The notes beneath the pieces are model-generated. The model was given only the letters and a program-made list of their open reading frames with translations, ran no database searches and was not told the DNA's origin. The position numbers and the translations under genes were made by a program. Positions 1 through 64,000 of a stretch of 64,000 nt of DNA are shown piece by piece. Numbering within the stretch: the first letter of the stretch is position 1; every line of letters begins with the position of its first letter. The DNA comes from Streptomyces pristinaespiralis (GTDB taxonomy: Bacteria > Actinomycetota > Actinomycetes > Streptomycetales > Streptomycetaceae): NCBI RefSeq assembly GCF_001278075.1, contig NZ_CP011340.1, positions 2,170,001-2,234,000 of the forward strand. Reading direction: 5' to 3'.

Positions 1-967
1 TGAAACGCGTGTCCTTCAGCAGCGCCTGCACCAACTGGCCCTGGCCGCAGCCGAGGTCGAGCACCCTGCTCGCGCCGGCCGTGTGCAGCGCCTCCAGGAC
101 GGCGGCCCTGCGCTGCTCGGCGAGCGGTACGGGGCGCTCCTCCGTGTCGGTGGTCTCGTCGACCGCGTTGTCGACGTCCTCGACGTCGAGGTCGTCGGCC
201 TCGGCCAGCCGCACCAGTTCGAGGCGCTCCATGGCCCGGCGGGTCAGTCCCCAGCGGCGGGACAGGTAGCGGCTGGTGATCAGCTTCTGCTCGGGGTGGT
301 CGGCGAGCCATCCGTCGCCGGCGCGCAGCAGCTTGTCGACCTCGTCGGGCGCGACCCAGTAGTGCTTCGCGTCGTCGAGGACGGGCAGCAGGACGTAGAG
401 CTGGCGCAGCGCGTCGGCGAGCCTCAGTTCTCCTTCGAGCACCAGCTGTACGTAGCGGGAGTCGCCCCACTCGGGGAACTGCTCGTCGAGCGCGACCGGT
501 TCGGCCGTGACCGAGCTCCAGCCGAGCGGCTCGAAGAGCTTGCGCACCAGCTCGGCGCCGCCGCGGGCCGGCACCGCGGGCACCTCGACGCGCAGTGGCA
601 TCGGGGCCTCGGCCCGACCGGGCAGGGCGGCGCAGACACCGCGCAGGGCGCTCTTGAAGACGGTGGTCAGGGCGACGGCCAGCAGCGACGACGCCGCGTA
701 GGGGCGGTCGTTGACGTACTGGGCGAGCGCCGAGTCGGGAGCTCCGCCGCGGCCCTTGCCCTTGCCGCGCCGCACCAGCGCCACCGGATCCACCTACAGG
801 AGCAGTGCGGCCGTGCACCGCTCGGCGGACGCCTCGGGGTAGAAGACGTGCGCCGTGCCGTGCGAGGTGGAGAACGCCTGCGCCTTGTCGGGATGCTTGT
901 GCAGCAGATACCCGAGGTCGGTCGCGGGGCGTTCAACGGTGCCGGTGGTACTGATCGTCAGGAACAC
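1..967 (-). pseudogene. hen1: hen1, 3'-terminal RNA ribose 2'-O-methyltransferase, with in-frame TAG; 3' end beyond window
   Basis: Bacterial Hen1 methylates the 2'-OH at the 3' end of a cut RNA before Pnkp reseals it; its N-terminal domain also assists Pnkp ligation. The start of the protein (GTG at 967, VFLTISTTGT) matches the family N-terminus and runs 57 codons to ...CTAALLL, where a TAG (794-796) interrupts it. The same frame then continues without a gap into VDPVALVRRGKGKG and on to the methyltransferase motif VLDLGCGQGQL near the window edge. There is no frameshift: a single base change (for example GAG to TAG) explains the stop, either as a true nonsense mutation or as a sequence error. 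An ATG at 988 in the same frame is a weaker start. Pnkp usually lies downstream, which here is outside the window. Confidence 0.85.
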
Positions 968-1060
968 GCGTTTGAGTATCGTCCGCATCGGCGGCCCCGA
1001 CCAGGGGTTTTCGGCAGCGGACGGCCCGTGCTCGGCGCGCCACGGGGCGTGTCCGGCCGC

Positions 1061-1963
1061 TCAGGAGTGCAGCAGCCGCGCGAGCTCGGCGATCTCGCGC
1101 GGGCCGACGCGGCAGCAGCCGCCGGCCAGCCGTGCCCCGGCCGCGCGCCATTCGCGCACCCTGACCGGGTCGTACCCCGACCCGCCCTGCCAGGACGAGG
1201 AGGCGGCGTCCCACCGTTCGCCGCTGTTCGGGTACACGACGGCCGGCTTTCCGGTGATCTCCGTGGCGAGCGCGACAGCGGCCGTGGCCTCGCGCGGGTC
1301 GCAGCAGTTCACGCCCACGGCGATGACCTCGTCACGCCCGGCGGCGAGCGCGAACGCCTCGGCGAGCGGCTGGCCGGCGCGGGTGCGGCCCTCCGCGACC
1401 GTGTACGACAGCCACAGCGGCACGCCGCACCCTTCCGCGGCTTCGAGCAGCGCCTGTGCCTCGTCCGTGTCGGGCACGGTCTCCAGGGCGAGCACGTCGG
1501 GTCCGGCGGCGGCGAGCGCCTCGATACGCGGCCGGTGGAAACGCTCCAGCTCGCGCACGCCGAGCCCGTACCGGCCGCGGTACTCGCTGCCGTCCGCGAG
1601 CATGGCGCCGTACGGTCCGACGGAAGCGGCGACCCATACCTCGTGGCCGGCGGCGTCCGCCGCGGACCTGGCCAGGCCGACGCTGCGGCCCAGTAGTCCT
1701 GCTGCCTGCGCCCGGCCGGTTCCCCGCCGGGCGAACCCCTCGAACGTGGCCTGGTAGCTCGAGGTGATGAGCACCTGGGCACCCGCCCGTACGTACGCCG
1801 TGTGCGCGGCCCGGATCTGCTCCGGGTCGTCGGCGAGCAGCCGGGCCGACCAGAGACCGCCGGACAGGTCGCAGCCCTGCGCCTGGAGCTGGTTGGACAG
1901 ACCGCCGTCCAGGACGACGATGCCTTCCTCGAGGGCGGCGGCGAGCGTACGGGCGGGTTTCAC
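1061..1963 (-). CDS. mmuM: homocysteine S-methyltransferase
   Basis: This 300-residue protein transfers a methyl group from S-methylmethionine (or SAM) to homocysteine to form methionine. It has the single-domain pcmH-like TIM-barrel layout: VVLDGGLSNQL near residue 17, and the zinc thiolates in GVNCCDP (Cys220/221) and AGGCCRVGP (Cys283/284), which is the zinc site of the family. It starts at GTG 1963, 61 bases downstream of the LLM oxidoreductase start side of the cluster (stop of that gene at 1979), so the two genes may be co-transcribed. Length is normal for MmuM. Confidence in the family is high; the exact methyl donor is inferred. Confidence 0.93.
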   Translation of the reverse strand: MKPARTLAAALEEGIVVLDGGLSNQLQAQGCDLSGGLWSARLLADDPEQIRAAHTAYVRAGAQVLITSSYQATFEGFARRGTGRAQAAGLLGRSVGLARSAADAAGHEVWVAASVGPYGAMLADGSEYRGRYGLGVRELERFHRPRIEALAAAGPDVLALETVPDTDEAQALLEAAEGCGVPLWLSYTVAEGRTRAGQPLAEAFALAAGRDEVIAVGVNCCDPREATAAVALATEITGKPAVVYPNSGERWDAASSSWQGGSGYDPVRVREWRAAGARLAGGCCRVGPREIAELARLLHS

Positions 1964-1978
1964 GGTGCTCCCCCTCGG

Positions 1979-2902
1979 TCAGCTCAGCTGCGAGCTGACC
2001 TGCGAGGAGATCAGCTCCAGGTGGTCGAGGTCGTCGAGGTCGAGCACCTGGAGGTAGAGGCGGGAGGAGCCGGTGGCGGCATAGCGCCCGATCTTGTCGA
2101 CGACCTCCGCGGGCGAGCCCGCCAGGCCGTTCGCCTTCAGCTCGTCCACCTCGCGGCCGATCGCCGCCGCGCGACGGGCCACCTCCGTGTCGTCCTTGCC
2201 GACGCAGACCACCAGCGCGTTGGAGTAGACGAGGTCGCCGGGGGCCCGGCCGGCCTTCTCCGCGGCGGCGCGCACCCGGCCGAACTGCCGCTCGGTGTCC
2301 TCGATGGAGGCGAAGGGAAGGTTGAACTCGTCCGCGTACTGTGCGGCGAGGCGGGGTGTGCGGGTCGCTCCGTGGCCGCCGATCAGCACGGGGATCTTCT
2401 GCTGGGCGGGCTTGGGCAGTGCGGGAGAGCCGGACAACTGGTAGTGCGTGCCGTCGTAGGAGAAGGTCTTGCCCACCTCCGTGGCCCACAGTCCGGTGAC
2501 GATCGCCAGCTGCTCCTCGAGGCGGGCGAACTTCTCCTTCGGGAACGGGATGCCGTACGCCTTGTGCTCTTCCTCGAACCAGCCGGCGCCGAGGCCCAGT
2601 TCGACCCGGCCGCCCGACATCTGGTCGACCTGGGCGACCTGGATGGCCAGCACACCGGGCAGCCGGAAGGTGCCGGCCGTCATCAGGGTGCCGAGACGGA
2701 TGCGCTTGGTCTCACGGGCGAGTCCGGCCAGGGTGATCCAGGCGTCCGTCGGTCCGGGAAGTCCGTCGGAGGAGCCCATGCTCAGGTAGTGGTCGGAGCG
2801 GAAGAACGCGTCGAAGCCCAGGTCCTCGGTGGCCTTGGCGACGGTCAGCAGGGTGTCGTAGCTCGCCCCTTGCTGGGGCTCGGTGAAGATTCGAAGATCC
2901 AT
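1979..2902 (-). CDS. LLM-class flavin/F420-dependent oxidoreductase
   Basis: A 307-residue luciferase-like TIM-barrel protein. The start MDLRIFTEPQQG (ATG 2902) gives the usual N-terminus; a frame-open extension to 2917 is not needed. Family features are FRSDHYL near residue 35, GRVELGLGAGWFEEEH in the middle (the LGLGAGW signature) and PVLIGGHGATRTPRLAAQYAD. Actinobacterial members of this kind use coenzyme F420 or FMN; the substrate cannot be read from sequence. It lies just upstream of mmuM on the same strand. Confidence 0.88.
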   Translation of the reverse strand: MDLRIFTEPQQGASYDTLLTVAKATEDLGFDAFFRSDHYLSMGSSDGLPGPTDAWITLAGLARETKRIRLGTLMTAGTFRLPGVLAIQVAQVDQMSGGRVELGLGAGWFEEEHKAYGIPFPKEKFARLEEQLAIVTGLWATEVGKTFSYDGTHYQLSGSPALPKPAQQKIPVLIGGHGATRTPRLAAQYADEFNLPFASIEDTERQFGRVRAAAEKAGRAPGDLVYSNALVVCVGKDDTEVARRAAAIGREVDELKANGLAGSPAEVVDKIGRYAATGSSRLYLQVLDLDDLDHLELISSQVSSQLS

Positions 2903-2960
2903 GGCTCCATCCTGCACCCTGGACTCCCGGCCCGTCGCGGCCCCGAGTCTCCCGGTGCCG

Positions 2961-3446
2961 TCAGGGCCCGGCGCGGCCGCGGACGGTTTCGGGAGGCCGG
3001 TCCGGTTCCCGTTCGGCGAGCCGTCGCAGCATTCCCCGCACCCGGTCGCTCGACTCGTCGGCGGCGTCTATCGTCTCGATGCACTGCCAGTAGAGCCCCT
3101 CGTCGTCCGTGGCGCAGGCGACGCCGACGAGTGCGATGCCGACGTCGCCGAGCAGGACGTTCAGACCGAGTAACGCGGCCTCCGGGTCGGCCACTTCCGT
3201 CAGTCCCGTGGCCCGGACGGTGCCGCTGCGCACCATCGGATGGTCGAGCACGCCGCATCCGCGACCGCCGATCTCGCCAAGCCCTCTGGCCTCGCCCCGC
3301 AGCTCCGTCGGGCCGACGAGCGCCAGCCGGGCGCCGATCGCCTGCGCGAGTGCCAGTGCCTGCCATGCCTCCGCGACGATGTCCGGCACCGCGCGGCTCT
3401 GGGCCAGCGCCTGTCGGCACATTCTGACGAGCCGTTCCGCATCCAT
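2961..3446 (-). CDS. uncharacterised streptomycete protein (DUF6099-like)
   Basis: A 161-residue soluble protein with no catalytic motif that I can identify. It is largely helical and alanine-rich (AEAWQALALAQAIGARLAL), with a short conserved-looking centre (VLDHP, LGLNVLLGDVGIALVG) and an Arg/Pro-rich tail. I associate it from memory with the Streptomyces domain of unknown function DUF6099, which is not proof. ATG at 3446 follows the DnaA-box-bearing gap 3447-3635. No function is proposed. Confidence 0.7.
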   Translation of the reverse strand: MDAERLVRMCRQALAQSRAVPDIVAEAWQALALAQAIGARLALVGPTELRGEARGLGEIGGRGCGVLDHPMVRSGTVRATGLTEVADPEAALLGLNVLLGDVGIALVGVACATDDEGLYWQCIETIDAADESSDRVRGMLRRLAEREPDRPPETVRGRAGP

Positions 3447-3539
3447 GTACGCACCCCCGTTCGTACGAAAGCCTGCCCACTGAGTTCATTACCCAGAGTG
3501 AAGCCCATTGAGCCGAAAAGCCAGGGGAATTCGGAAATC

Positions 3540-3566
3540 TGTGGACAGCAAGGCCGTTGTGGATAA
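3540..3566. promoter_or_regulatory. pair of DnaA-box-like sites
   Basis: Two same-orientation nonamers lie 18 bases apart in the gap between the hypothetical gene and mazG: TGTGGACAG (3540-3548, one mismatch to the complement of the streptomycete box TTGTCCACA) and TGTGGATAA (3558-3566, the exact complement of TTATCCACA). The surrounding gap 3447-3635 is distinctly AT-richer than the genes. Binding by DnaA is an inference from the match. Confidence 0.4.
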
Positions 3567-3635
3567 CTCGACAACTCCGGAGAGTGACGAAGCGCGGTGT
3601 ATGCCCAGGGCTACCCGGCTGTTCGTCCCCGGTTC

Positions 3636-3968
3636 TCACTTCGGCGGGAAGCGGATCTCGTTGCGGTCGATCTTCTCCGACAGCGCCTGAAGGGCGTCGA
3701 TCCCGAGCACCTCGCAGAACTGCAGCAGATACGCCAGCACATCCGCGACCTCGTCGCGCACCCGGTGCGCCCCCTCCGGCTCCTCCATCACCCGCGCCGA
3801 CTCCTCCGGCGTCAACCACTGGAAGATCTCGACCAGTTCGGCCGCCTCGACGCTCAGCGCCACGGCCAGGTTCTTCGGCGTGTGGTAGGGCTCCCAGCCG
3901 CGCGCCGCCGCGAAATCTGCCAGTCTGCGCTGCAGCCCTTCGACATCCGGCCCGTCGTCTCTCGTCAT
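3636..3968 (-). CDS. MazG-like nucleotide pyrophosphohydrolase
   Basis: A 110-residue single-domain all-alpha NTP pyrophosphatase of the MazG / RS21-C6 (dCTPase-like) group, expected to hydrolyse (d)NTP to (d)NMP and pyrophosphate. The magnesium-binding acidic residues are visible as EAAELVEIFQWL and DEVADVLAYLLQF. The start ATG 3968 overlaps the stop of the upstream ATPase gene as ATGA (3965-3968), so translation is probably coupled; the longer frame to 4013 lies inside that gene and is rejected. Function as a house-cleaning enzyme is known for the family; the substrate is inferred. Confidence 0.9.
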   Translation of the reverse strand: MTRDDGPDVEGLQRRLADFAAARGWEPYHTPKNLAVALSVEAAELVEIFQWLTPEESARVMEEPEGAHRVRDEVADVLAYLLQFCEVLGIDALQALSEKIDRNEIRFPPK

Positions 3969-5245
3969 GGCACCAGGTCTACCACCGTCACACCGTCGAT
4001 CCCCCGCGCGCACGACGCGTCAGTGACGGTCCCCACCAGCCTGATGTGTCCCCGCGCGCACATCTCCGCCCCCAGCGCCACCAGTTGCCGCATCTGCTCG
4101 GGGTCGAGGCTGCGGTCGAACCCGTCGGCGAGCACCGTGAGCGACTGGTAGGCCACCGGCACCTCCGCCACCTGGTCCATGGCGAGCACGCCCGGCCCGG
4201 TGAGCAGCACCAGGGCGAGTCCCAGATACCTGAGCTCCCCTTCGCCGAGCCGCCCCACCGGTGTCGAGCCGAGCGCACCGCCCCGTGCGAGCAGGGCTCG
4301 CACCTGCCCGCCCGCCAGCTCCTCGACCGCGACGTCGGCCACGGCTCCCGCGCACCCCATCCGCGCCGCGGAGGCGAGCCGCGCGTGCCGCTTGGCGCAT
4401 TCACTGCGTGTGCGGTGCAGCACCTCGGCCAGGTTGTCGCACCCGCGGCGCAGCCGCCCGGCCCCCGCCGGCACCGGCCGGCGCATCCGTTCCGGCCGGG
4501 GGTCGCAGGCGAACACCGACCGCAGCGCCACCACGACCTGCTCGGCCGCGGCGAGCACCTGCAACTGCGCCGCCGTGCTCCCCGCGACACGCAGCGGCAG
4601 CAGAGCGGTGCCCAGCCGGTCGTCCGGCAGCGGACCCCGGGTGACGGTCGCGGAGCCCGCCGTGTGCCACGCCGCTTCCACGAAGGACCGTGCGGGGTCG
4701 CGCAGCGCCGTGGTCAGCAGGGTCCGGCCGCCGCCGGTGAGCCGTTCGCCCGCCACCCGCAGGCTCGGCTCGGTCTGCACGGCCAGGTCGAGCAGGACCG
4801 GGCCTGCCGGACCGTCGACCGTGCAGCCGATACGGAATCCGCGCCGCCCCTGTCTGTCGGCGGCGGCCCGCTCGGGGACGCATTCGGCCGGTTCGGGGAA
4901 CGCGGTGGCCAGGTCGCGGCCGGCGCCCAGGAGTGCCAGGGCCTCGTACGCCTGGAGCGCGTTGGACTTGCCGCTGCCGCTCGGCCCCGCGAAGAGCGTC
5001 ATGGGGCCGAGCGGGAAGGCGGCGGCGCGGTGCGACCTGAACGCGGAGAGCCGTAACTGCGTGACGGCGGGCCGGGCGACGCTCCCCCGGCCGGGCGACG
5101 CGTCCGGGTCCTCGGCCTGCGACGGGCCCCCGGCCTGCGTGGGCCCCATGACCTGCTCGCCGCCGACGACCTGTGTACGGTCCATGACCTGTGCCGGGTC
5201 CACGACCCGCGTCCCCGCGCCCATGACCTGCGTTTTCGCGTCCAT
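3965..5245 (-). CDS. RecF/ABC-like AAA ATPase with repetitive N-terminus
   Basis: 426 residues. A P-loop ATPase with Walker A GPSGSGKS (87-94) preceded by a RecF/SMC-like strand QLRLSAFRSHRAAAFPLG, a C-terminal signature LGEGELRYLGLALVLL and a Walker B-like GVLAMDQVAE in which Gln follows the Asp instead of the usual Glu. The first 47 residues are degenerate repeats of a TQVMG/TRVVD unit. ATG 5245 is preferred because the frame further upstream overlaps the SepF-like gene; a start after the repeats cannot be excluded. It is coupled by ATGA to the MazG gene. A role in DNA maintenance is only suggested by the fold. Confidence 0.8.
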   Translation of the reverse strand: MDAKTQVMGAGTRVVDPAQVMDRTQVVGGEQVMGPTQAGGPSQAEDPDASPGRGSVARPAVTQLRLSAFRSHRAAAFPLGPMTLFAGPSGSGKSNALQAYEALALLGAGRDLATAFPEPAECVPERAAADRQGRRGFRIGCTVDGPAGPVLLDLAVQTEPSLRVAGERLTGGGRTLLTTALRDPARSFVEAAWHTAGSATVTRGPLPDDRLGTALLPLRVAGSTAAQLQVLAAAEQVVVALRSVFACDPRPERMRRPVPAGAGRLRRGCDNLAEVLHRTRSECAKRHARLASAARMGCAGAVADVAVEELAGGQVRALLARGGALGSTPVGRLGEGELRYLGLALVLLTGPGVLAMDQVAEVPVAYQSLTVLADGFDRSLDPEQMRQLVALGAEMCARGHIRLVGTVTDASCARGIDGVTVVDLVP

Positions 5246-5301
5246 GATCGGGACGGTACGCAGCCCTGGAGACGACGAACCGTTCCGCCTGAGGGACCTT
5301 C

Positions 5302-5700
5302 CTACGAATGAGGTACGGCGGCGGCGGTGGCTCCCTCGACCTCGGTGCCGACGGGCGCGAGCAGGAAGACGTTCCGGTCCACCCGGTGCATCTGGCACCC
5401 GAGTCCGAACACCACACCGCTGCTGAAGTCGAGGATCCGCTTGGCGACGTCGGTGTCCGCCCCGGTGAGGTCCAGCAGCACCGGCATCCCGGCGACGAGG
5501 TACTCGGCCACCTCGCGCGCGTCACCGAAGACCTGTACGCGCAGGACGATGAAACGACGGTGCTCGGCGGCCTCGTACTCCCGTGGGACCGTGACGTGGT
5601 CGACCCGCGACGGCCACTCGTTGCGGCCGCGCAGCGGGACCACCTGGGCCAGGCCCTCCCACTGCTCGTCGGTGACGTCGTACCTCTCGTACCTACTCAT
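5302..5700 (-). CDS. SepF-like cell division protein
   Basis: 132 residues starting MSRYERYDVTDEQWEGL (ATG 5700). The C-terminal half is the SepF core: a strand-helix stretch with EVAEYLVAGMPVLLDLTGAD, then KRILDFSSGVVFGLGCQMHRV and FLLAP, the beta-hairpin of the dimer. It lacks the long linker of the main SepF and is more like the extra SepF paralogues of Streptomyces (SflA/SflB class). SepF proteins anchor FtsZ to the membrane; for the paralogues a modulating role in septation and tip growth is known. It sits alone upstream of the ATPase gene with a 56-base gap. Confidence 0.82.
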   Translation of the reverse strand: MSRYERYDVTDEQWEGLAQVVPLRGRNEWPSRVDHVTVPREYEAAEHRRFIVLRVQVFGDAREVAEYLVAGMPVLLDLTGADTDVAKRILDFSSGVVFGLGCQMHRVDRNVFLLAPVGTEVEGATAAAVPHS

Positions 5701-5782
5701 GGGCCCATCCTCACCCCCCTCACCCGTTCGGCCCAACAGCGACACGGATGGAGGAACAGGAAGCCGCACCCCCGAACGACAG

Positions 5783-5818
5783 CGATCCCCTGGCCCGGGG
5801 GTCCGGGCCAGGGGATCG
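5783..5818 (-). terminator. strong hairpin after the pullulanase gene
   Basis: A 16-base perfect inverted repeat (CGATCCCCTGGCCCGG and its complement) around a 4-base loop, 12 bases past the pullulanase stop and before the divergent start region of the SepF-like gene. No U-tract is present, as is normal for Streptomyces terminators. Confidence 0.8.
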
Positions 5819-5829
5819 GTCGGAGATGC

Positions 5830-8800
5830 TCAGCCGCGTTCGAAGACGGCTACCGTGCGTGCCGGGACCGTGAACGTGCCCGAACTCTTGTCGTAGGCGG
5901 ACGACTTGACGGTCGCGTCCGCTCCCGCGCGCTGGACGGGGTGGAGCGCGTAGTCCTCGCCGGCCAGTTCCGCGACCCGCTGGGTCCGCTGCTGCGGACC
6001 GGCGTTGAACACCACGACCAGGTCGTCGAGCCGCATCGTGATCACACCGGGGGTCTCGTCCTTGCCCGACAGCGGGAAGGACAGCGCCGACTGGACCTGA
6101 CCGGCGGTGGACAGGCCGAAGGCCGGCTCACCGGTGCGGATCTTCAGAAGGTCCCGGTAGGCCGCGGAGGCGCCGTCGATCTCGGCGCAGCCCACGGTCA
6201 GTGACGCTTTGGTGAGCAGCGGCTTCGCGAAGCCCCACTTGGACTTGTTGTCGGCCTCCGGCGGCAGTCCCCGGCCGAAGCCGTTGCCGTCACGGCAGTC
6301 CCAGTGGATGGCGTTGAACCAGTCACCGCTGTCGTAGGAGTTGCGGTCCAGCGACTTGGACCGCAGCAGGTCCGTGCCCGCCTGGGAGAGCGACGGCCCC
6401 TGCGACAGTGCCGAGGTCGCCATCGCGAGCACCTGCATCCTGGCCCGGTCGGCCGGTGAGGTGCCGGCCGGGAGCTTGAAGGCCAGGGCGTCGTACAGCG
6501 ACTCGTTGTCGTGGGCGTCCGAGTAGGCCAGGGCGTCACCCGGCACGGCGGCGTAGCCGGCCGGGGCGCCGTTGTAGTCGACCTCGGAGCCCTTGACGGT
6601 GCGGCCGCTGGTGTCGGTGAAGGAGTAGGACGCGAGGTTGCCGGACAGACCGACCTTGATGAGGTCCTGGTAGTGCAGCAGCCGCGCCTTCTGCTCGGCC
6701 TCGCTGCCGTTGGCCTTCGAGGTGTTGGGGTCGGTGTAGAGACCGGAGGCGAAGCCCTGCACACCCGGGTCCTCGTCGAACGGCCCGCCGCCGCGGACGG
6801 CGTCGCGCGCCCGGTCGGAGAAGGTCGCGATGCCGGTGCCCGCCATGTTCTTCTGGGTGGCCTGGACGAACCGGGCGTCGTCGGCGACCTCGCCGAAGTT
6901 CCAGCCCTCCCCGTAGAGGATGATCTTCTTGCCGTCCACGCCGTCCCGCTCGAGCGTCAGCTCGTCGAGCGCGGCGCGCACCGCCAGGATGTTCTCCTTC
7001 GGGTGGTGCCCCATCAGGTCGAAGCGGAAGCCGTCCACCTTGTAGTCGCGCGCCCAGGTCACGATGGAGTCGACGACGAGCTTGCCCATCATCGCGTTCT
7101 CCGGCGCGGTGTTGGCGCAGCAGGTGGAGGTGGCGACGCTGCCGTCGGCCAGCAGTCGCTGGTAGTAGCCGGGCACGACCTTGTCCAGTACGGACTTGTC
7201 CGACTGTCCGGCGGCCACGGTGTGGTTGTAGACCACGTCCATGACGGTGCGCAGGCCGTCCTCGTTCAGCGCCTTCACCATCTGCCGGAACTCGACCGTG
7301 CGCTTCGTGCCGTCCGGGTCGGTGGAGTACGAGCCCTCCGGGACGGTGTAGTGCAGCGGGTCGTAGCCCCAGTTGAAGGCGTCCTTGGCGGCCGCCGCGG
7401 CGACGCACGCCTGCTGCTCGTCCGAGTCGGGTGCGTAGATCAACAGGTCGCACTCGGGCTGCTGCTGGTCCGACTTCTTCTCGGGGATGGTGCCGATGTC
7501 GAAGGCGGGCAGCAGGTGCACGTACGAGGTGCCGGCGCCGGCGAGTTCACGCAGGTGCTGCGAGCCCTTGCTGTCCTTGTCGGTGAAGGCGAGGTAGGTG
7601 CCCTTGTTCTCCGCCGTGGCGTCCGCGATCGAGAAGTCGCGGATGTGCAGCTCCTGGATCTGGGCGTCCTTCAGCGGCACGGCCGCGGGCTTCTTCAGCG
7701 TCGACCAGCCCTTGGGCGCCAGCGACCTGTCGCGCAGGTCCGCCACGACGCTGTGCGTGGAGTCGGTCGTCAGCGCGACCGAGTAGGGGTCGGTGACCTT
7801 GTTGGTGACGACCTTCTGGACGGTGGGGGCCCACACCTTCACGTGGTAGCGGTACGTGTCCCCCTTCCAGCTCCTGTTGCCCTTGACCGACCAGACGCCG
7901 CTCGCCTCGTCGCGGCGCATCGCCACGTTCTTCCCCTCGAGTTCGAGCAAGACGTGCTGGGCGGTGGGCGCCCAGAGCCGCAGCGTCGGCACGCCCTTGC
8001 GGTCGAAGGTGGCGCCGAGGTCGGCCTTGGTGGCCCTGTTCGCGTACAGGTCGTCGAGCACTCCGGCGATCTGCACCCCGGTGGCTGTGACCACGGCTCC
8101 GTTGGCGGCGTACTGGGCCGCCACGAGCTGGCTCTTCAGCGCTTCCCGGACGCGGTCGCGGTCACGCGGGTCGACCGTGTAGGCGGTGTAGCCGGACAGG
8201 TGGGGGAACTTCTCCTTCTGCGCGTCGGTGAGCTCCGTCCTGCCGAGGCGCAGCACACGGCGGTCGCCGGTGAGCGTCCCGTCCTTGACCGCGATCGAGC
8301 CGTCCCGCGAGTAGAGCAGGGCGCTGGAGGCCGCGGCGTCGCTGCCCTTCCAGGCGACCGTGTTCTCGTCGATCCAGACGGCCTGGGCCTTGGTGAGGTC
8401 CAGGGCCGCTCCGCCGCCCTTGGGCTGCGGCAGCAGGTATTTCTGCTGTCCGGCGAGCAGCCACACCTCGTGGCCGACTCCCTTGAGGTCGAGCGACTGG
8501 TCGGACGGCAGGTCCTTCTCGTCGCCCTTGTGGAGGATGTAGCTGAGCGAGGTGGCGCCGGGTGCCAGCGGCACCTCGTAGACCGCGCCGTACGCGTCGG
8601 TCCGCACCGGCTCCAGCGGCTTCGACCAGTCGGTCGGGTTCGCGGCACCGGTCCAGGTGTGCAGGCCCCAGCCGGCGTGATCGCCGTCGGCCCGCTTGTA
8701 GTGCAGGATCGCCTTGCCGGTGTCCTGGGGCGGATAGGCGCCCTCGGGGGCCGTGTTCCGCACCTCCGGCTTGCCCTGCTCGATCCAGACCTCGCCGGTC

Positions 8801-11247
8801 TTCGACAGGTCGATCGCGCGGTCGGCGTCGGTGTCCTTCACGCCGTCCTTGTTCACGGCGATGAAGCCGACGGAGGAGGCGCCGGGCCTGAGCTTGACGT
8901 AGGCGAACGCGCCGTAGGCGTCACGGCCGGTGAACGGCTTGCCCGCGGGCCAGGTGGTGCCTTCGCCCTCGGCGATGTCGCCCCAGGTGTAGAGGCCCCA
9001 GTCGTCGTAGTCTCCCCCAGAGCCTTCGGCCTGGGAGGTACCCCCATCGGCGCGCTTGTAGTGGACGATCGCGTAGTCGCGCTGGGTGGCGCTCGGCGGC
9101 TGCTCGACGGCCGGGGCGCCGCTGGTGGTGGCGGCCGTGGCACCGGCGGTACGTCCCGCCCTGTCGACGACGACGGCCTTGTAGCGCAGGGCCGTTCCGG
9201 CCGGGGCCGTGATGTGCTGGGTGACCTTGTAGGGGGCGTGGTCGGCGGAGCCGAGGACCTGCCACTTGCGGTTGCCGGTCTGGGCGGCGAACACGACGCG
9301 GTTCAGCTGCCCGCCGTCGACGTCCGCGGAGATCTCGACGGTGCCGGTCGCGCCGGCCCCGGGTGCCTGGAGCGTGATCGAGGGCACGGCGGCGGGGGCG
9401 GCGAGGGGCCGGGCCGCCTTGAGGACGACGGAGGAGAGCGCGGGGACGGTCACCTCGATCTTCTTGTCGGCCCCGCTGCGGACGGTGCCGTCGGTGCCGT
9501 GGATCGCGGTGAAGTCCATGGCGGCCGAACCGGTCGGCACCTGGACGGTCTTCGCCTCCGTGGCGTTGTTGACCGCCACGACGTACTCGGTCGCCGCCCG
9601 GGCGTCGGTGCGGGAGAAGGCGTACACCGAGTCCTGCGCGTACCGCTGCTGCTGGACGCCGTCGCGCAGCGCGGGGTGCGCCTCGGTGAGCTCGGCGAGC
9701 GCGGCGATCTGGCGGTAGAGCGGGTGCGAGGTGTCGTACGCGTCCTCGGCGTGCGTGCGGCCGGTGCCGATCTGGTCGTCGTCCAGGAAGTCGGCGGTCC
9801 TCGAGGCGAACAGCGTCTGGCGGGCGTCCTTGTCACCGCCGGCCCCGGTGTATCCCTGTTCGTCGCCGTAGTAGACGACGGGGTTGCCGCGGCTGAGGAA
9901 CATCAGCTCGTTGGCGAGCTTGTAGCGCTTCAGCAGCTCGGCGTCGTCGGCGTCCTTGTTGTCCTGCGCGAGGAAGGTGCCGAACCGGCCCATGTCGTGG
10001 TTGCCGAGGAAGGGCACCGACTCGTAGGCGTTGGCCTTGTCGGTGGTGTAGCGGTAGTCCTGCGCGAAGAGGTTCGCCAGCTTCTCGGCGGACCCGCCCT
10101 GCGAGGCGAAGGTGCGTGCCGCGTCCTGGAACGGGAAGTCGAGCGTGGCGTCGAGACGGCCCTGGGTGACGTACTTCGAGGTGATGGCCGGGTCCGCGGA
10201 GTAGACCTCGCCGAACATGAAGAAGTCGTCACGGCCGCGCTCGGCCGCGTACTCGTCCAGCGCGGTCGCCCACCGGGTCCAGAACTCGGTGTTGACGTGC
10301 TTGACCGTGTCGATGCGGAAGCCGTCGATGTCGAAGTCGCGGACCCAGCGCTGGTAGATCTTCTCCATGCCCTCGACGACCTCGGGACGCTCGGTCCACA
10401 GGTCGTCCAGGCCGACGAAGTCACCGTGCTCCGCGGACTCGCCGGCGAAGGTCGAGTCACCGCGGTTGTGGTACATCTCCGGGTCGTTGAGCCAGGCGGG
10501 GACCTTGAGGTTCTTCTTCGCGTCCGGCACGACGGGGGTGCGCGGGAAGGAGTCCTCGTCGGTGCCGGGGAAGCGCCTGGTGCCGTCGGCGTAGTCGCTG
10601 TCGTCGAACGGCACGCCGTCCTTCGTCAGGTAGGGGAAGGCGCCCTTGGAGAGATAGCCGTACGACTTCTCCTTGTAGTCCACGACGTCGGCGGTGTGGT
10701 TGGTGATGACGTCGAAGAAGACCTTCATGCCCTTGGCGTGGGCCTTGTCGATCAGCCTCTCCAGGTCGGCGTTGGTGCCGAAGTGCGGGTCGACCTGCGT
10801 GAAGTCGGTGATCCAGTAGCCGTGGTAGCCGGCGCCCGCGTCCTTACCCTCGCCCTGCACGGGCTGGTTCTTGAAGATGGGCGCCATCCAGATGGCGGTG
10901 GTGCCGAGCCCCTTGATGTAGTCCAGCTTCTCGGTGAGGCCCTTGAGGTCGCCGCCCTGGTAGAAGCCCTTGTCGGTGGGGTCGTAACCGGTGGAGAGGC
11001 GCGAACCGGTCAGTCCGCCGCGGTCGTTGCCGCGGTCACCGTTCGCGAAGCGGTCGGGCAGGACGAAGTAGAACTGCTCGCGGGTGAGGTCGTGGCGGGC
11101 GGGCTCTGCGGCAAGCGATCTGTCCGACGGCGGCTTGGGCGGTTCGGGCGCCGCGGCCGCCGGAAGGGCGGTCACGAGCGCCGCGACCGTCGCCGTCGCC
11201 GCGGCTGCGGCCACGATGTGGCGCAGCGGGACACGGGGGCGTATCAA
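5830..11247 (-). CDS. pulA: secreted bifunctional amylase-pullulanase (two GH13 domains, tandem CBM41)
   Basis: 1805 residues with a Sec signal peptide ([17 protein letters not shown], cleavage after AAA near 33). Domains in order: GH13 alpha-amylase domain (about 55-530) with nucleophile Asp313 in GFRIDTVKH, acid/base Glu347 in FGEVY and Asp418 in GNHD; beta-sandwich linkers; CBM41 at about 720-840; a second CBM41 at about 850-945; an N2 module; GH13 pullulanase domain with NWGYDPLHY, Asp1410 in [10 protein letters not shown], Glu1447 in GEGWNF and Asp1580 in HDNE; a C-terminal beta domain. Both active sites look intact, so it should cut alpha-1,4 and alpha-1,6 bonds of starch and pullulan. 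It starts at TTG 11247, supported by AGGAGAG upstream. It lies 87 bases after amlA on the same strand. The first CBM41 carries an inserted repeat (9012-9046). Confidence 0.95.
9012..9046 (-). repeat. short palindromic repeat inserted in frame in the pullulanase CBM41
   Basis: The stretch forms an imperfect hairpin (CTCCCCCAGAGCC - TTC - GGCCTGGGAG) followed by GGTACCCCCA. It is read in frame as [10 protein letters not shown]. The second CBM41 of the same protein has the same flanks (HYKRADG ... WGL.TW) without these residues, so the segment is an insertion of about 11 codons. It resembles short palindromic elements that I remember as common in Streptomyces intergenic DNA; a related core occurs at 28924-28942. 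Confidence 0.65.
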
Positions 11248-11334
11248 GGCGGGTCTCTCCTGGATGAGGGTGGTTGTGGTGCGAGTGCGGTGCCCCGCGC
11301 CCGGGGAGGGACGCGGGGCAGCACGGGGGTGGCG

Positions 11335-13035
11335 TCAGTTGCGCCAGGTGTCGTTCAGCGCGACCTTGCCGGAGGACGGGACGGTGGCGGTGCGGTTGGC
11401 GCCGCTCTCCCAGGTGACGTTGCCTGCACCGTCCTTGCGGATGTACTTGTACTCGAAGGACGTACCGGCGGCGAGGTTCACCTCGGCCTTCCAGACGGGG
11501 TAGGCCGCCGGGTCGAGCTTGACGGCGCCGGCGGGGTTCCAGTTGCCGAGCGCCGGCTGGTTGCCGGTCACGTAGATGTTCTGGCCGACGACCGTGGTGG
11601 CGTTGACGGCGAAGGACGCGCCCGCGCTCACCGGTCCGGGGTCGGTGGAGCCGCCGCCGCAGTCACGCGCGCCGGCATGCAGCGCGAGGGCGGTGCCGGC
11701 GCCGAGGGTGGCCGTGAACCGGCCGGAGCCGTCGACGGCGACGCTCCTGCCGCTCTGCACGTCGCAGTAGGTGCCGGACGGCAGGGAGGTCTGGAAGGTA
11801 CGGGTCAGCGCGGCGCCCTCCTGGTTGATGGCGACGTACGCCTTGGTGCCCCGCCCGAAGGCGATCTGGTCGGCGCCGTTGTCCCACCAGTTCGTGACGC
11901 CCTGGCCGCGGGCGGTGTTGCGCAGGCCCACCATGGAGGAGATCTCCCGCCAGGAGTGCTGGCACTTCCACCCGTCGCTGTAGCAGGCGGTCACCGCTCC
12001 GCCGTTGGGCGGCCCGGCGTCGTGCTGGGTGAACTCGTAGCCGGAGTGGACGTCGGGTGATCCGTACGGCCAGGCGAGCATGAACACGTGGGCCAGTGTG
12101 TAGTTGGCCCCGTCCTTGTAGGTGAGGGTGTCGCCGCCGCGCTCCGTGTCGTGGTTGGCGACGAAGACGGCGGACCTGCCCGACTCCATGAAGCCCCAGC
12201 CCTCGCCGAAGTTCTTCAGACTCGTGAGGTTCCCGCCGGTGAAGACCTGCTTGAGGCCGCGTCCGTAGCGGAACTCCTGGACGTCGCCGCTGCCGAGGTA
12301 CTCGCTCGGGGAGACGGCCTCGCCCGCGCCGTGGATGGCCTCGTGCTTCCAGTAGATGCCCGGGTTCGTGAGCTTGCCCTTGATGGCGGCCAGGTCGTCG
12401 GCGGGCATGTGCTTGGAGGCGTCGATGCGGAAGCCGTCGACGCCGAGCGTCAGCAGGTCGTTCAGATACCCGGCGATCCTGCCCCTGACGTACTCCTCGC
12501 CGGTGTCCAGGTCCGCCAGCCCGACGAGCTCGCAGTTCTGCACGTTCCCGCGGTCCTGGTAGTTGTTGATCTGCGAGGTGCAGTTGTCCATGTCGTACGA
12601 GGAGTACAGACCGGGGTAGTTGTACTTCGTGTACGCGGATCCGCCGGTCCCGGTGCCGGAACCGGCGGACATGTGGTTGATGACGGAGTCGGCGATGACC
12701 TTGACGCCCGCCGCGTGGCAGGTGTCGACCATGCTCTTGAAGGCGGCGCGGTCACCGAGGCGTCCGGCGATCCGGTAGCTGACGGGCTGGTACGAGGTCC
12801 ACCACTGGCTGCCCTGGATGTGCTCCTGGGGCGGCGAGACCTGTACGAACCCGTAGCCGGCGGGGCCGAGGGAGTCGGTACAGGCCCGGGCGACCGAGTC
12901 GAACTTCCACTCGAACATCACCGCGGTGACGTCCTTGTCGCCGGGCGGGGCGGCCTGGGCGGTGCTGGGGGCCGTGACGGCGACGGCGGCTCCTGCCACA
13001 ACGGCGAGTGCCGCGGCCACGGTTCTGCTGGCCAT
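11335..13035 (-). CDS. amlA: secreted alpha-amylase with C-terminal starch-binding domain
   Basis: 566 residues. Sec signal peptide ([20 protein letters not shown], cleavage near AQA-AP at 28). Catalytic GH13 domain of the actinobacterial/animal type (about 30-460): nucleophile Asp205 in GFRIDASKH, acid/base Glu232 in KHEAI, transition-state Asp in [10 protein letters not shown]-terminal CBM20 (about 470-566) with [17 protein letters not shown] and YKYIRKD, the usual starch-contact motifs. It is secreted to cut starch to maltodextrins for MalEFG. A perfect CTTGC-T-GCAAG palindrome 89 bases upstream is a likely MalR operator. Length and architecture are those of streptomycete AmlA/Amy. Confidence 0.96.
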
Positions 13036-13121
13036 GATTCCTCCTGGGGCTCACAGGAAGGTGCGGATGCGAGGGGTCAGCCTCGTGCGGCAACGCGCCG
13101 TGCCCGCAAGGCCTTGGGGAT

Positions 13122-13136
13122 TTCTTGCTGCAAGAA
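13122..13136. promoter_or_regulatory. MalR-type operator upstream of amlA
   Basis: A perfect 15-base palindrome, TTCTTGC-T-GCAAGAA. The same CTTGC/GCAAG half sites occur in the malE-malR gap, and MalR is known to repress amylase and malE genes in Streptomyces through such repeats. It lies about 90 bases before the amlA ATG. Confidence 0.7.
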
Positions 13137-13526
13137 GTCTGAAACTCGTTGCGGACGAGACCGTAGGGCCCGCCCGGCCGCCGGTCAAGCCTTCGGGCAG
13201 ACTCCGGTGACATGCTAGAAAACCCGCTGTTTCGTGGCCGCAAACTCTTTCGCAAGCCATTGCAATGGTGTTACGTTCAACCACGACTCCGGTCCGGTCG
13301 GCCGGGGGTTCCGGTCAGTGCCGGGGCCCTACGCGCCCGGCCGGCCGGGCCGGTCACCCACCGGCCCGTGAGCACCGGAACGCCTCGACAGGCCGCGCGA
13401 AGACGGGCATCGGGCCAACGCCCCCCGTCGCCGGCCGAGGCCCACGAGCGGGAGGCCCGGGGCCGCAGACAAGACCCCGCCGCGCCCCGATCAGGGGCAG
13501 GCCCCGGGCTTCCCGAACAGCCTTAC

Positions 13527-13561
13527 GGCGCCGCCGCGTTCACCATGAACGCGACGGCGCC
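13527..13561 (-). terminator. hairpin downstream of malR2
   Basis: Inverted repeat GGCGCCGCCGCGTTCA / TGAACGCGACGGCGCC with one central mismatch, beginning 19 bases past the malR2 stop. It probably ends the malEFG-agl-malR2 transcript. Confidence 0.7.
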
Positions 13562-13580
13562 CGGCCGTTCTGCGCGCGCC

Positions 13581-14630
13581 TCAGCGCCGCGGCGCACCCG
13601 TCGAGCCGCGCACCACGAGCTCCGGCTGGAAGACGAACTCCGTGCGCTGCACCGGGTTTCCGTCGATCTCCTCCACGAGAGCGTCGACCGCCGCCGTCGC
13701 CATGGCCTGCACGGGCTGACGCACCGTCGTGAGCGGCGGGTCGGTGAAGGCGATGAGGGGCGAGTCGTCGAAGCCGACGACGGAGACGTCCCCGGGCACG
13801 TCGAGCCCCCGCGCCCGCACCGCCCTGATGGCGCCCAGCGCCATCAGGTCGCTGCCGCAGACGATCCCGGTGCACCCCTGGTCGAGCAGCAGGCCGGCGG
13901 CCGCCTGGCCGCCCTCCACGGAGAACAGCGTGCGCTGGATGAACCCCTGCGCCTCGTCCTCGCCCAGCCCCAGCATGGCTTCGAGGGCCTCGGTGAAGCC
14001 CTCGGCCTTGCGCGACGAGGGCACATAGCGGGTGGGCCCGATGGCCAGACCGATGCGCTCGTGCCCGAGTTCGACGAGGTGCCGCACGGCCATCCGCGCC
14101 GCCGACCGGTCGTCCGGCGAGACGAACGGCGCCTCCACGGCCTCGTTGTAGCCGTTGATGAGGACGAACGGGATGCCCCGGCCCGCCAGTTTGAGATAGC
14201 GGGAGGGGTCGGCCGTCGTGTCGGCGTGCAGCCCGGAGAGGAACACGATGCCGGTGACGCCGCGTTCCTCGAGCTGCTCGACCAGCTCGTCCTCCGTCGA
14301 ACCGCCGGGCATCTGGGTGCACAGCACGGGCGTGTAGCCGTGGCCCGCCAGCACCTGTTCGATGACCTGCGCGAACGCGGGGAAGATCGGGTTCGTCAGC
14401 TCGGGGATGATCAGGCCGACGAGCCCGGCGCTGCGCTGCCGCAGCCGCACCGGCCGTTCGTAACCGAGCACGTCGAGGGCGGCCAGCACCTTGTGCCGCG
14501 TGGCGGCGGCGACGCCGGCCTTGCCGTTCAGCACCCGGCTGACCGTGGCTTCGCTGACCTGCGCCTGGAGGGCGAGATCGGCGAGCCTCGGGGCGCCGTT
14601 TCCGTCGCCCCGAGGCAGGGGGATCGTCAC
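13581..14630 (-). CDS. LacI-family regulator, paralogue of MalR
   Basis: 349 residues. N-terminal LacI helix-turn-helix RLADLALQAQVSEATVSR and hinge region VLGYERPVRLRQRSAG, then a periplasmic-binding-like effector domain ending PELVVRGSTGA. It closely matches the divergent MalR at 19906, with nearly identical recognition helix (VSEATVSRVLNGK) and hinge, so both should see the same operators. The start GTG 14630 overlaps the agl stop as GTGTGA, indicating translational coupling; an upstream GTG at 14639 is also in frame. As the last gene of the operon it may give product-linked feedback. It likely responds to maltose, maltotriose or a derivative. Confidence 0.9.
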   Translation of the reverse strand: MTIPLPRGDGNGAPRLADLALQAQVSEATVSRVLNGKAGVAAATRHKVLAALDVLGYERPVRLRQRSAGLVGLIIPELTNPIFPAFAQVIEQVLAGHGYTPVLCTQMPGGSTEDELVEQLEERGVTGIVFLSGLHADTTADPSRYLKLAGRGIPFVLINGYNEAVEAPFVSPDDRSAARMAVRHLVELGHERIGLAIGPTRYVPSSRKAEGFTEALEAMLGLGEDEAQGFIQRTLFSVEGGQAAAGLLLDQGCTGIVCGSDLMALGAIRAVRARGLDVPGDVSVVGFDDSPLIAFTDPPLTTVRQPVQAMATAAVDALVEEIDGNPVQRTEFVFQPELVVRGSTGAPRR

Positions 14631-16276
14631 ACCGCCCACCAGACGGTGGTGTCGGCGGGCAGCTCCGCCATGTCGTCCACGATCATCACCGTCTCGCTGG
14701 CGAGCAGGGTGCGGCCGGGCAGCGGGATGCGGACCACCGCGCCGGTGGTGTTGGCGGTGCAGACGAAGCCGTCACGGCGGAAGGCGAGCACGCCCTCCGG
14801 GGACTCCAGCCACTCCACGGCCGTCCCGGCGCCGAGCCCCGGGTGCTCGCGGCGCACGGCGAGCGCGCTGCGGTAGAGCTCGAGCGTGGAGCCGGGATCG
14901 CCGGTCTGCGCCTCGACGCTCAGGCCGCCCCAGGAGTCGGGCTGCGGCAGCCAGCTGCCGCCGCTGCCGAAGCCGTACGAGGAGCCCTCCACGGTCCACG
15001 GGATCGGCACCCGGCAGCCGTCGCGGTATCCGTCCTGGCCGGCCGCACGGAAGAACGACGGGTCCTGGCGCACCTCGTCCGGGAGGTCGGTGACGTCGGG
15101 CAGGCCGAGTTCCTCGCCCTGGTAGATGTAGGCGGAGCCGGGCAGCGCCAGCATCAGCAGCGTCGCGGCGCGGGCACGGCGCAGACCGAGCTCGCGGTCC
15201 CCGGCCGTGCGGAGCTGGGTGCCGAGGCCCGCCGGGTTGGCGAAGCGGGTGGCGTGCCGGGTGACGTCGTGGTTGGACAGCACCCAGGTGGCGGGGGCGT
15301 CGACCGGGCGCATCGCGGCGAGCGAGCTGTCGATGACGGCGCGCAGCTCGGCGGCGTCCCAGTGGGTGCCCAGGTACTGGAAGTTGAACGCCTGGTGGAG
15401 CTCGTCGGGGCGGACGTAGTTCGCGGTGCGCTCCACGGTCGGCGTCCACGCCTCCGCGACGGCGATCCGCTCGTCCGGGTACTCGTCGAGGATGGTGCGC
15501 CAGCTGCGGTAGATCTCGTGCACACCGTCCTGGTCGAAGAACGGCATGACATCGTTTCCGAGCAGCTTGACCTGGTCGGTGCCGCCGAGGTCCGGGAGGC
15601 CCTCGGCCTTGACCAGGCCGTGGGCGACGTCGACGCGGAAGCCGTCCACGCCCATGTCGAGCCAGAAGCGCAGGATCGAGCGGAACTCGTCGGCGACGGC
15701 CGGGTTGTCCCAGTTGAAGTCGGGCTGCTCCGGGGCGAAGAGGTGGAGGTACCACTCGCCGTCCCCGGTACGCGTCCAGGCCGGGCCGCCGAAGATGGAC
15801 TCCCAGTCGTTGGGCGGGAGTTCGCCGTTCTCGCCCTTGCCGGGGCGGAAGTGGTAGCGGGCCCGCAGCGGGGACCCGGGCCCCTCGCGCAGCGCGCGCT
15901 TGAACCACTCGTGCTGGTCGGAGGAGTGGTTGGGCACGAGGTCCACGATGATGCGCAGACCCAGTTCGTGGGCGTCGCGGATCAGCGCGTCCGCGTCGAG
16001 GAGCGTGCCGAACATGGGGTCGATGGCACGGTAGTCGGCGACGTCGTAGCCGGCGTCGGCCTGCGGGGACGCGTAGAAGGGGCTGAGCCAGACGGCGTCG
16101 ACACCGAGGTCCTTCAGGTACGGCAGTCTGCTGCGCACGCCTTCGAGATCGCCCATGCCGTCGCCGTTCCCGTCGGCGAAGCTGCGCGGATAGACCTGGT
16201 AGATCACCGCGTCGCGCCACCAGCCCGTGTGCGTGCCGGACGTGGGGGCGGCGGGGGCAGCAAGGTGCTGGGTCAT
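14627..16276 (-). CDS. aglA: intracellular alpha-glucosidase (GH13, oligo-1,6-glucosidase/maltase type)
   Basis: 549 residues without signal peptide, so cytoplasmic. GH13 catalytic set: nucleophile Asp216 in GFRVDVAHG, acid/base Glu275 in VAEAW, Asp337 in SNHDVTRH; N-terminal WWRDAVIYQVYPRSFADGNG is typical of the alpha-glucosidase subfamilies. It should cleave glucose from imported maltodextrins. ATG 16276 is preceded by a GGAGG-containing leader. It follows malG after an 82-base gap that contains a hairpin (16305-16343) and is coupled to malR2 downstream. Confidence 0.93.
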   Translation of the reverse strand: MTQHLAAPAAPTSGTHTGWWRDAVIYQVYPRSFADGNGDGMGDLEGVRSRLPYLKDLGVDAVWLSPFYASPQADAGYDVADYRAIDPMFGTLLDADALIRDAHELGLRIIVDLVPNHSSDQHEWFKRALREGPGSPLRARYHFRPGKGENGELPPNDWESIFGGPAWTRTGDGEWYLHLFAPEQPDFNWDNPAVADEFRSILRFWLDMGVDGFRVDVAHGLVKAEGLPDLGGTDQVKLLGNDVMPFFDQDGVHEIYRSWRTILDEYPDERIAVAEAWTPTVERTANYVRPDELHQAFNFQYLGTHWDAAELRAVIDSSLAAMRPVDAPATWVLSNHDVTRHATRFANPAGLGTQLRTAGDRELGLRRARAATLLMLALPGSAYIYQGEELGLPDVTDLPDEVRQDPSFFRAAGQDGYRDGCRVPIPWTVEGSSYGFGSGGSWLPQPDSWGGLSVEAQTGDPGSTLELYRSALAVRREHPGLGAGTAVEWLESPEGVLAFRRDGFVCTANTTGAVVRIPLPGRTLLASETVMIVDDMAELPADTTVWWAV

Positions 16277-16304
16277 GTCATCCCTGGAGGTGATGGGGTG
16301 GGGT

Positions 16305-16343
16305 GCGACGCCGGCCCGGGGATCAGGCACGGACCGGCGTCGC
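16305..16343 (-). terminator. intra-operon hairpin between malG and agl
   Basis: Inverted repeat GCGACGCCGG / CCGGCGTCGC with a 19-base loop in the malG-agl gap. It may lower read-through into agl or protect the upstream messenger; this role is inferred. Confidence 0.5.
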
Positions 16344-16358
16344 CGCTTCATACGGTGG

Positions 16359-17210
16359 TCAGCCCTTGACGGCACCGGCGGACATACCGGTCACCAGATG
16401 CCGCTGGGCGAAGAGGAACACGAGCGCGGCCGGGATGGCGATGAGCACGGAGGCCGCCGCCATCGGGCCCCACTGGGCGCCGTACTGGTTGACGAACTTC
16501 TGCAGACCGCCCGCGAGCGTCAGGTTCTCGTCGCCGACCATGAAGGCGGAGGCGTAGGCCACCTCGCCCCAGGCGGTGATGAACGAGTAGAACGCGGTGA
16601 CCGCGATGCCGGGCTTGGCGAGCGGCAGGATCAGCCGCCAGAACGTACCGAACGGGGTGAGCCCGTCGACCTGTCCCGACTCGTCGATCTCCATCGGGAT
16701 GGTGTCGAAGAAGCCCTTCATCATCCAGGCACAGAACGGGACGGCGATGGTCAGGTACGTGACGACGAGACCCACCGGCTGGTTGAGCAGCCCCATGGTG
16801 GCCATGATGTTGTAGATCGGCACGATCAGGACCGCGACCGGGAACATCTGGGTGATGAGCAGGGTCCACATCAGTCCGCGCTTGCCGGGGAACCGGAAGC
16901 GGCTGACCGCGTAGCCGGTGGTCGCCGAGACGAAGACGCCGAGGACGGTGGTGAGGCCGGCGATCAGCAGCGAGTTGCCGAACCAGGTGAGGAATTCGGT
17001 GTTCTCGAGCAGGTCGGTGTAGTTCGCGAGGGTCGTTTCCTTCACGAAGTCCGTGGTGATCGCGTACTTGGCCGGCTTGAGGGAGGTCAGGAAGACCCAC
17101 AGCACCGGGAAGACGGCGATCACGGAGGCCACGATCAGCGTGGCGTGCAGCCCGACGGAGGCCAGCGGCGAACGGCGGCCGCGTCGGGACGTGTTCACGG
17201 CGGTGGTCAC
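16359..17210 (-). CDS. malG: maltose/maltodextrin ABC transporter permease MalG
   Basis: 283 residues, six predicted membrane helices, starting VTTAVNTSRRGRR with a basic N-terminus. The cytoplasmic EAA-type loop is seen as MEIDESGQVDGLTPFGTFWRLILPLA before the last helices. Start GTG 17210 overlaps the malF stop (GTGA), so the subunits are translated together; a frame-open extension to 17291 lies inside malF. It forms the membrane channel with MalF. No ATPase gene is present in the window; streptomycete sugar importers commonly share the ATPase MsiK encoded elsewhere. Confidence 0.93.
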   Translation of the reverse strand: MTTAVNTSRRGRRSPLASVGLHATLIVASVIAVFPVLWVFLTSLKPAKYAITTDFVKETTLANYTDLLENTEFLTWFGNSLLIAGLTTVLGVFVSATTGYAVSRFRFPGKRGLMWTLLITQMFPVAVLIVPIYNIMATMGLLNQPVGLVVTYLTIAVPFCAWMMKGFFDTIPMEIDESGQVDGLTPFGTFWRLILPLAKPGIAVTAFYSFITAWGEVAYASAFMVGDENLTLAGGLQKFVNQYGAQWGPMAAASVLIAIPAALVFLFAQRHLVTGMSAGAVKG

Positions 17211-18217
17211 CAGACTTCTCCCTGCTTGCGGAGGACTCGCCGGTAGACCGCGGCGAAGAGCATCAACAGGACGAGGATCAGCACGCCCCATGTGGACGAC
17301 TGGGCGAAGTCCCGCGGGCTGATCTCGAAGGCGAACTTGTACGCCTGGGTGACCAGGATCTGCGTCGCCTCACCGGGCCCGCCCCGGGTGAGCAGGAAGA
17401 TCACCGGGAACATGTTGAACGTCCAGATGGTGCTCAGCAGGATCACGGTGGTGCTCACCGAACGCAGACCGGGCAGCGTGATGTTGCGGAACCGCTGCCA
17501 GGCGCTCGCGCCGTCCATCTCGGCTGCCTCGTAGAGCTCGCCGGGGATGGACTGGAGGCCGCCGAGGAGGGCGACCATCATGAACGGCACACCGAGCCAG
17601 ACGTTGACGGCGATCACCGAGAACTTGGCCCAGGTCGGGTCGTTCAGCCACGGCACGGCGTCGATGCCGCCGCCCGCGAGGATCTTGTTGAGGAGTCCGT
17701 TGTCCTGGTTGTAGAGGAAGCGCCAGGCGAAGACGGAGACGAAGCCGGGGACGGCCCAGGGCAGGATCAGCAGCATCCGGTAGAAGGAGCGGCCGGCGAT
17801 CCTGCGGTTGAGCATGTTGGCGAGGCCGAGGCCGAGGACGAAGGTGACCGAGACGCAGGCCACCGTCCACACCAGCGTCCAGCCGAGCGTGCCGAGGAAC
17901 TGGTCGCCGGTCAGGGCCTCCGTGTAGTTGTCCAGGCCCACGAACTCGTAGGTGGCGGGAATCTCGTTGACGCCGATGCTCCGGGCGACGTTCCGCTCGT
18001 TCGCGTCCGTCAGCGACAGGTAGATGCCGCGGAACAGCGGATAGCCGATGATCACGGCGATCACGACGGTCACCGGGGCGACCATCGCCCAGGCGTACCA
18101 GTGAGTGGAGAGGGAACGCTTGAGCTTCGTCTCGGGCTTGCCAGTACCGCGGCTCCGGCCGCGGGCGACATCGCCCGCGGCCTTCGCCACCGACTGGCTG
18201 CTGGTGTCCACAGCCAT
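17207..18217 (-). CDS. malF: maltose/maltodextrin ABC transporter permease MalF
   Basis: 336 residues, six membrane helices after a charged, serine-rich N-terminus of about 40 residues. The EAA loop reads EAAEMDGASAWQRFRNITLP. It lies 19 bases after malE and overlaps malG by GTGA. Partner of MalG in the inner membrane channel; substrate assignment rests on the neighbouring agl, amylases and MalR-type regulators. Confidence 0.93.
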   Translation of the reverse strand: MAVDTSSQSVAKAAGDVARGRSRGTGKPETKLKRSLSTHWYAWAMVAPVTVVIAVIIGYPLFRGIYLSLTDANERNVARSIGVNEIPATYEFVGLDNYTEALTGDQFLGTLGWTLVWTVACVSVTFVLGLGLANMLNRRIAGRSFYRMLLILPWAVPGFVSVFAWRFLYNQDNGLLNKILAGGGIDAVPWLNDPTWAKFSVIAVNVWLGVPFMMVALLGGLQSIPGELYEAAEMDGASAWQRFRNITLPGLRSVSTTVILLSTIWTFNMFPVIFLLTRGGPGEATQILVTQAYKFAFEISPRDFAQSSTWGVLILVLLMLFAAVYRRVLRKQGEVW

Positions 18218-18236
18218 CAGCCGGCCAACCTTCCTG

Positions 18237-19511
18237 TTACTTCCAGTCCTTCAGGAGCTTGCGGTAGGCGTCGCCCGCCGCCTTCGCGCCCTTCTCAGGG
18301 GTGGTCTGGCCGGTGAGGACCTTGGTGTACTCGGTGACGAGCGGGGCGAAGAGGCTGCCGGTCTCGGGGATCCAGGGGCGCTCGACGGCCTTGTCGACGA
18401 CCGGGCGGAAGAAGCCGACGATCTCGTTGCTCGCGACACCGGGCTGCGAGTAGACCGAGGTGCGGGTGGGGAGCAGGTTGAGCTCCTTGGCGACCTGGGC
18501 CTGGGTCTCTGCGGAGGTCATGTACTCGGTGAAGGCGTACGAGGCGTCCAGGTTCTTGGAGCCCGCGTAGACCGCGAGGTTGTGGCCGCCCTGCGGGGCG
18601 CCCTGGCCGGCCGAGCCGGCGGGCACGGGGGCGACACCGAGGTTGGCCTTGTCGGTGAACTCCGGGCCGGCGTAGGTGTCGGCGACGGCCCACGGGCCGT
18701 TGATCATCATGGCGACCTTGCCTTCCTTGAAGGCGGTCTGCATGTTGTTCCAGCCGTCGGTGGCGTCGGTCTTCGCGGCACCGGAGGTGACCAGGTCCTT
18801 GACGACCTTCATGGCCTTGACGCCGGACTCGTTGTCGACCGTGATGGTCTTGTTCTTCGCGTCGACCAGGTCGCCGCCCTCGCCGTAGAGGAAGGAGAGG
18901 AACCAGTAGGCGTCGTCGCCGCGGAGGTAGAGGCCGGTCTTGCCGGTCTTGTCCTTGATCGTGGCTGAGACGGTCTTCAGCTCGTCGATGGTCTTGGGGA
19001 CCTCGACACCGGCCTCCTTGAAGATCTTCTTGTTGTAGAAGATGCCCATGGAGTCGATGACCTGCGGCGCGGCGTAGGTCTTGCCGTTGTACTTGGTGGA
19101 GGCCGCGGCCTGCTTGAGGAAGTCGTCCTCGTCCTTCAGCGCGGCGGTGCCGTCGAGCGGCGCGAGGTAGCCGAGGTCGGCGAACTCGGGGGTCCAGGCA
19201 ACCTCGGAGCGGATGACATCGGGGGCGCCGGAGCCGGACTGGGCGGCGTTCTTGAACTTGTTCTGCGCCTCACCGAACGGCACGTTGACGTACTTGACGG
19301 TGACCTTCGGGTGCTTCTTGGTGAAGTCCTCGGCGATCTTCTTGAAGACCTTGTCCTCGCTGCCGACCGTCGAGGTGTCCCACCAGGTGACCGTGCCGCT
19401 GAGCTCGCCCGAGCTCTTCTTGCCGGTGTCGCCGCCGTCGTCCCCGCCGCACGCCGTCGCCGACACGGCCAGTGCCGAGACCAGAGCGATGGCCGCTATG
19501 CCACGCCGCAT
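18237..19511 (-). CDS. malE: maltose/maltodextrin-binding lipoprotein MalE
   Basis: 424 residues. Lipoprotein signal peptide MRRGIAAIALVSALAVSATA-C with the acylated Cys followed by GGDDGG. The rest is a type 1 family sugar-binding protein (TVTWWDTS at the start, KVAMMINGPWA in the middle). ATG 19511 is chosen over the longer open frame because it begins the signal peptide. It is the first gene of the malEFG-agl-malR2 operon, opposite malR, with CTTGC/GCAAG operators in the shared gap. It binds maltodextrins outside the membrane and delivers them to MalFG. Confidence 0.94.
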   Translation of the reverse strand: MRRGIAAIALVSALAVSATACGGDDGGDTGKKSSGELSGTVTWWDTSTVGSEDKVFKKIAEDFTKKHPKVTVKYVNVPFGEAQNKFKNAAQSGSGAPDVIRSEVAWTPEFADLGYLAPLDGTAALKDEDDFLKQAAASTKYNGKTYAAPQVIDSMGIFYNKKIFKEAGVEVPKTIDELKTVSATIKDKTGKTGLYLRGDDAYWFLSFLYGEGGDLVDAKNKTITVDNESGVKAMKVVKDLVTSGAAKTDATDGWNNMQTAFKEGKVAMMINGPWAVADTYAGPEFTDKANLGVAPVPAGSAGQGAPQGGHNLAVYAGSKNLDASYAFTEYMTSAETQAQVAKELNLLPTRTSVYSQPGVASNEIVGFFRPVVDKAVERPWIPETGSLFAPLVTEYTKVLTGQTTPEKGAKAAGDAYRKLLKDWK

Positions 19512-19627
19512 GTGAACTCCTTCAACTGATCCCGGAAGGGCGGAGGCGAAGACCTGCCTCCCGCCGTCCGCTCCCTCGCGGTGCCGGGTTGCCAGGAACG
19601 TAACAGGGCTGAAAACCATCGGAAAGA

Positions 19628-19650
19628 CCTTGCGGCAAATTTCTGCAAGG
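19628..19650. promoter_or_regulatory. MalR-type operator in front of malE
   Basis: Inverted repeat CCTTGC - 11 bases - GCAAGG, with an inner GGCAAA/TTTCTGC. It lies 117 bases before the malE ATG and matches the amlA operator half sites. Confidence 0.7.
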
Positions 19651-19755
19651 ACGGGTGATCGTTACATCCGCGTGTCCTGAGAGTTGCCGAAGGATCGCTT
19701 GACACCCTCCCTGTCACCGGACCACGCCCAGGGTGCGTCCCTGGGTGGGCCCCTC

Positions 19756-19780
19756 GCAAGCACTCCGCAAGGCTTTGCAG
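19756..19780. promoter_or_regulatory. second MalR-type operator, direct repeats
   Basis: GCAAG at 19756-19760 and again at 19767-19771 (11-base period), then CTTTGCAG. The direct repeats with about one helical turn suggest two regulator dimers side by side. The site lies about 130 bases before malR and could serve either promoter. Confidence 0.6.
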
Positions 19781-19905
19781 CGATGTGACAGGTTTCATGC
19801 CGGCGGACGCCCCGCCGGCGGCCCCGGCAACGACATGAGGCGATGAACCTGCCGATTCCCGCACCTGGTGGGCAATTGGACGTACGCCCGGTACAGTCCA
19901 CTCCC

Positions 19906-20940
19906 ATGACCGCGCGGCTCGCCGACATCGCAGCCCAGGCGGGGGTCAGTGAAGCCACAGTCAGCCGCGTGCTCAACGGCAAGCCCGGCGTGGCCGCGGC
20001 CACCCGCGAATCCGTCCTCGCCGCCCTCGACGTGCTCGGCTACGAACGTCCGGTGCGGCTGCGGCAGCGCAGCGCGGGCCTGGTCGGACTGATAACCCCC
20101 GAGCTGGACAATCCGATCTTCCCCGCCCTCGCCCAGGTCATCGGCCAGGCCCTGACCCGGCAGGGATACACCCCGGTGCTCGCCACCCAGACCCCCGGCG
20201 GGTCCACGGAGGACGAGCTCACCGAGATGCTGGTGGACCGCGGCGTCTCCGGCATCATCTTCGTCTCCGGACTGCACGCCGACACCACGGCCGACATGCA
20301 GCGCTACGACCAGCTGCGCGCCAAGGGTGTCCCGTACGTCCTGGTCAACGGTTTCTCGCCGAAGGTGCAGGCTCCCTTCGTCTCCCCCGACGACCGGGCC
20401 GCGATGCAGCTCGCCGTGACCCACCTCGCCTCGCTCGGGCACACCCGGATCGGCCTCGCGCTCGGCCCCAGGCGGTTCGTGCCGGTGCTGCGCAAGATCG
20501 AGGGCTTCCAGCTCGCGATGGAGGAGCGGCTCGGGCTGTCGCCGGAGGCGTCGCAGGAGCTGATCCAGCACTCCCTCTACACCCTGGAGGGCGGCCAGGC
20601 CGCCGCGGCGGCGCTGATCGCCAAGGGGTGCACCGCGATCGCCTGCGCCAGCGACATGATGGCGCTCGGCGCCATCAGGGCGGCCCGGCAGCAGGGGCTC
20701 CACGTGCCGAAGGACATCTCGGTGGTCGGCTTCGACGACTCGCCGCTCATAGCGTTCACAGATCCGCCGCTGACCACCATCCGCCAGCCCGTGCAGGCGA
20801 TGGGGCAGGCGTCGGTGCGCGCGCTGCTGGAGGAGATAGGGGGCACCCCCGCCCCGCACAGCGAGTTCGTGTTCATGCCGGAGCTGGTGGTCCGCGGTTC
20901 GACCGCCTCGGCGGCCAAGCGGACCGTTCCTATTCAGTGA
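19906..20940 (+). CDS. malR: LacI-family maltose regulator MalR
   Basis: 344 residues. LacI helix-turn-helix RLADIAAQAGVSEATVSR at 4-21, hinge DVLGYERPVRLRQR, then the effector domain with PELVVRGSTAS near the end. ATG 19906 gives the standard N-terminus. It is divergent from malE and should repress malEFG-agl and amlA in the absence of maltodextrin. The last residues (AKRTVPIQ) differ from those of the paralogue and the stop lies in the overlap with the TnpB-like gene, so the C-terminus may have been altered by insertion of that element. Confidence 0.93.
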   Translation: MTARLADIAAQAGVSEATVSRVLNGKPGVAAATRESVLAALDVLGYERPVRLRQRSAGLVGLITPELDNPIFPALAQVIGQALTRQGYTPVLATQTPGGSTEDELTEMLVDRGVSGIIFVSGLHADTTADMQRYDQLRAKGVPYVLVNGFSPKVQAPFVSPDDRAAMQLAVTHLASLGHTRIGLALGPRRFVPVLRKIEGFQLAMEERLGLSPEASQELIQHSLYTLEGGQAAAAALIAKGCTAIACASDMMALGAIRAARQQGLHVPKDISVVGFDDSPLIAFTDPPLTTIRQPVQAMGQASVRALLEEIGGTPAPHSEFVFMPELVVRGSTASAAKRTVPIQ

Positions 20941-21190
20941 GCAGGAGTGAGTCTTGGACCCATTCCTGGCCGCTGCGGGCACCCCGAACGGTGTTGGATG
21001 CCCTGGTTGCCCGCGTTCGTTCCGCGTCCGGGGGCACGCATCGTGTGCGTGGTCCGGGGATGCGGGGGCGGGTTTCCTCACGCCCGAGGGCGCCCGGGCC
21101 GGCCTGGACGGTCCGATGCCCCGCACGATCGCTCTGGTCGTGCGGGGGCGGTGTCGTCCGTCGCCGGATCGGGTGCCCTTGGGCGCGTCT
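20930..21190 (-). ncRNA. possible omegaRNA/reRNA region of the TnpB-like gene
   Basis: TnpB genes usually encode their guide RNA at and beyond their own 3' end. Here the reading frame continues about 85 codons past the last catalytic Asp with Arg/Pro/Thr/Gly-rich, non-globular sequence that ends EWVQDSLLLTE. I remember closely similar tails in other streptomycete TnpB-like proteins, which would fit conservation at RNA rather than protein level. The right end and guide start are not defined by sequence alone. Confidence 0.3.
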
Positions 21191-22525
21191 GCCGATCGCG
21201 ATGCTCGCGGCATCGTGACGGCTCATCTTGCGGGTGGGGCTGGTGAGGGGCTTCTGCCAGTGCTGCGCTCCCCACTTCGACGTGTAGGCCGGGTCCACGG
21301 CGATGATCGTCATGCCTGTCCGGTCGGCCATGGAAGTCAGCCGGGCGCGGAGGCGTCCGGTGGGCATGCCGGAGATGAGTTGCCGGAAGCGTCGTCGGCG
21401 GCCGTGTTTCTCCCTGGTCTTCTCGGCCTGGAAGTCGAGGTCCTCGACCGCGATCGCGGTGACGCCGCAGGAGTGGGCCCAGTGCAGGAGGCGGGTGAGG
21501 GCGTGCCGGACTTGGGCGTCGCGGTGGGGGGCACTGCCGGTCAGGTCGTAGGCGAAGCGGCGCGGGTTGCCGATGGGGTTGCCGTGGGTGTCCAGGCGCC
21601 AGGCGGCGAGGTGGTCGGCGTTGGTGTCCACCCCGATCACGCCGTGGGCGAGGGCGGCTTCGAGCGGCACGGTAGAGGTGGGTGGGATCTGCCAGGAGGC
21701 GGTGACGTACCAGCGGCCGCGTCCGGTGTCGTGGTGGATGCGGTAGGCCACGGCCCGGTTCGCCGCCACCCGGTCCGCCCACTCGGAGCCCCGGTGCGCA
21801 AACCGCGCACGCCCGGCGAGTACGTACCGGCCGTGCGCGGCGTTCGCCAGATGGGCCAGCGGGGCCGGGAGCTTGATGCTGACGTCGCCTTCGGGGGTGA
21901 TGCGGATCGTCTCGTTGCCGAACCTCTTCCCCGACTCACCATCCGCCTGGAAGAACCAGCGCTCGGCCTCCCACCGCCGGCGCCACTGGGCTGCGGTCAG
22001 CCCCGCATCGGCAAGGTGATGCCGGGTACGGGCCAGGCGTCGGCCGCCGCGCACCACACGCACCCGGCCCGCGTCCCGGTCGGCCCGCACCCGCCCAAGA
22101 CGGTCCTCCAGCACCCGCAGCCGCCGGGCCTTGGCATGCCACTCCCGCCGCGAACGGTAACCACCCGCGGCACGCTTCGTGCCCTTCGCCCCGACCGGCA
22201 GCGACAACCGGTGCGCAATCGTCCTGATCCCGGCTTCGAGGCCCTGGATGTGTGCGGCCTGCCCGCGCCGGGCCAGTGCCCACTGATCGTGCGTGGCCTT
22301 CGTGATCGACCCGGCCCACCTGGACGACGACACGCCCGTCAGGCCGCGCTTCCGGGCCGCCCACGACTCGGCGGAGTGCTCCAGCCCGTCAGCGCAGCGG
22401 ACCTTGAGATCACGCGAGGCCAGCGAGCCGAGATGCGCACCCACCAGCCGCAGCACCTCCTCGTCCCCGGCTGTCAGGCCCTTCAGCCGGTCACGGACCG
22501 CCACACCCGAAGGTCCGGTGACCAT
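20930..22525 (-). CDS. TnpB-like (IS200/IS605 accessory) RuvC nuclease, stand-alone
   Basis: 531 residues from ATG 22525 (frame open further upstream, but that part is Gly/Trp-rich and not protein-like). The C-terminal half is a RuvC fold: Asp300 in GVIGVDTNADH, Glu361 in AVEDLDF, Asp438 in SRHDAASIAIG, so the catalytic triad of TnpB is complete. The CxxC zinc ribbon normally lying between Glu and the last Asp is absent; YTSKWGAQHWQK stands in its place and has no cysteine. No tnpA is nearby. The N-terminal half (helical, basic) should bind the guide RNA and DNA. RNA-guided DNA cleavage is known for TnpB; for this zinc-less branch it is inferred. The gene converges on malR and overlaps it by 11 bases. 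Confidence 0.85.
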   Translation of the reverse strand: MVTGPSGVAVRDRLKGLTAGDEEVLRLVGAHLGSLASRDLKVRCADGLEHSAESWAARKRGLTGVSSSRWAGSITKATHDQWALARRGQAAHIQGLEAGIRTIAHRLSLPVGAKGTKRAAGGYRSRREWHAKARRLRVLEDRLGRVRADRDAGRVRVVRGGRRLARTRHHLADAGLTAAQWRRRWEAERWFFQADGESGKRFGNETIRITPEGDVSIKLPAPLAHLANAAHGRYVLAGRARFAHRGSEWADRVAANRAVAYRIHHDTGRGRWYVTASWQIPPTSTVPLEAALAHGVIGVDTNADHLAAWRLDTHGNPIGNPRRFAYDLTGSAPHRDAQVRHALTRLLHWAHSCGVTAIAVEDLDFQAEKTREKHGRRRRFRQLISGMPTGRLRARLTSMADRTGMTIIAVDPAYTSKWGAQHWQKPLTSPTRKMSRHDAASIAIGRRAQGHPIRRRTTPPPHDQSDRAGHRTVQAGPGALGREETRPRIPGPRTRCVPPDAERTRATRASNTVRGARSGQEWVQDSLLLTE

Positions 22526-22774
22526 GAACGGCGCCACCAACTCCCGCAGACCACCCACAGTGCCCACCCCCTCCGCACCGGACCACACACACCCGCCACC
22601 ACCCCCAACGACCCACCACCCGCAAAGGTCACCCATTCGACACACGAACCCCCATCCGCCCCGCGAGCCCTCACACACCACAGCCCACAACAACTCACCC
22701 CTACACGCCAGCACTCACACATACACGGTCACGCAGCAGCAGTTCACAACCCCTGGCCGGGACGGATCCGAGGG
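22526..22774. other. strongly strand-asymmetric C/A-rich leader of the TnpB-like gene
   Basis: Between the TnpB-like start and the sugar kinase the plus strand is made mostly of C and A with very few G (CACACACACCCGCC-like runs), unlike any other part of the window. Read on the gene strand it is G/T-rich. It may contain the element's left end and promoter. No gene is supported here. Confidence 0.6.
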
Positions 22775-23695
22775 ATGAGCGAGCCCCGGTACGACGTACT
22801 GGTCGTGGGCGGCACCGGCGTGGACACGATCGTCCGCGTCGACGCGCTGGAAGTGCCTCCGGGTGACTCGCTGTTCGTGCCCCCGGTGCGCGACTACGTG
22901 GGCCACACCGGCAACGGGGTGGCGCTGGGCTGGCGGGCACTGGGACTCGCCACCAAGTTCATCGACTTCCTGGGCGACGACGTCCAGGGCCGGACGGTGC
23001 TCGCCGCGTACGAGGAGCACGGGCTCGATTTCAGCCATGTCGTCTCCCCGCACGGCACACCCCGGGGCATCAACCTGGTCGACCCGCAGGGCCGCCGCTT
23101 CTCCTTCTACGACGGCCGCCACCCCGCCGACCTGCGGCTCCCGCGCGCCTTCTACCTGCCCTACCTGGAGCGCGCCCGGCACGTCCATCTGTCCATCGTC
23201 GGCCACAACCGCGACATGTACGAGGACATCCACCGGCTCGGCATCACCAGCTCCACCGATCTGCACGACTGGGACGGCCGCAATCCGCACCACCGCGACT
23301 ACGCCCTCGCCTCCGACTACGTCTTCCTGAGCGCCGCCGCGCTGCACGGCCGGCTCGAGCCGGTCCTGCACGGCATCATCGACCAGGGCCGGGCACGGAT
23401 GGTCGTGGCGACCGACGGCGCCGAGGGCTGCCATCTTCTGGTACGCGGTGAGGAGAAGGTCCGCCACTTCCCCGCCGTACGCCCGGAACGGCCCGTCGTC
23501 GACAGCAACGGGGCCGGGGACGCGTTCGTCACCGCGTTCCTGCACACGCTGTTCGAGGGCGGCGACGTGGAGCGGTGCGTGCTCGCCGGTTCCGTGTCGG
23601 GCGCCTTCGCGTGCGGCTCGGCCGGCACGCACACCGAGTTCATCGGCCTGCCGGAACTGCGCGCCGCGTGCGCGAGGGCGGCCTTCCCGGCCTGA
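22775..23695 (+). CDS. PfkB-family carbohydrate kinase
   Basis: 306 residues beginning MSEPRYDVLVVGGTGVDTIV, the PfkB first strand. The anion-hole and catalytic base motif DSNGAGDAF is near residue 245, and GNGVALGWRALGL is the N-terminal ribokinase signature. It should phosphorylate a sugar or nucleoside with ATP; the substrate is not evident. ATG 22775 is close behind GAGG. It lies between the TnpB-like gene and the convergent cebG, so it may serve the sugars imported nearby, or may be an older neighbour of malR now separated by the element. Confidence 0.88.
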   Translation: MSEPRYDVLVVGGTGVDTIVRVDALEVPPGDSLFVPPVRDYVGHTGNGVALGWRALGLATKFIDFLGDDVQGRTVLAAYEEHGLDFSHVVSPHGTPRGINLVDPQGRRFSFYDGRHPADLRLPRAFYLPYLERARHVHLSIVGHNRDMYEDIHRLGITSSTDLHDWDGRNPHHRDYALASDYVFLSAAALHGRLEPVLHGIIDQGRARMVVATDGAEGCHLLVRGEEKVRHFPAVRPERPVVDSNGAGDAFVTAFLHTLFEGGDVERCVLAGSVSGAFACGSAGTHTEFIGLPELRAACARAAFPA

Positions 23696-23703
23696 CCGGA
23701 TCG

Positions 23704-23767
23704 GGCCTGAGGGTGTGAGGCCTGAGGGTGTGGGGCCCGAAGGCGTGGGCCCGAACGGGCCCGAACG
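23704..23767. repeat. degenerate tandem repeat
   Basis: Units run head to tail after the kinase stop: two 15-mers GGCCTGAGGGTGTGA/G, a decayed copy GGCCCGAAGGCGTG, then two 10-mers GGCCCGAACG and a partial one. It lies in the 179-base gap between the convergent kinase and cebG genes. Confidence 0.7.
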
Positions 23768-23820
23768 GGTCCGGCCACCGACGGGCCCGGCCGAACGGCC
23801 GCGCCCGCCGGACGACATGC

Positions 23821-23863
23821 GCCGGGGCCCGCAGGGCGCCCCACGCGCCCCACAGGCCCCGGC
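23821..23863. terminator. hairpin between convergent kinase and cebG
   Basis: GCCGGGGC pairs with GCCCCGGC across a GC-rich loop that itself contains GGGCGCCC. It lies 12 bases from the cebG stop and could end both transcripts. Confidence 0.45.
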
Positions 23864-23874
23864 TCCCCTGCGTG

Positions 23875-24786
23875 TCAGCTCTTGACGGCCCCCGAGGTGA
23901 TGCCGCCGACGATGTGCTTGCCGAGGAGGGCGAACACCAGCAGCAGCGGCACGGTGGCGATGAACGCGCCGGTCAGCACGATCGCGTGGTTGACGGTGTG
24001 GTTGCCTGACCCGAGCCCGGCGAGAGCCACCTGGAGGGTGGGGGCGCCGTCCGGTGTGAGGGCGATGAACGGCCAGAAGAAGTCGTTCCACGCCTGCACG
24101 AATATCAGCATGCCGAGGACCGCCATCGCCGGCCGGGCGATGGGGAAGACGACGTGCCAGATGATGCGCAGGCTGTGCGCGCCGTCCATCCTGGCCGCCT
24201 CGATCAGCTCCACCGGCAGCGCCTCGAGCAGGTACTGCCGCATGAAGAACACACCGAAGGCGGCGACCAGGCTGGGCAGGATCACCGACTGGAGCTGGTT
24301 GACCCAGCCGAACTCGGTGATCAGCTGGTAGAGCGGGATGACGCTGAGCTGCGGCGGCACCGTCATCGTCGCCACCACGATCGCCAGGAGCACGTTGCGC
24401 CCCTTGAACCGCAGCTTGGCGAAGGCGAACCCGGCGAGCGTCGCGAAGAGCACCGTGCTCGTCGCGACCGCGGCCGCGACGATGGTCGTGTTGATCAGGG
24501 CCTCTCCCATGTCCACCTGGTTCCAGGCGATGGAGAGGTTGTTGAACAGTTCCTTGCCCGGCAGCAGCGGGCTCGGGGCCTGCACGACGCGCTCGCCGGT
24601 GTGGGAGGCGGCGACCAGGTTCCAGTACAGCGGGAAGAGGGAGACGACCGCGGCGAAGACCAGCAGCGCGTATGTCAGCGGACCACCGTGGTGCTGCCGG
24701 CCGGCCTTCTGGCCGAGCCGCCGCCTGCGGCCCCCGGTCGTGGTGGGCGCGGCGGGCGCCGCGGTCCTGTTCAGCACATGGCTCAT
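23875..24786 (-). CDS. cebG: cellobiose-type ABC transporter permease CebG
   Basis: 303 residues, six membrane helices, basic N-terminus (GGRRRRLGQKAGRQ). EAA loop: EAARMDGAHSLRIIWHVVFP. The start ATG 24786 overlaps the cebF stop as ATGA. Member of the MalG-like permease family; assignment to cello-oligosaccharides comes from the CebR-type box in front of the operon and the neighbouring cellulase and beta-glucosidase genes. An ATPase is missing here, as is usual for importers that share MsiK. Confidence 0.87.
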   Translation of the reverse strand: MSHVLNRTAAPAAPTTTGGRRRRLGQKAGRQHHGGPLTYALLVFAAVVSLFPLYWNLVAASHTGERVVQAPSPLLPGKELFNNLSIAWNQVDMGEALINTTIVAAAVATSTVLFATLAGFAFAKLRFKGRNVLLAIVVATMTVPPQLSVIPLYQLITEFGWVNQLQSVILPSLVAAFGVFFMRQYLLEALPVELIEAARMDGAHSLRIIWHVVFPIARPAMAVLGMLIFVQAWNDFFWPFIALTPDGAPTLQVALAGLGSGNHTVNHAIVLTGAFIATVPLLLVFALLGKHIVGGITSGAVKS

Positions 24787-25796
24787 GAGCGTGCCGCTCC
24801 GTTCTTCTTCTTCTTCTCGCTCGACCGGCTGAGCAGGCGCTGGATCAGTCCGATGGCCAGCAGCAGGAGCAGCATCACCCAGGCGATGGCGGACGCCTGA
24901 CCGAGTGCTCCGGTGACCCAGCCCTTCTCGTACATCAGCAGGCTCAGCGTCTGGTACTGGTTGCCGCTGCCGCCGCCGATGCCGAGGCTGCCACCGAAGA
25001 TCAGCGGCTCACCGAACAGCTGGGTGGCGCCGATGGTGGAGACGACGATGGTGAACAGGATCGTCGGCCTGATCGAGGGGATCGTGATGCTGATGAACTG
25101 CCGGAAGCGGGACGCCCCGTCGAGTGCGGCCGCTTCGTAGAGGTCGTTCGGCACGGCCTGCATCGCGGCCAGGTAGATGAGCGCGTTGTAGCCGGTCCAG
25201 CGCCAGGTGACGATCGTCGAGATGGCGATCTGGGCGGGCCACTTCTCGGTCTCCCAGTGGACCGGGTCGATGCCCACGTAACCGAGCAGCTGGTTGATCA
25301 TCCCGTAGTCGGTGTTGAACAGCTGCGCGAAGACGAGCGCGGCGGCCGCGATCGAGGTGGCGTACGGGGCGAGGATCGCCACGCGGTAGAAACCGCGGCC
25401 GCGGATGCGGTAGTTGAGCAGGTGCGCCAGGCCGAGCGCCATCAGCAGCTGCGGCACGGTGGAGATCACACCGATGGTGAACGTGTTCGCCAGGGCGTTC
25501 CAGAAGAAGTCGCTCTCCACGAGCCTGGTGTAGTTGTCCAGGCCCCGCCATTCGGCCTCGCCGCCCAGCTCCACCTTCTGCAGCGACAGCCAGCCGGTGT
25601 AGATGAGCGGGAAGAGACCGAAGGCGGCGAAGACGAGGAAGAACGGCGCTACATAGACGTACGGGGTCGCCTTGAGGTCGATGCGGTACAGGCGGCTGCG
25701 CCAGCCGGACGGGTCCCGGTGCTTGGGGGCCCTGGGCGCGCCGGAGGGGGCGGCAGTCACAGAGGCGCCCTTGTCGGGCTGGAGGGAGGTGGCCAT
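24783..25796 (-). CDS. cebF: cellobiose-type ABC transporter permease CebF
   Basis: 337 residues, six membrane helices, beginning about residue 48 (YVYVAPFFLVFAAFGLFPLI). EAA loop EAAALDGASRFRQFISITIP. It ends in a lysine-rich tail (SEKKKKNGAARS). It is coupled to cebG by ATGA and lies 106 bases after cebE, a gap that contains a stable hairpin. It forms the channel with CebG. Confidence 0.87.
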   Translation of the reverse strand: MATSLQPDKGASVTAAPSGAPRAPKHRDPSGWRSRLYRIDLKATPYVYVAPFFLVFAAFGLFPLIYTGWLSLQKVELGGEAEWRGLDNYTRLVESDFFWNALANTFTIGVISTVPQLLMALGLAHLLNYRIRGRGFYRVAILAPYATSIAAAALVFAQLFNTDYGMINQLLGYVGIDPVHWETEKWPAQIAISTIVTWRWTGYNALIYLAAMQAVPNDLYEAAALDGASRFRQFISITIPSIRPTILFTIVVSTIGATQLFGEPLIFGGSLGIGGGSGNQYQTLSLLMYEKGWVTGALGQASAIAWVMLLLLLAIGLIQRLLSRSSEKKKKNGAARS

Positions 25797-25862
25797 CAGG
25801 CGCCCTTTCCCTGGTGAGTGGTGACGGAACGGCGGATGGCTTCGACGGCACCCGCGAAGGGG

Positions 25863-25892
25863 CCGCCGGCTGCCGCGAAGGGCAGCCGGCGG
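25863..25892 (-). terminator. hairpin between cebE and cebF
   Basis: Perfect 12-base inverted repeat CCGCCGGCTGCC / GGCAGCCGGCGG with a 6-base loop. Placed between the binding protein and the permeases it is well suited to stop part of the transcripts or stabilise cebE messenger, giving an excess of binding protein; this is a common arrangement but inferred here. Confidence 0.6.
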
Positions 25893-25902
25893 AAGGCGGC
25901 GA

Positions 25903-27252
25903 CTACTGGTCGATCTTGTCGTCGACCAGCTTCTTCACGTTGTTCCAGGCCTTCTCGGGCGAGGTGCCGCGCGTCTCGATGTCGAGGATTCCGTTGTCCG
26001 TCAGGAAGGTCTTCACCTGTCCGTCCCAGCGGCCGATCGGGGCGGGCTTGATCTGCTGGGCGGCCTCGGAGTAGATCTTGCCGACCGGGACACCGGGGAA
26101 GTACTCCGGCTGGGCGTTCTGCACGGCCTCGGACTTCAGGCCCTCGGTGGTCGAGGGGATGTTGCCGTTCACGGCGAAGACCTTGGCCTGCTGCTCGGGC
26201 GCGGTGAGCCAGGCGGCGAGCTTCGCGGCCTCGGCGGTGTGCTTGCCCGCCTTGGGCACGGCGAGGAAGGAGCCGCCCCAGTTCGCCGGGACGGGCGCCT
26301 GCGCGATGTCCCACTTGCCCTTGTTGGCGGGGCCGGCCTGGTCCTTGATGATGCCGGTCATCCAGGAAGGACAGGCGACGGTGGCGAACTTGGAGTTCTT
26401 GAAGGCGGCGTTCCAGGTGCCCTTCTCGTCGAACTGCCGCAGCTTGGCGGTGAGTCCGTCCTGGGCGGCCTTGACGGCGGTGTCCCAGGCCTTCATCACG
26501 CCGAGGCTGCTCTCCCAGCGCAGCTTGCCGTCCTCTCCGGAGTACTGGTCCGGCTGGCTGGAGACGACGGCGTTGAACAGCCCGCTCGCCGAGTCGTGGA
26601 ACGCGGTCCCGGCCGGGGCCTTGGCCTTGTACTTCTCGCCCTGCTCGAGGAACTTGGCCCAGTCGCCCGCCCACAGCTTGCCGACCTCTTCACGGTCGGT
26701 GGGCAGCCCCGCCTTCTGGAAGAGGTCCTTGCGGTAGCAGATGCCCATCGGGCCGATGTCCGTGCCGAGCGCGATGGTCGCGCCGCTCGGCGCGGTGGCC
26801 TGCTTGACCTTCCAGTCGAGGAACTTCGAGGTGTCGACGCCCTCGGTCTTGCCCAGGTCGACGAACTTGCCGGCCATCGCCTCGCCGGTGGCCTCCGCGA
26901 TGTAACCGACCTCGATCGCCTGGATGTCGGCGAGTCCGCTGCCCTGCGAGAGCCGCAGCTTCATCGCGTCCCAGTACTTCTGGCCGTCGGCGACGTTCGT
27001 CTCTTCGATCTTGATGCCGGGGTTCAGCTTCTCGTACTCGGCGTAGAGCTTGGCGCCGGTCTTGTTGTCGAACCCGAACGACCCGAAGGTGCCCACCCGG
27101 AGGGTGATCGTCCCGCCGCCCGAACCGTCGTCGCCCTCTTCGCCGCCGGAGCCGCCGCATCCGGTCACGAGAAGGCCGAGGGACAGCAGACCCGCGGTGG
27201 TGAGGGTGACTGCGCGGCGTCTGCGCGGGACGTCACCGGAAGTTATGCGCAT
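25903..27252 (-). CDS. cebE: cellobiose/cello-oligosaccharide-binding lipoprotein CebE
   Basis: 449 residues. N-terminus MRITSGDVPRRRRAV, hydrophobic stretch and lipobox LLVTGC (Cys near 32), followed by a Gly/Asp/Glu-rich linker and a sugar-binding protein domain (TITLRVGTFGSFGF, then GICYRKDLFQKAGLP). First gene of cebEFG; a perfect 18-base AGTGGGAGCGCTCCCACT palindrome lies 129 bases upstream. CebE of Streptomyces binds cellobiose and cellotriose; affinity here is inferred from regulon membership. Confidence 0.87.
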   Translation of the reverse strand: MRITSGDVPRRRRAVTLTTAGLLSLGLLVTGCGGSGGEEGDDGSGGGTITLRVGTFGSFGFDNKTGAKLYAEYEKLNPGIKIEETNVADGQKYWDAMKLRLSQGSGLADIQAIEVGYIAEATGEAMAGKFVDLGKTEGVDTSKFLDWKVKQATAPSGATIALGTDIGPMGICYRKDLFQKAGLPTDREEVGKLWAGDWAKFLEQGEKYKAKAPAGTAFHDSASGLFNAVVSSQPDQYSGEDGKLRWESSLGVMKAWDTAVKAAQDGLTAKLRQFDEKGTWNAAFKNSKFATVACPSWMTGIIKDQAGPANKGKWDIAQAPVPANWGGSFLAVPKAGKHTAEAAKLAAWLTAPEQQAKVFAVNGNIPSTTEGLKSEAVQNAQPEYFPGVPVGKIYSEAAQQIKPAPIGRWDGQVKTFLTDNGILDIETRGTSPEKAWNNVKKLVDDKIDQ

Positions 27253-27382
27253 TCGAGGCTCCTACGACTGTTTTCGGCTGGTGGCGGGCCCAGAGCGACA
27301 GAGTGGGGCTGACGGCGAACAGGACCGGTCACAAGAGGGGAAGTGAGGAAGCGGTGCAGGGCAGGCCCGAGCGGGCGGCAAG

Positions 27383-27396
27383 TGGGAGCGCTCCCA
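27383..27396. promoter_or_regulatory. CebR box upstream of cebE
   Basis: Perfect TGGGAGCGCTCCCA, extended to an 18-base palindrome (27381-27398). This is the known CebR operator consensus of Streptomyces. Confidence 0.9.
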
Positions 27397-27617
27397 CTAC
27401 TGCTTGGTTCGAAAGCTTCGCGGCGACGACACCCTGTGTCAAGGTCGGGCAGCAGAGCTTTATTGCTCCGAGATGTCACCGGCGTGAGAATCTCCCCCTT
27501 TCAGCGCGGCCAAAGACCATCATTCGCTCCAAAAGGGCGCCTCCTCACGGCAGTTGCCACCCGGTCGGCCACCTCCGTCCGCCGCTCCTCGACAAGCCGG
27601 AGCGGATGGATCAATAA

Positions 27618-27631
27618 TGGGAGCGCTCCCG
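27618..27631. promoter_or_regulatory. CebR box upstream of cebR
   Basis: TGGGAGCGCTCCCG, one base from the consensus, 69 bases before the cebR ATG. It suggests autoregulation. Confidence 0.85.
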
Positions 27632-27700
27632 AACTCTCTGTCACCATGGTCTCCAGGGAGAATCGACGGATACCGCACCATCCCCCTCCGGAGGTCACGC

Positions 27701-28726
27701 ATGGCAGCACGGGGCCGTTTCGGCCAGCCCACACTCGAGCAGGTCGCCGCCCTGGCCGGCGTCGGGCGGGGCACCGTCTCCCGAGTGATCAACAAGTCGC
27801 CCGGTGTCCGCGACTCGACCCGGCACGCCGTGGAGCAGGCCATCGCCGAGCTGGGATACATCCCGAACCACGCCGCCCGCGCCCTCGCCGGCAGCCGGAC
27901 CGACGCCGTCGCCCTGGTCGTCCCGGAGACCGAGAAGCGGTTCTTCACCGAGCCCTACTTCTCCGAGATCATCCACGGCGTGGGGATGGGCCTCGCGGAC
28001 ACGGAGCTCCAACTGCTGCTGACCCTGGTGCGCACGGAGCGTGAACGCGGCCGGTTCCTCCAGTACGCGAAGGCCCGCCGGATCGACGGCGTCCTCCTGG
28101 TCTCCGTGCACCGCGACGACCCCCTGCCGGACCTGCTCTCCGAGATGGACATGCCGACCGTCCTCGGCGGCCGCCGCAGCAGCGACGAGACGGTCTCCTA
28201 CGTCGACTCCGACAACGCCGGAGGGGCCCGGACCGCCGTGCGCCACCTGGCCTCCACCGGCCGCCGCAAGATCGTCACCATCACGGGCCGCGCGGACATG
28301 TACGTGGCCCAGTGCCGGCTGCGTGGTTACGAGGAGGCGGTCCGCGGGGCGTGCGAGGACTTCGACCCTTCCTGGGTGGCCGCGGGCGACTTCACCGAGG
28401 AGAGCGGCCGCCACGCCATGGCGGAGCTGCTGCGGCTCCACCCTGACCTCGACGCCGTGTTCGCCGCCTCCGACGTGATGGCCGCCGGTGCCTTGCACAC
28501 TCTGCGCGCCGCGGGGCGCCGGGTGCCCGACGACGTCGCCGTCATCGGCTTCGACGACTCCCCCCTCGCCCAGCACACCGACCCCCAGCTGACCACCGTC
28601 CGGCAGCCGGTCGAGGAGATGGGCCGCACCATGGTCGGCGTCCTCCTCGACCAGATGGCCGCCCCCGGCGCGGCCTGGCGGAACGTGGTGGTGCGCACCG
28701 AGCTGGTGCGCCGGGACACCGCCTGA
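27701..28726 (+). CDS. cebR: LacI-family cellobiose regulator CebR
   Basis: 341 residues. Helix-turn-helix TLEQVAALAGVGRGTVSR near residue 10, hinge helix HAARALAGSR, effector domain with GFDDSPLAQHTDPQLTTVRQP. ATG 27701 follows GGAGG closely. It is divergent from cebE and flanked by the palindromic boxes that CebR is known to bind; cellobiose releases CebR in characterised Streptomyces. It should also control the GH9 and GH1 genes at 29771-33918, which share four more boxes. Confidence 0.92.
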   Translation: MAARGRFGQPTLEQVAALAGVGRGTVSRVINKSPGVRDSTRHAVEQAIAELGYIPNHAARALAGSRTDAVALVVPETEKRFFTEPYFSEIIHGVGMGLADTELQLLLTLVRTERERGRFLQYAKARRIDGVLLVSVHRDDPLPDLLSEMDMPTVLGGRRSSDETVSYVDSDNAGGARTAVRHLASTGRRKIVTITGRADMYVAQCRLRGYEEAVRGACEDFDPSWVAAGDFTEESGRHAMAELLRLHPDLDAVFAASDVMAAGALHTLRAAGRRVPDDVAVIGFDDSPLAQHTDPQLTTVRQPVEEMGRTMVGVLLDQMAAPGAAWRNVVVRTELVRRDTA

Positions 28727-28923
28727 CGGACCCGGAGTCCTGGCCCCAAAGAGGTCGGGCCCACGAGCTTCGGCACGTTCGTCGAGCACATCGAGCCCGT
28801 CGTGGCGATCGACGGCATGGGCGGGCAGGGCTCCGTGGCCGATCACGTCCATGACGGTGTCCTCGCGGGACTGAGCGGCCTGACTGAGCGGCCTAGCCTC
28901 CGCGGAGTAGGCCGCCAGGCCGC

Positions 28924-28942
28924 ACCTCCCCCATGGGGGTAC
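28924..28942. repeat. short palindrome related to the CBM41 insert
   Basis: Core CCCCCATGGGGG (perfect 12-base palindrome) with ACCT before and TACTGG after. The CCCCCA and GGGGGTAC halves match the ends of the repeat at 9012-9046. It sits 57 bases before the membrane protein start in the otherwise gene-free gap 28727-28998. Confidence 0.5.
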
Positions 28943-28998
28943 TGGTTTGGGTCCGCAAGGGTGATTCCTCGTTGCGCCCGCTCCAAGAGGGTGGAGCC

Positions 28999-29562
28999 AT
29001 GACGCCGAAGATCCTTCACGTGCCGCCGCCCGTCAGTGACACCGAGCGGCCGGTTCCACGCTGGGCGATGCGCCTGGCCTACGCGCTTCCGCTGCTTCTG
29101 CTGCCGTCGTGCCTGTGGCGGCTGCCCTTCGCCTTCCACTTCGAGATGGGGCAGGTCCAGGAGCACGGTATGCCGCCCTATTGGGTGAGCATCCCGTACG
29201 TGCTCGGGCTCAGCGTGCTCTCGGAAGTGATCGCGATCTTGGGCATCGGGCTGGTCCGGGGATGGGGAGAGGTGGCGCCCGCCTGGATTCCGGTCATCGG
29301 CGGCAGACGCATCCGGCCGATGGCGGCCGTCGTCCCCGCCGCCCTCGGCGGCCTGATCCTGACACTCCTGTTCACCAATGTTCCGATCGGTGACGGTCGC
29401 AGTCTCACCCTGCTCGGCATCGTCGACACCGTCGACTACACCAACGACGCCTGGGAGACGCTCGCGAGTGTGTGTCTCGCCCCTACCGCCGTATGGGGAC
29501 CCATCATGATCACCCTCGCCCTCACCTACTACCGCCGACGAACCCGTCCTGTCGCCGAGTGA
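28999..29562 (+). CDS. small integral membrane protein, unknown function
   Basis: 187 residues with about four hydrophobic segments: ALPLLLLPSCLWRLPF (near 30), VLGLSVLSEVIAILGIG (near 70), VVPAALGGLILTLLF (near 115) and a last one ending ALTYYRRRTRPVAE. ATG 28999 is preceded by GGGTGGAG. No conserved catalytic motif is visible. It lies alone between cebR and the GH9 gene and is not obviously part of the cellulose regulon, as there is no CebR box in front of it. Confidence 0.75.
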   Translation: MTPKILHVPPPVSDTERPVPRWAMRLAYALPLLLLPSCLWRLPFAFHFEMGQVQEHGMPPYWVSIPYVLGLSVLSEVIAILGIGLVRGWGEVAPAWIPVIGGRRIRPMAAVVPAALGGLILTLLFTNVPIGDGRSLTLLGIVDTVDYTNDAWETLASVCLAPTAVWGPIMITLALTYYRRRTRPVAE

Positions 29563-29660
29563 CGCCCGCCGGGAGGCGAGCGAACCCCGACGCCTGGGTG
29601 AGCGACCTGCGCCGCACGTCCCACGGCCGCAGGCCCGTCGCGGCCGGTGCCCGGCCAGGA

Positions 29661-29690
29661 CCCCCGGGCGCTGACGCCGGCGCCCGGGGG
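29661..29690. terminator. bidirectional hairpin
   Basis: CCCCCGGGCGC / GCGCCCGGGGG, 11 perfect base pairs with an 8-base loop, in the gap between the convergent membrane protein and GH9 genes. Confidence 0.75.
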
Positions 29691-29770
29691 CCGCCGCGCA
29701 CACGCTGCGCGACGGCCCCCGGGCTTCCCGGCCGGGCCGGGCCGACGTCACGGCCGGGCACGGGTGTCCC

Positions 29771-32020
29771 TCAGCGGCCGTACACCTGGAACTCGTGGAG
29801 CGAGATGCCGTACGGCGTGGCCCGGACCCGGCCCAGCAGCCTGACGTACCGCCCCTGACCCGTGACGGCGAGCTGCTGTGTGCCGCCCGTCGACGAGGTC
29901 GTCGCGTACAGCTCCCTGGCGGTGCCGAAGCCCGGGTCGTCCGACACCTGGACCGTGAAGGATCTGGCGTACGCCGCCTCCCACTTGAGCGTCAGGCGCG
30001 AGAGGGTCCGGGACGACCCGAGGTCGACCGTGATCCACTGGTGGTCCCGGAAGGCGCTGCTCCAGCGGGTGTCGTCGCGGCCGTCGACGGCGTGCTCGGG
30101 CGTGAGCCCGCTGTTCTCCGAGGAGGACGCCCACGCGGGACGGCCCTGGGAGAGCAGGGACTCCCCGGGCTGCGGGCCCGGGCCGCCCGACAGCCGGTCC
30201 GCCGTGCGGTCGAGGTACGTCGCCGTCCAGGCCAGCGGCGCGTTCCAGTTGATGGTGTTCTCCTTGGAGCCCCAGGCGTCCGGTGCGGTGTCCGGACCGG
30301 CGTAGGACTTCGCGGCCGGCATCCCGGTGGGCGTCGCCGGGTCGTTGATGTTCTCGTTGTTGGGTCCGCCGGACAGCCAGCCCTTCGGGTAGGGAGTGCC
30401 CGGGTACGCGCCCCAGGCGAGCCGGTCGTGCAGATCGCTCTCCGCGTACTCCCCGTAGCCCGTGATGTAGGACAGGCGCATGGCGTTGTTGCCCATCAGG
30501 TAGTCCATGGCACGGTGCATGGCCTTCAGGTACCGGACGTCGTCGGTCAGGTCGTGGGCGGTGCCGAGGAGCAGCATCCGGTTGGCGATGAAGGAGTTGG
30601 AGCCCCAGGGGTACTTCGTGGAGCCGGGGATGAGGGCCGGGTAGCCCTCGCCGTCCAGCGTGGTGACGACGGAGTCGGCGAAGGCCGTCAGGCTGCCGCG
30701 CATCCTGGCGATGTCGGCGGCGGGCAGATCGGCAGCGACGGTCAGCAGGGAGAGCGTTCCCGCGGTGGCGACCTCCGCCCAGTCGAACTGGGCGACCTGG
30801 CCGTAGTGGGGTGATCCGGTGACGGCGGAGCGGTAGCCGGCGGCCGAGCCGTCGGCGCGCTGGTGGGCGGTCAGATAGAGCTCGGCCGCCGCGGCGTACC
30901 GGTCGTCGCTGTTCTTGGTGTCGGGGTAGTCGCCGCCGCCCTCCGCGTCCGAGTCGACCGCGTAGTCGACGTCGGGCATGGCCTCCGCGCGCTGCCAGGC
31001 GGTCCTGGCGCTCGCCCAGAGGGCGTCCGCGCGGGCGGGGTCGTACCGCCGCAGTACGCGGGCGAGTTGGGCGTTCGTGCGGGCCACCGCGTAGGTGGCG
31101 TTGGTGGAGGGCGGCATGGCGGAGCGGGCGAGGGCGTTCTCCGCGCCGACGTCGGTGACGGGGAAGGCGCTCCAGGTGTGGTTGTGCACCTTGTGGGACG
31201 CGAGACCCGTGGAGGGCAGCATCCCGGACATGAAGCGTGAGCCGTACTCGACCTCGTCGAGGATGTCGGGGCGGCCGTTCCCGCGCTCGGGGACGGGCAG
31301 GCTGCCGTCGCCGTAGGCCTCGGGGTCACGCTCGTAGAGGTTGAGCAGGGTCCAGGCGGAGATGGCGTGGTTGACGGGGTAGATGCCGAAGTCGCCCGCG
31401 TCGGCCCAGGAGCCGGCCGCGTTCAGCCGCTCGCCGCCGCACCAGTTGTTGTAGCAGGGCACGGAGCTGTCGCCGGGATGAAGTGCGGCGTGGGCGTGGG
31501 CGCTGTGCTGGAGGTACTGGCCTTCGACCGGGGTGCCCATGCGGTGGAAGTAGAAGTACTGCATGGCCTCGCGGCCGAGCTGGGGATAGAGCGCCTTGTC
31601 CTGGATGGTGAAGGCCACGCTGGAGCCGGCGCCGTCGACGCTGAGACGGTAGTCGCCGGGGCGGGTGACCGAGGAGAAGTCCGCCTGGTGCACATGGTCG
31701 CCGGAGGCCGGGTCGCTGCCGTGCACCCGGGTGGTGCCGGAGGCGACGACGGCGTTGTCCCCGGCGCCCCGCAGTTGCCAGGAGAGCGGCGAGGTCGAGG
31801 CGGCCACGACGGTGGCGATCTTGTCGGCCGCGGTGAGGTAGCCGACCTGGTTGACGCGGACGGGACTCGGGTCGCTGCCGGCGGTCGCCGCGGGGGCCGC
31901 GGCCTCGGCCGCGATCCCGGAGGCCGGCGTGAAAAGGGTGGCGGTGAGCGCGGCCGCAAGGGCGGCTGCCGCGGCGGGACGGCTGAGGCGTCGTGGTCGC
32001 GGGTGCGGGGCACGGGGCAT
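29771..32020 (-). CDS. secreted GH9 endoglucanase with discoidin-like C-terminal domain
   Basis: 749 residues. Twin-basic signal region MPRAPHPRPRRLSRP then an alanine-rich hydrophobic segment, cleavage near 37. Domains: CelD-like Ig domain (about 50-140; VRVNQVGYLTAADKIA), GH9 (alpha/alpha)6 barrel (about 145-610) with catalytic Asp207 and Asp210 in SWADAGDFG and acid Glu587 in SKENTINWN, then an F5/8-type C (CBM32-like) domain (about 620-749; ENSGLTPEHAVDGRDDTRW). The C-terminal discoidin module instead of a cellulose-binding CBM2 or CBM3 is less usual. It is divergent from bglC, with CebR boxes close upstream, so it should supply cello-oligosaccharides for CebEFG. Confidence 0.92.
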   Translation of the reverse strand: MPRAPHPRPRRLSRPAAAAALAAALTATLFTPASGIAAEAAAPAATAGSDPSPVRVNQVGYLTAADKIATVVAASTSPLSWQLRGAGDNAVVASGTTRVHGSDPASGDHVHQADFSSVTRPGDYRLSVDGAGSSVAFTIQDKALYPQLGREAMQYFYFHRMGTPVEGQYLQHSAHAHAALHPGDSSVPCYNNWCGGERLNAAGSWADAGDFGIYPVNHAISAWTLLNLYERDPEAYGDGSLPVPERGNGRPDILDEVEYGSRFMSGMLPSTGLASHKVHNHTWSAFPVTDVGAENALARSAMPPSTNATYAVARTNAQLARVLRRYDPARADALWASARTAWQRAEAMPDVDYAVDSDAEGGGDYPDTKNSDDRYAAAAELYLTAHQRADGSAAGYRSAVTGSPHYGQVAQFDWAEVATAGTLSLLTVAADLPAADIARMRGSLTAFADSVVTTLDGEGYPALIPGSTKYPWGSNSFIANRMLLLGTAHDLTDDVRYLKAMHRAMDYLMGNNAMRLSYITGYGEYAESDLHDRLAWGAYPGTPYPKGWLSGGPNNENINDPATPTGMPAAKSYAGPDTAPDAWGSKENTINWNAPLAWTATYLDRTADRLSGGPGPQPGESLLSQGRPAWASSSENSGLTPEHAVDGRDDTRWSSAFRDHQWITVDLGSSRTLSRLTLKWEAAYARSFTVQVSDDPGFGTARELYATTSSTGGTQQLAVTGQGRYVRLLGRVRATPYGISLHEFQVYGR

Positions 32021-32094
32021 CGTACGGGCCTCCTGGGTGGGGGGCGGAAGCGAACGCGTGCGGGTGGTTCACGGCGGCTCTCGCGGCGAAGGTG

Positions 32095-32108
32095 CGGGAG
32101 CGCTCCCA
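32095..32108. promoter_or_regulatory. CebR box, GH9 proximal
   Basis: CGGGAGCGCTCCCA, one base from the consensus, 75 bases before the GH9 start. Confidence 0.85.
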
Positions 32109-32155
32109 TCAAGAGGCCCCCGTCGGCCGTGTCAGGGCGACCGGAGGGACATGAA

Positions 32156-32169
32156 CGGGAGCGCTCCCA
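32156..32169. promoter_or_regulatory. CebR box, GH9 distal
   Basis: CGGGAGCGCTCCCA, identical to the previous box and 61 bases from it. Confidence 0.85.
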
Positions 32170-32342
32170 CACGAGCGCCGCAACCCTCACCGGAGCCCGG
32201 ACCTTCACGGCCGGACACGAAAAGGAGGGTCGGCACCACCTACGCGGCGCCGCGGACCAATGAAGCGGCTCCCGCGGCCCGTGTCAATGACCGCGGCAGA
32301 ACCCCGCACTCTTGACAACCCGCGTCGACTGACCGAATCTCA

Positions 32343-32356
32343 TGGGAGCGCTCCCA
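32343..32356. promoter_or_regulatory. CebR box, bglC distal
   Basis: Perfect TGGGAGCGCTCCCA inside a 16-base palindrome ATGGGAGCGCTCCCAT. Confidence 0.88.
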
Positions 32357-32418
32357 TTCCGGCTGACAGCAGCTCTGGTCTTTCGCCTGCCCCGCCGCAG
32401 AGCTGCCGGTCGCCGGAG

Positions 32419-32432
32419 CGGGAGCGCTCTCA
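32419..32432. promoter_or_regulatory. degenerate CebR box, bglC proximal
   Basis: CGGGAGCGCTCTCA, two bases from the consensus, 68 bases before the bglC ATG. Confidence 0.65.
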
Positions 32433-32499
32433 AGCAGCTCCACCCAGTTCCCGGTGGCCGCGGGCGCCCCGCGGCCACCGGCGATCGACCGATCAGAGG

Positions 32500-33918
32500 A
32501 TGACGATGACCGCAGAGAACGATCCGGTTCCCGCAGGGCTCACGCGCCCGCCGGCCGCATCGGCCTTCCCGCCGGGATTCCTGTGGGGAGTGGCCACGTC
32601 CGCGTACCAGATCGAAGGCGCGGTGGGCCAGGACGGCCGTGGAGCGTCGATCTGGGACACGTTCTCCCGCACCCCGGGCAAGGTGGCCAATGGCCACAAC
32701 GGCGACGTGGCCGCCGACCATTACGCGCGCTACGAGCAGGACGTCGCCCTGATGTCCGAACTGGGAATGGGCGGTTACCGGTTCTCCGTGGCCTGGCCGC
32801 GTATCCAGCCGGACGGACGCGGCCGGGCCGACGTCCGGGGCCTGGACTTCTACAGCAGGCTGGTCGACTCCCTGCTGGAGAAGGACATCCGGCCGGCCCT
32901 CACGCTCTACCACTGGGACCTCCCCCAGGCCCTGGAGGACGAGGGCGGCTGGCGCAACCGCGACACCGCGTTCCGGTTCGCCGAGTACGCGCAGCTGGTG
33001 AGCGAGGCGCTCGGCGACCGCGTGAAGCTCTGGGGCACACTCAACGAACCGTGGTGCGCGGCTTTCCTCGGTTACGGCAACGGCATCCACGCGCCCGGCG
33101 CGGTCGACCCGGCCGGTTCACTGATCGCCGCCCACCACCTGCTGCTCGGCCACGGCCTCGCCGTGCCCGCGCTGCGCGCCGCGGCCCCCGACGCCGAGGT
33201 GGGCATCACGCTCAACTTCTATCCCGTGGACGCCGATACCGAGAGCAGCGCCGACCTGGACGCCGCCCACCGCATCGACCTTCTCCAGAACCGCCTCTTC
33301 CTCGACCCCGTCGTGGAGGGCGCGTACCCGGCGGACGTGCGGGAGCACTTCGAGCGGGTGAGCGGCACCGGCCACATCGAGCCGGAGGACGAGAAGATCA
33401 TCGGGGCGCCGGTCGACTTCCTCGGCGTCAACTACTACACGTCCTACCGGGTGGCCGGCGGCGGCGAGCCCTCCGGCCCCTCCCCCTGGCCCGGCGCGGA
33501 GGACGTGCGCTTCATCGAGCGCGGTCTGCCGAAGACCGGCATCGGCTGGGAGATCGACTCGGACGGGCTGCGCCGTCAGCTGGTCCGGATCAGCCAGGAC
33601 CATCCCGGCCTGACCATGTACATCACCGAGAACGGCGCCGCGTTCGACGACACCGTCGACGCCGACGGCCGGATCGACGACGCGGACCGGATCGCCTACA
33701 TCGACGGCCACCTGCGCGCGGTGCACCGGGCCATCGCGGAAGGCGCGGACGTCCGGGGCTACTTCCTGTGGTCGCTGCTCGACAACTTCGAGTGGGCGGA
33801 GGGCTACGGGATGCGGTTCGGCATCGTGCGCGTGGACTTCGAGACCCAGCAGCGCACTCCCAAGCAGAGCGCCCTCTGGTACAGGAACGTCGCCGTCGCG
33901 GGCGGCCTCCCCGACTGA
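32500..33918 (+). CDS. bglC: GH1 beta-glucosidase
   Basis: 472 residues, no signal peptide, so intracellular. GH1 barrel with acid/base Glu183 in TLNEPW and nucleophile Glu377 in YITENGAAF; N-terminal FPPGFLWGVATSAYQIEG is the family signature. Two ATG codons (32500, 32506) follow AGAGG; the first is chosen. It should hydrolyse imported cellobiose and cello-oligosaccharides to glucose. It is divergent from the GH9 gene and preceded by two CebR boxes, so it behaves as the bglC of the cellobiose regulon, here separated from cebEFG by about 5 kb. Confidence 0.94.
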   Translation: MTMTAENDPVPAGLTRPPAASAFPPGFLWGVATSAYQIEGAVGQDGRGASIWDTFSRTPGKVANGHNGDVAADHYARYEQDVALMSELGMGGYRFSVAWPRIQPDGRGRADVRGLDFYSRLVDSLLEKDIRPALTLYHWDLPQALEDEGGWRNRDTAFRFAEYAQLVSEALGDRVKLWGTLNEPWCAAFLGYGNGIHAPGAVDPAGSLIAAHHLLLGHGLAVPALRAAAPDAEVGITLNFYPVDADTESSADLDAAHRIDLLQNRLFLDPVVEGAYPADVREHFERVSGTGHIEPEDEKIIGAPVDFLGVNYYTSYRVAGGGEPSGPSPWPGAEDVRFIERGLPKTGIGWEIDSDGLRRQLVRISQDHPGLTMYITENGAAFDDTVDADGRIDDADRIAYIDGHLRAVHRAIAEGADVRGYFLWSLLDNFEWAEGYGMRFGIVRVDFETQQRTPKQSALWYRNVAVAGGLPD

Positions 33919-33920
33919 CA

Positions 33921-33950
33921 GCCGTTCCCGTGCCGCGGCACGGGAACGGC
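33921..33950 (+). terminator. bglC terminator
   Basis: A perfect 30-base palindrome (GCCGTTCCCGTGCCG and its complement, no loop bases left over), 2 bases after the bglC stop. Confidence 0.85.
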
Positions 33951-34000
33951 CTTCACCGCCGCGGCCGACAGCACCACGGCACGGCACCCACCGACGGGGG

Positions 34001-34028
34001 CCGCTCCCGCATGAGGGGGCGGGAGCGG
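34001..34028 (-). terminator. terminator of the SDR pair
   Basis: CCGCTCCCGC / GCGGGAGCGG, ten perfect pairs with an 8-base loop, 33 bases past the stop of the downstream SDR gene. Confidence 0.75.
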
Positions 34029-34060
34029 TCCTCATGGTCACCCCACCCGTGCCCCTCGTC

Positions 34061-34894
34061 TCAGGGCCGGCGCCAGGAGTCGTCCTGGAGGTGCGAGCCG
34101 GCCATGGGGCCCATCCGCAGCATCCCGCCGTCGACCGACCACGACGCTCCGGTGACGTATCCCGCGTCCTCGCCCGCGAGGAAGGCGACGACCGCCGCGA
34201 CCTCCCGGGCGTCGCCGGGACGGCGCAGCGGGATACCCGGGCGCTCCTCGGCGTGGACGTCCGTGTCCTCCTGGCCGGTCATGGGAGTGGCGATCTCTCC
34301 GGGCGCGACGGAGTTGACTGTGATGCCGTGTTCGGCGAGCTCCAGGGCCATCACCTGGGTGAGCAGCCCGAGACCGCCCTTGGCGGCGCAGTAGGGGGCG
34401 GCGCCGACCCTCGGCTGGTGCTCGTGGACCGAGGTGACGTTGACGATCCTGCCCCCGTCCCCCTGGTCGATCATGCGGCGGGCGGCCCGCTGGCCGCAGA
34501 GGAAGGGGCCGACGAGGTCCACGTCGACGACCTGGCGGACCGTGTCGAGGTCCAGGTCGAGGAACGGTGTGGCCGTGCCGGTGCCGGCGTTGTTCACGAG
34601 CACGTCCACCCGGCCCAGTTCGCCGGCGAGCCGGTCGATCACGTCGGCGGCCGCCGGCAGGTCCGTGAGATCCATCCGGGCGACGGCGGCGCGCCGGCCG
34701 TGGCCGCGTACCTCCTCGGCCGTCGCCTCCGCCCCTTCCTGGTCGGTGTGGAAGGTGATCCCGACGTCCATGCCCGCCGCGGCCAGCCGCACCGCCGTGG
34801 CCCGTCCGATGCCGGAGTCCGCGCCGGTGACGATGGCGACGGGCCGGCCGCCGTCCGGCGAGGAGGCGGCGGGTGCTCCTGGTGTCACGGCCAT
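34061..34894 (-). CDS. short-chain dehydrogenase/reductase (SDR)
   Basis: 277 residues. Rossmann motif VTGADSGIGRATA near residue 23, NNAG near 105, catalytic Ser in VNVTSVHE, and YCAAK for the Tyr/Lys pair. This is a complete classical SDR; C-terminal DGGMLRMGPMAG is typical of glucose-dehydrogenase-like members. ATG 34894 overlaps the stop of the upstream SDR by 10 bases, so the two are co-translated. Substrate unknown; the cofactor preference is not clear. Confidence 0.9.
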   Translation of the reverse strand: MAVTPGAPAASSPDGGRPVAIVTGADSGIGRATAVRLAAAGMDVGITFHTDQEGAEATAEEVRGHGRRAAVARMDLTDLPAAADVIDRLAGELGRVDVLVNNAGTGTATPFLDLDLDTVRQVVDVDLVGPFLCGQRAARRMIDQGDGGRIVNVTSVHEHQPRVGAAPYCAAKGGLGLLTQVMALELAEHGITVNSVAPGEIATPMTGQEDTDVHAEERPGIPLRRPGDAREVAAVVAFLAGEDAGYVTGASWSVDGGMLRMGPMAGSHLQDDSWRRP

Positions 34895-35631
34895 GAGGGC
34901 TCCTTGCGCGGCACGACGACCAGCTCGGAGACCGCGCTGGTGTCCGGGACGGACAGGGCGTACAGGACGGTGTCGGCGACGATGTCGGGGCTCTGGAGCA
35001 GGGTCAGGTCCGCGTCCGGGAAGCGGTCGAGGATGAAGGGGGTCGCCATGCCGCCGGCGATGATGCCGGTGACGCCGATCCCGGGACAGTCGCGCTGCGC
35101 CTCCTGGAACAGGGTGTGGGTGAAGGCGCGCAGCCCTGACTTGCCCGCCGCGTAGGGTCCCGCCTCCGTCCAGGTGCGGTTGGCCGCGGTGGAGAGGATG
35201 TTGACGATGTGACCGCCGCCACGCGCGACCATGCGGCGGTAGGTCTCCAGGCAGAGGAACATCGGGCCGAGCAGGTTGGTGGTGATCACCCGGCTCACTT
35301 CCTCGGCCGTCAGGTGCTCGATCGGCTTGCAGACGTCGACGGCCGCGTTGTTGACGAGGAGGTCGACCCGGCCGCCGTCCTCGTCCAGCTCGCGGAAGAG
35401 GTCCGTGACCGCGGCGGAGTCCCGTACGTCCAGCACGACCGACTCCGCCTTGCCGCCCTGCCGGGCCAGGTCCTCGCACAGTTCCTCCGCCAGGTCCCTG
35501 CGCACGTCCGCGATCAGGACGCTCGCTCCCGCGCCGGCCAGCCGGCGGCTGATCGCCGCGCCGAGACCTCTCGCGCCGCCCGTCACCAGGGCCTGCCTGC
35601 CTTGAAGGTCGACCTGCACTGCGCTGCTCAA
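34885..35631 (-). CDS. short-chain dehydrogenase/reductase (SDR), TTG start
   Basis: 248 residues. VTGGARGLGAAISRRLAGAG (cofactor motif), NNAAVDVCKP, Ser in NILSTAANRT, and Tyr/Lys in PYAAGKSG. The start is taken as TTG 35631 because GGAAGG lies 7 bases upstream; GTG 35619 is an alternative. Last residues RKEPSWP run into the next SDR gene. It probably acts in sequence with its partner, for example in oxidation of a sugar or polyol, but nothing in the sequence fixes the substrate. Confidence 0.88.
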   Translation of the reverse strand: MSSAVQVDLQGRQALVTGGARGLGAAISRRLAGAGASVLIADVRRDLAEELCEDLARQGGKAESVVLDVRDSAAVTDLFRELDEDGGRVDLLVNNAAVDVCKPIEHLTAEEVSRVITTNLLGPMFLCLETYRRMVARGGGHIVNILSTAANRTWTEAGPYAAGKSGLRAFTHTLFQEAQRDCPGIGVTGIIAGGMATPFILDRFPDADLTLLQSPDIVADTVLYALSVPDTSAVSELVVVPRKEPSWP

Positions 35632-36081
35632 TGTTCTGCCTTCCGTCCGCGCACGTTCGGATGCCGCTCGGTGGGCGGCTGACACGGCATCGGCTCCGGT
35701 GGGTACCCCGCCGCACCGCATCCACTCCACTGTGACGCGCGCAACTGTGTCCGGCACTCGCGCGACGCCCCGCGCGGCCGCTGAGAAGGGCCTGTGAGCA
35801 AGCACACCAGAAGTGCCGGATCCCAGTGCCCGCAAGGGTTCCGCCCCCTCGCGGGCACGGGCTGCGAGGTCGCTCGAACCGCTTCTCGGGAGCGGTCTGC
35901 CACGATGGTCTGCGCCCTGCCGGGGAGCGCCTTCGCCGTCAACGGACGTGCGGGGGACAGCCTTCCGAGGCGGGGCGCCGTCAAGATCCGGCGGAGCCAC
36001 CGCGCAGTGCGGCCGGTGTTCCGAGCTCCCGCCGCATTCCGCCACATGGGTCCCTCGGGGGCTCGTCACCCGAGTGTTCAC
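35632..36081. other. gene-free gap between divergent SDR and MFS genes
   Basis: About 450 bases with no supported gene; reading frames here are GC-shadow frames. It must carry the divergent promoters of the SDR pair and of the MFS gene, but I see no clear operator or hairpin. Confidence 0.5.
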
Positions 36082-37464
36082 GTGACTTCTTCTTCCTCCC
36101 CTTCCTCCGCCCCGTCCGTCTCCCCGGCTCCTGCCGGCCGTCCCGCGCGGCGCCTGCTGGGCGACCGTTCGCCGTGGCGCTGCCTCAAGTACCGCAGCAT
36201 GCGCTGGTGGTCCGTCGCGAACTTCGTGTCGAACGCCGGTACTTGGATGCAGCTCACCGTGCAGAACCTGCTGGTGCTGCAGATCACGGGGTCGGCGGCC
36301 GCGACCGGGCTGTCGATGTCCGTGCAGGCCGCGCCCGGGCTGCTGATGAGCCTCGCCGGTGGCGCCGCCGTGGACCGCTGGCCCCGCAAGCTCACCGCCG
36401 CGGTGAGCCAGGCGCTGCTCGGCGCCGTGGCGTTCACGACGGCGTTCCTCGTGGCGATGGACCAGCTCAATCTGGGTGTCCTGATGGCGCTCGCCGCTGT
36501 CACGGGTGTCATCGCCACCGTCGACGGCCCGGCGTGCGCGCTGCTCGGAAACGACCTCGTCAGGACGGAGGACGTCCCCTCCGCGATCGGCGTGGGCTCG
36601 CTGGTGCACAACGCGGGCCGGCTGGCGGGCGCCGCGCTCGCCGGTGTGACCGTCGGCTTCCTCGGCACGGCCGCCGCCTACGCGGCCAACGGGTTCTCCT
36701 TCCTCTTCGTGACCGCCGTCATCCCCTTCCTGCGCCCCGTGGCCGGGGCGGTCCGCGCCCGCTCGGAGGGCCGGGCGGCGAAGGCCGCCGTCGCCGCGGA
36801 CCCGGGCGAGGACATGAGCATGCGCGAGGGCCTGAGGTACTTCATGCGCAGGCCGCGGCTGGTCGCGCTCGCCGGGATCACCGGACTCAGCGCCGTCTTC
36901 GGACGGAACTACCAGCTCACGCTGGCCGTGCTCGTCGTCGGGCCGCTGGCCGGCGGCGCCGGGGCCTTCGGCACGGTGTCCACCGTGCTCGCCGTCGGCG
37001 GCATCCTGGGCGCGGTGCTCGGAGCGCGGCTGCGCAGGCCGTCCGTGCGGCTCGTGGGTGCCCTCGCGGCGGCGGGCGGTGTCCTGCAGATCGTCGCGGG
37101 TCTCTCGCCGTCGCTCGCGATACTGCTGGTCATCGTGCTGCCCATGGCCCTCGTGGAGTCGGTCTCCGACACCGCGGGCACCACCGTGCTGCAGACGGAT
37201 CCGCCGCCGCACATGCGGGGCCGGGTGCTGGGCGTGTGGGGCAGTGTCCGTACGCTCTGGGGCCTCGCGGGTCCCCCGGCGCTCGGGCTCCTGATGGAGC
37301 TGGCCGGCGCGCGCGGCGCGCTGGTGACCGGCGGGCTGCTGATCGCGGGCGCGATCGGCGCGGGCTACGTGCTCCGGGAACGCCGGGTCACCGCGAAGCC
37401 GGTGGTCGTACGGACCGAGGAGCCGGTGCTGACGGGTCAGCCCGGTCTGAGCACGGCCGCCTGA
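36082..37464 (+). CDS. MFS transporter (MDR-type efflux protein)
   Basis: 460 residues with about ten to twelve membrane helices. The N-terminus (MTSSSSPSSAPSVSPAPAG) is hydrophilic and low-complexity; the first helix begins around FVSNAGTWMQLTVQNLLVL. The loop AVDRWPRKLT after helix 2 replaces the MFS motif A, and GRVLGVWGSVRTLWG is a family motif of the Enterobactin-exporter-like (MFS_3) group. The start is uncertain: GTG 36082 is taken, ATG 36046 is possible. Its last 28 bases overlap the convergent glycosyltransferase gene. Export of a metabolite or drug is the family role; substrate unknown. Confidence 0.86.
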   Translation: MTSSSSPSSAPSVSPAPAGRPARRLLGDRSPWRCLKYRSMRWWSVANFVSNAGTWMQLTVQNLLVLQITGSAAATGLSMSVQAAPGLLMSLAGGAAVDRWPRKLTAAVSQALLGAVAFTTAFLVAMDQLNLGVLMALAAVTGVIATVDGPACALLGNDLVRTEDVPSAIGVGSLVHNAGRLAGAALAGVTVGFLGTAAAYAANGFSFLFVTAVIPFLRPVAGAVRARSEGRAAKAAVAADPGEDMSMREGLRYFMRRPRLVALAGITGLSAVFGRNYQLTLAVLVVGPLAGGAGAFGTVSTVLAVGGILGAVLGARLRRPSVRLVGALAAAGGVLQIVAGLSPSLAILLVIVLPMALVESVSDTAGTTVLQTDPPPHMRGRVLGVWGSVRTLWGLAGPPALGLLMELAGARGALVTGGLLIAGAIGAGYVLRERRVTAKPVVVRTEEPVLTGQPGLSTAA

Positions 37465-38495
37465 CCGGACCGTGGCCCGGGTCCGGGTCCGGGCAGCGGC
37501 AGGGTGCGTACGGCGTCGAGCACCTCCGCGACGGTGATGCGCAGCAGCCGCTCGTCGGGGCGGTCGCCGTGCGCGTCACCGGGGCGCGGCGGGTCGTCGG
37601 CGTCGGGGTGCCACAGCACCCGGTGGTGCGGCCGGACGGGCGGGCCCCAGAGCCGGGGCGCCACCGGGCCGAACAGGGTGACGGACGGGGTGCCCAGGGC
37701 CGTCGCCAGATGGGCGAGCCCGGTGTCCCCCACCACTACGCAGCGGGCCTCCGCGACCAGTGCCATGAGCACGTCGAACGGAATGTCACCGCCCGCCCCG
37801 CCGAACACCGCGCCCTCGGGCAGACCGGCCCGGCCGGCCACCGACGCCGCCGGCCGGGCCTCCGCCGCCCCGGCCGTCACCACGACACGGTGCCCCTCCC
37901 GGTGCAGCTCCCGCGCCACGGCGGCGAACCGCTCCATGGGCCAGCGGCGGGCCGCGGCGTCGGCGCCGGGATGCACGACCACGGCCCCCGGCGCGGGTGA
38001 GCGGGTCGCGGGCGGCGGCACGGACAGGTCCTCGGGGTCCGACGGGAGGCCGTGTGCGGCGAGCAGCCGGCACCAGCGCTCCCGCTCGTGCTCGTCGTCC
38101 CGCCACACCGGGCCGTCCGGCCGCCCGTACGCGTAGAGCGCGCGGGGGCGCAGCGCGGCGAGCAGACCGCGGCTGGCGGGGCCGTTGCCGTGCAGGTCCA
38201 CCGCGAGGTCGGGCGGAGGACCGTCCCAGGCCAGCTCCGCCGGTACGGCCCTGCCGGGCGCGGACGCGGGCAGCAGCCGGTCGACCAGCCCCGTCGCCGC
38301 GGCGGCCGTCGTCAGCCGGGCGGGCGCGGCCAGCACGATGTCGTGCCCGGGCAGTCCGCGCCGCAGGGCCCGCAGGGCGGGTACGGCGGCCAGCAGATCG
38401 CCGAGGCCGAGGGCGCGCAGCACCAGGACGCGGGGACGTGGCCCGGGGCGCGGGTTCCTCGGAGTGCTCGGGCTCTCGCCGGTGCGGGTGCTCAT
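37437..38495 (-). CDS. glycosyltransferase family 9 (heptosyltransferase-like)
   Basis: 352 residues. N-terminal VLVLRALGLGDLLAAVPALRAL is the GT9 signature; the C-terminal half has VVVHPGADAAARRWP and VVGDTGLAHLATALGTPSVTLFGP, the ADP-heptose binding motif of LPS heptosyltransferases. It is the last gene of the minus-strand glycan cluster, 59 bases after hldE. It should transfer a heptose from ADP- or another nucleotide heptose to a glycan or lipid acceptor. Confidence 0.9.
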   Translation of the reverse strand: MSTRTGESPSTPRNPRPGPRPRVLVLRALGLGDLLAAVPALRALRRGLPGHDIVLAAPARLTTAAAATGLVDRLLPASAPGRAVPAELAWDGPPPDLAVDLHGNGPASRGLLAALRPRALYAYGRPDGPVWRDDEHERERWCRLLAAHGLPSDPEDLSVPPPATRSPAPGAVVVHPGADAAARRWPMERFAAVARELHREGHRVVVTAGAAEARPAASVAGRAGLPEGAVFGGAGGDIPFDVLMALVAEARCVVVGDTGLAHLATALGTPSVTLFGPVAPRLWGPPVRPHHRVLWHPDADDPPRPGDAHGDRPDERLLRITVAEVLDAVRTLPLPGPGPGPRSGQAAVLRPG

Positions 38496-38554
38496 CTCGT
38501 CTCCTTACGCGCCGGGCCGCGCGGCCCGGCGCCGGCGCGGTACGGCGGGGCCGG

Positions 38555-39964
38555 TCAGCGCGGCGGGGTACGGACCGGCTTCGCCGACTCGGCCGCGCGG
38601 TGGGCGAGCAGTGTGGTGGAGCGGCCGTCGAGGTAGGGCAGGACGACCGCCTGCCCGCCCCAGGCGCGGACCACGCCGGCCTCGGGCAGGTCCTCCACGG
38701 AGTAGTCGCCGCCCTTGACCCACACATCCGGCCGGAGCCTGCTGAGCAGCGCGATCGGGGTGTCCTCCTCGAAGACGGCGACGGCGTCGACGCAGCCCAG
38801 TCCGGCGAGCACCCGCACCCGGTCCTCCACGGGGTTGAGCGGACGCCCCGGCCCCTTGCGACGGGTGATCGACGCGTCGGAGTTGACGCACACGATCAGG
38901 CAGTCGCCGATGCGCCGGGCGCTCTCGAGCAGACCCACGTGCCCGGCGTGCAGCAGGTCGAAGCAGCCGCCCGTGGCGACCACGGTGCCGCCGCGCGCCC
39001 GGACGCTCTCCACGAGCGCGAACGGGTCCGTCGGCGCCACGGGCGGGGTCCGGCCGGCGAAGGCCGTCCGCCACAGCTCGGGATTACCGGCGCCGCCCGC
39101 CGCCACGAACGCCGCCGCGCGGGCCACGCCGCGCTGCACGGCCTCCTCGGGGAGGGCGCCGTCGGCCAGGGCGGTGGCGGTGGCCGCGGCGAAGCAGTCG
39201 CCCGCGCCGCAGGGGTCGCCCTCCGCCCGGTAGGGCGCGGGGACGAGCATGGGGGTACCGCCGCCGGGCCGGGTCAGCAGGACCCCGCGTTCGCTCAGGG
39301 TGACGGCGACGGTCGCCGCCAGCCAGCGGTCCGCCAGCCCGGAGCCGCGTTCGGCGAAGCCGCGCAGCGAGGGCACGTCGTCGGCGGGAGCCCCGGTGAG
39401 CGAGCGGACCTCGGCGGCGTTCGGGGTGACGATCCGGGCGCCGGGGACCGGGGCCGCCCCCCGGGGGTGCGGGTCCCAGACCAGCTGGGTGCGGTGGGCG
39501 GCCGCTGCCAGCTGTTCGCGTACGGCGTCGGCGGTGTGCCTGCCGTAGTCGGCGACGAGGACGGCCTCCGCCCCGGCCAGCACCTCGCCCACGGAGCCGT
39601 CGGGGCTGCCGGGTGTGCCGCCGCCGCGGTCGATCCGCACGAGGGGCCGGCCGCTCGCCAGCACGCGGGTCTTGACCGGCAGGGTCCCCCGCAGCGGCAG
39701 TTCGACCAGCCGGACGCGGCCCTTCAGGGCCCGGCGCACCGCCTCGCTCGCCGGGTCCTCGCCGAGGGCGGTGACGAGGACCACCTCGCGGCCGTCCTGC
39801 GCTGCCAGCGCCGCGGCCAACCCGGCGCCGCCGGGCCGGCGGTGCTTCCCGCGTACGTCGACGACGGGCGCGGGCGCGTCGGGCGCCAGCCGCTCTGCGA
39901 CGCCTTCGATGTCCTCGTCGAGGAGCACGTCCCCGACGACGACCAGCGGGCCCCGGCCGGTCAT
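38555..39964 (-). CDS. hldE: bifunctional heptose-7-phosphate kinase / heptose-1-phosphate nucleotidyltransferase
   Basis: 469 residues. N-terminal PfkB-type kinase (about 1-300; GGAGLAAALAAQ and catalytic GDPCGAGDCF), C-terminal nucleotidyltransferase (about 325-460; TGGCFDLLHAGHV with the HxGH motif, then GPGRPLNPVEDRV and VKGGDY). The domain order is that of E. coli HldE. It should make ADP-heptose (or a related nucleotide heptose) in two steps with GmhB acting between. Its ATG overlaps the gmhA stop (ATGA). The protein contains both active sites without evident loss. Confidence 0.93.
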   Translation of the reverse strand: MTGRGPLVVVGDVLLDEDIEGVAERLAPDAPAPVVDVRGKHRRPGGAGLAAALAAQDGREVVLVTALGEDPASEAVRRALKGRVRLVELPLRGTLPVKTRVLASGRPLVRIDRGGGTPGSPDGSVGEVLAGAEAVLVADYGRHTADAVREQLAAAAHRTQLVWDPHPRGAAPVPGARIVTPNAAEVRSLTGAPADDVPSLRGFAERGSGLADRWLAATVAVTLSERGVLLTRPGGGTPMLVPAPYRAEGDPCGAGDCFAAATATALADGALPEEAVQRGVARAAAFVAAGGAGNPELWRTAFAGRTPPVAPTDPFALVESVRARGGTVVATGGCFDLLHAGHVGLLESARRIGDCLIVCVNSDASITRRKGPGRPLNPVEDRVRVLAGLGCVDAVAVFEEDTPIALLSRLRPDVWVKGGDYSVEDLPEAGVVRAWGGQAVVLPYLDGRSTTLLAHRAAESAKPVRTPPR

Positions 39965-40626
39965 GACATCCTCCGGCGCGCGGCGGCGGCCTGGGGGGCG
40001 GCCGCGCCCGGCGCGTGCCGCAGGGTCTTCGCGGGCGGCACGGGGGCGGCCGTCGCCTCGTCGAAGGACTCGCACAGCAGGTGTACGGCGACGAGGTGGG
40101 CCTCCTGCACGGTGGCGGCGGTGTCCGTCTCGATGCACAGGGCGTCGTCGGCGACGTCCGCCAGGGGGTTGGGACGCGGGCCGGTCATGGCCCACACCAG
40201 CAGTCCGGCGGCCCGTCCGGTCTCCGCCGCGCGGGTGAGGTTGGCGCTGCGGCCCGAGGTGGAGAGCAGCAGGAGGACGTCGCCGGGGCGGCCGTGCGCG
40301 GCGACCTGGCGTGAGTAGACGTGCTCGAAGCCGTAGTCGTTGCCGATCGCCGTGATGCTGGAGGTCTCCGCGTGCAGGGCGATGGCGGAGTGGGCGGGGC
40401 GCTCGTCGCGGTAGCGGCCGACCAGTTCGGCGGTCAGGTGCTGGGCCTGGGCGGCGCTGCCGCCGTTGCCGGCGGCCAGCAGACGGCCGCCGACAGGCAG
40501 GACGGCGGCGAGGTGGTGACCCCACCGGGCGACCTGGTCCAGGCCCTCGCGGCGGAACCGGCCGAGGGCGTCCTCGAGCGACCGGCAGTGCCGGTGCGCG
40601 GCCTCCGTGGCAAGTGGTTCGCTCAT
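39961..40626 (-). CDS. gmhA: phosphoheptose isomerase (SIS domain)
   Basis: 221 residues. SIS fold with LLAAGNGGSAAQAQHLTAEL, the signature of sedoheptulose-7-phosphate isomerases, and LLLLSTSGRSANL, EAHLVAVHLLCE near the C-terminus. It converts sedoheptulose 7-phosphate to glycero-manno-heptose 7-phosphate, the first committed step. It is coupled to hldE by ATGA. The C-terminal 25 residues are Ala/Pro/Arg-rich and not part of the fold. Confidence 0.93.
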   Translation of the reverse strand: MSEPLATEAAHRHCRSLEDALGRFRREGLDQVARWGHHLAAVLPVGGRLLAAGNGGSAAQAQHLTAELVGRYRDERPAHSAIALHAETSSITAIGNDYGFEHVYSRQVAAHGRPGDVLLLLSTSGRSANLTRAAETGRAAGLLVWAMTGPRPNPLADVADDALCIETDTAATVQEAHLVAVHLLCESFDEATAAPVPPAKTLRHAPGAAAPQAAAARRRMS

Positions 40627-40783
40627 GCTGGTCGGGCCGTGCGCGCCTCCCTGGGGACGGCGGCCGTACCCGCACCTCCTTCGGGCGTCGGTCTCTTCGG
40701 ACGTCGGTGGCAGCGGTCGCCGGCGGCGGCGGGTGAGGGCGGCACCCGCGGTGCGGGTGGGCCGGGGCCCGGCCGGCGTGCTG

Positions 40784-42046
40784 TCAGACGACCCTGGTCG
40801 TCCCGGTCACCCGGGCCAGGGCCGGCCGGGCGGCCAGGACCCCGAGATAGGCGGCTTCGGTGGCGGCGGCGACCCGTGCCCAGCCGAACCGGCTCAGCAC
40901 CCGGCGGCGTCCGGCCTCGCCGCAGGCCTCCCGCAGCCGGGGGTCCGCGAGCAGTTCGGCCACCGCACGGGCGAGCGCCTCCGGGTCGCGGGGCGGCACG
41001 AGCCGCCCGGTGGCCGGGTCGGCGACGGTGTCGAGCTGGCCGCCGACGGCGGTGGCGACGACCGGCCTGCCGCAGGCCATCGCCTCCAGCGGCACGATGC
41101 CGAAGGGCTCGTAGTCGCCGGGGCAGAGCACCACGTCGGCGGACCGGATCAGCGGCGCCACCTCCTCGCTCGGGACGCCTCCGGTGAAGTGGACCCGGTC
41201 GGCCACGCCCAGGCCGTGGGCGAGGTCGCGCAGCCGGCGCACCTCGTGGTCCTCGTCGAGCCGGCCGGGCGGGGGGCCGCCGACCACCAGCAGTTCCACG
41301 CCGGGCAGCCGGGTCAGGGCGGTGATGGAGATCGCCGCGCCCTTGCGGGGGACGAGCCGGCCGAGCTGGATCAGCCGGTGGCCGAGGGTGCCGCGCTCGG
41401 CGGCCGGTCCGTGCGGGGTGAACTGGTCGGTGTCGACGCCGCACGGCACGATGCCGACCCGGTCCGGCGGGATGCCCATGGCCGCCAGTTCCGCGACCTC
41501 GTCACGGCAGGTGGCCAGGATCCGGTCGCAGCCGGCGCCGACCTCCTTCTCGCAGGCGATCCGGGCCGGCGGGCTGGTGTCCGCGTGCCGCTGGTGCCTG
41601 CGCTTGACCGTGCCGAGGGCGTGGAAGGTGTGCACCAGCGGCAGCATCAGCTCGCGGGTGGCGTACAGGGCGGCCAGCCCCGACATCCAGAAGTGCGAGT
41701 GCACGAGATCGGGCGGATCGCTCTGCCAGTCCCGCACCAGATGGCGTCCGAACCCCAGCATGTGGGGCAGGAGTTCGTCCTTGGGTATCTCCTCGGGCGG
41801 GCCCGCCGGCACATGGCGCACCTCGACGCCGGCGCGCAGGGCCACCCGGTCCGGCAGTTCCCGCGCGTCGCGCCGGGTGTAGACGGTGACCCGGTGGCCC
41901 CGGTCGGCGAGCGCGCCGGCCAGCCGGGCGACGTGGACGTTCTGCCCGCCGGCGTCCACTCCGCCGAGTACGGCGAGCGGGCTGGCGTGCTCCGAGACGA
42001 GCGCGATCGACAGCGCTTCGGTTCCGATGGCATCGCTGTAGGTCAT
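40784..42046 (-). CDS. glycosyltransferase family 4
   Basis: 420 residues. GT-B fold: N-terminal LGGVDAGGQNVHVARLAGALA (acceptor side) and C-terminal LIQLGRLVPRKG, then CPGDYEPFGIVPLEAMACGRPVVATAVGG, the E-x7-E retaining GT4 motif. Such enzymes use UDP- or GDP-sugars. Its start overlaps the stop of the upstream glycosyltransferase (ATGA). A 157-base gap separates it from gmhA, so a second promoter could lie there. Confidence 0.9.
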   Translation of the reverse strand: MTYSDAIGTEALSIALVSEHASPLAVLGGVDAGGQNVHVARLAGALADRGHRVTVYTRRDARELPDRVALRAGVEVRHVPAGPPEEIPKDELLPHMLGFGRHLVRDWQSDPPDLVHSHFWMSGLAALYATRELMLPLVHTFHALGTVKRRHQRHADTSPPARIACEKEVGAGCDRILATCRDEVAELAAMGIPPDRVGIVPCGVDTDQFTPHGPAAERGTLGHRLIQLGRLVPRKGAAISITALTRLPGVELLVVGGPPPGRLDEDHEVRRLRDLAHGLGVADRVHFTGGVPSEEVAPLIRSADVVLCPGDYEPFGIVPLEAMACGRPVVATAVGGQLDTVADPATGRLVPPRDPEALARAVAELLADPRLREACGEAGRRRVLSRFGWARVAAATEAAYLGVLAARPALARVTGTTRVV

Positions 42047-43008
42047 GCGCGCACCTCCGTCATCAGGCGCTCCCAGTCGTCCAGGAAGCGTTTGAGTCCG
42101 TAACGCTGCAGCGCCGCCTGCCGGGCGCGGGCGCCGTCGGCCGCCGCCGCCTCCGGTTCCTCCAGGTACCGGCGTACGGCGCGGGCGAGGATGTCCGGCC
42201 GGGTGGACAGCGTCCCGGTGCCGGGCGGCACCGCCTCGACGGCCTCCGTGGTGGCGAGGGCGACGACCGGCATCCCCAGATGCATCGCCTCCAGCAGCGA
42301 GAGGCCGAGCGAGGTCCAGCGCACCGGGTGCACGTACACCCGGCGTTCGGCCATCGCGCCGTGCAGCTCCCGCTGCGGCAGATCGGTGGTGCGGCAGCGG
42401 TCCGGCGGCAGGCCGAGGTGCTCGGCCAGGCCGTCGGTGCGCATGCCGAACACATCGAGCGGGGCGGCTTCCGCGAGCCCGGGCAGCAGGTCCGTACCCG
42501 TCCAGCGGCCGCGCCTGACGGGCTCGTTGACCACGACGGCAGCACGCGCCAGCCGTCCCGTGTAGAGGTGTCCGGGGTCGACGATGCCGTGTTCCACGAC
42601 CTCGGTCCTGGTCGAACCGTTGTCCCAGAACAGCCGGTTGAAGTGGGTGACGTGAACGATCGTCAGGTCGTCACGGTCGGCGAACGGGTGCCGGGTGGCG
42701 GGCACGTCGCCGTCCGGCGCGTTGTGCTCGAGATAGACGGCCGGGATGTCGCGGCCGGGGCGGCGTCCGCCGAGCCACCGCTCGGCGAGCTCCATCTCGT
42801 GCGGACGCTGCAGCACGACGAGATCCACCTGCGCGTCGCGCAGCTGCTCCGGCGTCGTCTCCCGCACCGTGTCCGGCCAGTCGAAGGTACGGGCCCGTCC
42901 GAGCCCGTCCGGGTCGCGGCCGGGGGTGACCGGAACGAGATACGTGTGTGGCCCCTGCACGAACGCCGTCGTCCAGGAACCGTGCACATGCCACAGCAGA
43001 ATGTTCAT
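42043..43008 (-). CDS. glycosyltransferase (GT-B type)
   Basis: 321 residues starting MNILLWHVHGSWTTAF. The N-terminal half has few conserved motifs (VYLEHNAPDGDVP, HVTHFNRLFWDN); the C-terminal half has RRVYVHPVRWTSLGLSLLEAMHLGMPVVALATTE, a nucleotide-sugar site like that of GT1/GT4 enzymes. ATG 43008 overlaps the stop of the GT9 gene upstream (ATGA). Donor and acceptor are unknown. Confidence 0.82.
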   Translation of the reverse strand: MNILLWHVHGSWTTAFVQGPHTYLVPVTPGRDPDGLGRARTFDWPDTVRETTPEQLRDAQVDLVVLQRPHEMELAERWLGGRRPGRDIPAVYLEHNAPDGDVPATRHPFADRDDLTIVHVTHFNRLFWDNGSTRTEVVEHGIVDPGHLYTGRLARAAVVVNEPVRRGRWTGTDLLPGLAEAAPLDVFGMRTDGLAEHLGLPPDRCRTTDLPQRELHGAMAERRVYVHPVRWTSLGLSLLEAMHLGMPVVALATTEAVEAVPPGTGTLSTRPDILARAVRRYLEEPEAAAADGARARQAALQRYGLKRFLDDWERLMTEVRA

Positions 43009-44039
43009 CGTCGTGCTCCTCGCTCCTTGTCCGTGGCGCCGAGGGCCGCCACCGCGGCGAGCACCTCCGCGTTGCCGACCCCGTCGAGGCAGGGGTGCCC
43101 GGCCACGGGACACTTCCGGGCGCGGCTGCCCGCACACGGTGCCCGCTGGTCGCCCAGCAGCACGTGCGGGACGTTGTAGGGGCGCCAGCGTTCGGCCGGC
43201 ACCACGGGCGCGAACAGGCAGGCCACGGGCGTGCCCACCGCGGCCGCGAGGTGCCCGGGTCCGGTGTTCCCGACCACGGCCACCCGAGCACCGGCGAGCA
43301 CGCCCGCCAGCTGCGGGAGGGACGTCATCCCGCCCAGGTCCAGGGCGTGGTCCGCAGCGACCTGGGCGGTCAGGTCCTTCTCCGCCCTGCCTCCCGTCAC
43401 CACGACGCGGTGGCCCGCGTCGGAGAGCGCGGCGGCCGCCTCTGCCGCCCGCTCCGCGGTCCAGGCACGGGCGGGGACGGCGGCGCCCGGATGCAGCACC
43501 ACGTACGGCTCGGGTCCGGTCAGATGCGCGGTCCCGGGCGGCGCGCTGACGCGCAGGGAGCCGTCGTCGCCGGGCGGCAGGGCGTAGCCCGCGTCCAGGG
43601 CGAGTTCCAGCGCGGCGCGGGCCTCGTGGCGGCGCGGCTTCCGGCGGTGCCTGAGGTCCAGCAGCGCGCCGGGGTAGTCCTCGCAGTCGGCCGCGGTCCA
43701 GCCGACGCCGGCGAGCTTGAGGAGCAGTGCGATCGGCAGGGGGCTCTGATGGTGGGAGACGAGGATCAGGGCCCGGTCGTAGCGGCCGGCCCGCAGCCTC
43801 TCCAGCAGTTCCTGCGTCGCCTCGTACGACACGGGTGCCGGCTCCAGTCCCACCCAGGGGGCGTCGTGGACCAGCACCTCGTCCACGCCGGGCAGCAGGT
43901 GCGCGGCGTTGACACCGAGCGGTCCGCAGAGCAGCGCGGTGTGCGAGGACCCGGCGGCGACGGCCCGCACGGCGGGACCGGACAGCAGCACGTCACCCGC
44001 GCTGTCGAGCCGCACGACCAGCGTTCTGGGCCTGCTCAT
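43005..44039 (-). CDS. glycosyltransferase family 9 (heptosyltransferase-like), second copy
   Basis: 344 residues. N-terminal TLVVRLDSAGDVLLSGPAVRAVAAG and C-terminal YVVLHPGAAVPARAWT plus VVGNTGPGHLAAAVGTPVACLFAPV match GT9. Near the end PCAGSRARKCPVAGHPCLD carries three cysteines seen in actinobacterial members. It overlaps genes on both sides by ATGA. Two GT9 genes suggest at least two heptose transfers. Confidence 0.9.
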   Translation of the reverse strand: MSRPRTLVVRLDSAGDVLLSGPAVRAVAAGSSHTALLCGPLGVNAAHLLPGVDEVLVHDAPWVGLEPAPVSYEATQELLERLRAGRYDRALILVSHHQSPLPIALLLKLAGVGWTAADCEDYPGALLDLRHRRKPRRHEARAALELALDAGYALPPGDDGSLRVSAPPGTAHLTGPEPYVVLHPGAAVPARAWTAERAAEAAAALSDAGHRVVVTGGRAEKDLTAQVAADHALDLGGMTSLPQLAGVLAGARVAVVGNTGPGHLAAAVGTPVACLFAPVVPAERWRPYNVPHVLLGDQRAPCAGSRARKCPVAGHPCLDGVGNAEVLAAVAALGATDKERGARR

Positions 44040-44986
44040 GGCCACTCCTCGCGCACGAAGGCCGGCAGGCACGTCGAGAGCGTCATGACACCGCCCGTCC
44101 CGCGTCCCCGCCCCCCGCCGGCGGCCCGGTCCGGTGCGCGCACCGCCGCGGTCGCCGTGCCGAGGGCCGTGGCCACGGCGGGGACCGGTGTCCCGCCGGC
44201 ACGAAGGAGGCCGGCCGGCCGGTCGGGCCGCTGCCCGGGGCCGGCGCTCCGGTCCGCCTCCGGCGGGGGCAGTGTGACGGCCCATGACGTCAGCGCCCGG
44301 TCCCGGCGGTCCGTCCCGGTCCGCGGCGCGGTCGGCCTGCCGCACCGTGCGGCCGGGTCCAGGACGAGCCGTATCGCGCGCAGCAGGTCCGGCGCGGTCT
44401 CGGGTGCCGCCTCGATCTCCTCGGGCCGGGTGGCCGCGGTGGGCACCAGGACCCCCCGCGCGCCCGCGGCGAGCGCGGCCGTCACGTCGGAGCCGATGTC
44501 GCCGATGACGACGGTGCGCGACGGGCACACGCCGAGGCGTTGGCACGCGGCGAGCACGAGTCCGGGCGCGGGCTTGCGGCACCGGCAGCCGTCGTCCGGG
44601 CCGTGCGGGCAGACCGCCCACACGGCGAACGGCCCGAGCAGCGCGTCGATTCGCCGCTGCACCGCAGACACCTGACGGAGGGTCAGCTTCCCTTTGGCCA
44701 CGCCCGACTGGTTGCTGACCACGCCCACCGGCATGCCCAGCGCGCGCAGGGCGGTGAGGGCCTCCCAGGCGGAGGGCATCGGCACGACACGCGCCGGATC
44801 GCCGTTGTAGGGGACGTCGACGACGAGTGTGCCGTCCCGGTCGAAGAGGACCGCGTCGGGCAGGTCGGCGGCGTCCGGCGGCAACGGGGTGCCGCGCGAG
44901 GCCGGCGGGCCGTGGAAGAGCCACGGGCCTGTGCCGTGCCGCGCCGGGCCGCTGCCGGGCCGGGCCTCGGAGGGGACGTCGCTCAT
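44036..44986 (-). CDS. gmhB: heptose-1,7-bisphosphate phosphatase (HAD-IIIA) with C-terminal extension
   Basis: 316 residues. HAD motif I LFDRDGTLV (Asp49, Asp51), VVSNQSGVAKG (motif II), the zinc-finger-like CPHGPDDGCRCRKP loop, and IGDIGSDVTAA (motif IV), as in GmhB/HisB-N phosphatases. It should remove the C7 phosphate between the two HldE steps. Typical GmhB has about 190 residues; here about 100 further residues, Arg/Pro/Ala-rich, follow, ending at the GT9 start. It is coupled by ATGA at both ends. Confidence 0.88.
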   Translation of the reverse strand: MSDVPSEARPGSGPARHGTGPWLFHGPPASRGTPLPPDAADLPDAVLFDRDGTLVVDVPYNGDPARVVPMPSAWEALTALRALGMPVGVVSNQSGVAKGKLTLRQVSAVQRRIDALLGPFAVWAVCPHGPDDGCRCRKPAPGLVLAACQRLGVCPSRTVVIGDIGSDVTAALAAGARGVLVPTAATRPEEIEAAPETAPDLLRAIRLVLDPAARCGRPTAPRTGTDRRDRALTSWAVTLPPPEADRSAGPGQRPDRPAGLLRAGGTPVPAVATALGTATAAVRAPDRAAGGGRGRGTGGVMTLSTCLPAFVREEWP

Positions 44987-46050
44987 GGCAGCACCCCCTC
45001 CCGCACCGCCCGTCCGGGCGTCTTCGGGGCCCCGGACGGGACGGGCCGCGGCATCGGCCGCGTCCGGCGGTGGCGCAGCTGCGCGCCGAGCCAGTGCCAG
45101 GTGGCGACGGGCGGGACGACCGCGCTGGTCAGCGCCATCGAGATGATCTCGTCGCGGGTCCGGGGGCCGGGCGCGATCCGGGCCCAGGCGAACTCGGCGG
45201 TGCCGGCCAGCCAGAGCGCGGCGCAGGCGGTGGCCGCGACGGGCCTGGCCAGTGCGGCGCACGTCAGCGCGGCCGCCGCGGAGGCCGTCACCGCCAGGTG
45301 GCGGGGCAGGCGCCCCCGTGGCGCGTCCGCCCGCCGCCACCAGTCGCGGCCGTGCAGCCGGTTCATGAGCACGTCGTCGGCGTTGCCGGCCTGGACGCGT
45401 ACGGAGACCCAGCGGCCGGCGGGCCGGACCGGATGCGTGGTGGTGCGGGTGCCCGCGGCCAGGTCCCACCCGGCCGCCCGGACGCGCAGCGCGAGGTCGG
45501 CGTCCTCCCGGAAGGCGCGGGGGAAGCGTTCGTCGAAGCCGCCGACGGCCTCCAGCACCTCGCGCCGGTAGGCCATGTCGGCGGTGATCCAGCGGGCGGT
45601 GGCCAGACCTGCGGTGTTGCGCTCCCAGTCGGTGGGCGCGCGGTCCGTGGGCAGGGGGACCTCGATCCGGGCCGTGACGCCGCCGGTGCGGGGCCCGGCG
45701 GCCGCGAGGTCACGGGCCAGGTCGTCGCACCAGGTGGGTCCGGGCACCACGTCGTCGTCGAGGAAGACGATCCAGGGGACGGGGCCGGCGACCCGCAGAC
45801 CGGTGTTGCGGGCCGCGGCCGGCCCGCGGGCGCGGCCCGGCACCACAGAGGTGACCGGCCGCAGCGTCGCGGGGATCTCGACCGGAAGGGGGGTGCGGGG
45901 GACGCCGCGGCGGTCGTCGACGAGGACCACCCGCACCGGCCCGGGGCCACTGGCGGCGGCCAGCGCCCGCAGGCAGCCGGTCAGGCTGGGCCTGCCGACG
46001 GTCGGTATCACCACGGTGTACCGCGGCGGTTCGGCTCCGTGGGCGGTCAT
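44983..46050 (-). CDS. glycosyltransferase family 2 with membrane segments
   Basis: 355 residues. GT-A fold: YTVVIPTVGRPSLTGCLRALA, metal-binding FLDDDVVPG, then GGFDERFPRAFREDADLALR (the ED motif). The C-terminal third has hydrophobic segments (AVTASAAAALTCAALARPV, ACAALWLAGTAEFAWA) and a basic end, so it is probably anchored in the membrane. It follows the carbamoyltransferase with ATGA overlap and precedes gmhB in the same way. Confidence 0.9.
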   Translation of the reverse strand: MTAHGAEPPRYTVVIPTVGRPSLTGCLRALAAASGPGPVRVVLVDDRRGVPRTPLPVEIPATLRPVTSVVPGRARGPAAARNTGLRVAGPVPWIVFLDDDVVPGPTWCDDLARDLAAAGPRTGGVTARIEVPLPTDRAPTDWERNTAGLATARWITADMAYRREVLEAVGGFDERFPRAFREDADLALRVRAAGWDLAAGTRTTTHPVRPAGRWVSVRVQAGNADDVLMNRLHGRDWWRRADAPRGRLPRHLAVTASAAAALTCAALARPVAATACAALWLAGTAEFAWARIAPGPRTRDEIISMALTSAVVPPVATWHWLGAQLRHRRTRPMPRPVPSGAPKTPGRAVREGVLP

Positions 46051-47738
46051 CGCAGGGCTCCCGTTCCGAAGTCGTCGGTGTCGTCGTTGTGCCGGAAGAA
46101 GTCGCCGCGCCGGATCGCGTACGGTCCGACGGCCAGCAGGTCGACGGGCGAGGAGCCGAAGCATTCGAGGGCGTCGCGCGGGTCGTCGACCATGGGCCGG
46201 CCGGCCGTGTTCAGGCTGGTGTTGACGACCACCGGCAGTCCGGTGAGCCGCTCGAACTCGCCGAGCATCCGGGCCACCAGGGGTTCGCGCGAGCGGTCGA
46301 CCGTCTGGATGCGGGCCGTTCCGTCGACATGGACGACGGCGGGGATGCGTTCCCGCCACGCCGGGGCCACGTCGTGCACGAAGAGCATGTACGGGCTGGG
46401 CATCGGCCCGTCGAAGATCTCCGGGGCCCGTTCGGCGAGCACCATCGGGGCGACGGGACGGAACTGCTCACGGCCCTTGACGTCGTTGAGGCGTTCGAGG
46501 TTGCCCGCGTGACCGGGGTGGGCGAGGAGCGAGCGGTGCCCGAGGGCCCTCGGCCCGTATTCGGAACGCCCCTGGAACCAGGCCACGATCGCGTTGTCGG
46601 CGAGGGCCTCCGCCACGGTCGCGGCGATGTCGGCGGGCCGGTCGAAGGGCACGGCGGCGGTCTTGAGCCAGGCGCCGAGTTCCGCGTCGGACCAGTCCCG
46701 TCCGAGGTCGGCGCCGTGCATCGGCTCCGGGTCGTCGCCCTCGCCGGCCGACAGCAGCAGGGCGCCGCCCAGGGCGGTGCCCGCGTCACCCGCGGCGGGC
46801 TGCACCCAGACGCGGGAGAAGGGGCCTTCGCGGGCGATACGGGAGTTGGCGACGCAGTTGAGGGCGACGCCGCCGGCGAGGGTGAGCAGGCTGTCGTGGG
46901 TCTGGCCGTGCAGGTGGCGCACCAGGTCGAGCATGGTCTCCTCGAGGACCGCCTGGGCGCTCGCGGCGACGTCGGCGTGCTCCTGGGTCCACGGCTCCTC
47001 CGGGCCACGCGACGCGCAGAACTGCTGCCAGGGCACGCCGGTCGCCCGGAATCCGCCGTCGCCGGTGGGGTGCACGTATTTGCGCAGCTCGCCGAGCATG
47101 CGGGGGGTTCCGTGGGAGGCGAGGGCCATCACCTTGAACTCGTCGGAGGAGCGCAGGAACCCGAGGTGCTCGGTCAGTTCCTCGTAGACGAGTCCGAGCG
47201 AGTGGGGCAGTTCCTGTGCGTGCAGGGCCTCCAGCCGGCCGTGGATCCGGCGCGCGGCGAGGTGCGAGGCACGCTCCCCGCGGCCGTCGAGGACGAGCAC
47301 CGACGAACTGTCGGCGTCGGGTGCGGCGAAGGCACCGGAGGCGGCGTGTGCCATGTGGTGCGGCACGAAGCGGACGATGTCCGGGTCGAGGCCGGGCAGC
47401 GCGGTCTGCAGGAAGCCGGGGGCCTCCCGGGCGTACGCGAGGCGCAGGTGGTCCCAGGGGTCGTCGAGGCCCATGGTGTCGGTCGGCCTGGCGAGCGACG
47501 GGTCGAAGGAGTACGCCACCGCGTCGAGGTCCTGGGGCCGCAGCCCGGCGCGCTTCAGACACCAGGCGGCGGACTGTTCCGGCAGTTCCCAGGCGGAGAA
47601 GGGCAGCGGTCGCTTCCCGTGCTTGCGCCGGGAGAAGCGTTCCTCCTCGGCCGCCGCGACGGTCCGGCCGTCGATGACGAGCGCGGCTGCGGGGTCGTGG
47701 AAGAGGGCGTTGATTCCGAGAATGCGCATGTCAGTCAC
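46047..47738 (-). CDS. O-carbamoyltransferase (NodU/CmcH family)
   Basis: 563 residues. N-terminal ASKHA-like domain (MRILGINALFHDPAAALV, HHMAHAASGAF, VLVLDGRGE, LTLAGGVALNCVAN) and C-terminal domain with GRSEYGPRALGHRSLLAHP and PVVVNTSLNTAGRPM. These are the TobZ/NodU/CmcH signatures: carbamoyl phosphate and ATP give a carbamoyl-adenylate, then the carbamate is moved to a sugar hydroxyl. The start is GTG 47738 or ATG 47729, both behind AAAGG. Within this cluster the acceptor is likely a heptose or another residue of the glycan. Confidence 0.92.
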   Translation of the reverse strand: MTDMRILGINALFHDPAAALVIDGRTVAAAEEERFSRRKHGKRPLPFSAWELPEQSAAWCLKRAGLRPQDLDAVAYSFDPSLARPTDTMGLDDPWDHLRLAYAREAPGFLQTALPGLDPDIVRFVPHHMAHAASGAFAAPDADSSSVLVLDGRGERASHLAARRIHGRLEALHAQELPHSLGLVYEELTEHLGFLRSSDEFKVMALASHGTPRMLGELRKYVHPTGDGGFRATGVPWQQFCASRGPEEPWTQEHADVAASAQAVLEETMLDLVRHLHGQTHDSLLTLAGGVALNCVANSRIAREGPFSRVWVQPAAGDAGTALGGALLLSAGEGDDPEPMHGADLGRDWSDAELGAWLKTAAVPFDRPADIAATVAEALADNAIVAWFQGRSEYGPRALGHRSLLAHPGHAGNLERLNDVKGREQFRPVAPMVLAERAPEIFDGPMPSPYMLFVHDVAPAWRERIPAVVHVDGTARIQTVDRSREPLVARMLGEFERLTGLPVVVNTSLNTAGRPMVDDPRDALECFGSSPVDLLAVGPYAIRRGDFFRHNDDTDDFGTGALR

Positions 47739-47786
47739 AGGCCTTTCGACGAGGCGCGTCCAGGTCCGGGCGGTCGTGGCGCGCCG

Positions 47787-48746
47787 TCAGTCCATGTGGT
47801 CGCGGAACCAGGCGATGGTGCGGCGCAGTCCCTGCTCGGCGCTCACGGACGGCTCCCACTCGAGCTTGTCGCGGGCCAGCGTGATGTCGGGGCAGCGCAC
47901 GGCCGGGTCGTCCGTGGGCCGCTCGACGAAGCGGATCTCGGAGCTGGATCCGGTGAGTTCGATGATCAGACGGGCGAGGTCGAGCATGGTGATCTCGGTC
48001 GGGTTGCCGATGTTCACCGGGCCCCGCAGTCCGTGGGCGGCCGCCGCCAGGATGCCGCCCACGGTGTCGTCGACGTAGCAGAGGGACCGCGTCTGACGGC
48101 CGTCGCCGCTCACCGTCAGGGGCTCGCCGGCCAGTGCCTGGCGGACGAACGTGGGCACCGCCCGGCCGTCGTGGCCGCGCATCCTGGGGCCGTAGGTGTT
48201 GAACAGCCGCACGATGCCGGTGTCGGTGCCGTTGGCGTCCGCGTGGGCGGTGGTCAGCGCCTCACCGAAACGCTTGGCCTCGTCGTACACGCTGCGCGGG
48301 CCGACCGGGTTGACGTTGCCCCAGTAGCGCTCGTTCTGCGGATGCTGCTGGGGGTCGCCGTAGACCTCGGAGGTGGACGCCAGCATGAAGCGGGCGCCGA
48401 AGCCGTGGGCGAGGGCCAGGGCGTTACGGGTGCCGAGACTGCCCGCGTCGAGCGTGTGCAGCGGCAGCCGGAGGTAGTCGGCCGGGGAGGCCGGGGAGGC
48501 GAAGTGCAGCACCAGGTCCGCGGGCGGCTCGACGGTGAACGGCTCACTGACGCTGGCCCGCACGAACTGGAACCCTGGGCGGTCGCGCAGCGCGGATATG
48601 TTCTCCGGACGGCCGGTGCTGAAGTCGTCGACGCAGGTCACCGCGGTGCCGGAATCCAGCAGCGCCGTGCACAGGTGCGAGCCGACGAAGCCCGCGCCAC
48701 CGGTGACGACGGCGTGCTTCCAGCTGCGCGAGAAGGCGGCGTTCAT
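47787..48746 (-). CDS. UDP-glucuronate decarboxylase-like NAD-dependent epimerase/dehydratase
   Basis: 319 residues, extended SDR. NAD motif VTGGAGFVGSHL, HFASPASPADYLRLPLHTLD, STSEVYGDPQQHPQNERYWG and SVYDEAKRFGEAL (Tyr/Lys), NTYGPRM. The HFASPASP and YGDP..HPQ..YWG pattern is that of UXS enzymes, which convert UDP-glucuronate to UDP-xylose. First gene of the minus-strand glycan cluster, 48 bases before the carbamoyltransferase. No UDP-glucose dehydrogenase is in the window, so UDP-glucuronate must come from elsewhere. A closely related dTDP-glucose dehydratase activity is less likely. Confidence 0.87.
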   Translation of the reverse strand: MNAAFSRSWKHAVVTGGAGFVGSHLCTALLDSGTAVTCVDDFSTGRPENISALRDRPGFQFVRASVSEPFTVEPPADLVLHFASPASPADYLRLPLHTLDAGSLGTRNALALAHGFGARFMLASTSEVYGDPQQHPQNERYWGNVNPVGPRSVYDEAKRFGEALTTAHADANGTDTGIVRLFNTYGPRMRGHDGRAVPTFVRQALAGEPLTVSGDGRQTRSLCYVDDTVGGILAAAAHGLRGPVNIGNPTEITMLDLARLIIELTGSSSEIRFVERPTDDPAVRCPDITLARDKLEWEPSVSAEQGLRRTIAWFRDHMD

Positions 48747-49058
48747 GGAATACCTCCGTGCGTCCCGTGCGTCCTGCCGGGTCTCCGGCCTGCGACCAGC
48801 GTCGGCCGCTCCCGGTGGCCGGGCCGCTTCACGTACTGCATTCGAGTGAGCTACGGAATGTGGTCACCGGGCGGAAAACGCTCCGCCCGGTGAATGACCG
48901 CCGTCTGGGTACTCGTCCGCGCATGACCGATCGGGCCGGGACCACGGCGCACGGCCCGCGGCCGAGGTTCTGCCCGGCGAGCTGAGGGCCGCGGCGCACC
49001 GGGGCATGACCGAACCCGGCTCCGGCGACCGGCCGCGCGAAGCGGACGAGGAGGCATG
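48747..49058. other. divergent promoter gap between the glycan cluster and the dehydrogenase
   Basis: 312 bases without a supported gene. It must hold the promoter of the ten-gene glycan cluster. A GAGGAGG ribosome site (49048-49054) belongs to the dehydrogenase. No operator-like repeat stands out. Confidence 0.5.
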
Positions 49059-50255
49059 ATGAAAGCTCTGACCTGGCACGGAAAGCGCGACGTACGCGTG
49101 GAGACCGTCCCTGATCCCGAGATCCGCGATTCCACCGACGTGATCGTCAAGGTGACGACGTCCGGGCTCTGCGGCTCCGACCTGCACCTGTACGAGCTGT
49201 TCGGGCCGTTCATCGATGCGGGCGACATCCTCGGGCACGAACCGATGGGCGTCGTCGAGGAAGTGGGCTCTGAGGTCACGGCCGTACGGCCGGGGGACCG
49301 TGTCGTGGTGCCCTTCAACGTCTCTTGCGGCACCTGCTTCATGTGTGCTCAGGGCCTGCAGTCCCAGTGCGAGACGACCCAGGTCAGGGAACACGGCATG
49401 GGCGCCTCACTGTTCGGCTACACCAAGCTCTACGGCCAGGTGCCCGGCGGGCAGGCGCAGTACCTGCGGGTCCCGTTCGGCAACACGCTGCCCATCAAGG
49501 TCCCCGACGGCCCGCCGGACGAGAGGTTCGTCTACCTGTCGGACGTGCTGCCCACGTCCTGGCAGGCGGTCGAGTACGCGGCGGTGCCGCCCGGTGGCTC
49601 CGTGGTGGTGCTGGGCCTCGGACCGATCGGCGACATGTGCACCCGCGTCGCGGCGCACCGGGGCGCCGGCCTGGTGATGGGCATCGACCTGGTGCCCGAA
49701 CGGCTCGAGCGGGCCAGGGCGCACGGGGTGCGCACCTTCGACCTGGACGAGTACGGCGCGAAGGTCGCGGACGCGGTCCGTGACCTGACCGACGGCCGGG
49801 GTGCGGACGCCGTCATCGACGCGGTGGGCATGGAGGCCCACGGCGCGCCGGTGGCCAAGGCGGGGCAGCAGCTGACGACCCTCCTGCCCGGCGCGGTCGC
49901 CGCCCGGATGATGAAGCGCGTCGGGGTCGACAGCCTCTCCGCCCTGCACCTGGCGATCGAGCTCGTGCGCCGGGGCGGCACCGTGTCGCTCTCCGGCGTG
50001 TACGGCGGGATGGCCGACCCGATGCCGATGCTGACCATGTTCGACAAGCAGGTGCAGCTGCGGATGGGGCAGGCCAACGTGTGGCGGTGGGTGGACGACC
50101 TGCTGCCGCTCGTCACCGACGGCGATCCGCTCGGGACCGAGCGGTTCGCCACCCACCGCGTGCCGCTGGAGAAGGCTCCGGAGGCCTACGAGATGTTCCA
50201 GAAGAAGCAGGAGGGAGCCGTCAAGGTGCTCTTCGAGCCGTGGCCCGCCGGCTAG
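49059..50255 (+). CDS. zinc-dependent alcohol/formaldehyde dehydrogenase
   Basis: 398 residues of the MDR family. Catalytic zinc ligands: Cys and Asp in GLCGSDLHLYE, and GHEP; structural zinc lobe CGTCFMCAQGLQSQCE. Rossmann motif VVVLGLGPIGDMCTRVAAHRG. The long insert around the GYTKLYGQVPGG loop and the C-terminus are like glutathione-independent formaldehyde dehydrogenases. Two adjacent ATGs (49056, 49059); the second has the better spacing from GAGGAGG. Substrate is not certain. It converges on gdhA with only 10 bases between stops. Confidence 0.9.
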   Translation: MKALTWHGKRDVRVETVPDPEIRDSTDVIVKVTTSGLCGSDLHLYELFGPFIDAGDILGHEPMGVVEEVGSEVTAVRPGDRVVVPFNVSCGTCFMCAQGLQSQCETTQVREHGMGASLFGYTKLYGQVPGGQAQYLRVPFGNTLPIKVPDGPPDERFVYLSDVLPTSWQAVEYAAVPPGGSVVVLGLGPIGDMCTRVAAHRGAGLVMGIDLVPERLERARAHGVRTFDLDEYGAKVADAVRDLTDGRGADAVIDAVGMEAHGAPVAKAGQQLTTLLPGAVAARMMKRVGVDSLSALHLAIELVRRGGTVSLSGVYGGMADPMPMLTMFDKQVQLRMGQANVWRWVDDLLPLVTDGDPLGTERFATHRVPLEKAPEAYEMFQKKQEGAVKVLFEPWPAG

Positions 50256-50265
50256 CCCCGGCCGG

Positions 50266-51720
<1,455 letters not shown>

Positions 51721-51852
51721 TCATTTCCGCCCGGATCGACCTCCCACCGGGCCCGCCGACGCTGCCGAACCCGGCCCCCAGTGTCTCGGACGCCCTGGTT
51801 CCCGTTGTCGCGGGGGGGGCGCCGGTCGGTGGTGGCCCGGCGGAGAACGCGG

Positions 51853-51892
51853 GCGGGAGCGGTCCGCCCCTTGCCGGGCGGGCCGCTCCCGC
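51853..51892 (-). terminator. terminator of the pigment monooxygenase gene
   Basis: GCGGGAGCGG / CCGCTCCCGC (ten pairs) with further pairing GTCCGCC/GGGCGG inside, 19 bases past the stop of the monooxygenase gene. The rest of the gap 51622-51910 shows nothing else. Confidence 0.75.
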
Positions 51893-51910
51893 TTCCGTGC
51901 GCCGCCGGCC

Positions 51911-53608
51911 TCAGCCGCGGCGCAGCACCGCCACCAGGGCCTCGTACAGCGCGCTCTCCGCGTCGGGTACCGCGTTCACCGCGCGCCAGGCCACGAACCC
52001 GTCCGGGCGGACCAGCACCGCGCCCTCCGGCGTGGTGCCGTGGGTCTGCGCCCAGTCGGCGCCGGCCTCCGCCACCAGATCAGCCTCCACGCCCTCACCG
52101 ATGCGATAGGCGTCCAGCCCGACCGACAGGCGGTCCGCTACGAGTTGCGCCGCCATGAGCCAGTCCTTGCCGCCGGTGCCGGCCAGCAGGACGAACGACT
52201 TCTCGTAAAGGTCCAGCGTGGACAGCCTGTTGTGCTCGCCGGGCCGGTGGAGCCACATGTGCGGGGCCCGGGTGCCGGGGGCTCCGGAGAGGTCCATCCG
52301 GTCGGGAACGGGCGGCAGTTCGGGGTCTGCGCCGAGGACGGCCCCGCGCGGGTAGCGGTAGCCGAGGACGACCGGGAGCAGCCCGCCGCGCGGTCCGCCG
52401 GCCACCGCCGCCGGGGCCGGCGTGTACCCGGGGTGGCTGTGCTCGACCGACCGCGCGGAGGCGCGGGCACTGGTGGCCACCGCCACCGGCAGGCGTTCCT
52501 CCTCGTACGTGCGGAGCAGGTCCGGCCCCGCCGAGCCGTCGAGGACGGCCGCGAGCTTCCAGGCCAGGTTGTGCGCGTCCTGGATGCCGGTGTTGGAGCC
52601 GAAGGCGCCGGTCGGCGACATCTCGTGCGCGGAGTCCCCCGCCAGGAAGACCCTGCCCCGCCCGTAGTGCTCGGCGACGCGTTCGGCGGCGTGCCAGGGC
52701 GCCTTTCCGGTGATCTCGACGTCGAGGCCGGGAGCCCCCGTCGCCGCGCGGATGAGGTCGGCGCAGCGCTCGTCCGTGAAGTCCTCGAGCGACTCGCCGC
52801 GGTCGTACTGCCAGGGGGCGTGGAAGACCCAGAGCTCCTTGTTGTCCACCGGGAGCAGGGCCCCCTCCGCCTCGGGGCCGGTCAGGTAGCAGACCACGAA
52901 GCGGCGGTCGCCGACCACGTCGGCGAGCGCGCGCGAGCGGAAGCTGACGCTCACGTTGTGGAACAGGTCGCCGGGGCCGGACTGCCCGATGCCGAGCCGC
53001 TCCCGCACCGGGCTGCGCGGCCCGTCGGCGGCGATGAGATAGTCCGCGCGCACCGTGCTGTCGCGGCCGGTCACCCGGTCGCGGACGACGGCGGTGACGC
53101 CGTCGTCGTCCTGCTCGAAGGAGACCAGCTCGGTGGAGAAGCGCACGTCGCCACCCAGTTCGACGGCCGCTTCGAGCAGGACGGGCTCCAGGTCGTTCTG
53201 GCTGCACACGCACCAAGCGGCGGGGCTGAGACGGCCCGGCGCGCCGCCCTTCTCGTCGATCTGCCTGACCAGCCACTCACCCGCGTCGGGGTCGGCCAGT
53301 TCCGGGGTCTGCAGGATGCCGTGGTTGTCCGCCAGCACGGACGCCGCGGCCACGATCCGCTCCGTCACCCCGGCCGAACGGAACACCTCCATCGTGCGCA
53401 GGTTGTTCCCGCGGCCGCGCGGATGGATCGAGGTGCCCGGGTGCTTCTCGACGAGCATGTGCCCGACGCCGAGCCGCCCGAGGAAAAGGGATGCGGACAG
53501 GCCCACCAGGGAGCCACCCACGATCAGGACCGGTACGCGGTGTTGTTCGGCTTTCTCTTCCATGAGTGCTCCAGCTCCAGCCGCCGGTAGGGGTTTGGCG
53601 TTCTCCAT
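51911..53608 (-). CDS. FAD-dependent aromatic polyketide hydroxylase (WhiE ORFVIII type)
   Basis: 565 residues. N-terminal FAD site VPVLIVGGSLVGLSASLFLG, PRGRGNNLRTMEVFRSAG, the second FAD motif VFLAGDSAHEMSPTGAFGSNTGIQD, and a thioredoxin-like C-terminus of the PHBH-type phenol hydroxylases. It should hydroxylate the pigment polyketide late in the pathway. ATG 53608 has AGGAAA upstream; ATG 53563, with GGAG 5 bases before it, is also likely. Divergent from the rest of the cluster as in S. coelicolor whiE, where the hydroxylase has its own sporulation promoter. Confidence 0.9.
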   Translation of the reverse strand: MENAKPLPAAGAGALMEEKAEQHRVPVLIVGGSLVGLSASLFLGRLGVGHMLVEKHPGTSIHPRGRGNNLRTMEVFRSAGVTERIVAAASVLADNHGILQTPELADPDAGEWLVRQIDEKGGAPGRLSPAAWCVCSQNDLEPVLLEAAVELGGDVRFSTELVSFEQDDDGVTAVVRDRVTGRDSTVRADYLIAADGPRSPVRERLGIGQSGPGDLFHNVSVSFRSRALADVVGDRRFVVCYLTGPEAEGALLPVDNKELWVFHAPWQYDRGESLEDFTDERCADLIRAATGAPGLDVEITGKAPWHAAERVAEHYGRGRVFLAGDSAHEMSPTGAFGSNTGIQDAHNLAWKLAAVLDGSAGPDLLRTYEEERLPVAVATSARASARSVEHSHPGYTPAPAAVAGGPRGGLLPVVLGYRYPRGAVLGADPELPPVPDRMDLSGAPGTRAPHMWLHRPGEHNRLSTLDLYEKSFVLLAGTGGKDWLMAAQLVADRLSVGLDAYRIGEGVEADLVAEAGADWAQTHGTTPEGAVLVRPDGFVAWRAVNAVPDAESALYEALVAVLRRG

Positions 53609-53829
53609 GCCCGCGTTTCCTGCCCGCGACGGAGGGGTTCGGCTCGGCCCTTCACTCGCGTGGTGCACACATCTCGCGCCACCCGTGTTACCGACACAGG
53701 ATCGAAGCCGGACCACCACATCGCGCCACAGGTGGCCAGCCGTCCGCATACGCCGGATCCGACGCTCGGATTTCCCGAGGCCCGGCGTCGTGCCGCAGGC
53801 GGCCTCACCGACAAGGAGATGCGTGGAAC
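53609..53829. promoter_or_regulatory. divergent spore pigment promoter region
   Basis: 221 bases between the divergent hydroxylase and the first gene of the main operon. In characterised whiE clusters this gap holds the two developmentally regulated promoters, one dependent on sigma-F. I cannot assign the -10 and -35 boxes here with confidence. Confidence 0.5.
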
Positions 53830-54954
53830 ATGACAATGCTGTCCGAACGTGTGTCCCAGTCCGCATTCGACGGCTCCCGGCTCCGGGTCGTGCTGCTGCT
53901 TGACCTCCAGGACGGCGCCCAACAGCGCTTTCTGACGGCGTACGAGCACATGCGCAACCAGGTGGCCTCCGTGCCAGGTCATCTCAGCGACCAGCTCTGC
54001 CAGTCGATCGAGAACCCGTCGCAGTGGCTCATCACCAGCGAATGGGAGAGCGCACCCCCCTTCCTCGCCTGGGTGAACAGCGAGGAGCACGTCGAGACCG
54101 TACGGCCGCTGCACGACTGCGTGCTCGACACACGGTCCCTGCGCTTCAGCGTTCTGCGCGAGACCTCGGGCGTGCACGCGCCCCAGGCCGCCGCGCAGCA
54201 CGCCGGCGGGCTCCAGCCCTCGCCCCGGGTCGGGGACGGCGTGGTCCGCCACGCCCTCACCTTCACCGTCAAGCCCGGCAGCGAGCAGACCGTGGCCAAG
54301 ATCCTCTCCGGCTACACCTCGCCGGAGGCACAGGTCGACGACACCACCCGGCTCCGCCGCACCACGCTGTTCATGCACGGCAACCGCGTCGTGCGGACCG
54401 TCGAGGTGCAGGGCGACCTGCTCGCGGCGCTGCGGCACGTGGCCAGGCAGCCCGAGATCAGGGCGGTCGAGGAGGCGATCAATCCGTACCTGGAGCAGGA
54501 CCGGAACCTCGACGACCCGCAGTCGGCACGGCTGTTCTTCACCCGCGCCGCCCTGCCCGCGGTCCACCACCTCGCTCCCCCGGGCGAGCAGAACGCGGAG
54601 ACGGAGCGCCACGCGCTGCTCTACCCGGCCAAGCCGGGGTGCGGCATGGCCCTCGCCCGACTGCTGGCCGGTCAGGACGAGGCGGCGGCCGACAGCACCG
54701 GCTGCCCCGTCGACAGCAGCACCGTCTTCCAGCGCGACGACATCGTCGTACGACTCGTCGACGTGCGCGGACCGCTCGACGCCGACCCGTCGGCCGTCAT
54801 GGGCGCACACGGCCTGCGCAAGTCCGCGGTGCTGGCGAAGCTGCTGGACACCGAGGCGCTCGGCCTCGACGAGTCGCTCTCGGACGAGAAGGCGATGACC
54901 CGTCTGCTCGAGAGCTCCCAGATGCGCCTGATCACCGACCGCCGTGCCCGCTGA
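53830..54954 (+). CDS. SchA/CurD family spore pigment protein (WhiE ORFI type)
   Basis: 374 residues. The N-terminal ~110 residues form an ABM-like ferredoxin fold ([39 protein letters not shown]); a second related domain ([20 protein letters not shown]) and a third ([20 protein letters not shown]) follow, so the protein looks like three TcmI-like repeats. Pfam groups these as SchA/CurD. The biochemical role is not settled; loss affects pigment placement or late tailoring in related clusters. First gene of the operon, ATG 53830. Confidence 0.88.
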
Positions 54955-55030
54955 ACCACGCACCCGGCCGCCGGCGGCCGTGCGACACCCCGAAGTCACC
55001 GTGCCGCAAGGCCTTGTGGAGGAACCAGTC

Positions 55031-55471
55031 ATGACCACAACCCATCGCATCGTCGACCTGAGCGAGACCCAGCCCAACCGCAGGCGCGGCGGCGACCTGC
55101 GCGCCATGCTCACCCCCACCGCGGTGGGGGCAACGAGCGGCTTCATGGGTCTGGCGCTCGTCGAGCCCGGCGACCGCATCGGCGAGCACTACCACCCGTA
55201 CTCCGAGGAGTTCGTGTACGTCGTCGCCGGCGAACTCGAGGTCGACCTGGACGGCGAGCCGTTCGCCATCCGCCCCGACCAGGGCCTGCTCATCCCCCCT
55301 TATGTGCGGCACCGGTTCCGCAACGTCGGCAGCACGCAGGCCCGCATGGTCTTCCACCTCGGTCCGCTCGCGCCCCGTCCGGAACTCGGCCACGTCGACA
55401 CGGAGGAGACCTCCGGGGCGGAGAGCACCGCCGCTCACCTGCCGCCCGAGCGAACGGGGTCGGTGTCGTGA
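55031..55471 (+). CDS. cupin-domain pigment biosynthesis protein (WhiE ORFII type)
   Basis: 146 residues, one cupin barrel. Metal-binding motif [22 protein letters not shown] (His, His and Glu ligands) and the second motif [18 protein letters not shown] 55031; the frame open to 54944 overlaps the previous gene and is rejected. Cupins of this position are found in most spore-pigment clusters and probably act in cyclisation or as an oxygenase. Its TGA overlaps the KS-alpha GTG (GTGA). Confidence 0.9.
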
Positions 55472-56733
55472 CCCGGCGGGTGGCGGTGACCGGCGTCGGC
55501 ATCGTCGCACCCGGAGGTGTGGGCGCCCCGGCGTTCTGGGACCTGCTGTCGAGCGGCCGGACCGCGACCCGCGGGATCACGCTGTTCGACCCGACAGGGT
55601 TCCGCTCCCGTATAGCCGCCGAGGTCGACTTCGATCCGGCGGCCCACGGTCTCGGCGCAGCGGACGCCCAACGCGCCGACCGGTACGTGCAGTTCGCCCT
55701 CGTCGCCGCCCGTGAGGCCATGGCGGACGCCGGTCTCGACGCGGCGACGCTCGATCCCTGGCGGACCGCCGTGTCGATGGGTACCGCCGTCGGCGGCACC
55801 ACCCGGCTCGAGCGGGACTATGTGGCGGTCAGCAGCACGGGCAGGCGCTGGGACGTGGACCACAGCGAGGCGGCGCCGCATCTCCACCGGGCGTTCTCGC
55901 CCAGCACGCTGGCCTCCGAAGTGGCCGAGCAGAACGGCGTACAGGGCCCGGTGCAGACGGTCTCCACCGGCTGCACCTCCGGCCTCGACGCGATCGGCTA
56001 CGCCTTCCACGCCATCGAGGAGGGCCGCGCCGACATCTGCATCGCCGGCGCCTCCGACTCGCCGATCTCCCCGATCACGGTCGCCTGCTTCGACGCCATC
56101 AAGGCGACCTCCCCCAACAACGACGACCCGGCCCACGCGTCCCGCCCCTTCGACGCGCACCGCGACGGGTTCGTCATGGGCGAGGGCGGAGCCGTACTGA
56201 TCCTCGAGGAACTCGAGCACGCCCGCGCCCGCGGTGCGCACGTGTACTGCGAGATAGGCGGTTACGCCACCTTCGGCAACGCCCACCACATGACCGGCCT
56301 CACCCGTGAGGGCCTGGAGATGGCACGGGCGATCGACGACGCGATGAACCACGCCCGGCTCGACCGGACGGACATCGACTACGTCAACGCGCACGGCTCC
56401 GGCACCCAGCAGAACGACCGGCACGAGACGGCGGCGGTCAAGCGGTCGCTCAAGGAGCACGCGTACAAGGTGCCGATGAGCTCCATCAAGTCCATGGTGG
56501 GCCACTCGCTCGGCGCGATCGGCGCGATCGAACTCGTCGCCTGCGTGCTCGCCCTGGCCAACCAGGTGGTGCCGCCCACCGCCAACTACGAGACCCCCGA
56601 CCCCGAGTGCGACCTCGACTACGTGCCGCGCACCGCACGGCCCCTGAAGCTGCGCAGCGTGCTGTCGGTGGGAAGCGGCTTCGGCGGCTTCCAGTCCGCC
56701 GTCGTACTCACCCGACCAGGCGGGAGTGCATGA
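55468..56733 (+). CDS. type II PKS ketosynthase alpha subunit
   Basis: 421 residues. Active-site Cys169 in [10 protein letters not shown], His in [11 protein letters not shown] and His in GHSLGA complete the condensing triad. With the KS-beta subunit it builds the poly-beta-ketone chain of the spore pigment on the ACP. It starts at GTG 55468 overlapping the cupin stop and ends in ATGA with the next gene, so KS-alpha and KS-beta are translated together, as usual. Confidence 0.96.
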
Positions 56734-57986
56734 TGAGCCCCGGCAACCGGCACACGAGGTCCGCCGTCGTCACCGGCATCGGTGTCGTCGCCCCCAACGG
56801 CGTGGGTGCGGAGACCTTCTGGAAGTCCACCGTCGAGGGCATCAGCGCCCTGGACAGCGTCACCAGGGAAGGCTGCGGGCACCTGCCCCTGCGGGTCGCG
56901 GGCGAGGTGCGCGGCTTCGACGCCGAGTCGATGGTCGAGCAGCGCTTCCTCGTCCAGACCGACCGGTTCTCCCACTTCGCGATGGCGGCGGCCGACCTGG
57001 CGCTGGCCGACGCCGGGATCAACGAGGGCGCGCACGGCGGTACGCCCTACTCGGTCGGTGTGGTCACCGCCGCCGGGTCGGGCGGCGGCGAGTTCGGCCA
57101 GCGTGAGCTGCAGCGCCTGTGGGGACAGGGACCGACCTACGTCGGCCCGTACCAGTCCATCGCCTGGTTCTACGCGGCGAGCACCGGGCAGATCTCCATC
57201 CGCGGCGGCTTCAAGGGCCCCTGCGGAGTCGTCGCCAGCGACGAGGCCGGCGGACTCGACGCCGTCGCACACGCCGCGGGCGCCGTGCGGCGGGGCACCG
57301 ACACGATCATCGTCGGCGCGGCGGAGGCGCCGCTCGCCCCGTACTCGATCGTCTGCCAGCTGGGCTACCGGGAGCTGAGCACCTGCGAGGACCCGGAGCG
57401 CGCCTACCGGCCCTTCACCCCGCAGGCGTGCGGCTTCGTGCCCGGCGAGGGCGGCGCCATGCTCGTCGTCGAGGACGCGGAGGCGGCCCGCCGCCGGGGC
57501 ACCCCGATCCGCGCGACGGTCGCCGGCCACGCCGCGACGTTCACCGGGGCGTCCCGGTGGGAGCAGTCGCGGGAAGGGCTGGCGCGGGCGATCGACGGCG
57601 CCCTTCAGGCCGCGGGCTGCTCGCCCGAGGAGATCGACGTCGTCTTCGCGGACGCGCTCGGCCTGCCGGAGGCCGACCGGGCCGAGGCCCTGGCGATCAC
57701 GGACGCGCTGGGCGCTCACGGCTCCCGCGTGCCGGTGACCGCCCCCAAGACCGGCACCGGGCGGGCGTACTGCGGGGCGCCGCTGCTCGACACCGCGGCC
57801 GCGGTGCTCGCCCTGGAGCACGGTCTCGTACCGCCCACTCCCCATGTCCACGACGTGTGCCACGACCTGGCCCTGGTGACCGGCACCGCCCGGCCCGCCG
57901 AGCTGCGCACGGCCCTCGTGCTGAGCAGGGGACTGATGGGTTCCAACTCGGCGCTCGTGCTGCGGCGCGGCGCCGGCACCTCATGA
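56730..57986 (+). CDS. type II PKS ketosynthase beta subunit (chain length factor)
   Basis: 418 residues, same fold as KS-alpha ([31 protein letters not shown]). The position of the active-site Cys is replaced: [12 protein letters not shown] has Glu where KS-alpha has Cys. Many chain length factors carry Gln here, giving decarboxylase activity; Glu is worth noting. It sets the chain length, about C24 in known spore pigments. ATG 56730 overlaps the KS-alpha stop; ATG 56733 follows directly. Confidence 0.94.
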
Positions 57987-58002
57987 GACGGAGAACGACG
58001 CC

Positions 58003-58756
<754 letters not shown>

Positions 58757-58802
58757 CCGCACCGCCCGCCCCCTGCCCATGGCATCCGAAGGGACACCCC
58801 CG

Positions 58803-59126
58803 ATGCACCACGCCCTGATCGTCGCCCGGATGGCACCGGGTTCCGCGCCCGACATCGCCGAGGTGTTCACCGCCTCCGACAAGGGCGAACTGCCGCACCT
58901 CGTGGGAGTGAAGCGGCGCAGCCTGTTCCAGTTCGGCGACGTCTACCTGCACCTCATCGAGTCGCAGCAGCCGGCCGGCCCGGCGATCGCCAAGCTGACG
59001 GACCACCCGGAGTTCCGGGACATCAGCGACCGGCTGTCCGCGTTCGTCAGCCCGTACGACCCGAAGACCTGGCGGAGTCCGAAGGACGCCATGGCACAGC
59101 AGTTCTACTCGTGGCAGAGCGACTGA
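58803..59126 (+). CDS. TcmI-family polyketide cyclase (WhiE ORFVII type)
   Basis: 107 residues beginning MHHALIVARMAPG. Ferredoxin-like small cyclase with ASDKGELPHLVGVKRRSLFQFGDVYLHLIE in the middle and SPYDPKTWRSPKDAMAQ near the end, the standard pattern of this family. It should close the later rings. ATG 58803 is preferred to 58779 for the family N-terminus and GAAGGGA upstream. Last gene of the pigment operon. Confidence 0.92.
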   Translation: MHHALIVARMAPGSAPDIAEVFTASDKGELPHLVGVKRRSLFQFGDVYLHLIESQQPAGPAIAKLTDHPEFRDISDRLSAFVSPYDPKTWRSPKDAMAQQFYSWQSD

Positions 59127-59142
59127 CCGTCAAAGGCCGCAC

Positions 59143-59181
59143 CGCCGTCGGCCCCGCGGGTCTCCCGCGGGGCCGACGGCG
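59143..59181. terminator. strong terminator at the end of the pigment operon
   Basis: An 18-base perfect inverted repeat (CGCCGTCGGCCCCGCGGG and its complement) with loop TCT, between the convergent cyclase and O-methyltransferase genes. Confidence 0.88.
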
Positions 59182-59240
59182 TGCCGGTCGCGGGTCTCCG
59201 CGGAGCCGGCTGCGGGCAGGTCGCCGGTCCTGGACGCTCC

Positions 59241-60269
59241 TCAGTCCGGGACCACGCTCTCGAACAGATGCAGATAGGCGTTGACCGGACGGACCTCGCC
59301 GACGAGCAGCCCGGCGTCCGACATCCGACTGATCATGCTCTGCCTGGTGTGCTTGGCGCCGCCGACGTTGAGGAGCAGCAGCAGGTCCATCGACGTCGTG
59401 AACTTCATCGACGGGGTGTCGTCGACCAGGTTCTCGATGACGAGCACCCGGGCGCCCGGACGGGCCGCCGCCACGATGTTGCGCAGCGTCCGGCGGGTGC
59501 TGTCGTCGTCCCACTCCAGGATGTTCTTGATGATGTACAGATCGGCGGCGACCGGCATGGCCTGCCGGCAGTCGCCGGGGACGATGTCGGTCCGGTCGGC
59601 CAGCGAACCGCCTTCGAGCAGGCGGGGGTCGGCCGCCGCGACGACACGGGGCAGGTCCAGCAGGGTGCCCCGGACGCCGGGGTGCTTCTCCAGCAGCTCC
59701 GCCAGCACATGGCCCTGGCCGCCGCCGATGTCGGCGACCGTCTTCGCCCCGCCGAGGTCGACCAGCTCGGCGACGTCCCGCGCCGACTGCTTGCTGGAGG
59801 TGGTCATGGCCCGGTTGAAGACATGGGCCGATTCGGGGGCGTCCTCGTGCAGGTGGTCGAAGAACTCCTTGCCGTAGAGGTCCTTGAAGACGCCGCCGCC
59901 CTTCCTGACCGCCTCGTCGAGCAGCGGCCAGGCGTCCCAGGTCCACGGCTCCGTGCACCACAGGGCGATGTACCGCAGGCTGTGCGGGTCGTCCTCGCGC
60001 AGCAGCCGCGACATGTGGGTGTGGACGAACCTGCCGTCCGCGTCCTCCTCGAAGATGCCGTAGCAGGCCAGGGCACGCAGCATCCGGCGCAGTGCGCCGG
60101 GCTGTGCCTTGACTTCCGCCGCGAGCTCCTCCGCGGTCGCCGGTGCGTCCCCGAGCGCGTCGGCCACGCCGAGCCGGGCGGCCGCGCGCACGGCGGCGGC
60201 GCAGGCCGCGCCGAAGACGAGTTCCCGCAACCGCATCGCGGGCACAGTGGTTTCGCTTGCAGTGGTCAT
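59241..60269 (-). CDS. SAM-dependent O-methyltransferase
   Basis: 342 residues. N-terminal winged-helix dimerisation domain (RLGVADALGDAPATAEELA), then the SAM fold with VADIGGGQGHVLAELLEKHP, GTLLDLPRVV, VPGDC, YIIKNILEWDDD and VLVIENLVDD, as in the hydroxyneurosporene/acetylserotonin-type O-methyltransferases (DmpM/TcmN-C group). ATG 60269. It lies convergent with the pigment operon and probably methylates a phenol of the pigment, but this link rests on position. Upstream is the beta-helix gene on the same strand. Confidence 0.9.
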   Translation of the reverse strand: MTTASETTVPAMRLRELVFGAACAAAVRAAARLGVADALGDAPATAEELAAEVKAQPGALRRMLRALACYGIFEEDADGRFVHTHMSRLLREDDPHSLRYIALWCTEPWTWDAWPLLDEAVRKGGGVFKDLYGKEFFDHLHEDAPESAHVFNRAMTTSSKQSARDVAELVDLGGAKTVADIGGGQGHVLAELLEKHPGVRGTLLDLPRVVAAADPRLLEGGSLADRTDIVPGDCRQAMPVAADLYIIKNILEWDDDSTRRTLRNIVAAARPGARVLVIENLVDDTPSMKFTTSMDLLLLLNVGGAKHTRQSMISRMSDAGLLVGEVRPVNAYLHLFESVVPD

Positions 60270-60321
60270 GCCGCATCGGTCTTTCGTGAGTGGCCGGGGC
60301 CGGTCGGCACCGTCCGGACGG

Positions 60322-61386
60322 TCAGCACAGGCCCGCGGGCTCGGAGAGCCCGCACATGTTCCGGCTGAAGACGTTGCCGGTGCCGGCGGTGTCACGGTTG
60401 GCCAGGTCGGCGGCTCCGTTGCCGAGGGCGACGTTGTTCCGGACGACGTTGTCGGTGCCGGCGGCACCCACGATGCTCTTGAAGAGGACGATCCCGCCGG
60501 ACATCGGGGCGGCGCCCACGTTGTCGCGGATCACGTTCCACTCCACGAGGGTGTCCTCGGTGCCGGTGAGGACGATGCCGGTGCCCTGGATCTCGGGCAG
60601 CCGCGCGGTCTTGTCGCAGTGCTTGTTGTTCCCCTGGACGCGGTTGAAGCGGACGGTCAGGGCGCCGGCCCGCGGCTTCGTCTCGTCACCGACGAGGAAC
60701 GCGCCGGCGCAGTTGCCGGTGATCTCGTTGGCCTCGACGCTCAGGTTGCGCACGCGGCGGATCGTGGTGCCGATGCGGTTGTCGACCATCAGGTTGTTCG
60801 AGACGACCGTGCCCATGGTGTCGGTCGCGCCGGACTCCGCGCTGACGGTGTTGGCCACGAAGATGCCGGCGTCGCCGTTGCCGCGGACGAGGTTGCTCCG
60901 CAGCACCGACCGGGTGGAGCGCTCCTGGGCGATGCCCCAGGTCCCGTTGTTCTCCGAGGTGACGTGCCGCACCGTCAGCCGGTCGGTCCAGGCGGCCCAG
61001 AGGCCGTTCTTGGCGTATCCGCTGAGGGTGAGGGAGCGGACCTGCACTCCCTCGACGGGCTGCTTCTCGGTGCCGATGACACAGATGCCGTTGCCCGCCC
61101 CGGCGCAGGTGTCGGCGGCGGCCGCGGTCTTCGACGGCTTGAGGACCGTCGCGCTGCCCTCGCCCCGCAGGGTCAGGCCGGACTTGGTGATCCGGACGCT
61201 CTCCGTGTAGGTGCCGGCCGCGATGTCGATGGTGTCACCCGGCTGTGCGGCGTCCACCGCGGCCTGGATCGACTCGCCGGGTTGGACCTGGTGGCTGACG
61301 GCGGCACTGGCGGGAGCCGCCGCGCCGAGGCCGGACGCGACGAGCAGAGCCGCGCATCCGAGCATGGTCGTTTGTCGCTTTGTCAT
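60322..61386 (-). CDS. secreted right-handed beta-helix protein
   Basis: 354 residues. Signal peptide MTKRQTTMLGCAALLVASGLGAAAPASA, cleavage after ASA. The remainder has a long series of beta-helix coils rich in N/G/V (SNLVRGNGDAGIFVANTV, NEITGNCAGAFLVGD, NVIRDNVGAAP), as in pectate-lyase superfamily and NosD-like proteins. Four cysteines lie in two close spots (CAGAGNGIC and the C-terminal CGLSEPAGLC). No catalytic set of a known lyase is visible. A polysaccharide-related extracellular role is only a guess from the fold. Confidence 0.85.
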   Translation of the reverse strand: MTKRQTTMLGCAALLVASGLGAAAPASAAVSHQVQPGESIQAAVDAAQPGDTIDIAAGTYTESVRITKSGLTLRGEGSATVLKPSKTAAAADTCAGAGNGICVIGTEKQPVEGVQVRSLTLSGYAKNGLWAAWTDRLTVRHVTSENNGTWGIAQERSTRSVLRSNLVRGNGDAGIFVANTVSAESGATDTMGTVVSNNLMVDNRIGTTIRRVRNLSVEANEITGNCAGAFLVGDETKPRAGALTVRFNRVQGNNKHCDKTARLPEIQGTGIVLTGTEDTLVEWNVIRDNVGAAPMSGGIVLFKSIVGAAGTDNVVRNNVALGNGAADLANRDTAGTGNVFSRNMCGLSEPAGLC

Positions 61387-61477
61387 AAACCGAAGCTATG
61401 CGCATTTGCGACGAAATCGACACAAACCACGCCTGGGCGGGCTTGTGTCGCCCCACCCAGACGCGGCCGGAGAGTGA

Positions 61478-62023
61478 TCAGGCCTCTTCGAAATAGGCGT
61501 CGAGGACCGCGTCGAGCTCCTCGGTCCACTCCTTCAGGCGCCCCCTGGCCGGGGCCTCGACGTCCGCGTTGAACCAGCGGTTGGCCGCGACGTGGACGGT
61601 GACCGTGAACCGGCGCCCGAACCGCGCGGGCCGCACCTCGACCGCGCCGATCTCGTCCCAGCGGAAGTCCGCCTCCTGGTCGTCCAGGGTGAAGCGGATG
61701 CCGGAGCTGTCGGCGGCGATCGAACCACGGCGGTCACGCACCTCGAAGGCGGGGCCGTCGATTGCGGGGTCGTCGGAGTCGTCCGTCGCCTCGTCCGTGG
61801 GCTCGTCGTCGCCGTCGGTCGTGCCGGCGGTGGCGTCCGTCTCGGCGTCGTCGGCCTCGTCCGGCGCGTCGTCCGGCCCGGCCCCGGCGTCGGGCCCCGT
61901 GGCTGTGCTCTCCTCCTCCCTCTCTTTTACGGCGGGCGCCGGCCCCGAGAGGACGGGGACGAATGCCGGATCCGTCCCCACGGCGATATCGAGCTTCGTC
62001 TTCGGATCTATCTGCTGGTCCAC
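61478..62023 (-). CDS. hypothetical protein with acidic linker and C-terminal PH-like domain
   Basis: 181 residues from GTG 62023. Residues about 35-90 are an acidic, disordered stretch (DDAPDEADDAETDATAG and similar); the C-terminal ~85 residues form a beta-rich domain (GIRFTLDDQEADFRWDEIGAVEVRPARFG, RLKEWTEELDAVL) like the small PH-like modules seen in Streptomyces proteins. No membrane segment. Its function is unknown. Confidence 0.78.
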   Translation of the reverse strand: MDQQIDPKTKLDIAVGTDPAFVPVLSGPAPAVKEREEESTATGPDAGAGPDDAPDEADDAETDATAGTTDGDDEPTDEATDDSDDPAIDGPAFEVRDRRGSIAADSSGIRFTLDDQEADFRWDEIGAVEVRPARFGRRFTVTVHVAANRWFNADVEAPARGRLKEWTEELDAVLDAYFEEA

Positions 62024-62089
62024 GGCGGGCAGTATGGACGACGAAGCTGTACGAGACCAATGTGGTCCGCCGATCGGCTTCCTCCGGCC

Positions 62090-62250
62090 TCATTCGGTCT
62101 TGCCGGGGCCAACGCGGTTGCGGACGCACCGGCGGGCGGCGGGCGCGTCGACAAGCACCAGGCTGCGGCCGTGGTCCGCGTAGGGGGCGGCGGTGAAATC
62201 CTGCTGCCGACAAAGACGGTTCCGCCGCCTTCGAGGACCAGGGAATCGAG
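62090..62250 (-). pseudogene. possible gene remnant next to the ISAs1 element
   Basis: A short stretch with coding-like codon use (third positions nearly all G or C) ends in TGA at 62090. It reads QQDFTAAPYADHGRSLVLVD and on to RNRVGPGKTE. The preceding stretch in another frame (CRACGEVAAMLDSLVLEGG) also looks coding, so a frameshift may separate them. I do not recognise the protein. It may be the 3' piece of a gene cut by the neighbouring insertion sequence. Confidence 0.3.
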
Positions 62251-62316
62251 CATGGCCGCCACCTCTCCGCAGGCTCGGCACTCCGACGCCTGCAGAACTA
62301 CGTCCGCCTTGATACA

Positions 62317-63536
62317 CCCTGCTTGGCGGATTGCCCGGGTGGTTTCGGCGATGTTGTCGGCTCCGAGGGCCTTCAGGGAGCCGATGGCCAGGGTGCGGAA
62401 GGTGGCCATCGCCCGAGGTGCGGTCCCGGTGTAGATGGTGGAGGCGTCCTCCGCGAACGTGACATCGCGGATGTGGTGGCTGGAGTTTTCCACTCCCCAG
62501 TGCCCTCGGATCACGGTGGCCAGATCGGCCGGGTGGCCTGGTGGGCGTCGAGGCTGGTGACGGCGTAGACGCTCTCGCGGCTCTCGCGTTTGCCGGTGGG
62601 TTGGCAGCGGCGGTGGACGCGGATGGCCAGGCGGGCGTGGGGGTAGGCGATCCCGCCGAGCTCGTCTGGGATGGCGCAGGTCTTGATCGAGCTGGACTCG
62701 CGTCTGCCGTGGCCGACCTCGGAGGCGGCGTGCTGGACGGGGATGTCGCGCCACGGCAGGGTGGCGAGTTGGTGGTGTGCGGTCGGCTGGTTCGTCTTGA
62801 TCACGGCGATGTAGTGGGCCTTTTTGGCCTCGACCAGCCAGGAGATGTTCGCCTTGACCGAGTGCAGCGCGTCGAAGGTGACCACGGCGTCGGCCAGATC
62901 CAGCGGTGCCAGCAGCGGCTTGAAGTGGGTGGTCTCGTTCGTCTTCGCGCCGACCTCGACCCGGGCGAGGGTCACGACGCGGCCGTGGGTGACCGCCGAG
63001 AGCAGATGGCGGCGGGGTGAGGTCAGTCGGGCGGAGGCTTTGAGCGCCTTGCCGTCCACGGCGATAGCCCGCCGCGGTCCGGCCGTCGCGGACGTCCCGG
63101 CGTCGCCCGCGGTGGTGGCCGCGGTGTCGGTCGGCGAGGTAGGCCCCCACGGCCTGGTCCAGTTGGCCGCCGTCGAGGTGGTGCAGGACGCGGCCGATCG
63201 TTGCCGGCGATGGGCAGCGCCGCCAGACGAGCAGGTGCCGGCGGATGCCGATGGCCGCGAGCTGTCCGGCCTGGGCGCGGGCGCCCCAGTCGGCGAACTC
63301 GTCGATGCTCCTGGCGCCGGAAACGGCCGCGCAGGCGCACACCAGCAAGATCGCGGCCAGCGGGTACCACCGGCCCCGCCGCGACCGCGGGTCGACACCG
63401 ACTCGAGGTACGGACGCAGGTCGGCGATCCGGTCCGCATCCAGCGGACCCAGCTTCGCGAGCACGACAGGGACGGGGGGAAGATGCAACAGCAGGCACAG
63501 GACAGTCTCGTGATCATCGGGCGTAAGACGCCACAA
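62317..63536 (-). pseudogene. ISAs1-family transposase, frameshifted and truncated
   Basis: The pieces of a DDE (H-repeat) transposase are present but in alternating frames. The N-terminus from TTG 63536 (DDHETVLCLLLHLP) is followed after about 63370 in another frame by LAAILLVCACAAVSGARSID and PSPATIGRVLHHLDG; the first frame resumes near 63100 with AIAVDGKALKAS (first Asp), VTFDALHSVK (second Asp) and GHGRRESSSIKT; then about 62525 the second frame carries IRGHWGVENSSHHIRDVTF (Glu) and AMATFRTLAIGSLKALGADN. At least three shifts are needed, and the usual C-terminal residues are missing, so the gene is dead. Confidence 0.85.
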
Positions 63537-63609
63537 TGATCACGAACCCCGTGCCTGCACTGCTACCCACCCAACACCCCACCCATCCAGAGAACTTGAA
63601 GCCGCCCTG
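62317..63609 (-). mobile_element. ISAs1-family insertion sequence remnant
   Basis: The transposase-start side ends at 63609 with CAGGGCGGCTTCAAGTTCTC (minus strand), like the terminal repeats I remember for streptomycete ISAs1 elements. No matching end is visible at the low-coordinate side, so that end seems lost. The gap between the transposase start and the end (63537-63609) holds nothing else. Confidence 0.7.
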
Positions 63610-63643
63610 TAATGATCACCGGAGTCACCAGGGAGCCCGCAGC

Positions 63644-64000
63644 ATGACCGGCACCACGGAGGCCCTTAGCGGGTCGGCTGCAGTCGACAATGCAGCACGA
63701 AGTGTCACGCGCCCGTTTTACGTATACGCCGTGCTCACCAACACGCTATTCCAGCGCGGCGTATTCGTCCTCTTCCTTCAGCAGCGAGGCTTCTCCGCCG
63801 AGCAAGTGGCCCTACTGCAGACACTGCTCTACCTGGTCAGCGGATTTGCGGAGTTGCCGACGGGAGTCATCGCCGACCGAATCGGCAGGCGTGCCAGCAT
63901 CGTGATCGGCCAGATGCTGATAGCTGGATGTCTGCTCGGTCAGGTGGCGTTCTCCAACTACTGGGTGTTCCTGGCGCTGTTCATTGGGCAGGGCGTGGGC
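63644..64000 (+). CDS. MFS transporter, 5' part only
   Basis: 119 codons to the window edge with no stop. After a hydrophilic start (MTGTTEALSGSAAVDNAARS) there are helices FYVYAVLTNTLFQRGVFVLF and LLQTLLYLVSGFAELPTGVI, then the MFS motif A as GVIADRIGRRAS and a third helix. ATG 63644 lies only 34 bases beyond the ISAs1 end, after GGGAG. Codons such as TTT, GTA, ATA and CTA are more frequent than in the neighbouring genes, which suggests acquired DNA. Confidence 0.85.
   Translation, partial: MTGTTEALSGSAAVDNAARSVTRPFYVYAVLTNTLFQRGVFVLFLQQRGFSAEQVALLQTLLYLVSGFAELPTGVIADRIGRRASIVIGQMLIAGCLLGQVAFSNYWVFLALFIGQGVG

Follow-up and report, generated by a model that had tools for sequence, protein, structure and literature searches.

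The window, a 64,000-nt stretch of Streptomyces pristinaespiralis DNA (contig NZ_CP011340.1, positions 2,170,001 to 2,234,000), carries on its reverse strand a tnpB-bearing element that begins and ends at a GG dinucleotide, has a non-coding left end and encodes a predicted guide RNA overlapping the tail of the tnpB reading frame (Table 1). Read from its GTG codon, the TnpB protein has the 542-aa length of many homologues. Its RuvC domain ends near residue 450, and the pLDDT of its predicted structure stays below 50 from residue 453 on.

Table 1. Features of the tnpB element in the window
Feature	Position	Strand	Remark
Whole element, ~1.83 kb, GG core to GG core	20924..22751	-	Defined from 10 full and 4 partial own copies and the empty sites of other copies
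Left GG core dinucleotide	22750..22751	-	Follows a G; belongs to the predicted TAM (G)GGT
Left end (LE), non-coding, starts TTGTGAACTGCTGCTG	22559..22749	-	Conserved among own copies; kept in L025/L026
tnpB ORF	20930..22558	-	Start GTG 22558 (542 aa) or, in the sequence-only reading, ATG 22525 (531 aa)
RuvC-I Asp300 codon	21626..21628	-	D in 121/121 of each clade
RuvC-II Glu361 codon	21443..21445	-	E in 121/121 of each clade
YTSKWGAQHW, residues 414-423	21257..21286	-	Position of the zinc ribbon in ordinary TnpB
RuvC-III Asp438 codon	21212..21214	-	Window clade: D in 119/121; sister clade: H in 121/121
Predicted omegaRNA/reRNA scaffold, ~283 nt	20923..21205	-	Overlaps ORF tail; 5' end approximate
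Covarying RNA stem, arms 21147-21138 and 21128-21119	21119..21147	-	Two-sided changes in 6/10 pairs; 97.1% of cells paired
Covarying hairpin, arms 21003-20996 and 20984-20977	20977..21003	-	Two-sided changes in 5/8 pairs
Hairpin loop ACCGTTC	20992-20986	-	Exact complement of GAACGGT
GAACGGT, scaffold 3' end	20923..20929	-	Predicted pseudoknot with loop 20992-20986; last base is the fixed right-flanking T
Right GG core dinucleotide	20924..20925	-	Junction reads AGGAACGG/T, both in own copies and in relatives
Predicted guide, first ~20 nt of flank	20903..20922	-	Within the 3' end of a LacI-type regulator gene

All three RuvC residues proposed in an earlier, sequence-only reading of this DNA were found where it had placed them. 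The protein set for the window clade comprised 121 proteins (the query plus 120 listed of 5208 matches), in which D300 and E361 were invariant and D438 was replaced, by Glu, in two; judged from this alignment, the window protein has a RuvC D-E-D triad. Its structure model was of moderate quality (pLDDT 69.7, pTM 0.51, residues 416-432 below 50; alignment of 70 of the 242 proteins used) and in Foldseek matched AsCas12f (4e-9) and ISFba1 TnpB (1.3e-4). ISDra2 TnpB was absent among the 50 matches listed (Foldseek, VIA-align), which is no argument against kinship. Sequence searches of the PDB yielded no match at E <= 1 with the single protein and, with the protein alignment, nothing better than E 0.11. 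The NCBIfam model guided_TnpB was matched at E 1.4e-12 but with 47.6 bits, below its cut-off of 100, and the scores for TIGR01766 (27.9 bits vs cut-off 32) and Pfam Cas12f1-like_TNB (18.8 vs 26.3) also fell under their cut-offs. Six guided_TnpB loci of the same genome, which share the RuvC D-E-D triad and TnpB homology with the window protein, scored 371-385 bits against guided_TnpB. By these profile scores, the window protein is homologous to TnpB yet outside the curated guided_TnpB and TIGR01766 models.

The absence of a CxxC zinc ribbon, likewise proposed beforehand, was confirmed: no CxxC occurred between E361 and position 438 in any window-clade (0/121) or sister-clade (0/121) protein. 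There was no CxxC elsewhere in the fold; strong conservation among cysteines was limited to C44 (120/121) and C353 (118/121), which together form no ribbon. T415, S416, W418, G419 and W423 were each conserved in at least 120/121 proteins of both clades. In the 242 inspected proteins, loss of the ribbon is thus general across the branch, with a short TSxWGxQHW segment in its place, as compared to the C4 zinc ribbon described for "many" TnpBs (PMC10711439). This suggests that a whole branch (thousands of database relatives exist) could lose the ribbon and still retain the triad and guide RNA. In three canonical TnpBs of the same genome (L071, L073 and L075), CxxC is followed by CxxC or CxC and then by HDRDVNAA, as against RHDAA at RuvC-III of the window protein. 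Because a profile-profile comparison with these three sequences was uninformative (probability 1.6%), the shift in RuvC-III register is a matter of reading RHDAA against HDRDVNAA. The sister clade, also without ribbon, has His as its third RuvC residue (D-E-H), and a few loci have E or A at this position.

The gene had also been described as stand-alone and possibly domesticated. The host genome, however, contained ten full-length, two truncated and two internally deleted copies of the element, and an IS607 serine-recombinase tnpA lies upstream in part of the relatives, so that we are dealing with a multicopy mobile element. A domesticated host nuclease has as its sole support that no tnpA lies beside the gene, and is rendered extremely improbable by ten copies with conserved ends at nine unrelated sites, by empty sites in relatives and by the IS607 tnpA beside relatives. 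Neither terminal inverted repeats nor a long target duplication were seen. The two internally deleted copies (L025 and L026) retain the left end and RNA region only. In public records, the element is labelled IS200/IS605.

The claimed lack of a nearby tnpA was borne out. An IS607 TnpA query found no match near any of the ten own full copies, nor anywhere in the host genome, the same search being positive in 8/14 genomes; Y1 TnpA (PF01797) was not found in the host genome either (control positive in 5/14 genomes), and a Y1 (IS200/IS605) partner was rejected on this empty search. The sole PF00239 resolvase found (L087, 254 aa) was rejected as well, being by reading without the IS607 N-terminal domain. 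An IS607 tnpA did lie directly upstream in 24/80 named relative loci, in 12/49 loci of a second set of relatives (plus one remnant) and in 6/7 distant loci (at ~490 bp in one of the six). Two of these upstream proteins were scanned and matched NF033518, "IS607 family transposase", with 193 and 195 bits (cut-off 110). That most relatives would be without a clear tnpA therefore held for the near relatives but not for the distant loci, which speaks against a non-transposon branch.

Since part of the relatives have an IS607 transposase gene immediately upstream of tnpB, the window element is very probably a tnpA-less IS607 member encoding only TnpB and a guide RNA; its IS607 tnpA partnership would be known through relatives and is absent from the window copy. 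This would reassign a tnpB-only element from its public label to IS607. Like the IS1341-type tnpB-only elements (as described in PMC3627910), it has tnpB without tnpA and shows neither terminal inverted repeats nor long target duplication; unlike them, it has IS607 as its parent family, because the tnpA-bearing relatives identify the parent. Present mobility is doubtful, given that the genome search yielded no IS607 tnpA. The missing tnpA (Y1 or IS607), the 88-94% identity of the nine distinct full copies and the four truncated or internally deleted copies could instead reflect a dying transposon family, in which old copies that lost tnpA decay passively as functionless remnants. This appears rather unlikely: in each of the ten full copies the frame stays open across the RuvC domain, the one stop (codon 522) falling within the RNA tail, and the median dN/dS of 0.267 (36 pairs from nine distinct full copies, without L019, the twin of L018 in the terminal repeat) indicates purifying selection on the tnpB copies, some of which may have acted before the copies reached this genome, should they have arrived independently.

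The insertion sites were examined at both ends. GG was present at every own end seen; the left flank of the listed own sites read GGG in 10/10 and GGGT in 9/10, and T followed AGGAACGG in 78/78 loci with that right end. A left-end motif search gave a match in 52/80 loci, several of them spurious; among 31 unique left-end rows with T after GG, 29 were preceded by G (by reading), and two resembled chance matches. Empty sites were sought in relatives for five of the ten listed own sites. The equivalent of site L021 read GGGT in 19/23 relatives, that of L014 read GGT in 6/6 (of these, GGGT in 3) and that of L022 read GGGT in 1/1. Aligned relatives of site L016 were without GGGT at the equivalent place, and site L015 gave no usable alignment. 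For the window copy, relatives matched the lacI side of the empty site and not usefully the pfkB side. The own junctions at L014 and L021 each lie ~1 base off a simple insertion model. Together, these junctions and the empty sites suggest that the element inserts at (G)GG-T, probably through a GG/GG dinucleotide crossover, and we infer GGGT as the predicted TAM. With hosts of high GC content, such a G-rich TAM could suit actinomycete genome editing.

Up to codon 440, codon periodicity in the own copies was 2.0-5.0; the values beyond were 1.06 and 1.03. The drop was softer in a wider 40-sequence set (from 1.8-2.6 to 1.41, 1.31 and 1.05). By this measure, the ORF tail past about codon 441 behaves as RNA and not as protein under selection. 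An alignment of 38 of 40 right ends (the L019 twin and one duplicate locus left out) held 203 two-sided cells vs 66.8 +/- 8.9 in shuffled alignments (0/500), with a covariation score of 0.375 vs 0.131. In a distant set (15 of 16 sequences), the counterpart of the hairpin at 20977..21003 covaried in 7/7 pairs. A covarying RNA is thus predicted beside tnpB, whereas the finding of no associated RNA had been named as counting against a guided nuclease. A scan of 20600-23000 found no Rfam match, and the RNA is therefore not RAGATH-18-like by that test.

The predicted pseudoknot was paired in 96.6% of cells (38 sequences) and 99.0% (15 sequences). Because neither alignment held two-sided changes there, its support consists of complementarity and conservation. 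In 38/38 and 15/15 sequences, the fixed flanking T has an A of the loop as its possible partner, and is thus predicted to lie within the scaffold; the right end would accordingly encode a structured RNA with a guide-proximal pseudoknot. A pseudoknot that includes both GG core and fixed T would explain, in a way open to testing, why the nucleotide just beyond the transposon end belongs to the scaffold of IS607 guide RNAs. The guide itself is positioned by analogy to the IS607/IS605 reRNA architecture described in PMC10711439, and would start directly beyond this T.

Whether such a protein cuts has to be weighed. An RNA-guided binder without cleavage, i.e. a repressor-like or roadblock TnpB whose binding the element would use for copy control, fits with the missing ribbon, with a RuvC-III acid that immediately precedes the helical AA (so that the site may not cut), with the lability of the third RuvC residue across loci, and with some D-E-D Cas12m that bind without cutting (as described in PMC11013384). 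We nevertheless consider it unlikely, given that the window clade keeps D438 and the two invariant acids, and that no fixed regulatory target was seen among the nine distinct full copies, whose predicted guides differ because their flanks differ. TldR-type proteins lose the RuvC triad; in the window clade it is intact, in line with the difference from these inactivated proteins that had been claimed.

The sister clade resembles Cas12m and TldR, the nuclease-dead kin of Cas12 and TnpB, in that its RuvC triad is also altered. For Cas12m2, an H-D-D triad and a zinc finger of HCCC type are described (PMC10442227), as compared to D-E-H without ribbon in the sister clade and D-E-D in the window clade. 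Sister clades of D-E-D and D-E-H type with a common RNA core provide clean material on the roles of the ribbon and the third acid. Tentatively, and with somewhat less than even confidence, we propose an actinobacterial IS607 TnpB branch that dropped the zinc ribbon and rebuilt RuvC-III in a RuvC-resolvase-like register, where the acid immediately precedes the AA of the final helix; within this branch, a sister clade of fixed His would have kept the same guide-RNA hairpin and pseudoknot. A single family of mobile elements might then span a natural transition from cutting to a different RNA-guided chemistry, possibly limited to nicking or binding.

On the best reading, the locus likely encodes a TnpB nuclease that is RNA-guided and belongs to an IS607 branch devoid of the zinc ribbon, and the covarying RNA adjoining the gene supports the little-studied nuclease branch that the sequence-only reading had suspected. 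An IS607 serine recombinase, now absent and present in relatives, would have moved the element as a circle, with crossover at the GG dinucleotides and into (G)GG-T sites. TnpB would be translated from the codons up to ~450, and the rest of the transcript would yield the ~280-nt omegaRNA, ending in the pseudoknot of element end, GG core and fixed T, with the flank beyond as guide. The RNP could then recognise element-free copies of the same site by the TAM GGGT followed by the guide, and its D300-E361-D438 centre would cut them, by which we propose that retention or re-copying of the element is favoured.

Compared to the IS607 TnpBs of ISXfa1 (as described in PMC10711439) and ISFba1 (as described in PMC11061315), the window element would share a GG crossover site, a right-end-encoded RNA, a guide-proximal pseudoknot and a fixed right-flanking nucleotide in the scaffold, and part of its relatives carry the serine-recombinase partner. 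Its predicted TAM resembles the G-rich TAMs given there, GGG for ISXfa1 (PMC10711439) and AGGAG or GAGGG for ISFba1 and kin (PMC11061315). Unlike these two, the window TnpB has no zinc ribbon, and its RuvC-III reads RHDAA vs DRDxNAA. A literature search found no description of a zinc-free IS607 TnpB branch; Altae-Tran 2023, which defined RIII-r4, was outside this search and may describe it. Nety et al. 2023 (PMC10278001) distinguish Typical (DRDXN), Derived (NADXN), RII-r3, RII-r5 and RIII-r4 clades, so rearranged RuvC motifs were already known, and one RII-r5 member is described there as cutting DNA. The window-type protein is also longer (~530-545 aa vs 387 aa for ISFba1; PMC11061315), as is its predicted scaffold (~280 nt vs ~150 nt for the ISXfa1 reRNA; PMC10711439), and processed omegaRNAs in the clades of Nety et al. 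range from 79 to 466 nt (PMC10278001).

The open reading frame was recovered, on the minus strand, over the span described by the sequence-only reading, and the RuvC triad (D300, E361 and D438) and the YTSKWGAQHW segment (residues 414–423) were found at the residues it had named. Homologues retrieved in a protein search were often 542 aa long, in keeping with initiation at the alternative GTG codon. The nearest named protein in that search (93%) came from Streptomyces pristinaespiralis, probably the species of the window itself, which is part of an 8.53-Mb contig. Against NCBIfam, the protein matched guided_TnpB (E 1.4e-12; 47.6 bits, below the cut-off of 100; best stretch ending at residue 417) and TIGR01766 (27.9 versus a cut-off of 32; extending to residue 416). 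Both matches stopped right at the expected start of the CxxC zinc ribbon that precedes the last RuvC Asp in typical TnpB, and Pfam and PADLOC yielded weak Cas12f/TNB matches and nothing else. The claimed combination of a missing ribbon and a complete triad extended to the subfamily: among the query and 120 listed of 5208 hits (n = 121; 7996 candidates scored), D300 and E361 were present in all 121 proteins and D438 in 119 (Glu in the other two), with CxxC between E361 and D438 in 0/121. These counts indicate that ribbon loss and an intact triad are family traits rather than chance. The gene as such is not new, as public records already label such proteins 'TnpB-related'; the features of the branch seem undescribed, no description having been found in the searchable literature, which did not include Altae-Tran 2023.

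Coordinates of the element, its neighbour and related copies (window positions unless a G000 contig, i.e. own genome, is given)
Feature	Position	Strand	Remark
tnpB-like ORF	20930–22525	–	ATG start at 22525
Alternative start	22558	–	GTG
IS607-type element	20924–22751	–	~1.83 kb, GG core to GG core
Start of right end retained in internally deleted copies	~21201	–	
LacI-type regulator gene	19843–20940	+	
Last codons and stop of the LacI-type gene	20923–20940	+	supplied by the element's right end
Internally deleted copies L025 and L026	G000:C1 ~309.4–310.0 kb		and terminal-repeat twin
Right-end-like match L039	G000:C1:1586327		
Right-end-like match L040	G000:C1:8335533		
Right-end-like match L041	G000:C1:196963		

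Relatives at 43–49% identity carried the same ribbon-less segment but had His at position 438. In this sister clade (query plus 120 listed of 6065 hits, one being the query's own record), His438 as well as D and E at the other two RuvC sites were found in 121/121 proteins, and CxxC in 0/121. This D-E-H arrangement differs from that of Cas12m2, which PMC10442227 gives as H-D-D and as binding without cutting. Across the 80 named loci, taken as the best of 419 confirmed, the third RuvC residue was D in 70, E in 3, A in 1, H in 1 and unread in 5; it was also D in the distant locus L273. Sister-clade members comprise loci L168, L169, L171–L177 and L180 and proteins P0122–P0242, many sister-clade proteins being annotated 'hypothetical protein'.

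Described earlier as 'stand-alone', the gene instead proved to be part of a mobile element with 10 full copies in its own genome, next to two truncated and two internally deleted ones. The full copies share the left end ..GTGAACTG and the right end ..TAGGAACGGT and occupy nine separate sites; two of them are terminal-repeat twins. Over codons 1–440, the nine distinct copies were 88–94% identical at the nucleotide level, with a median dN/dS of 0.267 (range 0.18–0.44; 36 pairs). The RuvC domain was open in all 10 full copies, one of which had a stop at codon 522, inside the RNA tail. At the window copy, the right end runs into a LacI-type regulator gene, the tail of which varies between relatives beyond its conserved part.

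A guide RNA was predicted at this right end. Among the 10 own copies, third-codon-position variation was 2.0–5.0 times that of the other two positions up to codon 440, after which the ratio dropped to 1.06, 1.03 and 1.24. A 40-sequence set fell from 1.8–2.6 to 1.41, 1.31 and 1.05, codons 441–450 still being periodic, and nine sister-clade members from 1.7–4.7 up to codon 450 to 1.77, 1.31 and 1.34. The internally deleted copies retain ~250 bp of the left end and ~280 bp of the right end, the latter starting at the same point as the loss of codon periodicity; L025 and L026 look like an omegaRNA-only non-autonomous element whose right end begins at the predicted omegaRNA start. The overlapping ORF stretch was predicted to be disordered (model pLDDT <50 from residue 453), and Rfam gave no match for the RNA region.

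Folding of 38 aligned right ends revealed two-sided changes in 22 of 65 pairs. For 37 chosen pairs, 95.6% of cells were paired and 203 cells were two-sided, versus 66.8 ± 8.9 in shuffles (0/500) and at most 32 once the partner was slid; covariation was 0.375 versus 0.131 in shuffles, with the structure taken from the very alignment on which it was tested, which somewhat favours it. Further pair types did not exceed shuffles (281/500). The hairpin stem covaried in 7/7 pairs of the distant set. The predicted RNA ends in GAACGGT, to which the hairpin loop (ACCGTTC) is complementary, with 96.6% (38 sequences) and 99.0% (15 distant sequences) of cells paired and no two-sided changes in either set. 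This predicted pairing ends on a fixed T, which would account for the right-flanking base being scaffold. In the sister clade, the right end is retained together with its hairpin, the loop and the predicted pseudoknot.

The claim that no tnpA lies nearby held for the own genome, where no IS607 tnpA was found by a search that was positive in 8/14 genomes, but not for part of the relatives, in which a same-strand upstream ORF encodes a serine recombinase with the N-terminal extension typical of IS607 TnpA. Two such proteins scanned matched NF033518 'IS607 family transposase' (193 and 195 bits; cut-off 110). By tblastn, 24 of the 80 named loci had IS607 tnpA upstream (one match being partial); of the rest, 53 lacked it and 3 had <700 bp of upstream sequence. 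Of 49 fetched relatives, which represent 48 distinct loci (4 of them with <500 bp upstream), 12 had the gene and one further relative a remnant. It was also upstream in 6/7 distant loci, drawn from six genomes across the phylum, at a distance of about 120 bp or less in five cases and of ~490 bp in the sixth. His-bearing loci with tnpA were L175, L268, L270 and L271. An IS605 affiliation was rejected on the basis of these upstream genes and of the lack of any Y1 transposase found in the own genome. Another genome, G024 (draft, 240 contigs), contains eight or more copies of nearly full length, yet the same query detected no IS607 tnpA in it, adjacency having been checked for part of the copies.

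The left flank read GGG in 10/10 and GGGT in 9/10 of the listed own sites. Joined flanks of five own sites were searched against 61 genomes for empty sites. Site L021 was unoccupied in 23 relatives (junction GGGT in 19, GGAT in 4), L014 read GGT in 6/6 relatives (GGGT in 3), and the sole relative for L022 read GGGT. At L016, aligned relatives (8 distinct) had one base less than a plain joining of the flanks would give, which a single shared GGT predicts, but lacked GGGT at the equivalent place. L015 yielded no usable result, and the window copy no resolved site. The own L014 and L021 junctions each lay about one base off a simple insertion model, which we take as post-insertion decay. On the right, a right end could be recognised in 78 of the 80 named loci, and T followed AGGAACGG in all 78; allowing one mismatch, the end AGGAACGGT was present in 15/16 sister-clade and distant loci.

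PMC10711439 describes, for IS607 TnpB, a GG crossover, a fixed right-flanking nucleotide within the scaffold, a pseudoknot needed for activity and, in ISXfa1, the TAM GGG; each has a counterpart here, the TAM predicted for the window element being GGGT. Judged from sequence, the element is a tnpA-less IS607 element and its TnpB a member of a zinc-ribbon-free branch with the triad intact in the window clade, most likely acting as an RNA-guided DNA nuclease. Sequence comparison supports transposon membership, the RNA and selection well; we infer expression of TnpB and its RNA, and DNA cleavage.

Of 150 Streptomyces genomes, 47 were positive at E ≤ 0.001, including the own genome and genomes with weak or partial matches only; of 296 genomes spanning the phylum, 10 were positive, among them the own genome, a second Streptomyces and some with weak matches. 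The named loci (best 80 of 419 confirmed) come from Streptomyces, Nonomuraea, Nocardiopsis, Actinomadura, Micromonospora and Actinacidiphila. In the own genome, L039, L040 and L041 are weak right-end-like matches (73–77% over ~80–100 bp) that may be remnants of a related element, and six canonical zinc-ribbon TnpB genes, arranged in three pairs (L071–L076; three of the six read), lie near both chromosome ends.
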